Shown here piece after piece: positions 1 through 46,886 of a stretch of DNA of 46,886 bases (position 1 is its first letter; each line of letters begins with the position of its first letter). The stretch is taken from the NCBI GenBank assembly GCA_021776685.1, contig JAJFFJ010000098.1, positions 1-46,886 on the forward strand, in the 5' to 3' direction. A model generated the notes under the pieces. It made no database searches and had not been told where the DNA came from. It worked only from the letters and a program-made list of their open reading frames with translations. The translations under genes and the position numbers were made by a program. This stretch comes from Alphaproteobacteria bacterium (GTDB lineage: Bacteria; Pseudomonadota; Alphaproteobacteria; Bin65).

Positions 1-628
1 CGATGCCTGCATAGGCCCGTTTATGCGCAGGGCGCGCGGTCAGGCGCCGATAATAATCGTCAAGGACTGGATAATCACCGATAAGACCGGTGAAGCTGGC
101 CATGAAACAGCTGTGGCCGACGATGATGTCTGCCCCGGAAAATTCAGCGCCGATCATATAGTCCTGACCCGAAAGCGCATTGGAGAGCATTGCCGCCCGA
201 ACCCCAAAGTCCCGGCGGCCCTTTTCAGCCAAGCCGGCATCATGCTGCGTTCCGGGCGGGCGCATGGAGTCCAGCGGTCTGAGCGCATTGTCGAAATAGG
301 TCATGATTGCCGGGTCGACCTCTGCCGCCGCGAATATACTCCACTGATAGTAGAGAGCACGTTCGGCTGAGGCTGGCGGCGGCGCCAGGTTGAATTCAGG
401 ATGCTCGTCGATCAATTGCAGGACGATCGCTACGGACTCGAACATCGTGTATCGGTCGGTCCGGACCGCCGGCACCACCCCTAACGGATGAACCTCCCGA
501 TAAGCGGCCGTGTCCTGATCTCTCGCGGTTAAATCGACAATGTGGCTCTCATAGTCGAGCCCCAATTCTTCAAGCGCCCATTTGGCGCGCTGGGACCGGG
601 TGGGTGGATACTCAAAGAGAATAGTCAT
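1..628 (-). CDS. Glutathione S-transferase family protein (C-terminus cut by window edge)
   Basis: A minus-strand reading frame opens with ATG at 626-628 and stays open to the left edge, giving about 209 residues. The N-terminus is a thioredoxin-fold GST domain: beta strand MTILFEYP, then TRSQR carrying the likely catalytic Ser12, a VVPAV stretch with the usual cis-Pro, and the FES motif that contacts the gamma-glutamyl part of glutathione. The all-helical C-terminal domain follows and ends near RPAHKRAY, typical of the last helices, so few residues are missing. It lies 69 bp downstream of parC on the same strand and could be co-transcribed. Cytosolic; the substrate cannot be predicted. Confidence 0.85.
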   Translation of the reverse strand, partial: MTILFEYPPTRSQRAKWALEELGLDYESHIVDLTARDQDTAAYREVHPLGVVPAVRTDRYTMFESVAIVLQLIDEHPEFNLAPPPASAERALYYQWSIFAAAEVDPAIMTYFDNALRPLDSMRPPGTQHDAGLAEKGRRDFGVRAAMLSNALSGQDYMIGAEFSGADIIVGHSCFMASFTGLIGDYPVLDDYYRRLTARPAHKRAYAGI

Positions 629-697
629 TGGCTCTTATCTATCCCATCGACGCGGCACCCCATTTAGATCCGAACAGCTGAATATCCAGGGTACGAG

Positions 698-2935
698 CTA
701 GCCGAACCGGTTGTCGCGGGGGAATCCCTGGGGAGCGATGCGGCCGGCCTGGGCGCGCTGGCCGATCCACAGATCGAGTTCCTTCTTCTCGAAGGTGCGG
801 GTGCGGCTGCCGGTGCGGCACTCGAGGCCGCTGGCCATGGCAAAGGCCTTGGCGTCTGACAGGCCGCCGTCCTTGTAGCGCTGCAGGATCATGCCGCGGC
901 CCCGACTCAGCTCCGGCATCTCGGCGAGGGGGAACAGGATCAGCTTGCGGTTCTGGCCGACCACGGCCACATGATCCGCACCTTCCGGCACCGGCGTGCA
1001 GGCCGTAGCCTCCACATCTCCCCGGACCGTCAGCACCGCCTTGCCGCCGCGGGTTTGCGCCAGCACCTCGCCTTCGAGCACGATAAATCCACGGCCATCG
1101 CTAGCGGCCACCAGCAGCTTGCCGTCAGGCACATGCACCTTCAGGTGAACGATGTCGCTGTCATTGCCCAGGCCAATGGTGAGGCGCACAGGCTCCCCGT
1201 GACCACGGCCACCCGGCAGCCGGTCGACACCCATGGTGTAAAAACGCCCATCGGTGCCGAACAGGATCAGCTTGTCCGTGGTCTGGGCATGGAGCAAAAA
1301 CCGCCCCCGGTCGCCATCCTTGTATTTCAGGCCGTCTGCGCTCTCCAGATGGCCCTTCACCGTGCGGATCCAGCCCTTCTCTGAGCAGATCACGGTCACC
1401 GGCTCCTTGTCGATCATCGCCTCAAGCGGAATATCGTCGATATCCGGCGCCTCGCCGTGGCCGGTGCGCCGCTTGCCGAGGTCGGTTGACGGGCCGTAGG
1501 CCTTTTTGATCTCGCGGATCTGTCCGCCGATGGTCTGCCACTGGCGCGCTGTATCCTTGAGAAGCTTGCCGAGGTCCTGGCGCTCCACTTCCAGCGCCTT
1601 CAGTTCCTCGCGGATCTCGATCTCCTCGAGGCGGCGCAAGGAACGCAGGCGCATGTTCAGGATCGCATCGGCCTGTACATCGGTCAGATCCCATTTGGCC
1701 ATCATCTCGGCCTTGGGATCATCCGCTTCCCTGACGATGCGGATGACCTCGTCCAGATTGAGGTAGGCAACCATATAGCCGCCCAGCACCTCGAGCCGCT
1801 TTTCGATGCGGTCGATGCGGTGCCTGGTGCGCCGCTGCAGCACCACCTGCCGGTGATCCAGGAAAGCCTGCAATACCTCGCGCAGGTTCATCACCCGGGG
1901 CGTCTGATCCGCGTCCAGCACATTCATGTTGAGTCCGAAGCGGGTTTCCAGATCGGTCAGCCTGAAGAGCTGCTCCATCAGGATAGTCGGATCGACATTG
2001 CGGCTGCGCGGCTCCAGCACAATGCGAATATCCTCTGCACTCTCATCGCGCACATCCGCCAGCATAGGCAGCTTCCGGGCCTGCAGCTGCTCCGCCATCT
2101 TCTCGATCAGCCGCGCCTTTTGCACCTGATAGGGAATTTCCGTGACGACAATCTGCCAGACGCCGCCCTTCAGCTTCTCTTTCTGCCACCGGGAGCGCAC
2201 GCGGAAGCTGCCGCGGCCGGTCTTGTAGGCGTGGATCAGGGTATCCCGGTCCTCAACCAGTACACCGCCCGTGGGGAAATCCGGGCCCGGGATCAGCTCC
2301 ACCAACTTGGCGATGGTCGCATTCGGTGTCTTGATCAGATGCAGCAGCGCATCACATAGCTCGGCCACATTGTGCGGCGGGATGCTGGTGGCCATGCCCA
2401 CCGCAATGCCGGCGGCGCCGTTGGCCAGCAGGTTCGGGAAATCCGCCGGCAGCACCATCGGCTCCCGGCCTTCTCCGTCATAGGTCTCCCGGAAATCGAC
2501 GGTATCATCGTCGATACCGTCCAAAAGACGCTCGGCAACATCGGTCAGGCGCGCCTCCGTATAGCGCATGGCGGCCGGATTATCGCCGTCCACATTGCCA
2601 AAGTTGCCCTGCCCGTCCACCAGCGGGTAGCGCACGGCAAAGTCCTGGGCCAACCGCACCATGGCGTCATAGATCGCCTGGTCACCATGGGGGTGATATT
2701 TACCCATCACGTCACCCACGATGCGGGCGCATTTCTTGAAGCCCGATCCCGGGTCGAGCTTCAGCTCGCGCATGGCGTGGAGCAGCCTGCGGTGTACGGG
2801 CTTCAGTCCATCGCGCACATCCGGCAGCGACCGGGACATGATGGTGGAGAGCGCATAGCTCAGATACCGCTCGCCGAGCGCGTCGGCCAAGGGCGTATCG
2901 CGCACATCAGCGGCAATCGGCGGAATGTCGGTCAT
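698..2935 (-). CDS. parC: DNA topoisomerase IV subunit A
   Basis: 745 residues, the normal ParC length. With ParE it decatenates daughter chromosomes and relaxes supercoils. The N-terminal breakage-reunion domain has the GLKPVHRR stretch (residues 43-50), the HPHGD motif (81-85) and the catalytic Tyr125 in [11 protein letters not shown] coiled-coil region lies near 370-490 and a degenerate beta-pinwheel C-terminal domain spans about 510-730. I prefer ParC to GyrA because the C-terminal domain is short, I see no GyrA box, and recO is the upstream neighbour, an arrangement common in alphaproteobacteria. In the quinolone-resistance region the position equivalent to E. coli Ser80 is Gln86 and that of Glu84 is Asp90. 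Confidence 0.96.
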
Positions 2936-3019
2936 GGTGGCAATTCCGGGGGTGGTGATTCCGGTGAAACGGTCCTGGCGCTCAATCTACCAAATCTGGG
3001 GCCGGCTGCCCCACCACTA

Positions 3020-3772
3020 TCAAGCGGTGGTGGCGCCGAAACCCGTTTTTCCTGTGGACAGGTTGGCGAAGCGGTCCGCCAGGCGCTGGCGGGCGGCCGG
3101 CATTTCCCGTCCAAACGGGCGGAACAGATGGTCATTCAGGAAATGACCGGTCAGTTTAAGGCCGGCGGCAATTTCGCCCGGCCCCGCCTCAGTGCCGTCC
3201 GTCAGAAAGGCTGGCAGGGCCAGCATACGGTCCCGATAAGGTTCACCCGCGGACAGGGATACCGCCCGGCCGCTCTTGGGGCTGACCCAGGCGAGCTGAT
3301 CGTTGCGCCCGGTTGCGGCGCATTTGTCCAGCTCCAGGCCATAGCCGAGTTCCGTCAGCAGGCCCAGCTCCCAGCGCACATAGACTTCCGGCCAGGTGTC
3401 TTCTTCCAGCGCGTCCAGCAAGGCGATGAATCCGAGGTAGACCGGAACGTGCGCCTCCCGCTCCGGCAACGCCAGCTCGGCCATTGAGCACGCGGCGGAG
3501 AGCGCCGCCAACCGCGCCGGCTCGTTCAACAACGCCGCCGCCCGGCTGGTGGCAAGCTCGCAGGTATAGCTGCCCAGATGCTCGCTGAGCCGCGCCCGCC
3601 AGACCGCACGCACCTGGTTGCCCGGCTGGTATATGCCCCGCGCGCGCTTGCCCGAGCCGCCCCGCACCAGCCCGGCATGCCGGCCGTGGGCCGCCGTCAA
3701 CAGGTGAACAATCGCGCTGCTCTCCCCGTGACGCCGGGCGGAAAGCACAATGCCGTCGTCGGTCCAGTCCAT
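3020..3772 (-). CDS. recO: DNA repair protein RecO
   Basis: 250 residues, usual for RecO. It helps RecR load RecA on SSB-coated single-stranded DNA in the RecFOR pathway. The N-terminal OB fold (about 1-80) begins MDWTDDGIVLSARRHGE, a typical RecO opening in which 'DDGIVL..R..GE' is conserved. A helical domain follows, and then the C-terminal segment with CAATGRNDQLAWVSPKSGRAVS, the alphaproteobacterial version of the zinc-finger region with only one Cys kept. ATG start at 3770-3772. It is 23 bp downstream of era and 84 bp upstream of parC, all on the same strand, so it probably belongs to the lepB-rnc-era-recO transcript. Confidence 0.95.
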   Translation of the reverse strand: MDWTDDGIVLSARRHGESSAIVHLLTAAHGRHAGLVRGGSGKRARGIYQPGNQVRAVWRARLSEHLGSYTCELATSRAAALLNEPARLAALSAACSMAELALPEREAHVPVYLGFIALLDALEEDTWPEVYVRWELGLLTELGYGLELDKCAATGRNDQLAWVSPKSGRAVSLSAGEPYRDRMLALPAFLTDGTEAGPGEIAAGLKLTGHFLNDHLFRPFGREMPAARQRLADRFANLSTGKTGFGATTA

Positions 3773-3795
3773 GGCTCAGGATAAACCCGATGCCG

Positions 3796-4767
3796 TCATG
3801 CGTTGAAGTCCAGGCCCCAGTCGCGGTAGCGCTCGGGATCGTCCTGCCATTTTCCACGGACCTTGACGAAGATGAACAGGTGAACGCGGCGGCCGAGCAG
3901 GTCTTCGAGCTCCTTACGGGCGGCGGCGCCGACGCGCTTGATCTGGGCGCCGCCTTTGCCGAGCACAATGCCCTTGTGTCCATCCCGCTCCACATAGATC
4001 ACCTGGCGGATGGTGGCGCTGCCGTCCTTACCGGTTTCCCAATCCTCTGTCTCCACCGTCAGCGAATAGGGCAGTTCCTGATGCAGGTCGAGAAACAGCT
4101 TCTCGCGGGTAATCTCCGCGGCCAGCAGGCGGTCCGGCATGTCGGAGAGCTGATCTTCCGGGAACAACCACGGCCCCGGCGGCATGGCAGCCGCGAGCGT
4201 ATCGCGCAAGTCACCGATGCCTTCGCCCTTGAGCGCCGATATCATGAAGATCCGATCGAAGACATCTTCCGCCGTGAACTTCTCCGCCAGCGCCAGCAGG
4301 TCCTGCTTTTTCACCAGGTCAATCTTGTTGAGCAGCAGATGGGCGTGGCGTCGGTTTTCCTTCAGCCTGGCGACGATGCCATCCGTGTCCCGGTCACGCT
4401 CTGCCAGATATCGCTCGACGTCCACCAGCAAGCACACCACGTCGGCATCGCCGGCGCCCGCCCAGGCTGCCGCCACCATCGCCCGGTCCAGCCGGCGTTT
4501 GGGTGCGAAGATGCCCGGCGTGTCCACATAGACGATCTGCGCGTCACCGGTGATTTCGATGCCCAGGACGCGGGTGCGGGTGGTCTGCACCTTGGGGGTG
4601 ACGATCGACACCTTTGTCCCCAGCAACCCGTTCAGCAGCGTCGACTTGCCGGCATTGGGCGCGCCGATCAGCGCCGCAAAGCCGCAGCGGGTTGCAACCT
4701 CGGACGAGGTCCCAGATGGGGTCTCAGATGGGGTCTCAGGCGGAGTATCGGTGGAAGGGCCGGCCAT
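3796..4767 (-). CDS. era: GTPase Era
   Basis: 323 residues. This essential GTPase binds 16S rRNA and takes part in 30S maturation. The P-loop is GAPNAGKS (35-42); the G2 region (TTRTRVLG), DTPG (G3) and NKID (G4) follow. The KH domain shows the signature GKGGAQIKRVG before the FIFVKVRGKWQDD terminus. The N-terminus carries about 25 extra residues rich in Pro, Ser, Thr and Glu ahead of the G domain, encoded partly by three 12-bp tandem repeats. No strong ribosome binding site precedes the ATG at 4767, so the start is less certain than the identity. It lies between rnc (53 bp upstream) and recO. Confidence 0.95.
   Translation of the reverse strand: MAGPSTDTPPETPSETPSGTSSEVATRCGFAALIGAPNAGKSTLLNGLLGTKVSIVTPKVQTTRTRVLGIEITGDAQIVYVDTPGIFAPKRRLDRAMVAAAWAGAGDADVVCLLVDVERYLAERDRDTDGIVARLKENRRHAHLLLNKIDLVKKQDLLALAEKFTAEDVFDRIFMISALKGEGIGDLRDTLAAAMPPGPWLFPEDQLSDMPDRLLAAEITREKLFLDLHQELPYSLTVETEDWETGKDGSATIRQVIYVERDGHKGIVLGKGGAQIKRVGAAARKELEDLLGRRVHLFIFVKVRGKWQDDPERYRDWGLDFNA
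4709..4744. repeat. Three 12-bp tandem repeats in the 5' end of era
   Basis: On the plus strand the units are gtcccagatggg (4709-4720), gtctcagatggg (4721-4732) and gtctcaggcgga (4733-4744). Units 1 and 2 differ by one base and unit 3 is more degenerate. Because the unit is a multiple of three, copy-number change would keep the era frame and only lengthen or shorten the Pro/Ser/Glu/Thr linker before the P-loop. Confidence 0.9.
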
Positions 4768-4820
4768 GTGCGTTCTGCGGCGCCAACCCTTTCTTCAGGG
4801 GTTGGGCCGGTGCAGGAAAC

Positions 4821-5543
4821 TCAGTTAGTGGCGGGCTTACTCCCGTCCTGCTTCGTGATCAAGCGCAGAAGCACTTCGGCGGCCTTCTGCTCCGCATGCC
4901 GTTTGGACGGGCCACGCCCTGAAGCCGTGGGCATGTCCTTGACGGTTGCGCGTACGGTGAAGACAGGCTCGTGGTCCGGACCACTCCGCTCGACCATGTC
5001 ATAGGCCGGCAGCGGCAGGCCGCGGCCCTGGGCCCATTCCTGAAGTTCGGTTTTGGGATCCGTGGGCGGCTTGGCGTCCTGCGCCAGCAGGGGCTGCCAG
5101 TATTTGCGGATGAAGCGTTCGGCCGCCACCATCCCACCATCGCGGTAGAGAGCGGCGATCACCGCCTCGCAGCAGTCTGCCAGGGTGCCGGTTTTCTCCC
5201 GGCCACTGGTGGCGTCTTCACTGGGCGCCATATTGATGAACTGGCCGAGATCCAGACGGCGGGCGACTGCCGCCAACGCCTCTGCCCTGACCAGCGCGGT
5301 GTGCCGCCGTGCCAGCGCTCCCACCTTTTCACCCGGGAAGGCCTCCAGCAGCATGGACGAGACAGCCAGGCCAAGAACCCGGTCACCCAGGAATTCGAGG
5401 CGTTCGTAATCCGGCGCGCCCGGCCGGGTCGACCCGGTGGCGCTGGGATGGGTCAATGCCTCATCCAGGATTTCAGGACGCGCAAAACTATGCCCCAGCG
5501 CGTTGTAGAGCTTGCTGAACCGCCGCTCGACGATGCTCATCAT
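4821..5543 (-). CDS. rnc: Ribonuclease III
   Basis: 240 residues. This double-strand-specific endoribonuclease processes rRNA precursors and some mRNAs. The catalytic domain (1-155) has the signature ERLEFLGD at 47-54, which supplies Glu47, Glu50 and Asp54, and Asp123/Glu126 in LADCCEA, matching the four acidic metal ligands of the family. The dsRNA-binding domain (about 160-232) has DPKTELQEWAQGRG and a GPSKRHAEQKAAEVLL helix. The start ATG overlaps the lepB stop (ATGA at 5540-5543), indicating translational coupling with signal peptidase. Part of lepB-rnc-era-recO. Confidence 0.96.
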   Translation of the reverse strand: MMSIVERRFSKLYNALGHSFARPEILDEALTHPSATGSTRPGAPDYERLEFLGDRVLGLAVSSMLLEAFPGEKVGALARRHTALVRAEALAAVARRLDLGQFINMAPSEDATSGREKTGTLADCCEAVIAALYRDGGMVAAERFIRKYWQPLLAQDAKPPTDPKTELQEWAQGRGLPLPAYDMVERSGPDHEPVFTVRATVKDMPTASGRGPSKRHAEQKAAEVLLRLITKQDGSKPATN

Positions 5544-6490
5544 TTAATACCCGTAAAAAGTCTGTTGAAGCGAATGGCCACCGGCCATTTCCAGACCTCC
5601 CAAAGTCGTGCGGTCCCGTCGCTGGAAAAAAAGCGGAACTCTGCACGCCCGATCAGATTGACGAACGGTACCTGCCCCAAATCCAACCGGCTGTCGTTGG
5701 AGTTGTCGCGGTTGTCGCCCATCATGAAATAATGTGCCTTGCGCACCTGTGGAAACTTTGCGTTGCGGTTGGCAAGATTTTCCCGGCACTGGCGCAGCCA
5801 ATCGTTGCGCGCCAGCGTCTCGTTGATCCATTTTTTCAGGCTGCCTGGCCGTTTCGACTCGTCGTCCATCACATCCTCTGAAACCCGGATGAGCGGCGCG
5901 TCGTGCCGGTTGCACAGCAGGACCAGATGCCCGTCCTTGCCGGATTCGCCGGGCAGCCATTCCCGGAACAGCACGCCATAGACCAGAATCCGAATCGGCT
6001 TGCCGAACGCTTTCCGGACGGCGCCATCCTCGTGATAGGCGAAGTCCACGAAGCCCCAGGCTTTTTTCTCGATCTTGCGTCGTACCGGCTTGTCGTTGAT
6101 GTGCAGGACACCGCGGCGATACTCGATCCGGTCGCCCGGCAGTCCAACCACCCGTTTGATGAAGTCCCGGGACGTGTTCGACGGCTCGCGGAAGACTGCT
6201 ACGTCCCCGCGCGTCGGCTGTCCTTCCAGGATTCGGCCTTTGTAAAGCTTCGGACTCGTTGGATAGGAGTAGTTGCTGTAGCCGTAGGAATATTTCGAGA
6301 CGAACAGATAGTCGCCCACCAGAAGCCCGGGATACATCGACGCCGACGGGATGCTGAAGGGCTCGAACATAAATGTCCGAACCACCATTGCGATCACGAC
6401 GGCGATACCGACTGTTTTGATCAACCCCCAAAACGCGCTCACAGGCCCCTTCGCTTCCTTTGTCTTCTTTTTCTTTTTCCTGGCGCTCAC
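5540..6490 (-). CDS. lepB: Signal peptidase I
   Basis: I choose GTG at 6488-6490, which gives 316 residues, because a GGGAGAG ribosome binding site sits at 6495-6501, four bases upstream. The frame is open to an ATG at 6535, but that would only add 15 residues without a better site. A lysine-rich cytoplasmic N-terminus (KKKKK at 5-9) precedes one membrane segment (about 21-38). Catalytic Ser51 lies in IPSASMYP and general-base Lys112 in IKRVVGLPGD; MGDNRDNSNDSR is the conserved box near the C-terminus. It cleaves signal peptides of Sec/Tat substrates at the periplasmic face. The protein is longer than the roughly 250 residues typical of the class because of an insertion between Lys112 and the MGDNRDNS box. 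Its gene is normally preceded by acpS; here an 11-kb block intervenes. Confidence 0.95.
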   Translation of the reverse strand: MSARKKKKKTKEAKGPVSAFWGLIKTVGIAVVIAMVVRTFMFEPFSIPSASMYPGLLVGDYLFVSKYSYGYSNYSYPTSPKLYKGRILEGQPTRGDVAVFREPSNTSRDFIKRVVGLPGDRIEYRRGVLHINDKPVRRKIEKKAWGFVDFAYHEDGAVRKAFGKPIRILVYGVLFREWLPGESGKDGHLVLLCNRHDAPLIRVSEDVMDDESKRPGSLKKWINETLARNDWLRQCRENLANRNAKFPQVRKAHYFMMGDNRDNSNDSRLDLGQVPFVNLIGRAEFRFFSSDGTARLWEVWKWPVAIRFNRLFTGIK

Positions 6491-7033
6491 GTATCTCTCC
6501 CAAGGGCGCGGTCCCGGCGGTATGCCCGACAGCATTTTGCCGAATATACCGCCACAGGGTTGACACCGCAGGCCCCCGCCTGCGCGTCCACCTGCCGCAT
6601 ATGGTAAATGATACGTTCATACGCCAGAACTATTCCCATTCCGGGGCGATTTCCCCGGTTTGTGGGCGAAGCGATGATTTGCGTGCTGTCCGCGAATGCG
6701 CCTGATCCGGACCGGCGCAATGGCGCCGGAGACATGCCGGAGTCACACGTATTTGCGGATAAAAACGCCTCTTCCCCTCGCCCTGTGTCTTGGCGCGAAT
6801 ATCATCATTCAAACGTTAAAAGCCGGTGTAGATTAATGATTAACACGGGGGTAGCTCGGCGAAATTAGAGTGCTTTATGGGAGAATTTAGCTTGCGGCCC
6901 GCGTCTCAACTCCAATCCCGGCACCGTATGGCACCCATGCAGCGGTAATGAAGCGGTACGCCCGGCCACCATGATCGTCTAAGCTGCGTCGGCTAGGGCA
7001 CTTGAGGGGGTGACCTGAGCCAGGGAGACAGGG
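6491..7033. other. 543-bp divergent intergenic region
   Basis: No convincing gene. It should hold the minus-strand promoter for lepB and the plus-strand promoter for the ring-cleavage genes. Visible items are a GC-rich hairpin GCAGGC-cccc-GCCTGC (6568-6583) without a following T run, and an AT-rich patch at about 6810-6845 that includes a direct repeat of ATTAA. Short open frames exist on both strands but none has a good ribosome binding site or recognisable sequence. Confidence 0.6.
6543..6548 (-). promoter_or_regulatory. Candidate -10 element for lepB
   Basis: On the minus strand the hexamer TATATT lies about 50 bp upstream of the chosen lepB GTG. The -35 region at 16-18 bp spacing (around CTGCGG) is poor. 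Since lepB has no upstream same-strand gene within 11 kb, it must have a promoter here; this is only the best-looking hexamer. Confidence 0.25.
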
Positions 7034-7333
7034 ATGGGAATCAAGAACGTCAAACCGGACCTCGCCAGCAACCGGCTGGTCTTTGATATTAGGCGCGACA
7101 CCGGGCTGATGGACGACTTTCATCAGGACATGGACGCGGTCTTCGCACGCTATGGCCTGACCGATGCGGAGGTCGAGGCCTGGAAGGAACTGAACATCCA
7201 GGCGCTGGGTGATCTGGGGGTACATCCCTATTTCCTGCCGCAGATCAGCCGGATCTTCAAAGGCGGCGCCTACAACCACAACAACAGCGAGGCGGCCCAG
7301 CTCTATGCCAAGACGATGGTTGAGCAGGGATAA
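7034..7333 (+). CDS. LigA-type small subunit of an extradiol ring-cleavage dioxygenase
   Basis: 99 residues, a stand-alone helical LigA domain as in protocatechuate 4,5-dioxygenase alpha chains. The segment with MDAVFARYGLTDAEVEAWK, then DLGVHPYFLPQISRIFKG, is characteristic of this small family; the subunit covers the active site of its LigB partner. GGGAGA lies upstream of the ATG. The LigB-like gene starts 11 bp downstream, so the two are almost certainly co-translated as an alpha/beta dioxygenase. Substrate unknown: protocatechuate, gallate and aminophenol enzymes all share this architecture. Confidence 0.88.
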   Translation: MGIKNVKPDLASNRLVFDIRRDTGLMDDFHQDMDAVFARYGLTDAEVEAWKELNIQALGDLGVHPYFLPQISRIFKGGAYNHNNSEAAQLYAKTMVEQG

Positions 7334-7344
7334 GGGAGAGAGAC

Positions 7345-8190
7345 ATGGCTGAACTTGTTGCAAATATCGCCCTCTCCCACGCCCCCGGGCTCACCGGCTG
7401 GCTGGACCAGGCGCCGAAAGATGAAGCCGACCGGCTGGTCGCCGGTTTCGAAGAAATCGGCCGCCGTTTTCGCGCCACCAAGCCTGACCTTATTATTGGC
7501 CTGGCCAACGACCATTGCCTGAACATGCCGGTAGACGGGGTGCACGACTTCTGTGTCGGCACAGCGCCGCGTTGGCAGGGACCTGCGGACTGGTTCTCCG
7601 ACTGGCTGAACGTGCCGCCCTATAAGGTATCAGGACATGCGGAGGCTTCTGCCATCATCCGCGACCGGTTGCAGGGCGCCGGTTTCGACGCCACGGACTC
7701 CCAGGACCTGCTGTTTGACGACAACTGGTCCGTGCCGCTCTTGTACCTGACGCCGGACTATGACGTGGCGTTGGTGCCGATCCACATGAACTGCATCGTG
7801 CCGCCGCTGATTTCGCCGGAGAAATGCTATGCCGCCGGCCAGTTGCTGGCGAAAGTGATCCGGGAAGATCTGCCCGACGGCCTGCGGGTGGCGATCATGG
7901 GCACCGGCGGCCTCAGCCACGACCCCGGTGGACCCAAATATTTCGAGGTGGACGAAGAGTTTGACCGTTGGTTCCTGAGCCTGCTGGAAGCCGGTGACTC
8001 CCAAACCATGCTGCGCGAGGCGACCATCGAACGCATGGGTGCGGCGGGCGATGGCGGCACCACGGAGCTCTTGTCCTGGCTGATCCCCATGGGCGCGGCA
8101 GACGGTGTGGCGGCGACTACGGTCTGCTACGAACCCTCGGTGGCGCTCCGCTGCGGGATGGGCGCGGTTCACTGGCAGATGGCGGCATGA
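7345..8190 (+). CDS. LigB-type catalytic subunit of an extradiol dioxygenase
   Basis: 281 residues with the class III extradiol dioxygenase fold. From the LigB active site (His12, His61, Glu242 for Fe(II), His195 as base) the equivalents here are His12 (LSHAPG), His57 (NDHCLN), Glu241 (TTELLSW) and His192 (GGLSHDPGG), so the enzyme looks competent. It would insert O2 next to a pair of ortho hydroxyls, or a hydroxyl and an amino group. GGGAGAGAGAC precedes the ATG. The stop overlaps the next gene by ATGA (8187-8190). Protocatechuate 4,5-dioxygenase is the closest named relative I recognise, but the pathway genes around it differ from the lig operon. Confidence 0.9.
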   Translation: MAELVANIALSHAPGLTGWLDQAPKDEADRLVAGFEEIGRRFRATKPDLIIGLANDHCLNMPVDGVHDFCVGTAPRWQGPADWFSDWLNVPPYKVSGHAEASAIIRDRLQGAGFDATDSQDLLFDDNWSVPLLYLTPDYDVALVPIHMNCIVPPLISPEKCYAAGQLLAKVIREDLPDGLRVAIMGTGGLSHDPGGPKYFEVDEEFDRWFLSLLEAGDSQTMLREATIERMGAAGDGGTTELLSWLIPMGAADGVAATTVCYEPSVALRCGMGAVHWQMAA

Positions 8191-8831
8191 CCGTGACAGA
8201 TACCGAGCTGCTCACCGGCCTGGGCGAGATTGCTGATCCTGCTCATACGGCGCTGCTGGTCATCGACATGCAGAACGACTTCTGTGCCGAAGATGGCTAC
8301 GCGACGGTTCAGCTGAACAAAGACCTGAGCCCGTGCCGGGCGACGGTCGAGCCGATCATGCGCACGGTCGAGGCCGCGCGTGGCGCGGGCGTGCCGGTCC
8401 TGTGGGTGCGCGCCCACTATGACGACAGCTACATTGCCGCCCCGATGCGCGCCCGCAACCAGTTGATGGGCGCGACAGCCACCTGCTGCGCGGAAGGCAG
8501 TTGGGGCGCGGACTTTTTTGGCGTCGAGCCGGCCGAAGGCGAGCCCGTCATTAACAAGCACCGCTTCAACGCCTTTTTTGAAACCGGGCTGCATGAGCGC
8601 TTGCAGGGGATGGGCATTCGCTCCCTGGTGCTGACTGGCGTGCAGACCAACATCTGCATCGAGTCGACCTATCGTGAAGCCTTCAGCCTCGGATATTTTC
8701 TGGCAATCCCGGAAGATGGCGTGGCGTCCCACACGCTATCCTCACACGAGGCTTCCATGGCGAACTTCCGGTTTCTCTTCGGCGAAGTGACGTCATCCGA
8801 TGAGCTGACGGAAATCTGGGCCAATGGCTAA
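8187..8831 (+). CDS. Isochorismatase-family cysteine hydrolase
   Basis: 214 residues. The family triad is visible: Asp27 in LLVIDMQNDF, Lys124 in VINKHRFNAF and nucleophile Cys157 in TGVQTNICIEST, with the usual cis-peptide region before the Cys helix. Members include N-carbamoylsarcosine amidase, ureidoacrylate amidohydrolase and maleamate amidase (NicF). Between ring-cleavage and RidA genes, a C-N bond hydrolase acting on an amide or carbamoyl intermediate is the most natural role; this is inference from context. It overlaps LigB by four bases and the next gene by eight. Confidence 0.9.
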   Translation: MTVTDTELLTGLGEIADPAHTALLVIDMQNDFCAEDGYATVQLNKDLSPCRATVEPIMRTVEAARGAGVPVLWVRAHYDDSYIAAPMRARNQLMGATATCCAEGSWGADFFGVEPAEGEPVINKHRFNAFFETGLHERLQGMGIRSLVLTGVQTNICIESTYREAFSLGYFLAIPEDGVASHTLSSHEASMANFRFLFGEVTSSDELTEIWANG

Positions 8832-9276
8832 GCTCCCGCCCCTCGCTGACAACGTCTTCGAGACCTACCGGGCCATGGTGCTGCCGGCACAGTGCGATCA
8901 CTACGGCCACATGAATGTGCGCTTCTATGCCTGGCATTTCGACGAAGCAGGATTCCAGATCTGGACCTGCGCCGACGTAAGCCAGGCGGAGATGCGCGAG
9001 CGCGGGTTCCACGTGGTCGTCGCAAAAAGCACGACGCATTTCCGCCGCGAACTGGTGGTGGGCACGTCGATCCTGGTGCGCGCCGGATTCACCCATGTGG
9101 GCGACAAGAGCGTGGGCCACACCGGCAAGATGTACAACGCGGACACCGGCGACCTGAGTGCGATCCACGAAACGGTGGAGGTCTTCTTCGATCCGGAAAG
9201 CCGCAAGCCGGCGCCGATGCCCGACGACTACCGCGAGCGCCTGACAGCGCTGATCATTGATCCGGATACCGTCTGA
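8824..9276 (+). CDS. Hot-dog-fold thioesterase (4HBT type)
   Basis: 150 residues with a single hot-dog domain. The DHYGHMNVRFYAWHFDEA segment (25-42) is the 4-hydroxybenzoyl-CoA-thioesterase/FcbC-like signature, with Asp25 in the catalytic position and HMN following. The Val-rich strand HVVVAKSTTHFRRELVVGT is typical of the central helix and strand. It overlaps the preceding hydrolase by eight bases, so it belongs to the same operon. It probably hydrolyses an acyl-CoA or aromatic-CoA thioester in the cytosol. This is the last gene of the first plus-strand run; the next gene is on the opposite strand. Confidence 0.88.
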   Translation: MAKLPPLADNVFETYRAMVLPAQCDHYGHMNVRFYAWHFDEAGFQIWTCADVSQAEMRERGFHVVVAKSTTHFRRELVVGTSILVRAGFTHVGDKSVGHTGKMYNADTGDLSAIHETVEVFFDPESRKPAPMPDDYRERLTALIIDPDTV

Positions 9277-9311
9277 GGCAGTCCATCGGAAGTCGCGACC
9301 ACCGCGGCCAG

Positions 9312-10336
9312 CTAGCCAGCAGCGGTCCGGTGCAGCGCCAGTAACCCCTCCACCTCCGTGGCCGCCATCCGGCCAAAGCCGCACTCGGCGGCGATGCCGA
9401 AGTCACGCCGCACCCGTTGCGCCGCGTCGATCCGTCGGCGGGCGCCTTCCACACCGTCAGCCAGATGCAGCAGGCCCAGATAGAGTTCGGTCTCTGCCGC
9501 AAGGCGCAGGTCGGTGAGCGGCGCGAAATAGGCATCGTCATCACGGTCCACAGGCACCGGCATGTGGATCCAGTCGATGGCGCGTCCTACGCCGCCAGTC
9601 AGGCCATTCGCGACCCACACCAGTTTTGCCAGATCTGCCGGCTCCTTCCAGTGCCGGTTGTTCATGCTGCCGTAACAGAGGTGAAAGCCAAGCTCGATGC
9701 CGTTCGGCACCGCATCGCCGAAGCGGCAGAGCCGTGACATGAGAACGCCGTCAGGATCATCCATGGGCGCTGGATAGACCCTCTCGAACAGGCTCATCTC
9801 GGTCGCCACATCCCATTGAACCGCCAGATCCTCCACCGGAAATGCACGGACCATCCGGTCAAGTTCCTCAAGTATGGCGGCTTCGTAGCGGGGGTAGACC
9901 GCCTCCTGGCTGTCGTATTCCGTGAACGCATAGATCGGGGCAAAAGGCGTTGGCAGACAGACCTGAAAGCGCGCGTCCCGCCGGAACCCGCCTGCTTCGC
10001 GCCGCGCTCTGAACAGGGCATAGGATTCCGTCGCGGCGTCAGCGAAACCCAGATTGCGGAAGGTCACCTGCGTCGCGTCCGCGCCCGCCTTCAGCCGCCA
10101 GGGGGCCGCAGCTGGTAATCGCGCTGGGGCGCGTCCAGGGGTTCGAAGGCCTCGTGGTCGGCGAAGGCCTTATGCTGCCAGGCGATCCAGTTGGTACGCT
10201 CACCAGTCTCGCCATCGGGAACCCGGTGCAGCACACTACCCAAGTGACGCGCCTCGGCGTCGAACACATCGGCGGCGGTTGCCAACGGCACGCTGCCGCA
10301 CAGCAGCACAGGCCTGTCTTCGCGGTTTCCGGTCAC
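9312..10336 (-). pseudogene. MetE/UROD-like protein, split by a one-base frameshift
   Basis: Two minus-strand frames together make one protein of about 340 residues. The first (10336 to 10091) has LLCGSVPL and RVPDGETGERTNWIAWQ, the N-terminus of an uncharacterised methionine-synthase-like family. The second (upstream of 10067, ending at 9312) carries the barrel with VQWDVATE, HLCYGS (His and Cys zinc ligands as in MetE/UROD folds) and a late ECGFGR supplying another Cys. At plus-strand 10101-10105 there is a run of five G. One extra base there would join the frames as ...YQLRPPWRLKAGADATQVTF..., which reads naturally. It is therefore either a real frameshift mutation or a homopolymer sequencing error. 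It is transcribed against its neighbours. Confidence 0.8.
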
Positions 10337-10440
10337 GTTTCACCTTTCCGTTTCGCTGGCTGAACACTGCCGCCTTTCCAGTGTGCGGAAAGTTTGGCCT
10401 GCCCTATAGTTAGCCGTCAAACAGCAGCAGCGCGACGGCC

Positions 10441-11130
10441 ATGGCCAACGACATCACCGGCACCGATATTCTTCTGACGGTTTTTCTGAAGCACGACCAG
10501 AGCCAGGCGCTGGACGAGTTTCAGAGCAAGCTTGATGCGCGGAAGTGGTGGCAGAACTTCCCGCCGGAGGGGGTCGAAGTGGTGTCCTGGAACGTGGTCA
10601 TGGGTATCGGGCAGATCGTGACCCTGAAGCTGCCGCCCAACCGGCTGCAGGCCGTGAATGTGGCGCTGGAGCGCTTTGCCTGGGGCGTCTTCCGCACGGA
10701 GACCTTCATCTCCTACGACTTCATGGCGGTGCGCGAGCGGCTGGCCGGAGAATCGGCGGCACGGCAGGACAATGCGGCCCCGCCTTCTGACGGAATGGCC
10801 ACTGACGAAGAGCCCGCTGACGAAGTACCCAGTGGCGCTGGCGGGAGTCACCACCCCCGCCTGCCGCCCAATGGTCTTTATCTGAGCGATACCCAGTCGA
10901 AGACCCACGAGCCGACGGCGTGGGAACAGCAGCTGGGCGATATCCTGGAAGTTGCCTTCAAGGCAGGCCAGCACGAGTTGCCGGCAGTGGTCGCTGCGTT
11001 GAACGGCGCGGGTCTGCCCATGCCGGACGGCAGGCTCTGGGACGAAGCCGGATTCGAGGCCGTGATGGAAAGACTGGGCACCGGCGAACAGATCGATGGC
11101 CCCGCCGTGGCCTCCACTGGGCCAAAGTGA
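10441..11130 (+). CDS. Two-domain accessory protein of the Rieske cluster (function unknown)
   Basis: 229 residues. Residues about 6-105 (LLTVFLKHDQSQ ... FPPEGVEVVSWNVVMGIGQIVTLKLPP ... FAWGVFRTETFISYDF) match a conserved small-protein pattern that I remember as a stand-alone hypothetical protein. A Pro/Gly/Asp-rich linker (about 106-140) leads to residues about 145-215 (YLSDTQSKTHEPTAWEQQLGDILEVAF ... LWDEAGFEAVMERLG). This second part resembles the 'recombinase-like helix-turn-helix' small proteins often encoded beside Rieske oxygenases. No catalytic motif is visible. It ends 11 bp before the Rieske gene, so the two are very likely co-translated. The domain identification is from memory and moderately sure. 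Confidence 0.75.
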   Translation: MANDITGTDILLTVFLKHDQSQALDEFQSKLDARKWWQNFPPEGVEVVSWNVVMGIGQIVTLKLPPNRLQAVNVALERFAWGVFRTETFISYDFMAVRERLAGESAARQDNAAPPSDGMATDEEPADEVPSGAGGSHHPRLPPNGLYLSDTQSKTHEPTAWEQQLGDILEVAFKAGQHELPAVVAALNGAGLPMPDGRLWDEAGFEAVMERLGTGEQIDGPAVASTGPK

Positions 11131-11141
11131 GGAGAGGCAGA

Positions 11142-12191
11142 ATGGCAGCAGCAACTCCCCGGCATCGCATCAGCCCTGAGGCGCAAAACATCCTGGATAC
11201 AGGGTTGCGCGAGCGCTGGTACGGCATCATTCCGTTGGATCTTATCGGCGATGGCCCCGCGCGGCTGACCCGTTGGGGCCGGCAACTGGTGATCTGGCGC
11301 GACAGTGACGGCGGGGTGCACCTGCTGGACGACCGATGCCCCCACCGCGGCGCGCCGCTTTCAATAGCGCGGCACGACGGCGACCGGCTGACCTGCGTCT
11401 ATCATGGCGCGCAGATCCTGGCGGACGGCACTGTCGCCGCCCTGCCCGGCGAACCCGATAGCGACCTGGTGGGCGCCTGTGGCGTTCACCGCTATCCCAC
11501 CCAGGAGCACCGTGGTTGCCTCTATGCCTGGCTGAGCGACTCAGACGCGCCGCCGCCGCCGCTGACCCTGCCGGAACGGCTGACCAGTGATGACTATGAG
11601 GCGTTTCTGGCCCACACCGAGTGGCGCTGCCCCTACCGCTTCCTGGTCGACAACAACATGGACCCGATGCATGGCGCCTTCCTGCACGCCACGTCCCATT
11701 CCATGGCGGAAGGCAGCAAGGAAGCGCAGTTTGGTCTACGCGAGACGGACAGCGGCTTTGTTTTCGAGAAGACCAACCAGAAGGATCTGAACTTCGATTG
11801 GTCCGAATGGTATGACAACACGATCCAGGCGGTGTGCCTAGAGATTCCCTATCCGGACACCGGCGGTCCGGGCGGCAACTTCGGCATCGTCTTCCACGTG
11901 ACGCCGATCGACGAAACCACCTCCGCCTGTTTCTTCTGGCGGCACCGCAAGGTCAGCGGCTGGCAGCGGGATGTGTGGAAATTTCTCTACCGCAACCGTC
12001 TGGAGGCCCGGCACTGGCATGTGCTTGAGCAGGACCGGCTGGTGTCGGAGACCATCGCCGCAAATGCCGACGACCAGGAATATCTCTACAGTCACGACCT
12101 GGGCCTGACCCGTGTGCGTACCCTTATGGCGCGCGAAGCGGAGAAACAGGCCCGCGCCGCGCATCAACCGGGCCAGCAGGCCGCCGAATAG
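11142..12191 (+). CDS. Rieske non-heme iron oxygenase, catalytic subunit
   Basis: 349 residues from the ATG at 11142, preceded by GAGGAGAGG; an open frame continues upstream but overlaps the previous gene. The [2Fe-2S] Rieske ligands are Cys66/His68 (CPHRG) and Cys85/His88 (CVYHG). The mononuclear iron site is N171-x2-D174-x2-H177-x4-H182 in NNMDPMHGAFLH, with Asp174 as the electron-bridging residue. The short length and N-terminal Rieske domain resemble vanillate O-demethylase/phthalate-type oxygenases (group with only alpha subunits). It would hydroxylate or demethylate an aromatic substrate. No reductase gene is in the window, so electrons must come from elsewhere. Confidence 0.92.
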   Translation: MAAATPRHRISPEAQNILDTGLRERWYGIIPLDLIGDGPARLTRWGRQLVIWRDSDGGVHLLDDRCPHRGAPLSIARHDGDRLTCVYHGAQILADGTVAALPGEPDSDLVGACGVHRYPTQEHRGCLYAWLSDSDAPPPPLTLPERLTSDDYEAFLAHTEWRCPYRFLVDNNMDPMHGAFLHATSHSMAEGSKEAQFGLRETDSGFVFEKTNQKDLNFDWSEWYDNTIQAVCLEIPYPDTGGPGGNFGIVFHVTPIDETTSACFFWRHRKVSGWQRDVWKFLYRNRLEARHWHVLEQDRLVSETIAANADDQEYLYSHDLGLTRVRTLMAREAEKQARAAHQPGQQAAE

Positions 12192-12202
12192 GGAGTCCCT
12201 TC

Positions 12203-12604
12203 ATGGCCGACCGTATCGAGCAGATCACCTCCGCCGCCACCCCGGAGCCGCCTGGCAATATCTATACCCAGGCGCTCAAGGTCGGCGACCGGCTCTATCT
12301 CGCCGGGCAGACCGGCAATGGCCCTGACGGCAACATCGTCAGCGACAATCCCTACGAGCAGACCATTGCCTGCTTCCAGAATATCAAGAACCTGATCGAG
12401 GCCGCGGGGGGCACGATCAACGATATCGTCAAGCTGACGGTCTATCTGGTGGATATGGCCCACCGTCCTGACCTGGGCCGCGCCCGCAACGAATTCTTCC
12501 CAGGTCGCAAACCCTGCTCGACGTTGCTCGGCGTCAAAGCGCTGGCCGCACCTGAGTATCTGGTCGAGGTGGACGCGGAAGTGATTTTGGGGGCCGGCGG
12601 CTAA
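12203..12604 (+). CDS. RidA/YjgF/Rid-family protein
   Basis: 133 residues with the full Rid fold (PPGNIYTQALKVGDRLYLAGQTG ... ENLI-type helix ... VKLTVYLVDM). In canonical RidA an Arg near position 105 binds the imine/enamine carboxylate; by alignment that place is occupied by Cys in the KPCSTLLGVKAL segment, so this is probably not an archetypal imine deaminase. 2-aminomuconate deaminases of aminophenol pathways belong to this broad family, and that role would fit the neighbouring extradiol dioxygenase (inference). GGGAG sits upstream of the ATG, 11 bp after the Rieske gene. It ends the second plus-strand run. Confidence 0.9.
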   Translation: MADRIEQITSAATPEPPGNIYTQALKVGDRLYLAGQTGNGPDGNIVSDNPYEQTIACFQNIKNLIEAAGGTINDIVKLTVYLVDMAHRPDLGRARNEFFPGRKPCSTLLGVKALAAPEYLVEVDAEVILGAGG

Positions 12605-12655
12605 ACCGCAGCGCCAATCCGAGATTGTATTTCTGACATGGGTGCGACCGGCCCG

Positions 12656-13018
12656 TCATACGTGAAGAATTTCGCCCCGGAGTGAGTAGGCGATCATCAG
12701 CAGTTCTTCCTGTTCGCGCTGGCCGACCTCGTTGGCGTTCAGCGCCTCCAGGATGTCATCCAGCACAGCGACATATTCCTGCTCGTTGATATTCATGCCC
12801 TTGTGGGCGGCGATCATGTCCTTACCGGTATAGGTCTGGGGGCCGCCGGTGCCTGCGCAGACAAATTCCGTGACCAGCCGGATCACCTCGTCCCGGTTGC
12901 TCTGCGCATACCGGGCGTTGACGGCCTTGTTTCTGGTGTGATTGTCGAAGATCGAGGTGGCGATCTGCCGGATTTTGTCTTCTCCGCCAAGGCGCTCGTA
13001 AAGGCTGAGATCAGTCAT
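12656..13018 (-). CDS. Group I truncated hemoglobin
   Basis: 120 residues from ATG at 13016-13018, preceded by GGAA; a second in-frame ATG at 13030 would add four residues. The 2-on-2 globin pattern is clear: [15 protein letters not shown] (helix A/B), the YTGKDM turn and AHKGMNI with proximal His72. The B-helix region reads [10 protein letters not shown], so the usual B9/B10 Phe-Tyr pair is not obvious. Such proteins bind O2 or NO and may protect oxygenases or scavenge NO. Its end faces ridA across 51 bp with no clear terminator. Confidence 0.9.
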
Positions 13019-13080
13019 CGGTGTTTCCATGGTCAGGGTTGCAAGGTTCGACTGGTTCGGTGGGTAGGTGAGCCGACGGC

Positions 13081-13347
13081 CTAAAGATATTTGGCGTTCC
13101 GCCAATGGCCGATCCATCGTGGCTCGGTGCCACGCAATTCGTGGAATTGGTCGTGCAGCCGCTTGCCGCCCGGGCCATAGCCCCGGTCAGGCTCAGCTAA
13201 GATTGTGACAGGCGAGCTTGACCGGACCATCTGGGCTGGTGGCCGGGTTTGAGACGGGGCTTCGTAGAAAACCGCCGGCTCGGCGCGGGCGTCAACGAAA
13301 TGACCAAGGACATCCCGAAGGCTCGGCAGGAACAATCGAACAAGCAT
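13081..13347 (-). CDS. Small hypothetical protein
   Basis: 88 residues, not recognised. I list it because an AGGAG ribosome binding site lies six bases before its ATG (13345-13347) and no other gene occupies the strand. The sequence begins [31 protein letters not shown] and is rich in Arg and Pro, with no signal peptide, membrane segment or motif. It is divergent from the winged-helix regulator, 157 bp away, so the two may share a control region, and the globin lies 62 bp downstream on the same strand. Codon use does not clearly separate it from noise, so it may be spurious. Confidence 0.45.
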
Positions 13348-13504
13348 GCTGGGCTCCTCATGGGCAGTAACGGCGGTGTAACTGACAAGGAGCCTAGGGG
13401 CTTACAAACGCCTGCGCTTGGAGAAGATCTGTAGAAACTGTTGAGAATTCCATGATTTTGCCGAAACTGTGCCATTGCTCCCGCAACTATGATCGACCAC
13501 CGCC

Positions 13505-15064
13505 TTGCAATACCGGTTTTCAGACTTTGAGATCGACGGAGAAACCCATGAACTGCGTCGCAATGGTGAGTCCGTAAGCCTGGAGCCGCAGGTCTTCGAT
13601 CTCCTGCTCCACCTTGTGCGCAATCCGGACCGGTTGATCAGCCGGGATGAGTTGATCGAGCATATCTGGCGCGGGCGGATTGTCTCCGAGGCAACCATAA
13701 GTTCCCGGATCAATGCGACGCGCCGTGCCATCGGCGATGATGGAAAGACCCAGGCCCTGATCAAGACCGTGCCCCGGCGGGGCATCCGGTTTATCGGTCA
13801 CGTGGAGCCGATTGGCGGCGACACCGCTACAGCCGCCCCAAGTCAGTTGGCAGATTCCCCATCGCCACCGCTGCCAGACCGACCGTCCATCGTCGTCCTG
13901 CCGTTCCAGAATCTGTCGCCGGATGCTGGCAACGCGTTTCTCGCCGATGGGATGACCCAGGATCTGATCACCTCACTCTCCCACATCGACGCCATTTTCG
14001 TCATCGCGCGGAACACGTCATTCTCCTACAGCGATGCGGTAACGGATCATCGGTCTCTCGCGGCTACCCTCGGCGTTCAGTATGTCCTGGAGGGCAGTGT
14101 CCGCGGCAAAGGCAACCAGATACGCGTATCGGCGCAACTGATTGAGGCTCAGACCGGCAAGCACCTCTGGGCGGATCGGTTCGACCGCGAGACGCAGAAT
14201 GTATTCGATGTAGAGGACGAGATCACATCAGAGATTGTTGCCGCTCTCCAGGTGACGCTAACGGATGGCGAGATGCTGCGGATACGCCGGCGCCAAACCG
14301 ACAATCTACAAGCCTGGGCCTGCCTAATGGGCGGGGTCCAGCATCTTCGGCGCTTCACCCGGGAAGACAATGCAGAGGCGCAGCTGCTTCTGGACCTGTC
14401 CCTCCAACACGACCCCAACATCGCTGCGGCGTGGAGCATGCTCGGATGGACCCACCTGGTGGACGCACGGCTGGCCTATTCCTCGTCTTCCGAGATATCG
14501 CTCGAGCAAGCGGCGGAATTCGTCGAGAAGGGTCTGGAACTTGATGCAGACGACGCGGACGCCAATTCAATTCTGGGTGGGATCCGCCTGCTCCAGCGCA
14601 GATTCGATGAAGCGGAGGCACTGTGCATCAAGGGCGCTGGGCTGGGCCCGAGCAACGCCGATTGCCATATCTGGCTTGGCTTTGTCTATGTCTACCGCGG
14701 CCGCCCCGAGCAGGCGTTGACGGCCCTGCGCAAGGCCATGCGCCTCAGCCCGATTTACCCCGATTGGTACAATAGCATCGTAGGTCTCTGCTACCGGAGC
14801 CTGGGAAGGCCCGACGACGCGCTGGACGCGGACCGGAAACGGCTTGAACTCAATCCGCAAAACCCGTTTTCCCACTTTAGAATGGCGGCTGTGTTGGCAG
14901 AATGCGGGCAGTGGGATGAAGCCAGGAAACACGTGGCTGCCGCACTGGCCTCCAATCCAGGCACCTCACTCCGCCAGGTCCACGCGTCCGAACCCTTCGA
15001 GGACGACAAGGAAATGGAACGGTACCTTGATCTTCTCCGGCAAGCCGGGCTTCCGGAATCCTGA
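13505..15064 (+). CDS. Winged-helix transcriptional regulator with TolB-like and TPR domains
   Basis: 519 residues. Residues 1-100 form an OmpR/CadC-type winged helix (EPQVFDLLLHLVRNPDRLISRDELIEHIW ... RRAIGDDG ... KTVPRRGIRFIG). Residues about 118-235 form the TolB-N/FlgO-like domain often fused to it (PSIVVLPFQNLSPD ... VLEGSVR ... LIEAQTGKHLWADRFDR). From about 240 onward TPR-like helices run to the end. There is no membrane segment, so unlike CadC it should be soluble. The start is TTG at 13505: the frame closes at 13490-13492 and no ATG or GTG lies between. Signal and targets unknown; the adjacent oxygenase genes are natural candidates. Confidence 0.88.
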   Translation: MQYRFSDFEIDGETHELRRNGESVSLEPQVFDLLLHLVRNPDRLISRDELIEHIWRGRIVSEATISSRINATRRAIGDDGKTQALIKTVPRRGIRFIGHVEPIGGDTATAAPSQLADSPSPPLPDRPSIVVLPFQNLSPDAGNAFLADGMTQDLITSLSHIDAIFVIARNTSFSYSDAVTDHRSLAATLGVQYVLEGSVRGKGNQIRVSAQLIEAQTGKHLWADRFDRETQNVFDVEDEITSEIVAALQVTLTDGEMLRIRRRQTDNLQAWACLMGGVQHLRRFTREDNAEAQLLLDLSLQHDPNIAAAWSMLGWTHLVDARLAYSSSSEISLEQAAEFVEKGLELDADDADANSILGGIRLLQRRFDEAEALCIKGAGLGPSNADCHIWLGFVYVYRGRPEQALTALRKAMRLSPIYPDWYNSIVGLCYRSLGRPDDALDADRKRLELNPQNPFSHFRMAAVLAECGQWDEARKHVAAALASNPGTSLRQVHASEPFEDDKEMERYLDLLRQAGLPES

Positions 15065-15120
15065 AGTGGAAATGGGACGGGCCTGAACATCTGATGGAAG
15101 TCGACGCCGGCCAGTGCCCG

Positions 15121-16203
15121 TCAGGTATTTGACGGTCCCTTTGACAGACCATCCTCTGCAAATAGACCGCGCCATTGATCCTGCTCAGCGGGACTCTCGG
15201 AATAGCTGGCCAGCCGGTCTGCAGCCTTACCGATCAGGTCTGCCGCGTTCTCGCCACGGGTCGCCAGATAGTCGCGCAAAGTCTGAAGGGATTGGTCCAC
15301 GACGCCAAACCCCGCCGTCATCACCGCCGTGGTCATCTGCACGCCGCGGGCGCCGGCAAGGAGAAAACGAATTACGTCCAGTCCATCGCGGGCACCGTTA
15401 GTGGCCATCAGCGGGAAATCCGGTCCGACCGCCCGCCGCGCCAGGGCCAACCAGCGGCAGGTCAGCGGCAGGGCCCAAGCGCCGCCGAATGCGCCAAATG
15501 TGCCGAGGATGGGCGCCTGGGTTTCCACATCGGGGACGAAACCCATGAAACGGCCCATGATCGTCACGGCGTCGGCCCCACCCTCGCGCGCTGCGGCGAC
15601 CAAGCCTGCCACGTCGTCGCTCTGTCCGGTGAGCTTGACCCAGAGCGGCACCGTGACCGCAGCACGAAACCGCTCGGTCATCTCGCGGACCCGTCCGGCG
15701 TCGCGCTCCAGCGTGATGGCGCCCGCTGCCGCCTCGGCGGCATGGGGCGCTCCGATGTTGAGCTCGATCACGCGCGCACCCGCCGCCACCATTGCCCGTG
15801 CGTAATCCAGCCCGGTGACCTGATCGGCCGGGATCAGGCTGGCGATAACGAGCGCATTGTGATGACGGGCCACCCCGTCGGTTTCCTTCAAGAGGGCAAG
15901 CCAGTCGTCAAAGGCGAGCGGAGAAAGCCCGGAACGGCAGAATAGATGGGCATCGCGAGGTGGCGACTCATTCCAATCGAGCGGACGCCAGTCGCTGTCC
16001 AGCAGGGCATATTCGGCATTGGCGAGTTGGACCTTGGCGGCTTCCGACTCGTTGGTCGATTTCATCACCACCGCCGCGGCGCCCGCTTTGAGCGCCGCTT
16101 CGACCCCAGTGGTCTCGATAAGATGCTCTCCCGATCCACAGATCAGGGGGTTCTTCAGGCGAATGCCGCCAATGTCGATATTGAGGCCGGGTGTATCAGT
16201 CAT
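15121..16203 (-). CDS. Dihydroorotate dehydrogenase-like FMN oxidoreductase
   Basis: 360 residues, FMN-binding TIM barrel of the DHODH/PreA superfamily: IDIGGIRLKNPLICGSG at the N-terminus, VIELNIGAPHA, VPLWVKLTG, GGADAVTIMGR, and the C-terminal phosphate-binding part LMATNGARDGLDVIRFLLAGARGVQMTTAVM. In genuine DHODHs and dihydropyrimidine dehydrogenases the LN-x-CP loop contributes to catalysis; here the equivalent reads LNIGAPH with no Cys. It is therefore unlikely to be the pyrimidine biosynthetic enzyme. The gene is convergent with the regulator and stands alone in the accessory block. Substrate unknown. Confidence 0.85.
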   Translation of the reverse strand: MTDTPGLNIDIGGIRLKNPLICGSGEHLIETTGVEAALKAGAAAVVMKSTNESEAAKVQLANAEYALLDSDWRPLDWNESPPRDAHLFCRSGLSPLAFDDWLALLKETDGVARHHNALVIASLIPADQVTGLDYARAMVAAGARVIELNIGAPHAAEAAAGAITLERDAGRVREMTERFRAAVTVPLWVKLTGQSDDVAGLVAAAREGGADAVTIMGRFMGFVPDVETQAPILGTFGAFGGAWALPLTCRWLALARRAVGPDFPLMATNGARDGLDVIRFLLAGARGVQMTTAVMTAGFGVVDQSLQTLRDYLATRGENAADLIGKAADRLASYSESPAEQDQWRGLFAEDGLSKGPSNT

Positions 16204-16504
16204 CTCTGCCTAACGAACGGCGCGGCTCGGACAGTCACACCCGATACGGCCAGAGAGCCTATTGCCCGGAGCGCGAAATCATTCCCGTCACGGCACCTGG
16301 CGACGAAGCATGCGAGGCTCATATCGTGCTCCCTCAGGTCCATTGCGTGCGCCCGAATGAGTCCGGCGCGTGCCGCGGTGACCTGCATCGACGGTTGGTA
16401 CCATCCGTCGTGCTAGGATTGTAGCTTACTCAGGTGCCGGAATCTCGACTACCCAACTTGGGCGCCTACCTCGGGTGCCTTAGACGGCAGGGAAAGGAAA
16501 CAGG
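16204..16504. other. 301-bp divergent intergenic region
   Basis: Lies between the divergent flavoprotein and SnoaL-like genes, so it must hold both promoters. I find no well-formed -35/-10 pair. A 62-residue minus-strand frame (16200-16388) is open but overlaps the flavoprotein start, lacks a ribosome binding site and resembles nothing I know. No RNA gene or repeat seen. Confidence 0.5.
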
Positions 16505-16873
16505 ATGGATATCGAGCGCCTTGTGGGCTTTGGCGAGGTGTGGGCGCAGAAGGATCTTGAAGCCTGCATGGAGCACTTCACCGAAGATGCTGTCTTCCAT
16601 GCAGCAGCAGGGCCAGAGCCAGGAACGACCATCTCCGGCAAGGAAGCAATTCGCCGACAGATTGAGATTATCTTTGCCAATCCTCTCATCGCGCCAATGA
16701 TTCCTGGCCCCTGTTTCGTCTCCGGCGATCACGGCATGGCTCATTGGACGCTGGTGATCGAAGCCGAAAGCGGAGATTCCCACGAGTATCGCGGGGTCGA
16801 TTTCTATCAGTTTGAGGGGGACAAGATCAGCCTGAAGGATTCTTTTCGAAAGGTCCTCATAGAACCCAACTAG
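16505..16873 (+). CDS. SnoaL-like / NTF2-fold protein
   Basis: 122 residues with the NTF2-like cone: an N-terminal helix ending in WAQKDLEACMEHFTEDAVFH, a Gly-Lys-Glu turn (ISGKEAIRRQIE), and the last strands HEYRGVDFYQFEGDKISLKDSFRKVL. This is the pattern of SnoaL-type polyketide cyclases, ketosteroid isomerase relatives and many small hydrolases. The ATG follows GGAAAGGAAACAGG, a good ribosome binding site. Alone it does not indicate a reaction. The DUF1989 gene begins 102 bp later on the same strand. Confidence 0.85.
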   Translation: MDIERLVGFGEVWAQKDLEACMEHFTEDAVFHAAAGPEPGTTISGKEAIRRQIEIIFANPLIAPMIPGPCFVSGDHGMAHWTLVIEAESGDSHEYRGVDFYQFEGDKISLKDSFRKVLIEPN

Positions 16874-16975
16874 GCTGTGGCAGGTGTGTCTCAGCCGGAC
16901 ATCGCCTCGAATACCGATCCTCGCCGGCCTCGGGCATGTATATTTGACCCTCAACCGTAACTCACAGGTAGTGAA

Positions 16976-17605
16976 ATGACGCCGATCTATACGGAAACTC
17001 TGGGCCCCTCGGGCGGCTGCGCGGTTGCGATCAACACGGGCCAGACGCTGAGGGTCACCGATGTGGCTGGCCGTCAGGTGGTCGATATGGCGGTGTTCAA
17101 CGCCGCCAATCCGAGGGAGAAGCTCTCGACCAGCTACTCCCGCTCCCGCTTTGACCCGCTCGGCCGGGGCGACTTTCATCCGAGAGACAAACTCATGATC
17201 GGCGACTATCTCATGTCGACGATCAACAACGACATGATGCGCATCACCGCCGACACACAACGGGTCGAGGGCATGCATGACGCCCATGGGCGCATGTGCA
17301 ACCGCAGGCTCTATCGGACGATTGGCATGACAGGCGAGGATGGGGGCGAGAAGGACGGCTGCCATGAAATCATCGCCGCCGCCATGGCGCCTCACGGCAT
17401 TCTGCCGGAAGACATTCCGGATACCTTCGACCTGTTCATGAACTATCACCACGACTGCACGAAGGGCTGGTGGGTGATTGAGGAAGGCGTCTCGGAGCCG
17501 GGCGACTATATCGAGTTCGAGGCGGTCATGGATTGCATCGTGGCGCTGTCCAACTGCCCCTTCTATGAGGGCACGGAGATCCGGGTGGACGTGTTCGGCG
17601 CCTAG
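16976..17605 (+). CDS. DUF1989 / urea-carboxylase-associated family protein
   Basis: 209 residues. The family pattern is evident: [17 protein letters not shown], a STSYSRSRF segment, [19 protein letters not shown], a conserved His/Cys-rich middle ([22 protein letters not shown]), LFMNYHHD, and the C-terminal [21 protein letters not shown]. These proteins are usually encoded next to urea carboxylase/allophanate hydrolase and transporters, and their biochemical role is not settled; the conserved His and Cys residues suggest a metal site. No urea genes are here. Its TAG stop shares a CTAG tetramer with the stop of convergent acpS. Confidence 0.88.
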
Positions 17606-18006
17606 CCTGTCTTCGGCACCGCGGTGATGATGACGAAGACCTGGGCCAGCGGCGGTTCGTCGGTGATGGTGATATCAATTTTGGGCTCGGTGCCTTCGGG
17701 CAGCAATGACCGCAGGCGCGCCTGCGCGCCCCCGGTGAGTTCCATGGCCGGCTGGCCGCTGGGCAGATTCACGACACCAAGATCCTTGTGGAAGACGCCG
17801 GCCGCAAAGCCGGTGCCCAGCGCCTTGGCGCAGGCTTCCTTGGCGGCGAAACGCTTGGCGTAGGTAGCCGCACGCAGGCGGCGGCCTTCCGCACGCTCCC
17901 GCTCCGCGTCGGTAAAGCACCGCTCGGTAAAGCGCGCGCCAAACCTTTCCAGGGTGCGCTCAACACGGCGGACGTCGATCAGATCGCTACCAATACCGAC
18001 AATCAC
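17602..18006 (-). CDS. acpS: Holo-[acyl-carrier-protein] synthase
   Basis: 134 residues. It transfers 4'-phosphopantetheine from CoA to the acyl carrier protein. Metal-binding Asp8 ([14 protein letters not shown]) and Glu57 ([17 protein letters not shown]) are in place, and the family's C-terminal AQVFVIIT strand is present. The start is GTG at 18004-18006 with GGAGAG about eight bases upstream. It is 17 bp downstream of pdxJ, as in most alphaproteobacteria, but the usual next gene lepB is 11 kb away. The 3' end meets the DUF1989 gene tail to tail. Confidence 0.95.
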
Positions 18007-18023
18007 TAATTTGCTCTCCGGCG

Positions 18024-18815
18024 TCAGCCTGTGCGGGCGGTTTGGGACGCGACACCGCGGGCGCGGTCCATCAGGACGCGCATCTGCCGGACTGCGGATT
18101 CAAGCCCGCTGAATATCGCCTCGCCGATCAGAAAGTGTCCGATGTTCAGCTCCACCAGGGAGTCGATGGCGGCCACGTCAGCGACGCTGTCAAAGCTGAG
18201 GCCGTGGCCCGCATGACATTCCAGGCCGGCCGCTTCCGCATAGGCTGCCGCGTCAACGATCCGCGCCAGCTCGGCCGCCCGAAGGTCGAGGTCGCCGGCA
18301 TTGTGGGCGTCGCAATAGGTGCCGGTATGCAGTTCCACCACCGGTGCGCCAAGGGAGACCGCAGCGTCCAGCTGCCGGCGGTCGGGTTCGATAAACAGGG
18401 ATACGCGGATTCCAGCATCCGCAAGTTTGCCCACGTAGGCGGCAAGGTGATTGTGCCCCCCCGCCGCATCCAGCCCGCCTTCCGTGGTCCGTTCTTCGCG
18501 CTTTTCCGGCACGAAGCAGGCCGCATGGGGCTTATGGCGCAGCGCGATCTCGAGCATCTCTGGCGTCGCCGCCATTTCCAGATTGAGCGGCTGGTCGATC
18601 TCGCGACTCAGGCGCGCGATATCGTGGTCGGATATATGGCGCCGGTCCTCACGCAGATGAGCGGTGATGCCATCTGCCCCCGCCTTGGCCGCAAGATGGG
18701 CTGCGCGCACAGGATCAGGATGCAGGCCGCCGCGGGCGTTCCGGATGGTCGCCACATGATCGATATTGACCCCGAGCCGAAGAAAGGACGCGGGCTGATT
18801 GTTCTGTCGGGCCAT
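18024..18815 (-). CDS. pdxJ: Pyridoxine 5'-phosphate synthase
   Basis: 263 residues, slightly longer than the usual 240-250. It condenses 1-deoxyxylulose 5-phosphate with 3-amino-2-oxopropyl phosphate to pyridoxine 5'-phosphate. The N-terminus [19 protein letters not shown] is the family's signature, followed by [26 protein letters not shown], the VSLFIEPD strand, [10 protein letters not shown] and the final phosphate-binding [21 protein letters not shown] start at 18813-18815. A 174-bp gap separates it from the upstream acetyltransferase gene, so a promoter could lie there. Confidence 0.96.
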
Positions 18816-18989
18816 GGTTCTGGCTCTTTATGCTGTTCCCCAAACAGGCCCCCCGGATGAGTGCCGGTCGGCCATCGATTTCAGCTTTATAGCCTATTTT
18901 ACAAATGTTTAGGTTTGATTTCTGCTCGAGCGCGTCAATCTATTTGCCGATGTCTCGCAGTCCATAACGCGATCAGCCAAATCTTTGGA

Positions 18990-19517
18990 TCAACCTTCCC
19001 ACAGGGCTGGATGACGCCATGGTTGCGGCACGGAAAGCTCTCCTTGGAGCGGTCCCCCGTTGTCGCCAAAGACGTGGGATTGCCACGCATCGCGCCATTC
19101 CTCCGGCAGCCGGTAAGGCGGTGTGACGCCATCATCAGGGGCGAATCCGAAGCGCCCATAGTAGCCAGGATCACCAAGAACGAAGATGCTTCGCATTCCT
19201 GCGGTTTCCATCCTTCGCATACCTGCGTGGATCAGGGCGGCGCCAACACCTTGCCGCTGGCACGCGGGCGCGACGGCGAGTGGTCCCAGGAGCGCGACCT
19301 TGTCAGGCTTCCGCGCAACGCTGCAGATCGTGAAGAGGATGTGCCCCGCCAGCACGTCGCCTATTATACCGACCAGTGAGAGTGTATCCCGCGTCGCCGC
19401 TAGCAATTCCCTTACAAGCGGCAGCAAATCTTCTTCGGGAAACGCCGTCGGGTAGAGCGCTTCAATCGACTCAACGTCGTGCGGCGCACATTCACGTATG
19501 TCGATGGTCCCGATCAT
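18990..19517 (-). CDS. GNAT-family N-acetyltransferase
   Basis: 175 residues. The acetyl-CoA binding motif A is LGPLAVAPACQRQGVGAALI, with the Q/R-x-x-G-x-G/A loop as RQGVGAA, and motif B follows with FVLGDPGYYGRFGFAP. This is the YhbS-like group of small GNATs, whose substrates are mostly unknown. The gene sits between rsh and pdxJ on the same strand, a position where alphaproteobacteria often have nothing, so it may be an insertion. GGTGAGAAG precedes the ATG. Probably co-transcribed with rsh (54 bp upstream). Confidence 0.88.
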   Translation of the reverse strand: MIGTIDIRECAPHDVESIEALYPTAFPEEDLLPLVRELLAATRDTLSLVGIIGDVLAGHILFTICSVARKPDKVALLGPLAVAPACQRQGVGAALIHAGMRRMETAGMRSIFVLGDPGYYGRFGFAPDDGVTPPYRLPEEWRDAWQSHVFGDNGGPLQGELSVPQPWRHPALWEG

Positions 19518-19571
19518 ATCTTCTCACCTGAAGCAAACATCGATCGTCTTGTAGGCCGATGACCCCAGCCC

Positions 19572-21713
19572 CTAGCCTTTGGCGCGCTGAACCGAGCTGA
19601 CGACGGGGGTGGCGCGGAGGGCCGCGATGATGTTGGTCATGTGGCGCACATTCTCCACTTCCACATCGATCATCATCTCAAAAAAGTCCGCATGGCGGCT
19701 GGTGAACTTGAGGTTCGAGATATTGCCCTCATTGCGGCCGATCACCGTGGTGATATCGCCGAGGGTACCAGGCTCGTTTGCGACCACCACATAGAGGCGA
19801 CCGATATGCGCCTCCGCATCCGCTGACCAGCTGACATCCAGCCATCGCTCCGGCTGGTCCTGAAAATCAGAGAGGATGTCACAGTCGATGGTGTGGATGG
19901 TCACGCCCTTCCCGGTGGTGACGATGCCGACAATCCGCTCCCCCGGCAGCGGGTGACAGCAGCCGGCGAAATGCACGGCCATACCGGGGATCAGTCCCTT
20001 GATCTCGATGGCCGAACCGCCGTCCTTGCCATTCTTCTTTGGCTTGGTGGACTTGCGGAACAGTGATTTCCGCTCGGGCTGCTTTGTGCCCGGGATGGCG
20101 GCATGCAGCACCTCTGTCCCGGTGTGTATACCCTCGCCCACGCCGACCATCAGATCCTCGACGGTGTCCGCCTTGAACTTGCGCAGCACCTCGTCGAGCG
20201 CCTTATGGGTCAGTTCATGGCCCGCGTGGCGGAATGCCTTCTCCAGGATCTCACGGCCCAGGTCCAGATATTGATCGCGCTTCTGGCTGCGGATATAGCG
20301 GCGGATGCAGGCGCGCGCTTTGCCGGTAACGACAAAGCGTTCCCACTCGGCCGACGGATGCTGCGCCTTCGAACGCACGATCTCGACCTGATCCCCGTTC
20401 CCCAACACGCTGCGCAAAGGCATCATCCGGCCATTCACCTTTGCGCCCACACAGGTGTTGCCCACCTCTGTGTGAACCGCATAGGCGAAGTCGACCGGCG
20501 TCGCGCCGTTGGGCAAGGAGATGATGTCGCCGCCAGGGGTGAAGCAGAACACCTGGTCCTGGAACATTTCCAGTTTGGTGTGCTCCAGAAACTCTTCCGG
20601 CTCGTGGGCGTGTTCCAGGATATCCAGGAAATCGCGCAGCCATTTATATTGCCGTCCCTCGGTGGGGCTGCCGCCGCCGCCCTGCTTGTAGCGCCAGTGG
20701 GCGGCCAGGCCATGCTCCGCGAAGTCGTGCATTTCCTCGGTGCGGATCTGGATTTCGATGCGTTGGCCTTCGGGCCCGAAGACGCCGGTATGCAACGACT
20801 TGTAGCCGTTCGGCTTAGCCAGGCTGATATAATCCTTGAAGCGGCCGGGCACGACCCGATAGGTGCCATGGACCGCACCGAGTGCGCGGTAGCAGTCGCC
20901 CAGATCCTTGACGATCATGCGAAACGCCATGATGTCTGAGAGCTGCTCGAAACTCACCGCCTCGCGCCGCATCTTTTTCCAGATCGAATAGGGACGTTTT
21001 TCGCGGCCGTCGACTTCCGCTTCGACGCCGTCGTCCTTCAGCACCCGGCGCAGTTCTTCGATGATGCGCGGCACCAGGTCGCCGCCTTTTTCGCGCAGGA
21101 ATTCAAGGCGCTTGACGATGGATTCCCGGGCATCGGCATGCAGTTCCCGGAAGGCCAAGTCTTCCAGCTCCTCCTGAAAGTCGCGCATGCCAATGCGCTC
21201 AGCCAGTGGGGCATAGATTTCCAGGGTCTCACGCGCGATGCGTTCCCGCTTCTCCGGTTTCTTGACGAACTCCAGCGTGCGCATGTTGTGCAGCCGGTCT
21301 GCCAGCTTGACCAGCAGCACGCGGATGTCGTCGGACATGGCGAGGACGAGCTTGCGGAAATTCTCCGCCTGCGGTGCGTCGGCGGACTGCAGCTCGATCA
21401 GCGACAGCTTGGTGACCCCGTCCACCAACTTCGCCACCTCATTGCCGAACAGATCATCAATCTGGTCGATGGTGACATCGGTGTCTTCCACCGTGTCATG
21501 GAGCAAGGCCGTGGCAATGGATGCAGAGTCGAGCCGGTATCGGGTCAGAATGCCCGCAACTTCTACCGGGTGGCTGAAATAGGGATCGCCGCTGGCGCGC
21601 TTCTGGGCGCCGTGGGCCTTGACCGTGAAGACATATGCCCGGTTGAGCATCTCCTCGTCCACCGCCGGATCATAGGCGCGGACGCGCTCCACCAGTTCAT
21701 ACTGGCGCATCAT
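19572..21713 (-). CDS. rsh: Bifunctional (p)ppGpp synthetase/hydrolase (Rel/SpoT type)
   Basis: 713 residues, the length of alphaproteobacterial Rsh. It makes and degrades the alarmone (p)ppGpp in the stringent response. The HD hydrolase domain shows FSHPVEVAGIL with His48 and ALLHDTVEDTDV with His72-Asp73. The synthetase domain shows YSIWKKMRR and DIMAFRMIV. The TGS domain (FCFTPGGDIISLPNGATPVDFAYAVHTEVG) and a C-terminal ACT domain follow. Both catalytic halves look intact. Two ATGs open the gene (21713 and 21710). It follows rpoZ by 135 bp, the typical order for the phylum. Confidence 0.96.
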   Translation of the reverse strand: MMRQYELVERVRAYDPAVDEEMLNRAYVFTVKAHGAQKRASGDPYFSHPVEVAGILTRYRLDSASIATALLHDTVEDTDVTIDQIDDLFGNEVAKLVDGVTKLSLIELQSADAPQAENFRKLVLAMSDDIRVLLVKLADRLHNMRTLEFVKKPEKRERIARETLEIYAPLAERIGMRDFQEELEDLAFRELHADARESIVKRLEFLREKGGDLVPRIIEELRRVLKDDGVEAEVDGREKRPYSIWKKMRREAVSFEQLSDIMAFRMIVKDLGDCYRALGAVHGTYRVVPGRFKDYISLAKPNGYKSLHTGVFGPEGQRIEIQIRTEEMHDFAEHGLAAHWRYKQGGGGSPTEGRQYKWLRDFLDILEHAHEPEEFLEHTKLEMFQDQVFCFTPGGDIISLPNGATPVDFAYAVHTEVGNTCVGAKVNGRMMPLRSVLGNGDQVEIVRSKAQHPSAEWERFVVTGKARACIRRYIRSQKRDQYLDLGREILEKAFRHAGHELTHKALDEVLRKFKADTVEDLMVGVGEGIHTGTEVLHAAIPGTKQPERKSLFRKSTKPKKNGKDGGSAIEIKGLIPGMAVHFAGCCHPLPGERIVGIVTTGKGVTIHTIDCDILSDFQDQPERWLDVSWSADAEAHIGRLYVVVANEPGTLGDITTVIGRNEGNISNLKFTSRHADFFEMMIDVEVENVRHMTNIIAALRATPVVSSVQRAKG

Positions 21714-21848
21714 CGCACACCGCTCCCGGGCGCCTGTAGCACCGCTGGGATCGGGTCAATTTTCGGCAGGTAAGGAAGAAGCCCGGGGCCAGGCCCAGGG
21801 CCGTCGGGATTGGGTCGGGTCTTTCGCCGCCCCCCCGTCATACGCCTC

Positions 21849-22376
21849 CTAGGCGGCCTCGTCAGGCTCGTCGGGCTCCTCGCCCGGCGCGTCAGCCTGC
21901 ACATCGATCTGCACATCGGCCTCATCGCCAGCGGCGACGTCTCCGGCGGCAGTGGCGTCTCCGGCAGCTGCGGCAGTGTCCTCAGAATCGACGGCCACAT
22001 CCTCAAACTGGCCCTGCGGCTGGGCCGCGGGCGCCGCGACGGTCGGCTGCGCTGCCGCGCCGCCTTCGGTCGGATGGCCAACACCCAGGATCGACGCTTC
22101 CGCCTGCAGCGCGGTCACAGCCTCATCGTCATCTTCCAGGTCGTCGGACGGCAGCACTTTCTGCAGGCTTTGCACCAACGTGTCGCGCAACGATTCATAA
22201 TTCACGGATTCGACGGCGATCTCACGCAGCGCCACAACCGGGTTCTTGTCGTTGTCACGGGGCAGGGTCTCGGGCATGCCGGCGGAAATATCCCTTGCCC
22301 GCTGGGATGCCAGCAGCACCAGGTCAAATCTATTGGGCACCTTCTCGACGCAATCCTCAACGGTTACGCGCGCCAT
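21849..22376 (-). CDS. rpoZ: DNA-directed RNA polymerase omega subunit with long acidic tail
   Basis: 175 residues. Omega helps assemble the beta' subunit and mediates part of the ppGpp response. Residues 1-75 are standard: [30 protein letters not shown], then [12 protein letters not shown]. Beyond about residue 105 the protein becomes low-complexity Ala/Asp/Glu/Gly/Pro/Gln with no positive charge, ending [11 protein letters not shown]. coli omega has about 91 residues and many alphaproteobacterial ones about 110-140, so the tail here is long. It sits directly upstream of rsh, the (p)ppGpp enzyme. Confidence 0.95.
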
Positions 22377-22508
22377 AGGTCAATCTCCAGGTCAATTTCG
22401 TTCGCAAAAGGTTGCCATTTTATATAGGCCGCCGCGGGCTGCTGGCAACCGGATCAGGGGGTCCGGCGCCCGGCAGCTTGCCGCATGCCCTCTGGCCGGC
22501 CTCGCAGA

Positions 22509-23000
22509 TCAGGCTTCTGTTGGCGTGGCCGGTCCCTGGGCGGGCAGATGCGCGATCAGTTCGCCGACCGGGCGGCGGCTGACCGGGTGACACCAGTCAG
22601 GCGCGATCTCAGCCAGGGGCAGCAGCACGAAATTCCGCAGGTGCGCCCGCGGGTGGGGCAGGACTGGCCCACTGCCCTGGACCCGCCCCTGATAGTCGAT
22701 CAGATCCAAATCGAGGGTGCGGGCAGCGTTGGCGACCGTGCGGGCGCGGCCAAATTGCTGCTCAATCCCGTGGAGCAGCCCGAGCAACATGGCCGGGCCA
22801 ATCCTTGTATCCAACCGGACAACGCCGTTGACGAAGTCGGGTTGGCCGGAGGGCGGTTGGGGTTCTGTGAGGTACCAACGCGACGCCGCCACCACATCCA
22901 GCCCCGCCGCCCCCAACGCATCGACACCGGCAGCAGCCGTCTCAAAGGGAGTTTCGGCTGGCCCGGCCGGCAAATTGGAGCCGATGGCAACCAGAATCAT
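22509..23000 (-). CDS. folK: 2-amino-4-hydroxy-6-hydroxymethyldihydropteridine diphosphokinase
   Basis: 163 residues from the ATG at 22998-23000; the frame stays open to a TTG at 23048, but the family begins right at MILVAIGSNL, so the ATG is preferred. The enzyme pyrophosphorylates the pterin in folate synthesis. Seen are ILVAIGSNLP, SRWYLTEP, the DFVNGVV strand, the HGIEQQFGR helix, the RTLDLDLIDY metal/ATP motif and HPRAHLRNFVLLPLAEIAPDW. It is 132 bp upstream of rpoZ on the same strand and divergent from the NYN-domain gene. Confidence 0.95.
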   Translation of the reverse strand: MILVAIGSNLPAGPAETPFETAAAGVDALGAAGLDVVAASRWYLTEPQPPSGQPDFVNGVVRLDTRIGPAMLLGLLHGIEQQFGRARTVANAARTLDLDLIDYQGRVQGSGPVLPHPRAHLRNFVLLPLAEIAPDWCHPVSRRPVGELIAHLPAQGPATPTEA

Positions 23001-23218
23001 CGGTGCAACCGAACGTGCACGCGACGCGGTGCCGCGACCGGACGACAAACATGTTGCGGCATCACCAGCCCCCGCCTAAGTAAAGCGCATCATTCGCGAC
23101 GATATTTTGGCCCACACCATTCTGCCGGACTGATTTCGCAGACCTGATTTCGCCTAACCGGATTTGAGCCTCGGGACCTGATTGTCGCCCGGACACACAC
23201 CTGATTTGGACACTATTG

Positions 23219-23830
23219 ATGGCTGATAGCACGCGTTTCTATCCTGGTGAGCGTATTGCGCTCTTTATTGACGGCTCCAACCTTTACGCCGCCGCCCGTG
23301 GCCTCAACTTCGACATCGACTACAAGCGCCTGCTCGAATACTTCACGTCGAAAGGCAAGCTGGTACGCGCCTACTACTACACCGCGCTGATGGAGAATGA
23401 GGAATATTCGCCGATCCGCCCGCTGGTCGATTGGCTGGACTATAACGGCTACACGATGATCACCAAGCCGACCAAGGAATTCACCGACCGCGAAGGCCGG
23501 CGCAAGATCAAAGGCAACATGGACATCGAGCTGGCCTGCGACCTGCTGGAGGCAACCAGCTATATCGACCACGCACTGTTGTTCTCTGGCGATGGCGACT
23601 TCCGCCGGCTGGTAGAGGCCGCCCAGCGTAAGGGCACCCGCGTCACCGTCATCAGCACCATCAAATCCAAGCCACCGATGGTGGCGGACGAGCTGCGCCG
23701 CCAGGCAGATGTCTTCCTGGATCTGGACGAGATTGCCGACGAGATCATGCGCGCGCACAACGACGACCGGGGCCATGGCCAGGATGATGACGACGAATAT
23801 GAAGACGAGGACGAACTCGAAACGGCGTGA
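23219..23830 (+). CDS. NYN-domain (LabA/DUF88) family ribonuclease-like protein
   Basis: 203 residues from the ATG at 23219 (a TTG precedes it in frame). The PIN-like NYN fold has the expected acidic residues: Asp18 in ALFIDGSNLY, Asp102 in KGNMDIELACD, and Asp125/Asp127 in LFSGDGDF. The strands RVTVISTI and ADVFLDLDEI complete the domain. The last 23 residues form a strongly acidic Asp/Glu tail. Such proteins are thought to be Mg-dependent RNA-processing nucleases. This gene is divergent from folK and only 24 bp upstream of the uracil-DNA glycosylase gene, so the two may be co-transcribed. Confidence 0.92.
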   Translation: MADSTRFYPGERIALFIDGSNLYAAARGLNFDIDYKRLLEYFTSKGKLVRAYYYTALMENEEYSPIRPLVDWLDYNGYTMITKPTKEFTDREGRRKIKGNMDIELACDLLEATSYIDHALLFSGDGDFRRLVEAAQRKGTRVTVISTIKSKPPMVADELRRQADVFLDLDEIADEIMRAHNDDRGHGQDDDDEYEDEDELETA

Positions 23831-23854
23831 TTCCACTGGCCTGACGCCTGGTTC

Positions 23855-24487
23855 ATGACGGCGAAACACCAGCCACCGAAGGATTGCGCGCTGTGCCCGC
23901 GGCTCGTGGACTATCGTCGCGCCAACCAGGCCGCCTTCCCGGAATTTCACAACGGACCGGTCGAGTCGTTCGGACCGCTTGATGCGGCATTGCTGATCGT
24001 CGGCCTGGCGCCCGGCCTGAAGGGCGCCAACCGCACGGGCCGTCCGTTCACCGGCGATTTCGCGGGTGACCTGCTTTATGCCACCCTTGAAAAGTTCGGC
24101 TATGCCGCCGGCAGCTATGACAAGCGGGCTGACGACGGAATGGTTCTCAAAGACTGCCGCATCACCAACGCCGTCCGCTGCGTGCCGCCGGAGAACAAGC
24201 CAACCGGACCGGAGGCAAACACCTGCCGCCCCTTTCTGGTCGCGGAAATGGCGGCAATGCCGAAGCTGACAACAATCGTGGCGCTCGGCGGCCTGGCGCA
24301 CAACGCGGTGCTGACCACGCTCGGCCTGCGCAAGGTTACCTATAAATTCGGCCACTGCGCGCGCCACGACCTGCCCGATGGCAGGGTGCTGGCGGACAGC
24401 TATCACTGCTCCCGCTACAATACCAATACGGGCAAGTTGACCCCTGAGATGTTTGAAGCGGTATTTGCCGCGATCCGGGACGCCTAG
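23855..24487 (+). CDS. Family 5 uracil-DNA glycosylase (UdgB type)
   Basis: 210 residues. Iron-sulfur ligands are likely Cys11, Cys14 (CALC), Cys109 (NAVRC) and Cys124 (ANTC). Active-site motif A is GLAPGLKGANRTGRPFTGD (50-68), which has the family-5 form GLAP-GxxGANRTGRxFTGD rather than the family-4 GEAPG. The C-terminal motif is YHCSRYNTNTG. The enzyme removes uracil, and in family 5 also hypoxanthine, from DNA. Its stop codon shares CTAG with the stop of the convergent deacetylase gene. Confidence 0.93.
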   Translation: MTAKHQPPKDCALCPRLVDYRRANQAAFPEFHNGPVESFGPLDAALLIVGLAPGLKGANRTGRPFTGDFAGDLLYATLEKFGYAAGSYDKRADDGMVLKDCRITNAVRCVPPENKPTGPEANTCRPFLVAEMAAMPKLTTIVALGGLAHNAVLTTLGLRKVTYKFGHCARHDLPDGRVLADSYHCSRYNTNTGKLTPEMFEAVFAAIRDA

Positions 24488-25128
24488 CCTTCCATCACAT
24501 AGGCGCTTGCAGTGTCCCGCACATCGCCGCGGTCGATGATGATGGCGTCGTCCGGAATATCCTGCACAAAGGTGACGCCGCGGTCCTGCAGCTGGCCCAA
24601 AAATCCGTCCAGCTTGTCGACGCAACCACCGGGAACGTCGTGCAGCACCATGAGCGTGTGGTCCAAAGTCTCCACATGCTCAAGCCCGCGCGCGACCCAG
24701 CCGTCCGGATCGGAGAAGTCCCGGGGCACGCTGTTCCAGAGCACACAGGTATAGCCGCCAGACGCCAGGAAATCCCGCGCCGCCGGGTTCAGCAGATGTG
24801 GCCCCAGTGCGCCGGAACCGCCCACGGGACGAAACATCCGGCGCGGATCCGCAAATTCGCCAAGCGCATCTTGCGTACGCTCGATTTCTGCGATCGCCGC
24901 CGCGTCGGTCATTGGCCCCAGCGGTCCGTCATGGCTCCACGTGTGATTGCCGATCCAGTGCCCCTCGGCAAGGGTGCGCTCGAGCAAAGGTCGACGCGCT
25001 GGATCGGCAGCATTCTTGCCAAGGACGAAAAACGCGGACGGAATATTGCGCGCAGCAAGAATATCCAGAACCCGGGGCGTCGCGTCCGGGTCCGGGCCGT
25101 TATCGATGGTCAGGGTGACGGTTTTCAT
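24484..25128 (-). CDS. NodB-type polysaccharide deacetylase family protein
   Basis: 214 residues from the ATG at 25126-25128, where the family begins (MKTVTLTIDNGPD); an open frame upstream adds 12 residues without support. Motif 1 reads TIDNGP with Asp9 kept as the base but Asn10 where the metal-binding Asp of TFDDGP usually stands. Motif 2 has His62 and His66 (NHTWSH). FRPVGGSGALG is motif 3 with Val in place of the common Pro/Tyr. There is no signal peptide, so it acts in the cytosol if at all. The substrate could be a small amide rather than a polysaccharide. Confidence 0.85.
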   Translation of the reverse strand: MKTVTLTIDNGPDPDATPRVLDILAARNIPSAFFVLGKNAADPARRPLLERTLAEGHWIGNHTWSHDGPLGPMTDAAAIAEIERTQDALGEFADPRRMFRPVGGSGALGPHLLNPAARDFLASGGYTCVLWNSVPRDFSDPDGWVARGLEHVETLDHTLMVLHDVPGGCVDKLDGFLGQLQDRGVTFVQDIPDDAIIIDRGDVRDTASAYVMEG

Positions 25129-25179
25129 GGCGTGATCGTACCGGCTGCAGTGCCCTTCTGCCAATTATTTTATACTTGA

Positions 25180-25199
25180 ATATTTTAAGTTTAAAATAT
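25180..25199. promoter_or_regulatory. Perfect AT palindrome, candidate operator
   Basis: ATATTTTAA-gt-TTAAAATAT: nine-base arms around a two-base spacer, in a 45-bp AT-only-like patch (25163-25206) that stands out from the GC-rich surroundings. It lies between the divergent deacetylase (start 25128) and OYE-type (start 25241) genes, about 40 bp upstream of the latter, where an operator or a core promoter would be. The regulator is not identified. Confidence 0.55.
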
Positions 25200-25240
25200 A
25201 TTTTTGACCTTCGCCAACTGACCAGAGAGAGCCTCTTCCC

Positions 25241-26698
25241 ATGTGGAAGCCGCCCGAAAAAATCAAATACGCCCCCGATCCCGGCACGTGGCCCAGCGCC
25301 GAACAGGCTGCAGGGTCAATGCTCTATTCCCCCGTACAGGTCGGGCCGGTTACGCTGGCCCAGCGCACGTGGGTGCCGGCCATGGTGCCCTGGCGCGCCA
25401 CCAATGAAGGCTTCGTCACCGACGACGTGCTCGACTGGTACGAACGCTTCGCCCTTGGCAAGCCGGGCGCGATTGTCATTGAGGCAACTGGAATCCGCGA
25501 CATACCTTCTGGCCCGCTGATGCGGATTGGCGACGACCGCTTCCTTCCCGGCCTCAAGGAGCTGGCGGACACCGTGCACCGCGCCAGCGAAGGACAAACA
25601 AAACTGCTCATCCAGTGCATTGATTTCCTCGCGATCCGTCGCCGCCCGGATCCGGCCAAGTTTATTGAGCGCTTCTTGCAGGTAACGGACGAAATTCGCG
25701 CGGCGATCGGTGCAGAAGACTGGCCGGAAGAGGCGGTCCGCGATCACCTGACAGGCCTGCCCGACGAAGAACTGGATGGGGTTATCGACTCCCGTCAGCT
25801 CGAGTCTCTGCGCATGGGCTATCGGGAATTTGTCTACGACACCCACCTGCCCCATATCCGCGACCTGCCACAGGTGCTGCCGGACCTGTTCGCCAACGCT
25901 GCGGTGCGGGCACAGGAAGCGGGCATCGACGGCGTCGAACTGCACTATGCTCACGCCTACACCATGGCCTCTTTCCTCTCCCGCACCAACACCCGGGACG
26001 ACGGTTATGGCGGCTCGCGGGAGGCGCGGGTGCGGCTGCCGCTTGAAGTGTTCGCCAAGGTCCGCGAAGCCGTGGGCGATGACTATCCCGCCGGCTGCCG
26101 GTTCCTGAGCGATGACTGTATCGACGGCGGCTCGGATGTGGACGATGCGGCCTTCTATGCGGTGGAGTTCGCCCGGGCCGGCATGGACTTCCTGTCGCTC
26201 AGCCGCGGTGGCCGGTTCGAGGACGCCAAGCAGCCCGGTGTCGGCCAGGCCGCCTACCCCTATACCGGCCGTTCCGGCTACGAATGCATGCCCGCCTATA
26301 TCTCGGACAGCTTCGGTCCCTTTGGCCGCAATATCGAACCGGCTTCACAGATTCGCCAGGCGGTGCGCGAGGCCGGGTTCGAGACGCCCATCGTCGTCAC
26401 CGGCGGCGTCCACGGCTTCGAGCTGGCGGAAAGCATCCTGCAGAAAGGCCAGGGCGACATTGTTGGCGCCGCCCGCCAGGCATTGGCCGACCCGGATTTC
26501 TTTCTCAAGATGCAATCCGGCTGCGGCGACCAGGTGCGCGTCTGCGAATACACCAACTACTGCGAAGGCCTGGACCAGAAGCACAAGGTGGTCACCTGCA
26601 AGCTGTGGGACCGGATCGAGCTCGACGACGGTCAGGCAAAGCTCACCGACGACGGCAAACGGCGCAAGACGGCGCCCGCGTGGACGCCGCCCGTGTGA
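25241..26698 (+). CDS. NADH:flavin oxidoreductase, Old Yellow Enzyme family
   Basis: 485 residues, longer than classic OYEs (about 360-400). The N-terminus has LYSPVQVGPVTLAQRTWVPAMVP, then GKPGAIVIEATGI. The substrate-binding histidines are His235 and His238 (VELHYAHAYTMASFLSRTNTR), followed by DGYGGSREARVR, and the flavin phosphate region is PIVVTGGVHGFELAESIL and IVGAARQALADPDF. The extra length lies mainly in a helical segment at about 130-215 and in a C-terminal part with CGDQVRVCEYTNYCEGLDQKHK, whose cysteines might bind a metal but do not match the 4Fe-4S motif of the 2,4-dienoyl-CoA reductase group. Substrate unknown. Confidence 0.9.
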   Translation: MWKPPEKIKYAPDPGTWPSAEQAAGSMLYSPVQVGPVTLAQRTWVPAMVPWRATNEGFVTDDVLDWYERFALGKPGAIVIEATGIRDIPSGPLMRIGDDRFLPGLKELADTVHRASEGQTKLLIQCIDFLAIRRRPDPAKFIERFLQVTDEIRAAIGAEDWPEEAVRDHLTGLPDEELDGVIDSRQLESLRMGYREFVYDTHLPHIRDLPQVLPDLFANAAVRAQEAGIDGVELHYAHAYTMASFLSRTNTRDDGYGGSREARVRLPLEVFAKVREAVGDDYPAGCRFLSDDCIDGGSDVDDAAFYAVEFARAGMDFLSLSRGGRFEDAKQPGVGQAAYPYTGRSGYECMPAYISDSFGPFGRNIEPASQIRQAVREAGFETPIVVTGGVHGFELAESILQKGQGDIVGAARQALADPDFFLKMQSGCGDQVRVCEYTNYCEGLDQKHKVVTCKLWDRIELDDGQAKLTDDGKRRKTAPAWTPPV

Positions 26699-26748
26699 TC
26701 GTGGCAACACTTCAACCGGCTCCGGGGGGTGCCAGAGAAGGGTAGATA

Positions 26749-27165
26749 ATGCTTCGAATTCTGTTTCTCGCCATTGCCGGCATTGTGATCGCCGGATCGG
26801 CCCAAAGTCAGCGTCTCATCAACAAGGCAGCCATCTGTTTCGACAACAAAGGCGCCCGCGGTCTGATTGCCGGCAACGTGATGCCGATAGGCTGCTTCAG
26901 CTCTAGCTGCACTCGCGTAACGGAGCGCCAAGTGTCCATCGGCGTCAACAGCGCTACCGGCATCATTCGGGTGACGACGCGCTTTGTCCTGACCCGTACC
27001 GGCGCGAAAATCTGCACCGCAGATTGCAGCGGTGGGGGCAGAAGCACGTTTGACTATCGGTTCTTCCCCCCCCGGATCTACAAGGTGCTGATCGGCGACA
27101 AGGAAGTCGGCGAACTCGATCTGCGCCTGGCCAAAGTCCGGACCTGCTTCCGGAGCCCGCGCTAA
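26749..27165 (+). CDS. Small exported cysteine-rich hypothetical protein
   Basis: 138 residues. MLRILFLAIAGIVIAGSAQSQ is a clear Sec signal peptide with probable cleavage around residue 20. The mature part has six cysteines (30, 49, 54, 89, 93, 133), an even number that suggests three disulfides in the periplasm, and is mostly beta-strand-like (VSIGVNSATGIIRVTTRFVLTRTG). GAAGGG lies about six bases upstream of the ATG. I do not recognise the family. It stands between the OYE gene and the acyltransferase gene on the same strand. Confidence 0.75.
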   Translation: MLRILFLAIAGIVIAGSAQSQRLINKAAICFDNKGARGLIAGNVMPIGCFSSSCTRVTERQVSIGVNSATGIIRVTTRFVLTRTGAKICTADCSGGGRSTFDYRFFPPRIYKVLIGDKEVGELDLRLAKVRTCFRSPR

Positions 27166-27247
27166 TCCGGAAAGCCGTCCACGGGCGGCACTTCCCCTTC
27201 CACCACTAATCCCCTAGCTTTTCGCCCGGTAATCCCGGGGGAGGCGC

Positions 27248-28714
27248 GTGGGCACCGCATTAGTTCCATGGTGGGTGTTGATCGGGCTGCTGGCGATGTC
27301 ATCGCTGGCGGTGGCGGCATTTGTTGTGCTGCCGCTCTATCGCTGGTTCCGGGGGTATCGGGCGAAGCAGGTACTGGGCGAGGTCCGGCACCGCCTGCAG
27401 ATGCCGTTGCCGGACTTCCTGCTGACCCGCCGCCGGGTTCTGGCCGACCGTGTGGCCAACGACCCCAAGGTCTTGGAGGTGATCGACGCGCTGTCCGCAG
27501 AGCCTGGCGCGTCCCGCCAGGCAATCATGAGGCGGGCCTACAAGATCGCCTACGACGTGGTGCCGAGCTTCAATCCGGCGTTCTATTTCCGACTCGGCTA
27601 CTGGATGGCGCGGAGCTTTCTGCGCAGCCTCTACAAGGTCAGGCTCGGCTATCAGGACCATGCGGCGCTCGGGAGACTGGGCGACGACATCAGCCTGATC
27701 TTCATGCTGAACCACCGCACCAACATCGACTATATCCTGTCTACATATCTGACCGCCCAGCGCAGCATTATGTCCTACGGCGTCGGCGAGTGGGCACGGA
27801 CCTTCCCGATCCAGCCGCTGATGCGGGCGGCGGGCGGCTATTTCCTCCGCCGGGAATCCGACGACCCGCTCTACCGCCGCATCCTGCAGCGCTATGTGCA
27901 ACTGGCCACCGACGCCAAGGTGCCCCACGCGATCTTTCCCGAAGGTCAGCTCAGCCGCTGGGGTGGCCTGCACGAGCCGCGTCTCGGACTGCTGAGCTAC
28001 ATCACCGCCGACTACGACCCGGTCCGAAGCCCGGATCTCGTCATCATTCCCATCGGCACCAACTATGACCGGGTGCCGGAAGAAGCGACGGTGATTGCCC
28101 ATGCGGACGAGAGTTTCGTCGGCCGCGGGCGCCTGTTCGTGATCCGTGTGGGTGTTGGCTTTCTTGCCCGCACAGCGTTCGAACTGCTGATCCGCTGGCG
28201 TCGCCCGTTCGGCTATGGCTGCGCCAACTTCGGCACGCCGATTTCCTTCAACGCCTGGCTTCGGGACCATTGGGTGGACTGGGCCAGTCTCGACCGGGCC
28301 GAGCGATTCCATTGGCTGCAGCGCTTTGGTGCGCATTTCATGACGGAGATTGCGGGCCTGATCCCGGTGCTGCCCTCCTCTGCCCTCTGCACCGTGCTGA
28401 TGGACGCACGCGACGAAGGTTCGGGCGATATCCTGGACGAGGACGAAATCGCACGACGCATGCGCGCGGCATGGCGGCGCTTCGGTGACGCGGGCGCCCA
28501 CATCTATCTGCCCGGCGGCGACGAAGACCGTGCGATCCGGGAAGCCATGGACACCTTGCGCCGCCGCAAGGCCATTGTCCGGCGCAACGGCGGCTGGCAC
28601 GTGCCGGAAAAACAATGGACCTGGGTCAACTATTGCGGCAACTCCGTCCGCCATTTCCTGACCGGGGAGTCCGCAATCGCGCCGCGTTCCCTTGACGCGC
28701 ACGCACTGGAGTAG
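27248..28714 (+). CDS. Glycerol-3-phosphate/lysophosphatidate-type acyltransferase
   Basis: 488 residues, starting with GTG after GGGGGAGG. A hydrophobic N-terminal segment (about 8-32) is probably a membrane anchor. The acyltransferase motif 1 is NHRTNID with His156 and Asp161 (HxxxxD), and motif 3 is FPEGQLSRWGG (about 230-240). The size and the NHRTN/FPEG forms recall the catalytic core of PlsB and DHAP acyltransferases more than the short PlsC. It probably acylates a glycerophosphate at the inner membrane. It ends 70 bp before a Rieske gene on the same strand. Confidence 0.88.
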   Translation: MGTALVPWWVLIGLLAMSSLAVAAFVVLPLYRWFRGYRAKQVLGEVRHRLQMPLPDFLLTRRRVLADRVANDPKVLEVIDALSAEPGASRQAIMRRAYKIAYDVVPSFNPAFYFRLGYWMARSFLRSLYKVRLGYQDHAALGRLGDDISLIFMLNHRTNIDYILSTYLTAQRSIMSYGVGEWARTFPIQPLMRAAGGYFLRRESDDPLYRRILQRYVQLATDAKVPHAIFPEGQLSRWGGLHEPRLGLLSYITADYDPVRSPDLVIIPIGTNYDRVPEEATVIAHADESFVGRGRLFVIRVGVGFLARTAFELLIRWRRPFGYGCANFGTPISFNAWLRDHWVDWASLDRAERFHWLQRFGAHFMTEIAGLIPVLPSSALCTVLMDARDEGSGDILDEDEIARRMRAAWRRFGDAGAHIYLPGGDEDRAIREAMDTLRRRKAIVRRNGGWHVPEKQWTWVNYCGNSVRHFLTGESAIAPRSLDAHALE

Positions 28715-28784
28715 GGTTCAAGAGGCGAGAGCGCGTGTCTTGTGTTATCTTCATGATCCACCCGCCAACCCTCTGGAGGCCGGG

Positions 28785-29963
28785 ATGCCTGACGATATTG
28801 CCAGACCTGACCCCGATATTCTTGCGGCATCGATTGCAGAGTCCCTGTCGAAGCCATTGACGGAAGCGCGCGGTCTTCCCGCGGCAGCCTATACCGACCC
28901 CGGACAGTTTGACCGCGAGCAGGAACGGCTTTTCCGCGGCGGCTGGGTTGGCGTCGCCTTCTCCCACGACATTCCGGAACCAGGCGATTCGATCCCGATG
29001 AATGTCGCTGGGGCAGAAATCGTCGTTTTGCGTGATCAGGACGGACAAGTCCGCGCCTTCCACAACGTCTGCCGCCACCGCGCCGCCCGTGTGTTGCAGG
29101 AACCGGGCAAGGGGCTCAAGTCCCTGAGCTGTCCCTACCATTCCTGGACCTACGGCCTGGACGGATGCCTCAAATCTGCACCGATGTTCGAAGGGCCGGG
29201 TAAGGGGCCCACAGGGTCACTCGACGGCCAGGCATACGGCCTGCTGCCCGTGGTGTGTCACGAGTGGTCAGACTTCGTCTTCGTCAATCTGGATGGCGAA
29301 GCGACACCGTTCGAGGACTATATCGGCTATCTGGACGACCGGTTCGCGAATTTCGACCTCGCCCATTTCCCGCCCTACACCCACCATGAGTTGACCTTGA
29401 ACGCCAACTGGAAGGTGGTGATGGAAGGGGTGCTCGAGGTCTATCACGAGAAGTTCGTCCACCCGAAGCTCGACTACCGGATTGGCAAAAATGGCGAGCA
29501 GACCTGGAACGACGCCCTCAAGGGCGACACCATGGGTTTCATCGGCATACTGCCAGACGGGGAGGAAGACAAGCCGTTGGGTGCCCTGCCACGGGTACCG
29601 GGCATGCCGGAAACCGGCCCTGCCGTCCCGGACATTTTCCTGATGTTCCCGTCAACGTCCATCAACGTGATGGAAGACCACATCGTCCGCACCCTCTGGA
29701 CGCCGGTGTCACCGACGGAGACACGCTGGCGCTCTTGCTGGTATTTCGCACCGGGCGCGGCGGACGACGCGGCACAACGCAAGGCCTGCGATGAGGCCGT
29801 CGCCTTCTGGCTCGAGATCCGCAACGAAGACGCCCCCCTGGTGGAAGAGGTACAGGCCGGCCTATCTGCCTGGCACCCAACGCCGCGCAACACGGTCTTC
29901 TCCCCCTATTGGGAAGCCATCGTCCGCCACTTCCAGCAGCAGGTGGTCAACGGACTGCGCTAA
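28785..29963 (+). CDS. Rieske ring-hydroxylating oxygenase alpha subunit
   Basis: 392 residues from ATG 28785, where TGGAGG lies six bases upstream; a longer frame overlaps the acyltransferase gene. Rieske ligands are Cys96/His98 (NVCRHRA) and Cys116/His119 (CPYHSW). The catalytic iron ligands are His221 and His226 (VYHEKFVH), with Glu218 where most relatives have the bridging Asp. Carnitine and glycine-betaine oxygenases (CntA, GbcA) also have a Glu there, so the substrate may be aliphatic and quaternary, or it may be aromatic. It is separate from the accessory block and faces gloB across nine bases. Confidence 0.92.
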   Translation: MPDDIARPDPDILAASIAESLSKPLTEARGLPAAAYTDPGQFDREQERLFRGGWVGVAFSHDIPEPGDSIPMNVAGAEIVVLRDQDGQVRAFHNVCRHRAARVLQEPGKGLKSLSCPYHSWTYGLDGCLKSAPMFEGPGKGPTGSLDGQAYGLLPVVCHEWSDFVFVNLDGEATPFEDYIGYLDDRFANFDLAHFPPYTHHELTLNANWKVVMEGVLEVYHEKFVHPKLDYRIGKNGEQTWNDALKGDTMGFIGILPDGEEDKPLGALPRVPGMPETGPAVPDIFLMFPSTSINVMEDHIVRTLWTPVSPTETRWRSCWYFAPGAADDAAQRKACDEAVAFWLEIRNEDAPLVEEVQAGLSAWHPTPRNTVFSPYWEAIVRHFQQQVVNGLR

Positions 29964-29972
29964 GCAGAGTAC

Positions 29973-30764
29973 CTACCAGCTATTGCGCAACTCGCGGAGC
30001 TTCAGGAAGACGGTCTTGGGGTCGACCTGTTCCGGCAGGTCGGAGAATTTTTCGCGCAGCGCGGCAATCACGCTCGGGCTGTGCAGTCTGAAGAAGGTGT
30101 TGATTTCCTTCTCCAGCGCCAGGGTCGAGACCATCGCCGCATCCGGGTCCTGCGCATCCACCGCGTCCAGCATTTCGGCTGCCTTGGCGTTATCGGGCTC
30201 GCGATCCAGCGTGAAGCGAATGTTGTTGGCGATATAGTCGTGGCCCGGATAGATCAGCGTCTGATCCGGCAGGTTGGCGAGCTGGCTGGCGAAGGTGTCG
30301 TAGAGTTCCGCCGGGTGTCCGCCATGGTGGCAATTGCCCGCCCCCGCGTTGAACAGGGTGTCCCCGCAGAACAGCGCCGGCGTGTCCGTACGACTCATGA
30401 CACACACATGGCTCATGGTGTGGCCCGGCGTATCGAGCGCTTCCAGCTCGACGGTCGAGCCGATCTTGATGACGTCGCCGGCATTCAACCCCACATCCAT
30501 GCCTTCGATCGCGTCCTTGGCGTTGGCGTGGGCCAGCAGTTTTGCGCCCGTTGCCGCAATGACGTCGGCGTTGCCACCGGTATGGTCGTGATGCTCGTGG
30601 GTGTTCAGGATCTGGGTGATGGACCAGCCCTTGGCCTTGGCGACACCCAGACACTTCTCATGGTCCAGCGGGTCCACGGCCAGGGCCTCACCGGTGTCCG
30701 GGCAGACGATCAGATAGTTGAAGTTGCGATAGGCGTTGCCGGTCCAGATCTGTTCGACGATCAC
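29973..30764 (-). CDS. gloB: Hydroxyacylglutathione hydrolase (glyoxalase II)
   Basis: 263 residues, GTG start at 30762-30764. The metallo-beta-lactamase motif is THEHHDHTGG with His56, His58, Asp60 and His61; later ligands are His in DTPGHTMSH, Asp in CGDTLF and His in YPGHDY. The C-terminal part (EKEINTFFRLHSPSVIAALR) is the glyoxalase II glutathione-binding domain, including the conserved KEINTFFR, which sets it apart from general lactamase relatives. It hydrolyses S-lactoylglutathione to D-lactate in methylglyoxal detoxification. In the loop after CGDTLF it reads NAGAGNCHHGG rather than the common AGCGR form, a small oddity. Confidence 0.94.
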   Translation of the reverse strand: MIVEQIWTGNAYRNFNYLIVCPDTGEALAVDPLDHEKCLGVAKAKGWSITQILNTHEHHDHTGGNADVIAATGAKLLAHANAKDAIEGMDVGLNAGDVIKIGSTVELEALDTPGHTMSHVCVMSRTDTPALFCGDTLFNAGAGNCHHGGHPAELYDTFASQLANLPDQTLIYPGHDYIANNIRFTLDREPDNAKAAEMLDAVDAQDPDAAMVSTLALEKEINTFFRLHSPSVIAALREKFSDLPEQVDPKTVFLKLRELRNSW

Positions 30765-30835
30765 GATGGGGCTCCTGAGCGGTAGGGGTCGGTAAGGGAG
30801 GTGGCGAAATAGGCGTTGGGTCGGCCAGACAGGCC

Positions 30836-31366
30836 TCAGGCAGCCTTTGCGAGTTTGCGCCGGGCGGGCTTTGCCTTCGCTATGGCCTTTGGTTTGGCTT
30901 TGGCTTTGGGCTTTGCTTTGGCTTTGGGTTTTGCTTTTGCTTTGGCGGGCAGCTTCGTCACCTTGGCGGATTTTGCCGCCGCTGACTTACTTGCCGATTT
31001 GCCTGCTGATTTACTCGCAGCTTTCGCTGCCGGCTTCGGCTTCGGCCGCGGCTTACCCAGCACCTTGACCGTGCCCGCATCGTTATCGGTGATGGCGAAG
31101 ACGTCGAAATATTCGATGCTCGGCTCCATGCCATAGCGGTCGACGATGCCCTTCATCCACGGGCCGCTGTAGAAGGCCTTGGCGTCCTTGAGCGTCTTCC
31201 ACTGATAGACGCCGCCGGCGACCACGCCGCGGGAAGAGCAGATGAAGTGTTTGCTGACCAGCCCCTTGGCCTCACGGAATCCCGGCGCGATCTTTTTGAA
31301 GTGGCGGAGACAGGCGTTGTAGTCGATCGACTTCGGCAGGTTGTAGCGGACGATGGCGGTGATCAT
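30836..31366 (-). CDS. Dimeric alpha-beta-barrel (monooxygenase-like) protein with lysine/alanine-rich tail
   Basis: 176 residues. Residues 1-100 form a small ferredoxin-like fold (MITAIVRYNLPKSIDY ... GFREAKGLVSKHFICSS ... GGVYQWKTLKDAKAFYSGPW), similar to the YdhR/antibiotic-biosynthesis-monooxygenase-like group. Residues 105-176 are almost purely Lys, Ala, Pro and Ser with repeated KAKPKA units, like a bacterial histone H1-type tail. AGGAG lies nine bases before the ATG. The tail could bind nucleic acid or polyanions. It is divergent from a carboxymuconolactone-decarboxylase-like gene whose product also ends in a lysine-rich tail. Confidence 0.8.
   Translation of the reverse strand: MITAIVRYNLPKSIDYNACLRHFKKIAPGFREAKGLVSKHFICSSRGVVAGGVYQWKTLKDAKAFYSGPWMKGIVDRYGMEPSIEYFDVFAITDNDAGTVKVLGKPRPKPKPAAKAASKSAGKSASKSAAAKSAKVTKLPAKAKAKPKAKAKPKAKAKPKAIAKAKPARRKLAKAA
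30881..30952. repeat. Short imperfect tandem repeats encoding the KAKPKA tail
   Basis: On the plus strand the stretch is built of ctttgg/gctttgg units (tttggctttggctttgggctttgc and so on). They encode the lysine-alanine-proline repeats near the C-terminus of the minus-strand protein ending at 30836. The T-rich units contrast with the surrounding GC content. Confidence 0.8.
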
Positions 31367-31570
31367 GTCGGGGGGCTCCTGGTGGACTTCGGGTCAGCGT
31401 GTGCGTTGCGTCCAGCCTAACAACGGAAGGCGCATCAATCCAGCACCACCGGTGCCGCTCCGATCACTGGATTGGCGGTTGCATCCACCGACCGCGCGCC
31501 GCACTCTATGTCTCTTCTCGTGCAGCGACCCCGCTGCACATCCATTCGCCAAGACCCCCCGGGAGGACCC

Positions 31571-32014
31571 ATGGCCGCCAAGAAGAAAGACCCGCGCCGC
31601 GAGCGCGGCGAAGCGATCCGCCACAAGCTCTGGAAGGGCAAGCGCGCTGAGCCCTCAGCGGTGATGACCGACATCATGGACGTGTCGGTGGAACATCTCT
31701 TCGGCGACATCTGGACCCGCCCCGGCCTGAAGCTGCGCGATCGCTCGATGATCACCGTGACGGCACTAATGGTTCTGGTGCGTCCGGCCCAGCTGAAGGT
31801 GCACCTGAAAGGCGCGCTCAATGTTGGCATCTCCCGCAAGGAGATCAAGGAAATGGCCATCCACCTCGCCCACTATGGCGGCTGGCCCGCATCCATGACC
31901 GCCATGAGCGTGGTCGAAGAGGTCTTCAAGGAAGTGGACGCCGAGGCCCGCGCCGAAAAAGCCGCCAAGGCCAAGAAGAAACCGGCTAAGCGCAAACCAG
32001 CGAAGAAGAAGTAG
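31571..32014 (+). CDS. Carboxymuconolactone decarboxylase-family protein with lysine-rich tail
   Basis: 147 residues from ATG 31571, with GGGAGG five bases upstream; an open frame further upstream has no support. The domain has RDRSMITVTALMVLVRPAQLKVHLKGALNVGISRKEIKEMAIHLAHYGGWPASMTA, the standard gamma-CMD pattern with His78 in the active-site region. The AhpD-type CxxC is absent, so a decarboxylase-like or unknown role is more likely than a peroxidase. The N-terminus and the last 19 residues (PAKRKPAKKK at the end) are rich in Lys. A Rieske and a GST-like detoxification context lies nearby, but no protocatechuate operon does. Confidence 0.88.
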   Translation: MAAKKKDPRRERGEAIRHKLWKGKRAEPSAVMTDIMDVSVEHLFGDIWTRPGLKLRDRSMITVTALMVLVRPAQLKVHLKGALNVGISRKEIKEMAIHLAHYGGWPASMTAMSVVEEVFKEVDAEARAEKAAKAKKKPAKRKPAKKK

Positions 32015-32028
32015 GTCCACAAACACCA

Positions 32029-32055
32029 CCCCGGACGCCGCAAGGCGATCCGGGG
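32029..32055. terminator. Strong hairpin between CMD-like gene and smpB
   Basis: CCCCGGA-CGCC-gcaa-GGCG-a-TCCGGGG: an outer 7-bp stem, one-base bulge, inner 4-bp stem and GCAA tetraloop, 15 bp after the CMD stop. No T run follows on either strand, so it is not a textbook intrinsic terminator. A second hairpin, CCGGC-tcaag-GCCGG, lies at 32085-32099. The pair resembles dispersed palindromic intergenic elements of alphaproteobacteria and may end transcription from both sides of this convergent junction. Confidence 0.5.
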
Positions 32056-32226
32056 ACCAGACATCCTGCCACCAATTCTGGACCCCGGCTCAAGGCCGGC
32101 GCGGTGTTAGTGGAGATCCCAAGATCCTCCTGTAACTTCTCCAGGGTATTTTCCGGGGCGCCTGCCATATAGGTCGCGGATTCTTGCGCCTTTGGGGCAA
32201 CGCTGACAATTGATATCAGTGCTGCG

Positions 32227-32715
32227 TTAGGCGTCGTGCTTCATCAGGCGTTCTTTCTGGCGTTGCCAGTCCTGGTCTTTCTTGGTCTCGCGCTTGTCAT
32301 ACTGCCGCTTGCCGCGAGCGACGCCGATCTCGACCTTGGCGATGCCGCGGTCGTTGAAATAGATCGCCAGCGGAATCAGGGTGACGCCCTTCTGGCGCAC
32401 TTGGCCGTCCAGCTTGGCGATCTCGCGCTTCTTCAGCAGCAGCTTCCGCGACCGGCGCGTCTCATGGTTGAAGCGGTTGGCGCCGGAGTATTCGGGAATG
32501 TAGCAGTTGTGCAACCACATCTCGCCGTTCTCCGGGCCCGCATAGCTGTCATTCAGCCCGCCCTTGCCCTCACGCAGGCTCTTCACCTCCGAGCCCTGCA
32601 ACATCAAGCCCGCTTCCAAGGTCTCGTCGATGAAATAGTCATGCCGGGCCCGCCGGTTTTGCGCAACGACGCGCCCGGGAGCGTGCTTTTTCTTCTTTTT
32701 GTTTTTTCCGGCCAT
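32227..32715 (-). CDS. smpB: SsrA-binding protein SmpB
   Basis: 162 residues. It binds tmRNA and delivers it to stalled ribosomes for trans-translation. The OB-fold core shows [31 protein letters not shown] and the C-terminal [23 protein letters not shown] that enters the mRNA channel. The N-terminus has a basic run (NKKKKKH). The ssrA gene itself is not in the window. It is 126 bp downstream of dapA on the same strand, a common pairing in this class. Confidence 0.96.
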
Positions 32716-32841
32716 GGTCGGCTCAATATGGGGCGGGAACCCCGAATGTGTAGGGGCGAGTTTTTAACCCGCCCGAATGGCGAAGCATATAAGGCCGGGT
32801 TTGGTCTCCAGCCCTACAATTTGTCGACCATGTCTGTCGGG

Positions 32842-33735
32842 TTACTCCGCCGCCGCGGCAACACCGTCAAGCATGCCGAGGGACCGGAGTGTCTCCTCAA
32901 CACGCTGGCGGGAGCTGTCCGCAATTGGCGCCAGCGGCAGCCGGGTGTCCGGACCGCACATGCCCATCAGGCTGGCGGCATACTTGACCGGCCCGGGATT
33001 GGATTCACAGAACAGCGAATCATGCAGCGGCAGCAGCAGCTCGTTGAGCCGGCGCGCCTCAGCGAAATCGCCCCGCTCCCAGGCGGCATGCATGTCGGCG
33101 CACCAGCGCGGTGCGATGTTCGACGTGACCGAAATGCAGCCGTCGCCAGACTGCGCCAGCAACGCCAGGGCTGTTGCATCCTCACCGGAGAGAATCGAGA
33201 AATCCTCACCACAGGTCAGCCGCGTCGCCAAAGGCCGCGCAAGGTCCATGGTCGCGTCCTTCACACCAATGATATTGGAGTGCTTCGCCAGCTCCGCCAT
33301 GGTCTCAATCGACATATCGACGATCGAGCGCGGCGGGATATTGTAGATGATCAGCGGCGGCCCGGCGTCCGCCATGGCCGTGAAATGCGCAATCATGCCG
33401 GCCTGGGTCGGCTTATTATAATAAGGCACAACAGAAAGCTGCGCCGCGGCTCCCGCCGCCTTGGCATGTTCGGCCAGCTCGACGCCCTCTGCCGTGCAGT
33501 TTGAGCCGGTGCCGGCAATCACCGGCACACGGCCGGCTGCAACCTCGATACACAACTCAACCACGCGCTTGTGCTCGTCATGATTGAGCGTCGGCGATTC
33601 GCCCGTCGTCCCACAGGGGACCAATGCAACCGTGCCTTCTGCTATCTGCCAGTTGACCAGACGGCGGAATGCATCCTCGTCCACTTGATCGTCCCGCAGC
33701 GGCGTAATCAGCGCCGTTATCGAACCCTTGAACAT
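32842..33735 (-). CDS. dapA: 4-hydroxy-tetrahydrodipicolinate synthase
   Basis: 297 residues. It condenses pyruvate with aspartate semialdehyde in lysine/diaminopimelate synthesis. The Schiff-base Lys159 is in IIGVKDATMD, with Tyr131 (LIIYNIPPR) and the GTTGES motif (42-47). It reads ITALITPLRDDQVDE at the start, as expected. It is divergent from the first lytic transglycosylase gene, the two starts being 129 bp apart. Peptidoglycan precursor supply fits the cell-wall genes beside it. Confidence 0.96.
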   Translation of the reverse strand: MFKGSITALITPLRDDQVDEDAFRRLVNWQIAEGTVALVPCGTTGESPTLNHDEHKRVVELCIEVAAGRVPVIAGTGSNCTAEGVELAEHAKAAGAAAQLSVVPYYNKPTQAGMIAHFTAMADAGPPLIIYNIPPRSIVDMSIETMAELAKHSNIIGVKDATMDLARPLATRLTCGEDFSILSGEDATALALLAQSGDGCISVTSNIAPRWCADMHAAWERGDFAEARRLNELLLPLHDSLFCESNPGPVKYAASLMGMCGPDTRLPLAPIADSSRQRVEETLRSLGMLDGVAAAAE

Positions 33736-33864
33736 TTGTCCGACCTTTCCCGTACCTGTCTTGTGTTGGGACGATCATACGCCTGCCCCATTCACGGGAC
33801 AAGATATCCACAAACCAGAGCCTTCCTACGGCCCCGCCCTGCCCTTCCTGCCTGCCTCTCCCAT

Positions 33865-35880
33865 ATGTTGCAAATGATGCTGCGAATTATCCTGACCTGC
33901 CTGCTGGCCGCTTTTTGGGGCTCCGCTGCGACCGCCGCACCTCCAAACGCCTCCCCCACCGCATCCCTCGCCGCCGCCGATATCAAGGCTGCCCGTGCGG
34001 TGATCGAGGCGGTGGAAAAGCCCGACTATGACGCCGCGTGGGCCGCCGTGGAGAAGGTGAAGTCCGACCCGGTCCGTAAAGCGCTGCGCTGGTATCTGCT
34101 GGTTGACCCGAAATCCGGCGCCTCATTTGCGGACCTCACCGGCTTCGCCCTCGACAATCCGGACTGGCCGGGAATTGCCAGCCTGCGCCGGAATGCGGAC
34201 AAGGCCCTGCGCGACGACACGCCGGTGGCGGAAATAATCGCATGGTTCAAACGCTTCGGCCCGGTCAGCGCCAGGGGCTGGCAGGCCTATGCCGGCGCGC
34301 TCACAAAAACCGGCGCAGGCGCCACAGTGGCGCGGCTAGTGCAGGCCACCTGGCGCGGCACGCGGATGTCCCTGGTGAATCAACTGGCTTTCCTCCAGGC
34401 GTTTGGGAAAATGCTCCGGCCTGAAGATCACGCCGCCCGTCTGCGCCTGCTGCTGGCCCAGCGCCGCGGCCGCTGGGTTGTGGCGCGGCTGCTGCCGGTG
34501 CTGCCGGTCCCGGAAACCGACAAGACCCTGCTGCGCCTTCGGCTGAAGTTGCAAAGCCGGATCGCCGCCACGTCGATCATCGAGGTAACCGAAGCGCTCA
34601 GCCGGGTGACCGACGCGCAGCGACGGCGGGAAGGCTTCCTGCTGGACGAAATTCGCTGGCTGCGCCGACAGGGCCGGCTGGAGGAAGCAGCCGCCCTTCT
34701 TTCACATGCCCCGGACACCCCCAAATTCACCCGCCGCTGGTTGGTGGCGCGCACGGCGCTTGCCTACGCATTGCTGCAGGAGAAGAAGCCGGCGCCGGCC
34801 TATGCGGCTGTGGCCGGACACCGCCAACCGCCTGGCTATGGCAAGGCCCGCAGCGAATTCGTCGCCGGGTGGATCGCGCTGCGCTGGCTGAAAAAGCCAG
34901 GGTTGGCCCGCACGCATTTCCAGACCATCTACACGTCGTCCCGGTTCAGCATCAGCAAGGCGCGGGGCGCCTACTGGATCGCGCGCGCGGAGGCGGCGGC
35001 AGGCAAACCCAAAGCGCACACCACCTGGATGCGCACCACGGCCGCCTATACCCTGACTTTCTATGGCCAACTTGCCGCCGCCAAACTTGGACTGCGCAGG
35101 CTGGTGTTACCGGCCCACCGCCCGGTCACGGCCGCGGCGCGCAAGGCGATCGATGCGGAGCCGATGGCAGTTGCTGCCAGGCTCTTCGCACATCTGGCTA
35201 AACGGGACGCTGCCCGCGCCTTCCTCTGGCGACTGCTTAACAGCGCAAAAAACGCGCCGCGCATGGCCGCAGTCGCGGACTTCGCCTATCGCATCCGCCA
35301 CCGCCCAGTGGGGGTCCGCGCCGCACGCCGTGCGTTGATGCGGCTGCATCCAGCGATTCGTCCTGGCTATCCCACATTGCCTTTCGCCCGGCACACCCGG
35401 GTCGAGCGCGCCCTGATCCATGCCATCATCCGCCAGGAATCGGAGTTTGACGCCCGCGCCATCAGCCGCTCCAACGCCCGCGGCTTGATGCAGCTGTTGC
35501 CGTCGACCGCCCGGCAAGTGGCCCGCAACCTGCGCCTCCGCTACAGCTACGCGCGGCTGACAGAGGATCCAGCATTCAACGTGAAGCTGGGCAGCGGCTA
35601 TCTGGATTATCTGCTGAAACGCTTCCGCGGCAGCTATGTGCTGACCATCGCGTCCTACAATGCAGGGCCCAACCGGGTGCAGCAGTGGATAACCACCAAT
35701 GGCGACCCACGCGAAAAATCGATCGACCTACTCGACTGGATGGAGCTGATTCCGATCGGGGAAACCCGAAATTACGTCCAGCGCGTACTTGAGAATCTGG
35801 CGGTCTACCGGGCATTGTCGCGACAAGCGGCGGTTGGCCGCGACATGCGTCCGCTTTGGCAATCCCGCGCCTATCGATAG
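33865..35880 (+). CDS. slt: Soluble lytic murein transglycosylase (first of two)
   Basis: 671 residues from ATG 33865; two further in-frame ATGs follow at 33874 and 33877. A signal peptide (about residues 1-25, ending SAATAAP) exports it to the periplasm. The first 450 residues are the alpha-helical superhelical ring of Slt70-type enzymes. The C-terminal GEWL-like domain has IIRQESEFDARAIS with catalytic Glu525, then SNARGLMQLLPSTARQVA and SYNAGPNRVQQW. It cleaves between MurNAc and GlcNAc to form 1,6-anhydro ends. Slt80/Slt70-like genes next to dapA are usual in alphaproteobacteria. A second homologue follows. Confidence 0.93.
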   Translation: MLQMMLRIILTCLLAAFWGSAATAAPPNASPTASLAAADIKAARAVIEAVEKPDYDAAWAAVEKVKSDPVRKALRWYLLVDPKSGASFADLTGFALDNPDWPGIASLRRNADKALRDDTPVAEIIAWFKRFGPVSARGWQAYAGALTKTGAGATVARLVQATWRGTRMSLVNQLAFLQAFGKMLRPEDHAARLRLLLAQRRGRWVVARLLPVLPVPETDKTLLRLRLKLQSRIAATSIIEVTEALSRVTDAQRRREGFLLDEIRWLRRQGRLEEAAALLSHAPDTPKFTRRWLVARTALAYALLQEKKPAPAYAAVAGHRQPPGYGKARSEFVAGWIALRWLKKPGLARTHFQTIYTSSRFSISKARGAYWIARAEAAAGKPKAHTTWMRTTAAYTLTFYGQLAAAKLGLRRLVLPAHRPVTAAARKAIDAEPMAVAARLFAHLAKRDAARAFLWRLLNSAKNAPRMAAVADFAYRIRHRPVGVRAARRALMRLHPAIRPGYPTLPFARHTRVERALIHAIIRQESEFDARAISRSNARGLMQLLPSTARQVARNLRLRYSYARLTEDPAFNVKLGSGYLDYLLKRFRGSYVLTIASYNAGPNRVQQWITTNGDPREKSIDLLDWMELIPIGETRNYVQRVLENLAVYRALSRQAAVGRDMRPLWQSRAYR

Positions 35881-36014
35881 GAAATCGCCCCTCGCAGTTA
35901 ACGCTAACTCCTAAGCAAACTGGGCAATTCTGTTCGCCGGGAGGGAACAGCTCGGGTACAGTGCGCGTAGTAGTTGGTTAAGTCACGGGGTTGGACCTAA
36001 ACGACGGGGTGGGG

Positions 36015-38348
36015 ATGTTGATTTTGTCCCTCGACTATCTGAATCAGGCGCTGAAGCGAACAGCGGGCCGTCCTGCTGCGGGCATTTTGCTCGCGGCTGG
36101 CCTGAGCACGGCTGCAGCCGCACCGGCATCGGCGCAATATCTCGCGCCCGGCGACATTCAAAATGCGCGGGCGGCGGTCCGGGCCTATGGCACCGGCAAT
36201 TATGGTGACGGCCGTGCCGCGCAATCGCGAATTGCCGACCCGGTGGTGAAGAAGGTGGTCGCCTGGTTTGCACATACCCGGCTCAGCTCGCAGTCCAGCT
36301 TTGCCGAGATCACCCGCTTCATCCAGGACAATCCCCACTGGCCCTGGCAGAAGCAGCTTCGCCGCAACGCGGAATTGGCGGTGCGCAGCCGCACCGACCC
36401 CAGCCGCATCATCGCCTTCTACAAGGGTTCGCCGCCTCACAAGTTCGCTGGGCAAAAACTGGCGATTGATCGGCTGATGAGCGCAGGCCGCAAGGTGGCC
36501 GCCGTTCGCCTGATCCGCGGCGCCTGGGGCAATCGATATCTACGCCCCCGTCAGTCCGCTGAATTTCGCAGCCGTTACGGGGCCCATCTTCGGCCTCAGG
36601 ATCACTACGCACGGCTCGACTATCTGCTCTTTGCCGGCCACAAAAAAACGGCGCGTCGTCTCTTCGGACAGGTCACCCTCTCCGCTGCCATGCGCGATGG
36701 CATCCGGGCGCGGCTGCAGATGAATCTCGGACGCCACTATTGCGGCAGACGCCGTGGTGGCTACACGGCTGTTACGGCAACCTTGTCACGCGTCCCTTAC
36801 AAACTGCGGCGGGGCGAAGGCTTCAGCTTCGACCTCATGCGCTTCTATTCCTGCGCCGGCCGCATCGGCAAGGCCGTGGAGGCGATGGCGACCCAGCCGT
36901 CGCGGCCCCGTTTCGCCGCCCGTTGGTGGCGCGAACGCAGCAAGCTGGCCCGCGATGCCATCAAGGCCAAACAGTATCGCATCGCCTATGAAATCGCGCG
37001 CGGCCACAGGCAGTTCGGGCAGTCCCTGCATGGCCATGCGGAATGGTTCGCTGGATTTGTCGCCATGCAGCTGTTGCGCAATCACAAGCTGGCCGATCAA
37101 CATTTCCGCGGCGCGCTCGCCAGCGTGAAGAGCGGCTGGACCCGGTCGAAAATTCTCTACTGGCATGGCCGCCTGAAAGCGGCGCAGGGAAAATCCAAAG
37201 AGGCACGGACCTTCTTCCTGGTCGCCTCCAAATACGCCACCACCTTCTATGGCCAGCTGGCTCATGGGCTGGTGCTCGGCGGCAAGCCGCCGCTGATCCG
37301 CACCAAACTGGGCCGGCCTACCGGTCCAGCCTTCTGGCGCGATGACATCGTCAAGGGGATGGTCGTTGCCCGGCGGCTGGGCATGTGGCGCGAGAGCTGG
37401 TCGCTGGCGCGCTTTATCATGCTGCATCGGGCCAAGACCGCGGCCCAGCACATGTATGCAGTGGCCACGCTGAACCAGTTGACCAGTCCGGCGAAGCGGC
37501 GGCAGATGAATGTGCGGGTGATCAAATACGCCCAGTTCAAGGGGCACCCGCTGATCGGCAGAGGCTACCCGACCATCGACCTGCCTGCGGCAAACACCGT
37601 GGAGCCGGCTCTGATCTACGCACTGATCCGTCAGGAAAGCGAATTCCAGCCGGCGGCCCGCAGCTGGGCCGGCGCCCGTGGCTATATGCAGCTGATGCCC
37701 TCCACGGCCAGAGCGGAGGCGCGTAGCATGAAGCTGCGCTACCGCACACAATTCCTCACCCGCCGTCCGGCTTATAACCTGCGGCTGGGAACCAATCATG
37801 TGGCGCGTCTGTTGACCGCGCTTAACGGCGCCTATCCGATGGTGCTGGCCGCCTACAATGCGGGCGAGCACCGGGTCAACCAATGGGTTTCCTGGCATGG
37901 CGACCCGCGCAAAAAGGGCGGCCCCGATTGGGCTACCTGGATTGAGCTGATCAAGTTCGATGAAACCCGTGACTATGTGAAACGGGTCCTCGAATCACAC
38001 ACCGTCTATCGCCTGCTGTTGAAGGACAAGATCGACACGCGGCGTCTGACCGCTTACTGGCGGCCCCAGAAGGTCGACCGCAAAGGCGCTTGCGAGATCG
38101 TCAGACTGGCGAAGAAACGGCGCACACGCTCGACGCTGGTTGCGTCCGGAAAAGCTGGCAAGTCCGGCAAGAAATCCCGGCGCGGCACGACCGCGATGAT
38201 GACCGACTATGCCTTTGGGCGCAGCCTGGTGATCAACCGCCGCGGCAAGGCCCCAGCGAAGGCCGCCAAGAAACGGGCGAATCCGCTGGCCCTGGTTGAC
38301 CGGCGGCCCCATGACAACATCGCCGGCGCGCCTGACTGCGACGGCTAG
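36015..38348 (+). CDS. slt: Soluble lytic murein transglycosylase (second, tandem)
   Basis: 777 residues from ATG 36015, though GTG 36009 or TTG 35991 are possible since G-rich sequence runs through the region. The N-terminus has an Ala-rich exported stretch ending APASAQ near residue 41. The ring domain is helical, and the GEWL domain has IRQESEFQPAARS with catalytic Glu541, GYMQLMPSTARA and AAYNAGEHRVNQW. After the domain comes a 110-residue basic extension (KKRRTRSTL, KAGKSGKKSRRG) that the first paralogue lacks. It is 134 bp downstream of the first copy, on the same strand. Confidence 0.93.
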   Translation: MLILSLDYLNQALKRTAGRPAAGILLAAGLSTAAAAPASAQYLAPGDIQNARAAVRAYGTGNYGDGRAAQSRIADPVVKKVVAWFAHTRLSSQSSFAEITRFIQDNPHWPWQKQLRRNAELAVRSRTDPSRIIAFYKGSPPHKFAGQKLAIDRLMSAGRKVAAVRLIRGAWGNRYLRPRQSAEFRSRYGAHLRPQDHYARLDYLLFAGHKKTARRLFGQVTLSAAMRDGIRARLQMNLGRHYCGRRRGGYTAVTATLSRVPYKLRRGEGFSFDLMRFYSCAGRIGKAVEAMATQPSRPRFAARWWRERSKLARDAIKAKQYRIAYEIARGHRQFGQSLHGHAEWFAGFVAMQLLRNHKLADQHFRGALASVKSGWTRSKILYWHGRLKAAQGKSKEARTFFLVASKYATTFYGQLAHGLVLGGKPPLIRTKLGRPTGPAFWRDDIVKGMVVARRLGMWRESWSLARFIMLHRAKTAAQHMYAVATLNQLTSPAKRRQMNVRVIKYAQFKGHPLIGRGYPTIDLPAANTVEPALIYALIRQESEFQPAARSWAGARGYMQLMPSTARAEARSMKLRYRTQFLTRRPAYNLRLGTNHVARLLTALNGAYPMVLAAYNAGEHRVNQWVSWHGDPRKKGGPDWATWIELIKFDETRDYVKRVLESHTVYRLLLKDKIDTRRLTAYWRPQKVDRKGACEIVRLAKKRRTRSTLVASGKAGKSGKKSRRGTTAMMTDYAFGRSLVINRRGKAPAKAAKKRANPLALVDRRPHDNIAGAPDCDG

Positions 38349-38461
38349 TTGGGCCCACGCACAAGACCCGATATCTTCCGTGCACTGACATGCGGAATCC
38401 TTGCTGGCCTCCCGCAGCTGGCCCAAAGTGCGCGCCATGATCACCTGAAGCGGCGGCGCCC

Positions 38462-39448
38462 GTGACCACCCAGGACCTTCCCGACTTTGACGACATTCTG
38501 GCCGCGGCGCGCCGGCTCGATGGTTTCGCGCGGGTGACGCCGTTGCTGGAGGCGGAAGGGCTGAATGCCCGCGCCGGCTGTCGGGTGCTGGTCAAGGCGG
38601 AACCCCTGCAGCGCACCGGCTCGTTCAAGTTTCGCGGCGCGTATAACAAAATCGCCTCGTTGTCTGGGTCAGCCCGGTCAGCCGGTGTGCTCGCCTGGTC
38701 TTCCGGCAACCATGCACAGGGAGTTGCCGCGGCGGCCCAAATGTTTGGCATCAGCGCAAAGATTGTCATGCCGCGGCAGGCGCCCGCCATCAAGATCGCG
38801 CGCACCCGGGCATTGGGTGCGGAGGTGCTGCTCTACGATATCGGCACCGAAGACCGCGAGGCGATCGGCCGGGAAGTTGCATCAACCGAAGGGTGCACCA
38901 TCGTCCCGCCCTACGACGACCCGGCAATCATTGCTGGACAGGGAACTGTTGGCAACGAGCTGGCCAACCAGTGTCTGGCACAGGGCGTCCGCCCGGAAGC
39001 TGTGGTGATCCCATGCGGTGGCGGCGGCCTTAGCGCGGGCTGCGGCCTGGCCCTTCGCCACAAACTGCCGGAGACCAATATCTATCTGGCGGAACCCGCA
39101 GACTTCGACGATACCGCCCGGTCGCTGGCATCAGGTGTGCGTGAACAGGTCCAGGGGCGGCCGTCCTCAATCTGCGATGCGCTCCTGGCCTGGAAGCCGG
39201 GCGAGCTGACATTTGCGCTGAACCATGGGCAGGCGACGGGCGGCCTTACAGTCACCGACGACGAGGTCCGCGCGGCCATGGCGGTCGCCTTCGAGGAACT
39301 GAAACTGGTGATCGAGCCTGGCGGCGCTGCGGCTCTCGCAGCCGTGCTGGCGGGACGCCTACCGGAACACTATGCAACGGTGGCGGTCATCGCGTCCGGC
39401 GGCAATGTAGACGGGGACACGTTTGCGGCGGCTCTGGCCGCCCGATAA
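38462..39448 (+). CDS. Threonine/serine dehydratase-like PLP enzyme
   Basis: 328 residues, GTG start. Fold type II PLP family: RTGSFKFRGAYNK with Lys56 as the Schiff base, WSSGNHAQGVAAAA, the phosphate-binding CGGGGLSAG, and the C-terminal GGNVDGD. There is no ACT domain, so it resembles catabolic threonine dehydratase, serine racemase or hydroxyaspartate dehydratase rather than biosynthetic IlvA. Its reaction would be dehydration of a beta-hydroxy amino acid to a 2-oxo acid. It is 113 bp after the second transglycosylase and convergent with the bactofilin gene. Confidence 0.9.
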   Translation: MTTQDLPDFDDILAAARRLDGFARVTPLLEAEGLNARAGCRVLVKAEPLQRTGSFKFRGAYNKIASLSGSARSAGVLAWSSGNHAQGVAAAAQMFGISAKIVMPRQAPAIKIARTRALGAEVLLYDIGTEDREAIGREVASTEGCTIVPPYDDPAIIAGQGTVGNELANQCLAQGVRPEAVVIPCGGGGLSAGCGLALRHKLPETNIYLAEPADFDDTARSLASGVREQVQGRPSSICDALLAWKPGELTFALNHGQATGGLTVTDDEVRAAMAVAFEELKLVIEPGGAAALAAVLAGRLPEHYATVAVIASGGNVDGDTFAAALAAR

Positions 39449-39467
39449 GCCTGTGGATAAAGCGCGC

Positions 39468-39518
39468 AGCCTGGCAGGGATGTCAGGCTACAAGCTGTCT
39501 TCCGACAGGCAGATTTTT
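39468..39518 (+). terminator. Paired hairpins between convergent genes
   Basis: AGCCTG-(10 nt)-CAGGCT (39468-39489) and CTGTC-ttcc-GACAG (39495-39508), the latter followed by a run of five T (39514-39518) after five bases. Either could end transcription of the dehydratase gene; the stems are short, so this is tentative. Confidence 0.35.
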
Positions 39519-39529
39519 GCGCTTGGCCC

Positions 39530-40051
39530 CTAAGCGGCAGTGCCGCCGGCGGCTTTGGCGTCCGCGCCGCCCGTCTTAACGGAAAGGTGCTGGAAGACCT
39601 GACGCTGAGTGTCTGACGCCGGTTGCTGGTTTCGCGCGGCGCTGTCGCTGCGCTTGGACCGGCCTTCAAAGATCGCGCCAGCTTCAATCGACAGCACTTC
39701 GTGGACAAGATCACCCTCAACATTGGCCGTGCGGGTAATCATCACCGTCTTCGCCGCCACCTCGCCGGTGACGCTGCCATTGATGACCACCTCGTGGGCA
39801 ACGATTTTGCCAACGACCTGGCCATTGCTGCCAACAGTCAGGTTACGGCCCTTGACGTCGCCTTCGATGATGCCGTCGATCTGGACATCGCCGTCACTGA
39901 TCAGGTTGCCGGTGACGTGCAGGCCTTCGCTGACGATCGAGGGCATGCTGGGCTTGGCGCCCTTGCCATTGCGTGCCGGTGGTTCCGGACGCCGAGACAC
40001 CTGCTGCTCCCGAGCTGGTTCTGGGCGTTTTTCGTTAGTTTTTGAAAACAT
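39530..40051 (-). CDS. Bactofilin family cytoskeletal protein
   Basis: 173 residues from the ATG at 40049-40051, which overlaps the end of the M23 peptidase gene by 17 bases. The central beta-helix (DUF583) has the repeating GNLISDGDVQIDGIIEGDV ... GQVVGKIVAHEVVINGSVTGEV ... ANVEGDLVHEVLSIEAGAIFEG pattern. Flanking regions are flexible: Pro/Arg/Glu-rich at the N-terminus, Ala/Gly-rich at the C-terminus. Bactofilins assemble into filaments at the inner membrane and recruit wall enzymes. Pairing with an M23 peptidase is a known arrangement (CcmA/LmdC-like in curved bacteria). Confidence 0.93.
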   Translation of the reverse strand: MFSKTNEKRPEPAREQQVSRRPEPPARNGKGAKPSMPSIVSEGLHVTGNLISDGDVQIDGIIEGDVKGRNLTVGSNGQVVGKIVAHEVVINGSVTGEVAAKTVMITRTANVEGDLVHEVLSIEAGAIFEGRSKRSDSAARNQQPASDTQRQVFQHLSVKTGGADAKAAGGTAA

Positions 40052-41312
40052 ACTTCCCCGCAGTGATGAACTTGATTGGATTGACCTGTTTTCCGTTGAC
40101 CACCACCTCATAGTGGAGATGAGGGCCCGTACTACGTCCAGACGTGCCGAGTAGCCCGATCTTCTGTCTAAATGATATTTTCTGTCCTTTGCCTACAAGG
40201 ATTTTCTGAAGATGGGCATAACGGGTGCGGATGCCCATACCGTGATCCAACTCCAGCATCCAGCCGTAACCGCCGCGCCAGCCGGACCACACAACTGTCC
40301 CCGCCGCGCTGGCCATGACCGGTGTCCCGGGCTTGTTGACGAAATCCAGGCCGTGATGGGACGACCAGGTGCCGCGGAACGGATCCCGCCTCCGGCCGAA
40401 CCCGCTGGTTTGGCGATAGGTGTCGAGAGGAGCACCCAGCGGAAGATTGCGAATCACCCGCCGCAGCATCTCGAGGCGACGTACCCGCAAGGTCAATTTG
40501 GCCATACGGTCCTGCAATCCGCCGGGTTCACCGGAGCTCACAACCGTATAAGGCCCGCCGACGCCATCGGTCGTGATCTGGGCCAGCAGAACCGCGGGAC
40601 GTAGATCGGTCATGGCAATCACGTTTTCAGCCTGCTCGATCGACTTCTTGGCTTCCGTGTCCAGGCGCACAACGATGCGGCCCTGCACCGACAGCATATC
40701 GCGCATTTCCTTGCGCAGAACCAACACCCGCCGGCGCAGTCGATTACGCTCACGCTTGGTCTTGGTGTGTTCGGCCATCATGGTCTCGACTTCGCTGCCG
40801 AATGTACGGAGGCCGGATTCGAGATTTGCACTGCGTTTGTTGAGCTCGCGGTAGGCGCCGCCAAGAATTTTAATCTGGGCGCTCAGCGCTTTCTGCGACC
40901 TGGCGACCTGTTCCCGCTCGGCCGCTGTCATCCGCCGCCCACCAGGTCCCGTGCCTTTTCCCTTACGGCCAAGAACCAGAAGATCAGCGCGGCTCCGCTC
41001 AAGATTTCGCGCCACCAGACGCAGGCGATGATTGAAACGCGCGACTTCGGCCAGCAGCTGTTTCTGGCCTTTGCGCGCCTGCACCACTTCGATCTCCTTC
41101 TCCCGAAGGACCCGATCAAACGTGACGAAAAAGAAAGTCGCGAAAACAGACCAGCCAACACCCATGGCGACCAGCATAACCAGGCCAAACTGGGTTGCGC
41201 CGGAAATAGAGAAATACTGAACCTTGCCGCGCGCGCGGTAATGAAACTCGCGCTCGGGGAAAATCGCAAACAGCGACTTCACGCCTCGCCAAAGACTTCC
41301 CAGGCCGGCCAT
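40035..41312 (-). CDS. M23-family metallopeptidase with coiled-coil region
   Basis: 425 residues. A cytoplasmic N-terminus is followed by one membrane segment (about 41-65), a long coiled coil (about 66-232) and a C-terminal LytM domain (about 300-420). Zinc ligands are His319 and Asp323 (SHHGLDF) and His400, with catalytic His367 and His398 (TGPHLHYEV). The active site appears complete, so it should cleave peptidoglycan cross-links rather than only activate amidases. It is translationally tied to the bactofilin by the 17-base overlap, which suggests the filament positions the hydrolase for cell shape. Confidence 0.93.
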   Translation of the reverse strand: MAGLGSLWRGVKSLFAIFPEREFHYRARGKVQYFSISGATQFGLVMLVAMGVGWSVFATFFFVTFDRVLREKEIEVVQARKGQKQLLAEVARFNHRLRLVARNLERSRADLLVLGRKGKGTGPGGRRMTAAEREQVARSQKALSAQIKILGGAYRELNKRSANLESGLRTFGSEVETMMAEHTKTKRERNRLRRRVLVLRKEMRDMLSVQGRIVVRLDTEAKKSIEQAENVIAMTDLRPAVLLAQITTDGVGGPYTVVSSGEPGGLQDRMAKLTLRVRRLEMLRRVIRNLPLGAPLDTYRQTSGFGRRRDPFRGTWSSHHGLDFVNKPGTPVMASAAGTVVWSGWRGGYGWMLELDHGMGIRTRYAHLQKILVGKGQKISFRQKIGLLGTSGRSTGPHLHYEVVVNGKQVNPIKFITAGKYVFKN

Positions 41313-41583
41313 CAGATTCCCTGAACCGTTACTCCGGATTTTTCCGGAATTTTGTTTATCGAATCACTTATGCGCATTGGATTGCACACCGGTAAGGACC
41401 AGTTTTGCCCTGCCCGTAGTGCGCTTTCAATAGCTGAATTGTCTGACGGCAATTTTGGGCCCCGCAATTAGCCATAAGCTCCCGATTTCAGAGACAAGTC
41501 TGGGGGCCAAATGCGCCGACAGTTTGTCGAAACATCCTCTAATTATCGGGAACAGTCTTTACCGTTCAATGAAGGCGGTCGAC
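41313..41583. other. 271-bp region upstream of the M23/bactofilin pair
   Basis: Must hold the promoter for the M23 and bactofilin genes. The clear structure is two self-complementary TCCGGA hexamers (41333-41338 and 41343-41348) separated by tttt, followed by an AT-rich stretch (41349-41360). It could form a short hairpin in the 5' leader or bind a dimeric regulator. No gene seen. Confidence 0.4.
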
Positions 41584-42783
41584 TTAGGCGGAAGATTCCG
41601 GCCGGACCAGCACCCCGGTGTCGTGCATTGCGGCAATATCGTCGGCGCTGTAGCCAACTTCCTTCGCGATGCCCGCATTATCAGCGCCAAGATAGGGCGC
41701 CAGCGCCTGGATTGCCGCCGGCGTTTCGCTGAAACGGGCCGCCGGCCGTGGCTGCCGCACCGGGCCAAGCGCCGGATCCTCCAACACATTCATGATCTCA
41801 TTCTGAATGACCTGCGGATCATCAAGGAGCTCTTCCCGGCTCAGGACCGGCGCGCTGGGCACCCCTTCCTTGTCCAGGCGCGCCAGGATTTCCGCGGACG
41901 GCCACTTGCCAATTTCCTCGTTCATCACCGTCCTGCGCTCGACCACATTTTCGCCGCGGGCAACGGGTGTGGCAAAGCGTGGGTCGTCGATCAGTTCTTC
42001 CCGCCCAAATGCCCGGCACATGCCCGACCATTCTGCGTTCGAAAGGGCGCCTGCGGTGATGAAGCCATCCTGCGTCTGGAATACCAGGTCGAGGCCCATC
42101 TGCCCGCGCGCGGGATCAAGCTCGTTGCCCACAAATGAAAGGCTCGAGCTTGCTTCGGGCCACAGGTAGGCGACCATGGTGTCAAGCATTGCCAGGCGAA
42201 TATGCTGGCCCTTGCCCGTGCGTTCCCGTGCAAACAGCGCTGCAGTGATCGCCTGCGCTGCGGTCACCGCGGTTGTCTTGTCCGGAATAATCGTGCGCAC
42301 CATGCGCGGCCAGCCGGTGTCCCGGTCGGCCTGAATCTCCGCCAGACCGGAAAGCGCCTGGATCACCGGGTCGTACACCCGCTGGTGCACATAAGGACCT
42401 TCCTCACCGAAACCGCTGATGGAGACGAAAATGATCTCCGGCGACAATTCCCGGCAAACATCTTCGCCCAGCCCCATGCGCTCAATCGCGCCCGGGCGGA
42501 AATTCTGCACCAGCACATCCGCCGTGGCGACCAGCTTGCGCACAATTTCCAGTCCCTCGGGCGTCTTGATGTCGACGCAGAGTGAGCGCTTGGACCGGTT
42601 GCACGACAGGTAGGAAGCGGACATGCCTTTGTGGATGTTGCCGTAGTGGCGCATCAGGTCGCCGTTGGGCGACTCGATCTTGATGACGTCTGCACCCTGA
42701 TCGCCGAGCATCATGGTCGCCACCGGACCAGACACCATTGCCGTCAGATCAAGGACACGAATTCCATCAAGAGGTCCGGGCAT
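41584..42783 (-). CDS. Class III CoA-transferase (CaiB/BaiF family)
   Basis: 399 residues. The N-terminal pattern is LDGIRVLDLTAMVSGPVATMMLGDQGADVIKIE, followed by LSCNRSKRSLCVDIKT, LVQNFRPGAIERMGLG and SISGFGEEGPY. The catalytic Asp is probably Asp168 (RTIIPDKTTAVTAAQAI). Such enzymes move CoA from succinyl-CoA or similar donors to carboxylates. GGGGGGAG precedes the ATG. It is 39 bp downstream of a GST gene on the same strand, and close to a CoA ligase, so it likely serves catabolism of an organic acid. Confidence 0.92.
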   Translation of the reverse strand: MPGPLDGIRVLDLTAMVSGPVATMMLGDQGADVIKIESPNGDLMRHYGNIHKGMSASYLSCNRSKRSLCVDIKTPEGLEIVRKLVATADVLVQNFRPGAIERMGLGEDVCRELSPEIIFVSISGFGEEGPYVHQRVYDPVIQALSGLAEIQADRDTGWPRMVRTIIPDKTTAVTAAQAITAALFARERTGKGQHIRLAMLDTMVAYLWPEASSSLSFVGNELDPARGQMGLDLVFQTQDGFITAGALSNAEWSGMCRAFGREELIDDPRFATPVARGENVVERRTVMNEEIGKWPSAEILARLDKEGVPSAPVLSREELLDDPQVIQNEIMNVLEDPALGPVRQPRPAARFSETPAAIQALAPYLGADNAGIAKEVGYSADDIAAMHDTGVLVRPESSA

Positions 42784-42822
42784 GCTTTTCTCCCCCCACG
42801 CCTGTTCAGCCCATCACTTAAG

Positions 42823-43485
42823 CTAGTTGCGCATCTTGGCAAGTGGCCGGTCGCCGTAATTCAGCGGAAACGTCTCGATATAGGCCGGGCGCTTCTCGAT
42901 ACGCAGCTGCCAGTCACGATAGAAGTCGGGCAAGGCGATGCCCATCCAGGCGGCGCAATCCAGGTTCGACATGAACAGCACATCCGCACCACCGAATTTT
43001 TCGCCCATCATGTACGGCCCCGCATCGCGGATGGCCCCCTCCATACATTCGAGCTGGTAGAGGAAATATTCTTCACCCGCTTTTATGGCCACCGGCGAAT
43101 ACCCGTATTCTTCTTTCAGCTGCTTGTGACGGCGGATCGAATACAAGGCCGTGGAATCAAGTTCGGCGATGTTGAAAAAGCTCCAGGCCAATTGCTGGCC
43201 CCGCTCGGCAGGATTAGCCGGCGCGAAGACATCATCTGGCACAGGGAATGCTTCGTTCAGATAGTTGAGAATGGCGGCGCTTTCCGTCAGCACCAGATCG
43301 CCATGCACCATGGACGGCACCTTGTGCCGCGGGTTGATCTTCATATAGCCGGGGTCCTTGGTTTCGCCCGTGCGCGACCCGATCCCCTTGACCTCAAAGT
43401 CGATGCCCATTTCTCGCGCAAACCAGATCGTCCGGTGCGTGCGCATCGTACCGGCGCCCCACAATATCACTTTGTCGCTGCTCAA
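42823..43485 (-). CDS. Glutathione S-transferase family protein
   Basis: 220 residues starting at TTG 43483-43485; a GGGGGAGGA ribosome binding site lies at 43491-43499. The frame stays open upstream but without such a signal. The N-terminal domain VILWGAGTMRTHRTIWFAREMG and the KVPSM cis-Pro and LTESAAILNYL motifs are GST. Helical C-terminus ends PLAKMRN. Beside the CoA-transferase and CoA-ligase genes it may act in detoxification, isomerisation (maleylacetoacetate-type) or ring-cleavage product handling. Divergent from the ligase by 153 bp. Confidence 0.88.
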   Translation of the reverse strand: MSSDKVILWGAGTMRTHRTIWFAREMGIDFEVKGIGSRTGETKDPGYMKINPRHKVPSMVHGDLVLTESAAILNYLNEAFPVPDDVFAPANPAERGQQLAWSFFNIAELDSTALYSIRRHKQLKEEYGYSPVAIKAGEEYFLYQLECMEGAIRDAGPYMMGEKFGGADVLFMSNLDCAAWMGIALPDFYRDWQLRIEKRPAYIETFPLNYGDRPLAKMRN

Positions 43486-43638
43486 CTGGATCCTCCCCCA
43501 CCGCTCAGGCCACCCTCTAGAAATACCAATGGTCGCGCGAATTGCAAACTTGTACGCCCCTCCGGCCGATGGGCGATTGACAGCGGTGCGGTCCTTCGGA
43601 AACTCTGCGCGTATCGGGAATGAAGAAGCGGGGCCGAT

Positions 43639-45255
43639 GTGGCTGACCTGAATGCAGCGCTGGACTATCCGGCAGAAACGCGCCAGCGCTATATCGCAGA
43701 TGGCTTCTGGCAGGAAGACAGGCCGCAAGACTGGCTGGCACGCTGGGTAGCGGCCGACAGGGACAAACCGGTAAGTCTGGGCGGCGGACCGGCCATGACC
43801 TGCGCCGACCTGCAGGACAAGGCACGGCGGCTGGCGACCGCATTGCTGGAGCTGGGCCTCGGCAAGGGCGACGTGGTGATCCTGCAACTGCCCAATATCC
43901 CCCAGCTTCTGGTCGCCTTCCACGGCGTACAGATGATGGGCGGCGTGCCTGCCATGGTGCACATGCCCTACCGCGCCGCAGAGTTGGCGCCGATGCTGAA
44001 CCACATTGGCGCCAGGGCCGTAGTTTGCTTCAACGGCCAAGACGGCTATGACGCGGCGGCAACTTTTCTGGAGCTGAAAGACGCTGTGCCGTCTCTCGAT
44101 GCGGTCATCGTCGCCGCCGGCGATGCGCCCGGCGACGCTATCCTCCTCGACCGGTTGCTTGAGACCGAAGCCGCCCCCATCGCCGATCCACCAACGGCGG
44201 CTGACCCGGCGCTGATCCTCTTCACCTCAGGCACGTCGTCATCACCCAAAGCGGTGGTGCACGCCTACTATACCCTCTGCGCCAGCGCGCGGGTCTCGGC
44301 TGAGGACATGGGCATCCGTGACGGCGACATTGTGCTGTGCGCGCCCGCTTTCACCCATGCCTTCGGGCTGGTCTGCAGCCTGATCTATCTCTACGCCGGC
44401 GCGACCGCTGCGCTGATGCCGGCCTATACCCCGCCCGTACTGGCCGACTGCATCAGGGACACCGGGGCGACGGTCATCTGCGTCGGCCCGGCACATATTG
44501 CCGCCAACATGAAAGCCGGCCTGTGGACCGAAGATGTAACGAAAAACATCCGCGCCGTGTTCACTGGCGGTGCCGTCTGTCCGCCCGATCTGGTTGACGC
44601 CTTCGACGCCATCCTGCCCCACGGCAAGCTGTTCCAGGTCTGGGGCATGACAGAGGTCTTGATGCCGGTGTGCAACCGGCCGGATGCGAGTGACGATGAA
44701 CGCCGCCATTCCCTGGGACAAGCACCGCGGGGCCACCACATACGCTTCGCAGACGAGGCTGGAAACATTCTTGGCGAGAATGAAGAGGGCGAGCTTCAAT
44801 GGCGCGGCCCCTTCATGTTGCATGCCTACGTGGACAACCCGGACGCCACCGCCGACGCCTTTACCGATGACGGCTTTTTCCGCACCGGCGATCTCGCGCG
44901 CATGAAGGATGGGCGGGTCTTCATCACTGGCCGCGCCAAAGACCTGATCAACCGCGGCGGTATCAAGATCAACCCGGTCGACATCGAGGCGATCCTTGAA
45001 GACCATCCTGCGGTGGTCCAAGCCGCCCTAATCCCCGCACCTGACGAAGTATTGGGGGAACGTGCCTGTCTGGTGGTGGTGCTCGCGCCCGACGCGACCC
45101 TGGCCCTCAGCGACGCCCAGGCATGGCTGGCGCAGCACGAGGTGCTGAAAATCCGCTGGCCGGAGCAGCTGGAAGTGGTGGACGCCATGCCCATGACCCC
45201 GACCCGCAAGATCATCAAAGGTAAACTCGCCCAACAGGTGCTGGGGACCGGGTGA
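43639..45255 (+). CDS. AMP-dependent acyl-CoA ligase / aryl-acid adenylating enzyme
   Basis: 538 residues, GTG start. The ANL-family motifs are LILFTSGTSSSPKAVVHAY (P-loop), a middle WGMTEVLMP segment (A5), the GDLARMKDGRVFITGRAKDLINRGG hinge and the C-terminal PTRKIIKGKL with the catalytic Lys. The N-terminus (RYIADGFWQ) recalls 2,3-dihydroxybenzoate-AMP ligase and cyclohexanecarboxylate CoA ligases. No carrier-protein domain or siderophore gene is nearby, so CoA thioester formation for catabolism is more likely. The stop overlaps the next start by GTGA. Confidence 0.9.
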   Translation: MADLNAALDYPAETRQRYIADGFWQEDRPQDWLARWVAADRDKPVSLGGGPAMTCADLQDKARRLATALLELGLGKGDVVILQLPNIPQLLVAFHGVQMMGGVPAMVHMPYRAAELAPMLNHIGARAVVCFNGQDGYDAAATFLELKDAVPSLDAVIVAAGDAPGDAILLDRLLETEAAPIADPPTAADPALILFTSGTSSSPKAVVHAYYTLCASARVSAEDMGIRDGDIVLCAPAFTHAFGLVCSLIYLYAGATAALMPAYTPPVLADCIRDTGATVICVGPAHIAANMKAGLWTEDVTKNIRAVFTGGAVCPPDLVDAFDAILPHGKLFQVWGMTEVLMPVCNRPDASDDERRHSLGQAPRGHHIRFADEAGNILGENEEGELQWRGPFMLHAYVDNPDATADAFTDDGFFRTGDLARMKDGRVFITGRAKDLINRGGIKINPVDIEAILEDHPAVVQAALIPAPDEVLGERACLVVVLAPDATLALSDAQAWLAQHEVLKIRWPEQLEVVDAMPMTPTRKIIKGKLAQQVLGTG

Positions 45256-46049
45256 CAAAGCTTCTAGTCCTGGTGCCCTTCCCCATGACGGACGATCAGC
45301 GGGCCTTTCGCGAAGCCCAGGCTGACGCCGTGACCCTTGCGGGCGACATGGAAGTGCACTTCCGCTCCGTCCGGGCGGCGCCACGCAACTACGTCAGCCA
45401 TGCAGATTACGCGCTCGCCGACCTGTCGATGCTGGATGCCGGTCAGCACGCACAGAAAGAAGGCTTCGACGCTGTCTGTATCGACACCATGAGCGATTCC
45501 GGTGTCGCCGCGCTGCGTTCTGTCCTGGACATTCCGGTGATTGGACCGGGCCGCGCGTCCATGCTGATGGCCCTTCTGCTCGGCAACCGGTTTTCCATTG
45601 TCACCATGTGGGATGCTTGGAAGCCGCTCTATACCAAAACGCTGGCCGATCTTGGTATCGCTGACCGATGCGCCTCGATCCGCGCGATCAATGTTGCACC
45701 GGACAACCGCAACCTGTTGGGCGACAAGGCGGGCGACGTCGGGGCTCTTCTTCAGGCCGCCGCGGAAACCTGCATTGACGAGGACGGCGCCGAGGTAATC
45801 CTGCTCGGCTCAACCACCATGCACGAAGCCCACGAGTATCTGTCTGCAGCGCTCCCGGTGCCTGTCATCAATCCGGGCCCCCTCAGCTACAAGATGGCTG
45901 AAGCCGCACTCGGCCTCGGCCTGAGTCACAGCCGGCAGGCCTATCCCCGCTCCCTCGCGCCCCGGGATGATCTGGTCGAGGCCATGTTCGACGCGGGAGC
46001 CGCCTTTGAAACCCGATCACAGAAAAAACCGCCAGAGGAGACTTCCTGA
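45252..46049 (+). CDS. Asp/Glu racemase-superfamily protein lacking the second cysteine
   Basis: 265 residues, GTG start overlapping the ligase stop. First catalytic cysteine Cys76 is in FDAVCIDTMSDSGVAALR. The second site, which in hydantoin and aspartate racemases reads GC, here reads LLGSTTMHEA with Ser187. The pair of half-sites that make the two-base mechanism is therefore not complete; maleate isomerase and arylmalonate decarboxylase also use modified versions, so an isomerase or decarboxylase is possible. PVINPGPLSYKMAEAAL is the final conserved part. It is followed after two bases by an amidohydrolase gene, so all three are probably one operon. Confidence 0.88.
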   Translation: MTKLLVLVPFPMTDDQRAFREAQADAVTLAGDMEVHFRSVRAAPRNYVSHADYALADLSMLDAGQHAQKEGFDAVCIDTMSDSGVAALRSVLDIPVIGPGRASMLMALLLGNRFSIVTMWDAWKPLYTKTLADLGIADRCASIRAINVAPDNRNLLGDKAGDVGALLQAAAETCIDEDGAEVILLGSTTMHEAHEYLSAALPVPVINPGPLSYKMAEAALGLGLSHSRQAYPRSLAPRDDLVEAMFDAGAAFETRSQKKPPEETS

Positions 46050-46051
46050 TC

Positions 46052-46886
46052 ATGGCTGCCCACCGCATCGACGTGCATCACCACATCCTGCCGCCTGACT
46101 GGGTGGAAACTGTCGGTGACGAGCGCATCGGCCCGCTGATCCTGGCCGGCAAGACACCTGAATGGACGCCGGAGATGTCCATCGAGGCGATGGACCGGAA
46201 CGGCATCGCCACCTCCGTCACCTCAATTTCCGCGCCCGGCTTCTGGTTCGGCGACACGCAGGAGACCACCGACCTCTGCCGCCACTGCAACGAGTATGCC
46301 GCCAAGCTACGGCAAGACTTCCCGGGTCGATTCGGTATGTTCGCCAGCCTGCCCCTGCCGGACGTGGACGCCAGCCTGAAAGAGATCAGCCATGCCCTGG
46401 ACACTTTGGGCGCGGACGGAATCGGTCTCCTGACCAGCTATGGCGACCGCTATCCCGGCGACGAAGAGTTTGCGCCGGTCTTCGACGAACTGAACCGGCG
46501 CGGCGCCGTGGTCTATTTCCACCCCACCAACGCGCCCTGCAGCCAGTGCCTTCCAGAGATTCCCGCGGCCACCCTCGATTTCCCGTTCGACACCACGCGG
46601 GCCATCGTCAGCCTGTTGTTCAGCGGCACCTTCACCCGCTGTTCGGACATTCGCTGGATCTTCTCCCATGCCGGCGGCACGGCACCGTTTCTCGGGGAAC
46701 GGATCGCGCGGTTGGGCGCCCGGCCCGGCTTCAAGGAGAAGGTGCCCAATGGCGTCATCGCCGAGCTGGAAAAGCTCTATTACGACACGGCGCTCAGCAC
46801 CAACTGGCTGGCCTTCCGCAGTCTCCTGGAACTGGTGCCGCCGGAGCATGTGCTGTTTGGCTCCGACTATCCCTTCGCCCCCGAGG
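46052..46886 (+). CDS. ACMSD-like amidohydrolase (cut by window edge)
   Basis: 278 residues are visible, with the C-terminus beyond the window. GAGGAG lies 11 bases before the ATG. The metal motif is DVHHHILPPDW, with His9 and His11 in the same places as in the 2-amino-3-carboxymuconate-6-semialdehyde decarboxylase family. Later motifs are VYFHPTN, IFSHAGGTAPFLGERI and HVLFGSDYPFAPE, the last with the conserved Asp of the amidohydrolase-2 group. It probably decarboxylates or hydrolyses an aromatic or ring-cleavage acid. It pairs with the ligase and racemase-like genes. Confidence 0.9.
   Translation, partial: MAAHRIDVHHHILPPDWVETVGDERIGPLILAGKTPEWTPEMSIEAMDRNGIATSVTSISAPGFWFGDTQETTDLCRHCNEYAAKLRQDFPGRFGMFASLPLPDVDASLKEISHALDTLGADGIGLLTSYGDRYPGDEEFAPVFDELNRRGAVVYFHPTNAPCSQCLPEIPAATLDFPFDTTRAIVSLLFSGTFTRCSDIRWIFSHAGGTAPFLGERIARLGARPGFKEKVPNGVIAELEKLYYDTALSTNWLAFRSLLELVPPEHVLFGSDYPFAPE

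What the first reader, a model, noticed from the sequence alone, without database searches (positions are those of the whole stretch)
10441..11130. Fusion of two small Rieske-associated proteins into one
The product joins a conserved ~100-residue domain of unknown function to a 'recombinase-like helix-turn-helix' small domain by a Pro/Asp/Gly linker, directly before the Rieske gene. If each half is a separate protein elsewhere, the fusion implies that they work together, for example as a small subunit, a chaperone or a regulatory partner of the oxygenase.
Basis: partly seen in the sequence, partly recalled or inferred. Interest (0 to 1): 0.6.

Follow-up and report, generated by a model that had tools for sequence, protein, structure and literature searches.

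The report
Fused partner protein of Rieske oxygenase
The gene is a genuine fusion of two small proteins that elsewhere sit as separate neighbours directly before the same kind of oxygen-inserting (Rieske) enzyme, and one half, wrongly named a DNA-binding protein, turns out to accompany one branch of these enzymes almost without exception, so it is probably an unrecognised working partner of that enzyme.

Summary
ORF 10441-11130 (229 aa) joins an unnamed ~100-residue domain (NT) to PF20552 'HTH_62' by a disordered linker, 11 bp before a Rieske oxygenase alpha gene.

The halves exist separately. In 71 of 77 related loci that also carry HTH_62 and this Rieske, NT and HTH_62 are separate genes, usually in the order NT, HTH_62, Rieske, RidA, often with 4-nt overlaps. 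Fusion occurred once, in the window's bacterial family, where sister genera keep the split form.

The stronger result concerns HTH_62. In two random sets (299 and 385 genomes), every strong HTH_62 locus lies beside a Rieske gene of one clade, and every intact gene of that clade lies beside HTH_62 (10/10 and 19/19). Other Rieskes lack it. All 93 HTH_62 domains examined are acidic, arguing against DNA binding. HTH_62 is therefore probably a dedicated small partner (subunit or maturation factor) of that clade. NT has a ferredoxin-like fold with conserved polar residues and also occurs apparently exported without Rieske, so it is more likely a pathway enzyme or ligand-binding domain.

Physical docking is not shown: AlphaFold gave only a pTM (0.70), without PAE or coordinates. 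The papers searched describe nothing similar.

The parts
10441..11130 (+). fused gene NT-linker-HTH_62, 229 aa
   Evidence: same fusion in 6 of the 80 loci and in 6 other genomes of the window's family
10453..10749 (+). NT domain (residues 5-103), predicted beta-alpha-beta-beta-alpha-beta ferredoxin-like fold with conserved polar residues
   Evidence: own-profile match; AlphaFold2; conservation
10774..10875 (+). Pro/Asp/Gly-rich linker (about residues 112-145), mostly disordered in the model, absent where the genes are split
   Evidence: pLDDT below 50 at 127-153
10876..11079 (+). HTH_62 domain (PF20552), residues 146-213; Q152 and W200 invariant in 93 relatives
   Evidence: conservation
11142..12191 (+). 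Rieske oxygenase alpha subunit, 349 aa, VanA-type, of the HTH_62-linked clade
12203..12604 (+). RidA-family (enamine/imine deaminase-like) protein, conserved next to the Rieske gene
   Evidence: RidA relative in 67 of 80 loci; conserved through the fused clade

Best explanation
HTH_62 is not a DNA-binding regulator. It is a small, acidic, three-helix accessory protein dedicated to one clade of alpha-only Rieske oxygenases, most likely binding the alpha trimer as a small subunit or docking/maturation factor. The NT domain is a ferredoxin-like-fold (probably dimeric alpha+beta barrel type) ligand-binding or enzymatic domain that handles the substrate or product of the same pathway. In the ancestor of two genera of the window's family the two genes, whose reading frames already overlapped or abutted, became one, tethering the NT step to the oxygenase's partner and fixing their ratio. 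Shown: the fusion, the split forms, the one-to-one co-inheritance of HTH_62 with the Rieske clade, the single origin of the fusion, the acidity. Inferred: physical binding of HTH_62 to the oxygenase, the catalytic or ligand-binding role of NT, and the benefit of tethering.
For: Split forms next to Rieske: Caballeronia annotated record; 77 of 80 loci with both HTH_62 and a clade Rieske; 37 of 63 split NT/HTH_62 pairs overlap by exactly 4 nt. Reciprocal test: 10 HTH_62 loci = 10 clade Rieske loci in 299 genomes, 19 = 19 in 385 genomes, same contigs and strand, at most 2.9 kb apart; 16 other Rieske loci show no HTH_62 within about 1.5 kb; a Streptomyces locus also has the pair. HTH_62-linked Rieskes group together (94/98, just under the starred threshold) and the seven fused loci are one clade (95/100). 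HTH_62 pI 4.05-6.3 in 93 of 93. NT conserved residues H18, W50, N73, E77, W81, T86, E87, Y92, D93 are shared with the Rieske-free relatives.
Against: No physical interaction is shown; the three-domain model has pTM 0.70 and no PAE or coordinates were available. In about half of the class-sample loci HTH_62 is 2.3-2.9 kb from the Rieske gene, in the one examined with two ABC-transporter genes and a cupin gene between, so tight adjacency is not universal. Co-inheritance alone would also fit a maturation factor or another pathway step.
Confidence: 0.6

Rival explanations
1. HTH_62 is an assembly or maturation chaperone (for example for the [2Fe-2S] cluster, the mononuclear iron, or trimer assembly), not a permanent subunit.
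For: Strict co-inheritance without strict adjacency; small acidic helical protein.
Against: Other Rieske oxygenases in the same genomes do without it; nothing in its sequence suggests cluster or metal ligands (only Q and W are invariant).
Confidence: 0.22
2. HTH_62 is a DNA-binding autoregulator of the catabolic operon, as its database name suggests.
For: Named a recombinase-like helix-turn-helix domain in Pfam; the predicted three-helix arrangement is compatible.
Against: All 93 domains acidic, pI 4.05-6.3; the clusters mostly have an IclR regulator already (57 of 80 loci); fused here to a metabolic-looking domain.
Confidence: 0.06
3. HTH_62 helps the electron-transfer partner (reductase or ferredoxin) dock on an alpha-only oxygenase.
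For: Acidic surface expected; its gene lies between a ferredoxin or reductase gene and the alpha gene in some loci (L049, L050; L165).
Against: Electron donors vary (Rieske ferredoxin or VanB-type reductase) while HTH_62 stays; no direct test.
Confidence: 0.1
4. The fusion is incidental: two genes that overlapped by 4 nt were joined by a frameshift and no functional coupling exists.
For: Single origin; 4-nt overlaps make joining easy.
Against: Kept with a long linker in seven genomes of two genera and in the diverged locus L060; both halves keep their conserved residues.
Confidence: 0.2

Closest known systems
PF20552 HTH_62 (PGAP name: recombinase-like helix-turn-helix domain-containing protein)
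   Same: Same domain, far above the family cut-off.
   Different: The name implies DNA binding; here every strong member examined sits in a Rieske oxygenase gene cluster and is acidic.
Alpha-only (alpha3) Rieske non-heme iron oxygenases such as dicamba monooxygenase, carbazole dioxygenase, SxtT, GdmA
   Same: Rieske and VanA_C domains, length about 340-350 aa, best sequence and fold matches in the PDB.
   Different: No more than about 80 bits to any solved structure; none of the systems tabulated in a 2025 review (PMC12445004) has an HTH_62-type partner.
Rieske oxygenase beta subunit
   Same: A small non-catalytic protein encoded beside alpha (review PMC12445004).
   Different: HTH_62 is a 70-residue three-helix domain; known beta subunits have a larger NTF2/SnoaL-type fold (own knowledge).
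Dimeric alpha+beta barrel superfamily (GYD, DUF3303, muconolactone isomerase-like ClcF)
   Same: NT is predicted with the same strand-helix order; weak hits to DUF3303 and GYD and structural resemblance to 4-methylmuconolactone methylisomerase and ClcF.
   Different: No significant sequence match; best Foldseek E-value 1.3e-3 and only one Z above 8, to an unrelated row.
IacB of indole-3-acetate catabolism (PMC7225977)
   Same: Also a small protein of unknown role encoded with a Rieske oxygenase.

Membership tests
PF20552 HTH_62 | whole-protein score over the curated cut-off (27 bits) | tested here: met
   81.6 bits
DNA-binding helix-turn-helix regulator | basic DNA-contacting surface | tested here: not met
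   pI 4.05-6.3 in 93 of 93 domains; net charge only, the surface itself was not examined
DNA-binding helix-turn-helix regulator | binds specific DNA | not testable with these tools
   needs a binding assay
Rieske non-heme iron oxygenase alpha subunit (neighbour) | Rieske motif CxH-CxxH and a mononuclear-iron C-terminal domain | tested here: met
   PF00355 and PF19112 over cut-off; C.H..C..H motif in all nine HTH_62-linked Rieskes L047-L055
Rieske oxygenase beta subunit | NTF2/SnoaL-like alpha+beta fold of about 150-190 residues | tested here: not met
   HTH_62 is 72 positions and three helices in the model
Dimeric alpha+beta barrel superfamily (for NT) | ferredoxin-like fold forming a dimeric barrel | tested here: inconclusive
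   predicted beta-alpha-beta-beta-alpha-beta; weak DUF3303/GYD hits; dimerisation not tested
Subunit of the oxygenase (physical complex) | confident predicted or measured complex with the alpha subunit | tested here: inconclusive
   read-through chain NT-HTH_62-Rieske from L064, pTM 0.70, no PAE or coordinates

The most novel reading that the evidence does not exclude
HTH_62 proteins are a previously unrecognised small subunit that defines a new quaternary class of Rieske oxygenases (alpha3 plus a three-helix subunit), required for activity throughout one clade, and in this lineage the subunit carries a tethered enzyme that processes the oxygenase's product.
Probability: 0.38. Interest if true: 0.75.

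Novelty: new variant of a known kind. Interest (0 to 1): 0.58.

Why it matters
Rieske oxygenases of this clade sit in many catabolic gene clusters of Proteobacteria and at least one Streptomyces. If HTH_62 is required, purified oxygenases of this clade tested without it may look inactive, and the 'recombinase-like HTH' name hides the connection. The natural fusion gives a ready construct for testing the complex.

Tried and rejected
Viral contigs: no NT relative. PDB by sequence: no relative of the fused protein, of NT, or of HTH_62 at meaningful E-values. A full co-fold was not available; a natural in-frame read-through of L064 was used, and the result has no PAE. Residue coevolution between HTH_62 and Rieske was not attempted: about 100 paired, closely related sequences are too few. 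Possible links to IacB and to the four-component PicB of picolinate degradation (PMC10142695) could not be tested because their sequences or papers were not held. Neighbour genes of the Rieske-free NT forms showed no conserved family. Conserved pathway neighbours of the window (LigA, LigB, isochorismatase, thioesterase) are not shared with the other fused loci, so the substrate remains unknown. 'Recombinase' was rejected: nothing else in the protein or its surroundings suggests one.

Full report
What is there. The gene at 10441-11130 codes for 229 residues. Residues 146-213 are PF20552 'HTH_62' (81.6 bits, cut-off 27). The first ~105 residues (NT) match no named family in Pfam or NCBIfam. The gene is followed after 11 bp by a VanA-type Rieske oxygenase alpha gene (11142-12191) and then a RidA gene (12203-12604). 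The AlphaFold2 model of the protein (mean pLDDT 79.9, pTM 0.45) shows an NT domain of order beta-alpha-beta-beta-alpha-beta, a disordered stretch at 127-153, and three helices at 160-213. The low pTM suggests that the two domains are not placed firmly against each other.

The halves apart. In a Caballeronia plasmid both halves are separate annotated genes directly before Rieske, RidA and a VanB-type reductase. A scan of genome contigs with the NT alignment found 560 relatives, of which the 80 most like the window's NT were kept (this sample is therefore not neutral). Of these 80, 77 carry HTH_62 and a Rieske of the window's kind. The three others are a contig that ends just after NT (L059), L112, whose Rieskes are of another kind, and the cyanobacterial L130. 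RidA is present in 67, a PcaR-type IclR regulator and an alpha/beta hydrolase in 57 each. Where NT and HTH_62 are split and in line, 37 of 63 pairs overlap by exactly 4 nt, and most others lie within a few nt. In seven loci NT is divergent from HTH_62-Rieske, and in one it follows RidA.

Where the fusion arose. Fused loci among the 80: L060-L064 and L132. On the Rieske tree the seven fused loci, window included, form one clade (95/100). In the window's own family, the window's genus and genus g155 (seven genomes in all) are fused, while two sister genera (G657, G659) keep separate adjacent genes. The only neighbours conserved between the window and the other fused loci are Rieske and RidA.

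HTH_62 and one Rieske clade. In 299 genomes of the phylum the strong HTH_62 matches (44 bits or more) lie in ten loci; the window's Rieske finds ten loci at 268 bits or more, and they are the same ten. The next Rieske is at 89 bits, and 16 such loci have no HTH_62 within about 1.5 kb. In 385 genomes of the class the 19 HTH_62 loci and the 19 Rieske loci at 246 bits or more fall in the same 15 genomes, pairwise on the same contig and strand, 35 bp to 2.9 kb apart. The one further Rieske hit (G402) is a 131-residue match with a stop codon inside and has no HTH_62. The two genome sets overlap in part and include related genomes, so the counts are not fully independent; they do cover 10 genera in the class set, and a Streptomyces plasmid shows the same pair. 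Where the distance is 2.3-2.9 kb, the locus examined (L055, own genome) has two ABC-transporter genes and a cupin gene in between; similar transporter genes occur in most of the clusters.

What HTH_62 is likely to do. All 93 HTH_62 domains are acidic (pI 4.05-6.3), which argues against DNA binding. Only Q152 and W200 (window numbering) are invariant, with E170, L187, N188 and G176 nearly so. The obvious reading is a protein partner of the oxygenase. Whether it is a subunit, a chaperone or an electron-transfer adaptor is not decided. A read-through chain of L064 (NT, HTH_62 and Rieske in one frame, stops read as Gly) gave pTM 0.70 over 596 residues. By my rough estimate this is somewhat more than expected if neither small domain were placed, but without PAE it is weak evidence. 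A 2025 review lists alpha3, alpha3beta3, alpha3alpha'3 and alpha3alpha3 assemblies and no such partner (PMC12445004); literature searches for HTH_62 with Rieske found nothing, within an open-access library only.

What NT is likely to do. NT keeps H18, W50, M54, G55, G57, N73, E77, W81, T86, E87, Y92 and D93 both in Rieske-linked and in Rieske-free relatives. In the 299-genome sample the eight NT genes outside the window lie with no HTH_62 or Rieske nearby, and seven have a hydrophobic, signal-peptide-like start. Weak hits to DUF3303 and GYD and structural resemblance to 4-methylmuconolactone methylisomerase and ClcF suggest the dimeric alpha+beta barrel superfamily, but nothing is significant. 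A small enzyme or ligand-binding role in the pathway is inferred.

Verdict. The fusion is real, single in origin as far as the tree shows, and joins proteins that are neighbours elsewhere. The larger point is the near-perfect pairing of HTH_62 with one Rieske clade. The mechanism is inferred; the physical complex needs a test.

Noticed in passing
G000:C38:54500-67500 (L055), own genome, outside the window: A second HTH_62-Rieske cluster in the same genome without NT: HTH_62, ABC ATPase, permease, cupin, Rieske, SDR, alpha/beta hydrolase, IclR, with a molybdopterin-dehydrogenase FAD subunit gene divergent from it, which hints at N-heterocycle breakdown.
   Followed up: partly
window 9312-10336 (-): Two minus-strand reading frames (9312-10067 and 10091-10336) divergent from the fused gene look like one gene broken by a frameshift; the larger has no Pfam match.
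   Followed up: partly
window 28692-29963 (+): Another, larger Rieske-type oxygenase, judged from its sequence; no strong HTH_62 match lies near it.
   Followed up: no
L005, L039-L045 (and L130): Relatives of NT with signal-peptide-like starts and no Rieske or HTH_62 nearby; strongly conserved, function unknown, no conserved neighbours.
   Followed up: partly
L195 (G402:C85): A window-type Rieske fragment with an in-frame stop and no HTH_62 match in its genome: perhaps a decayed gene that has lost its partner.
   Followed up: partly
window 7034-9276 (+): LigA-like, LigB-like extradiol dioxygenase, isochorismatase-family and thioesterase genes in a row, upstream of the fused gene on the same strand; not shared with the other fused loci.
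   Followed up: partly
window 33571-38348 (+): Two neighbouring long ORFs look like tandem paralogues of lytic transglycosylases.
   Followed up: no
PF20552 annotation in public records (L004, L006-L008): The automatic name 'recombinase-like helix-turn-helix domain-containing protein' is probably misleading for these Rieske-linked proteins.
   Followed up: yes
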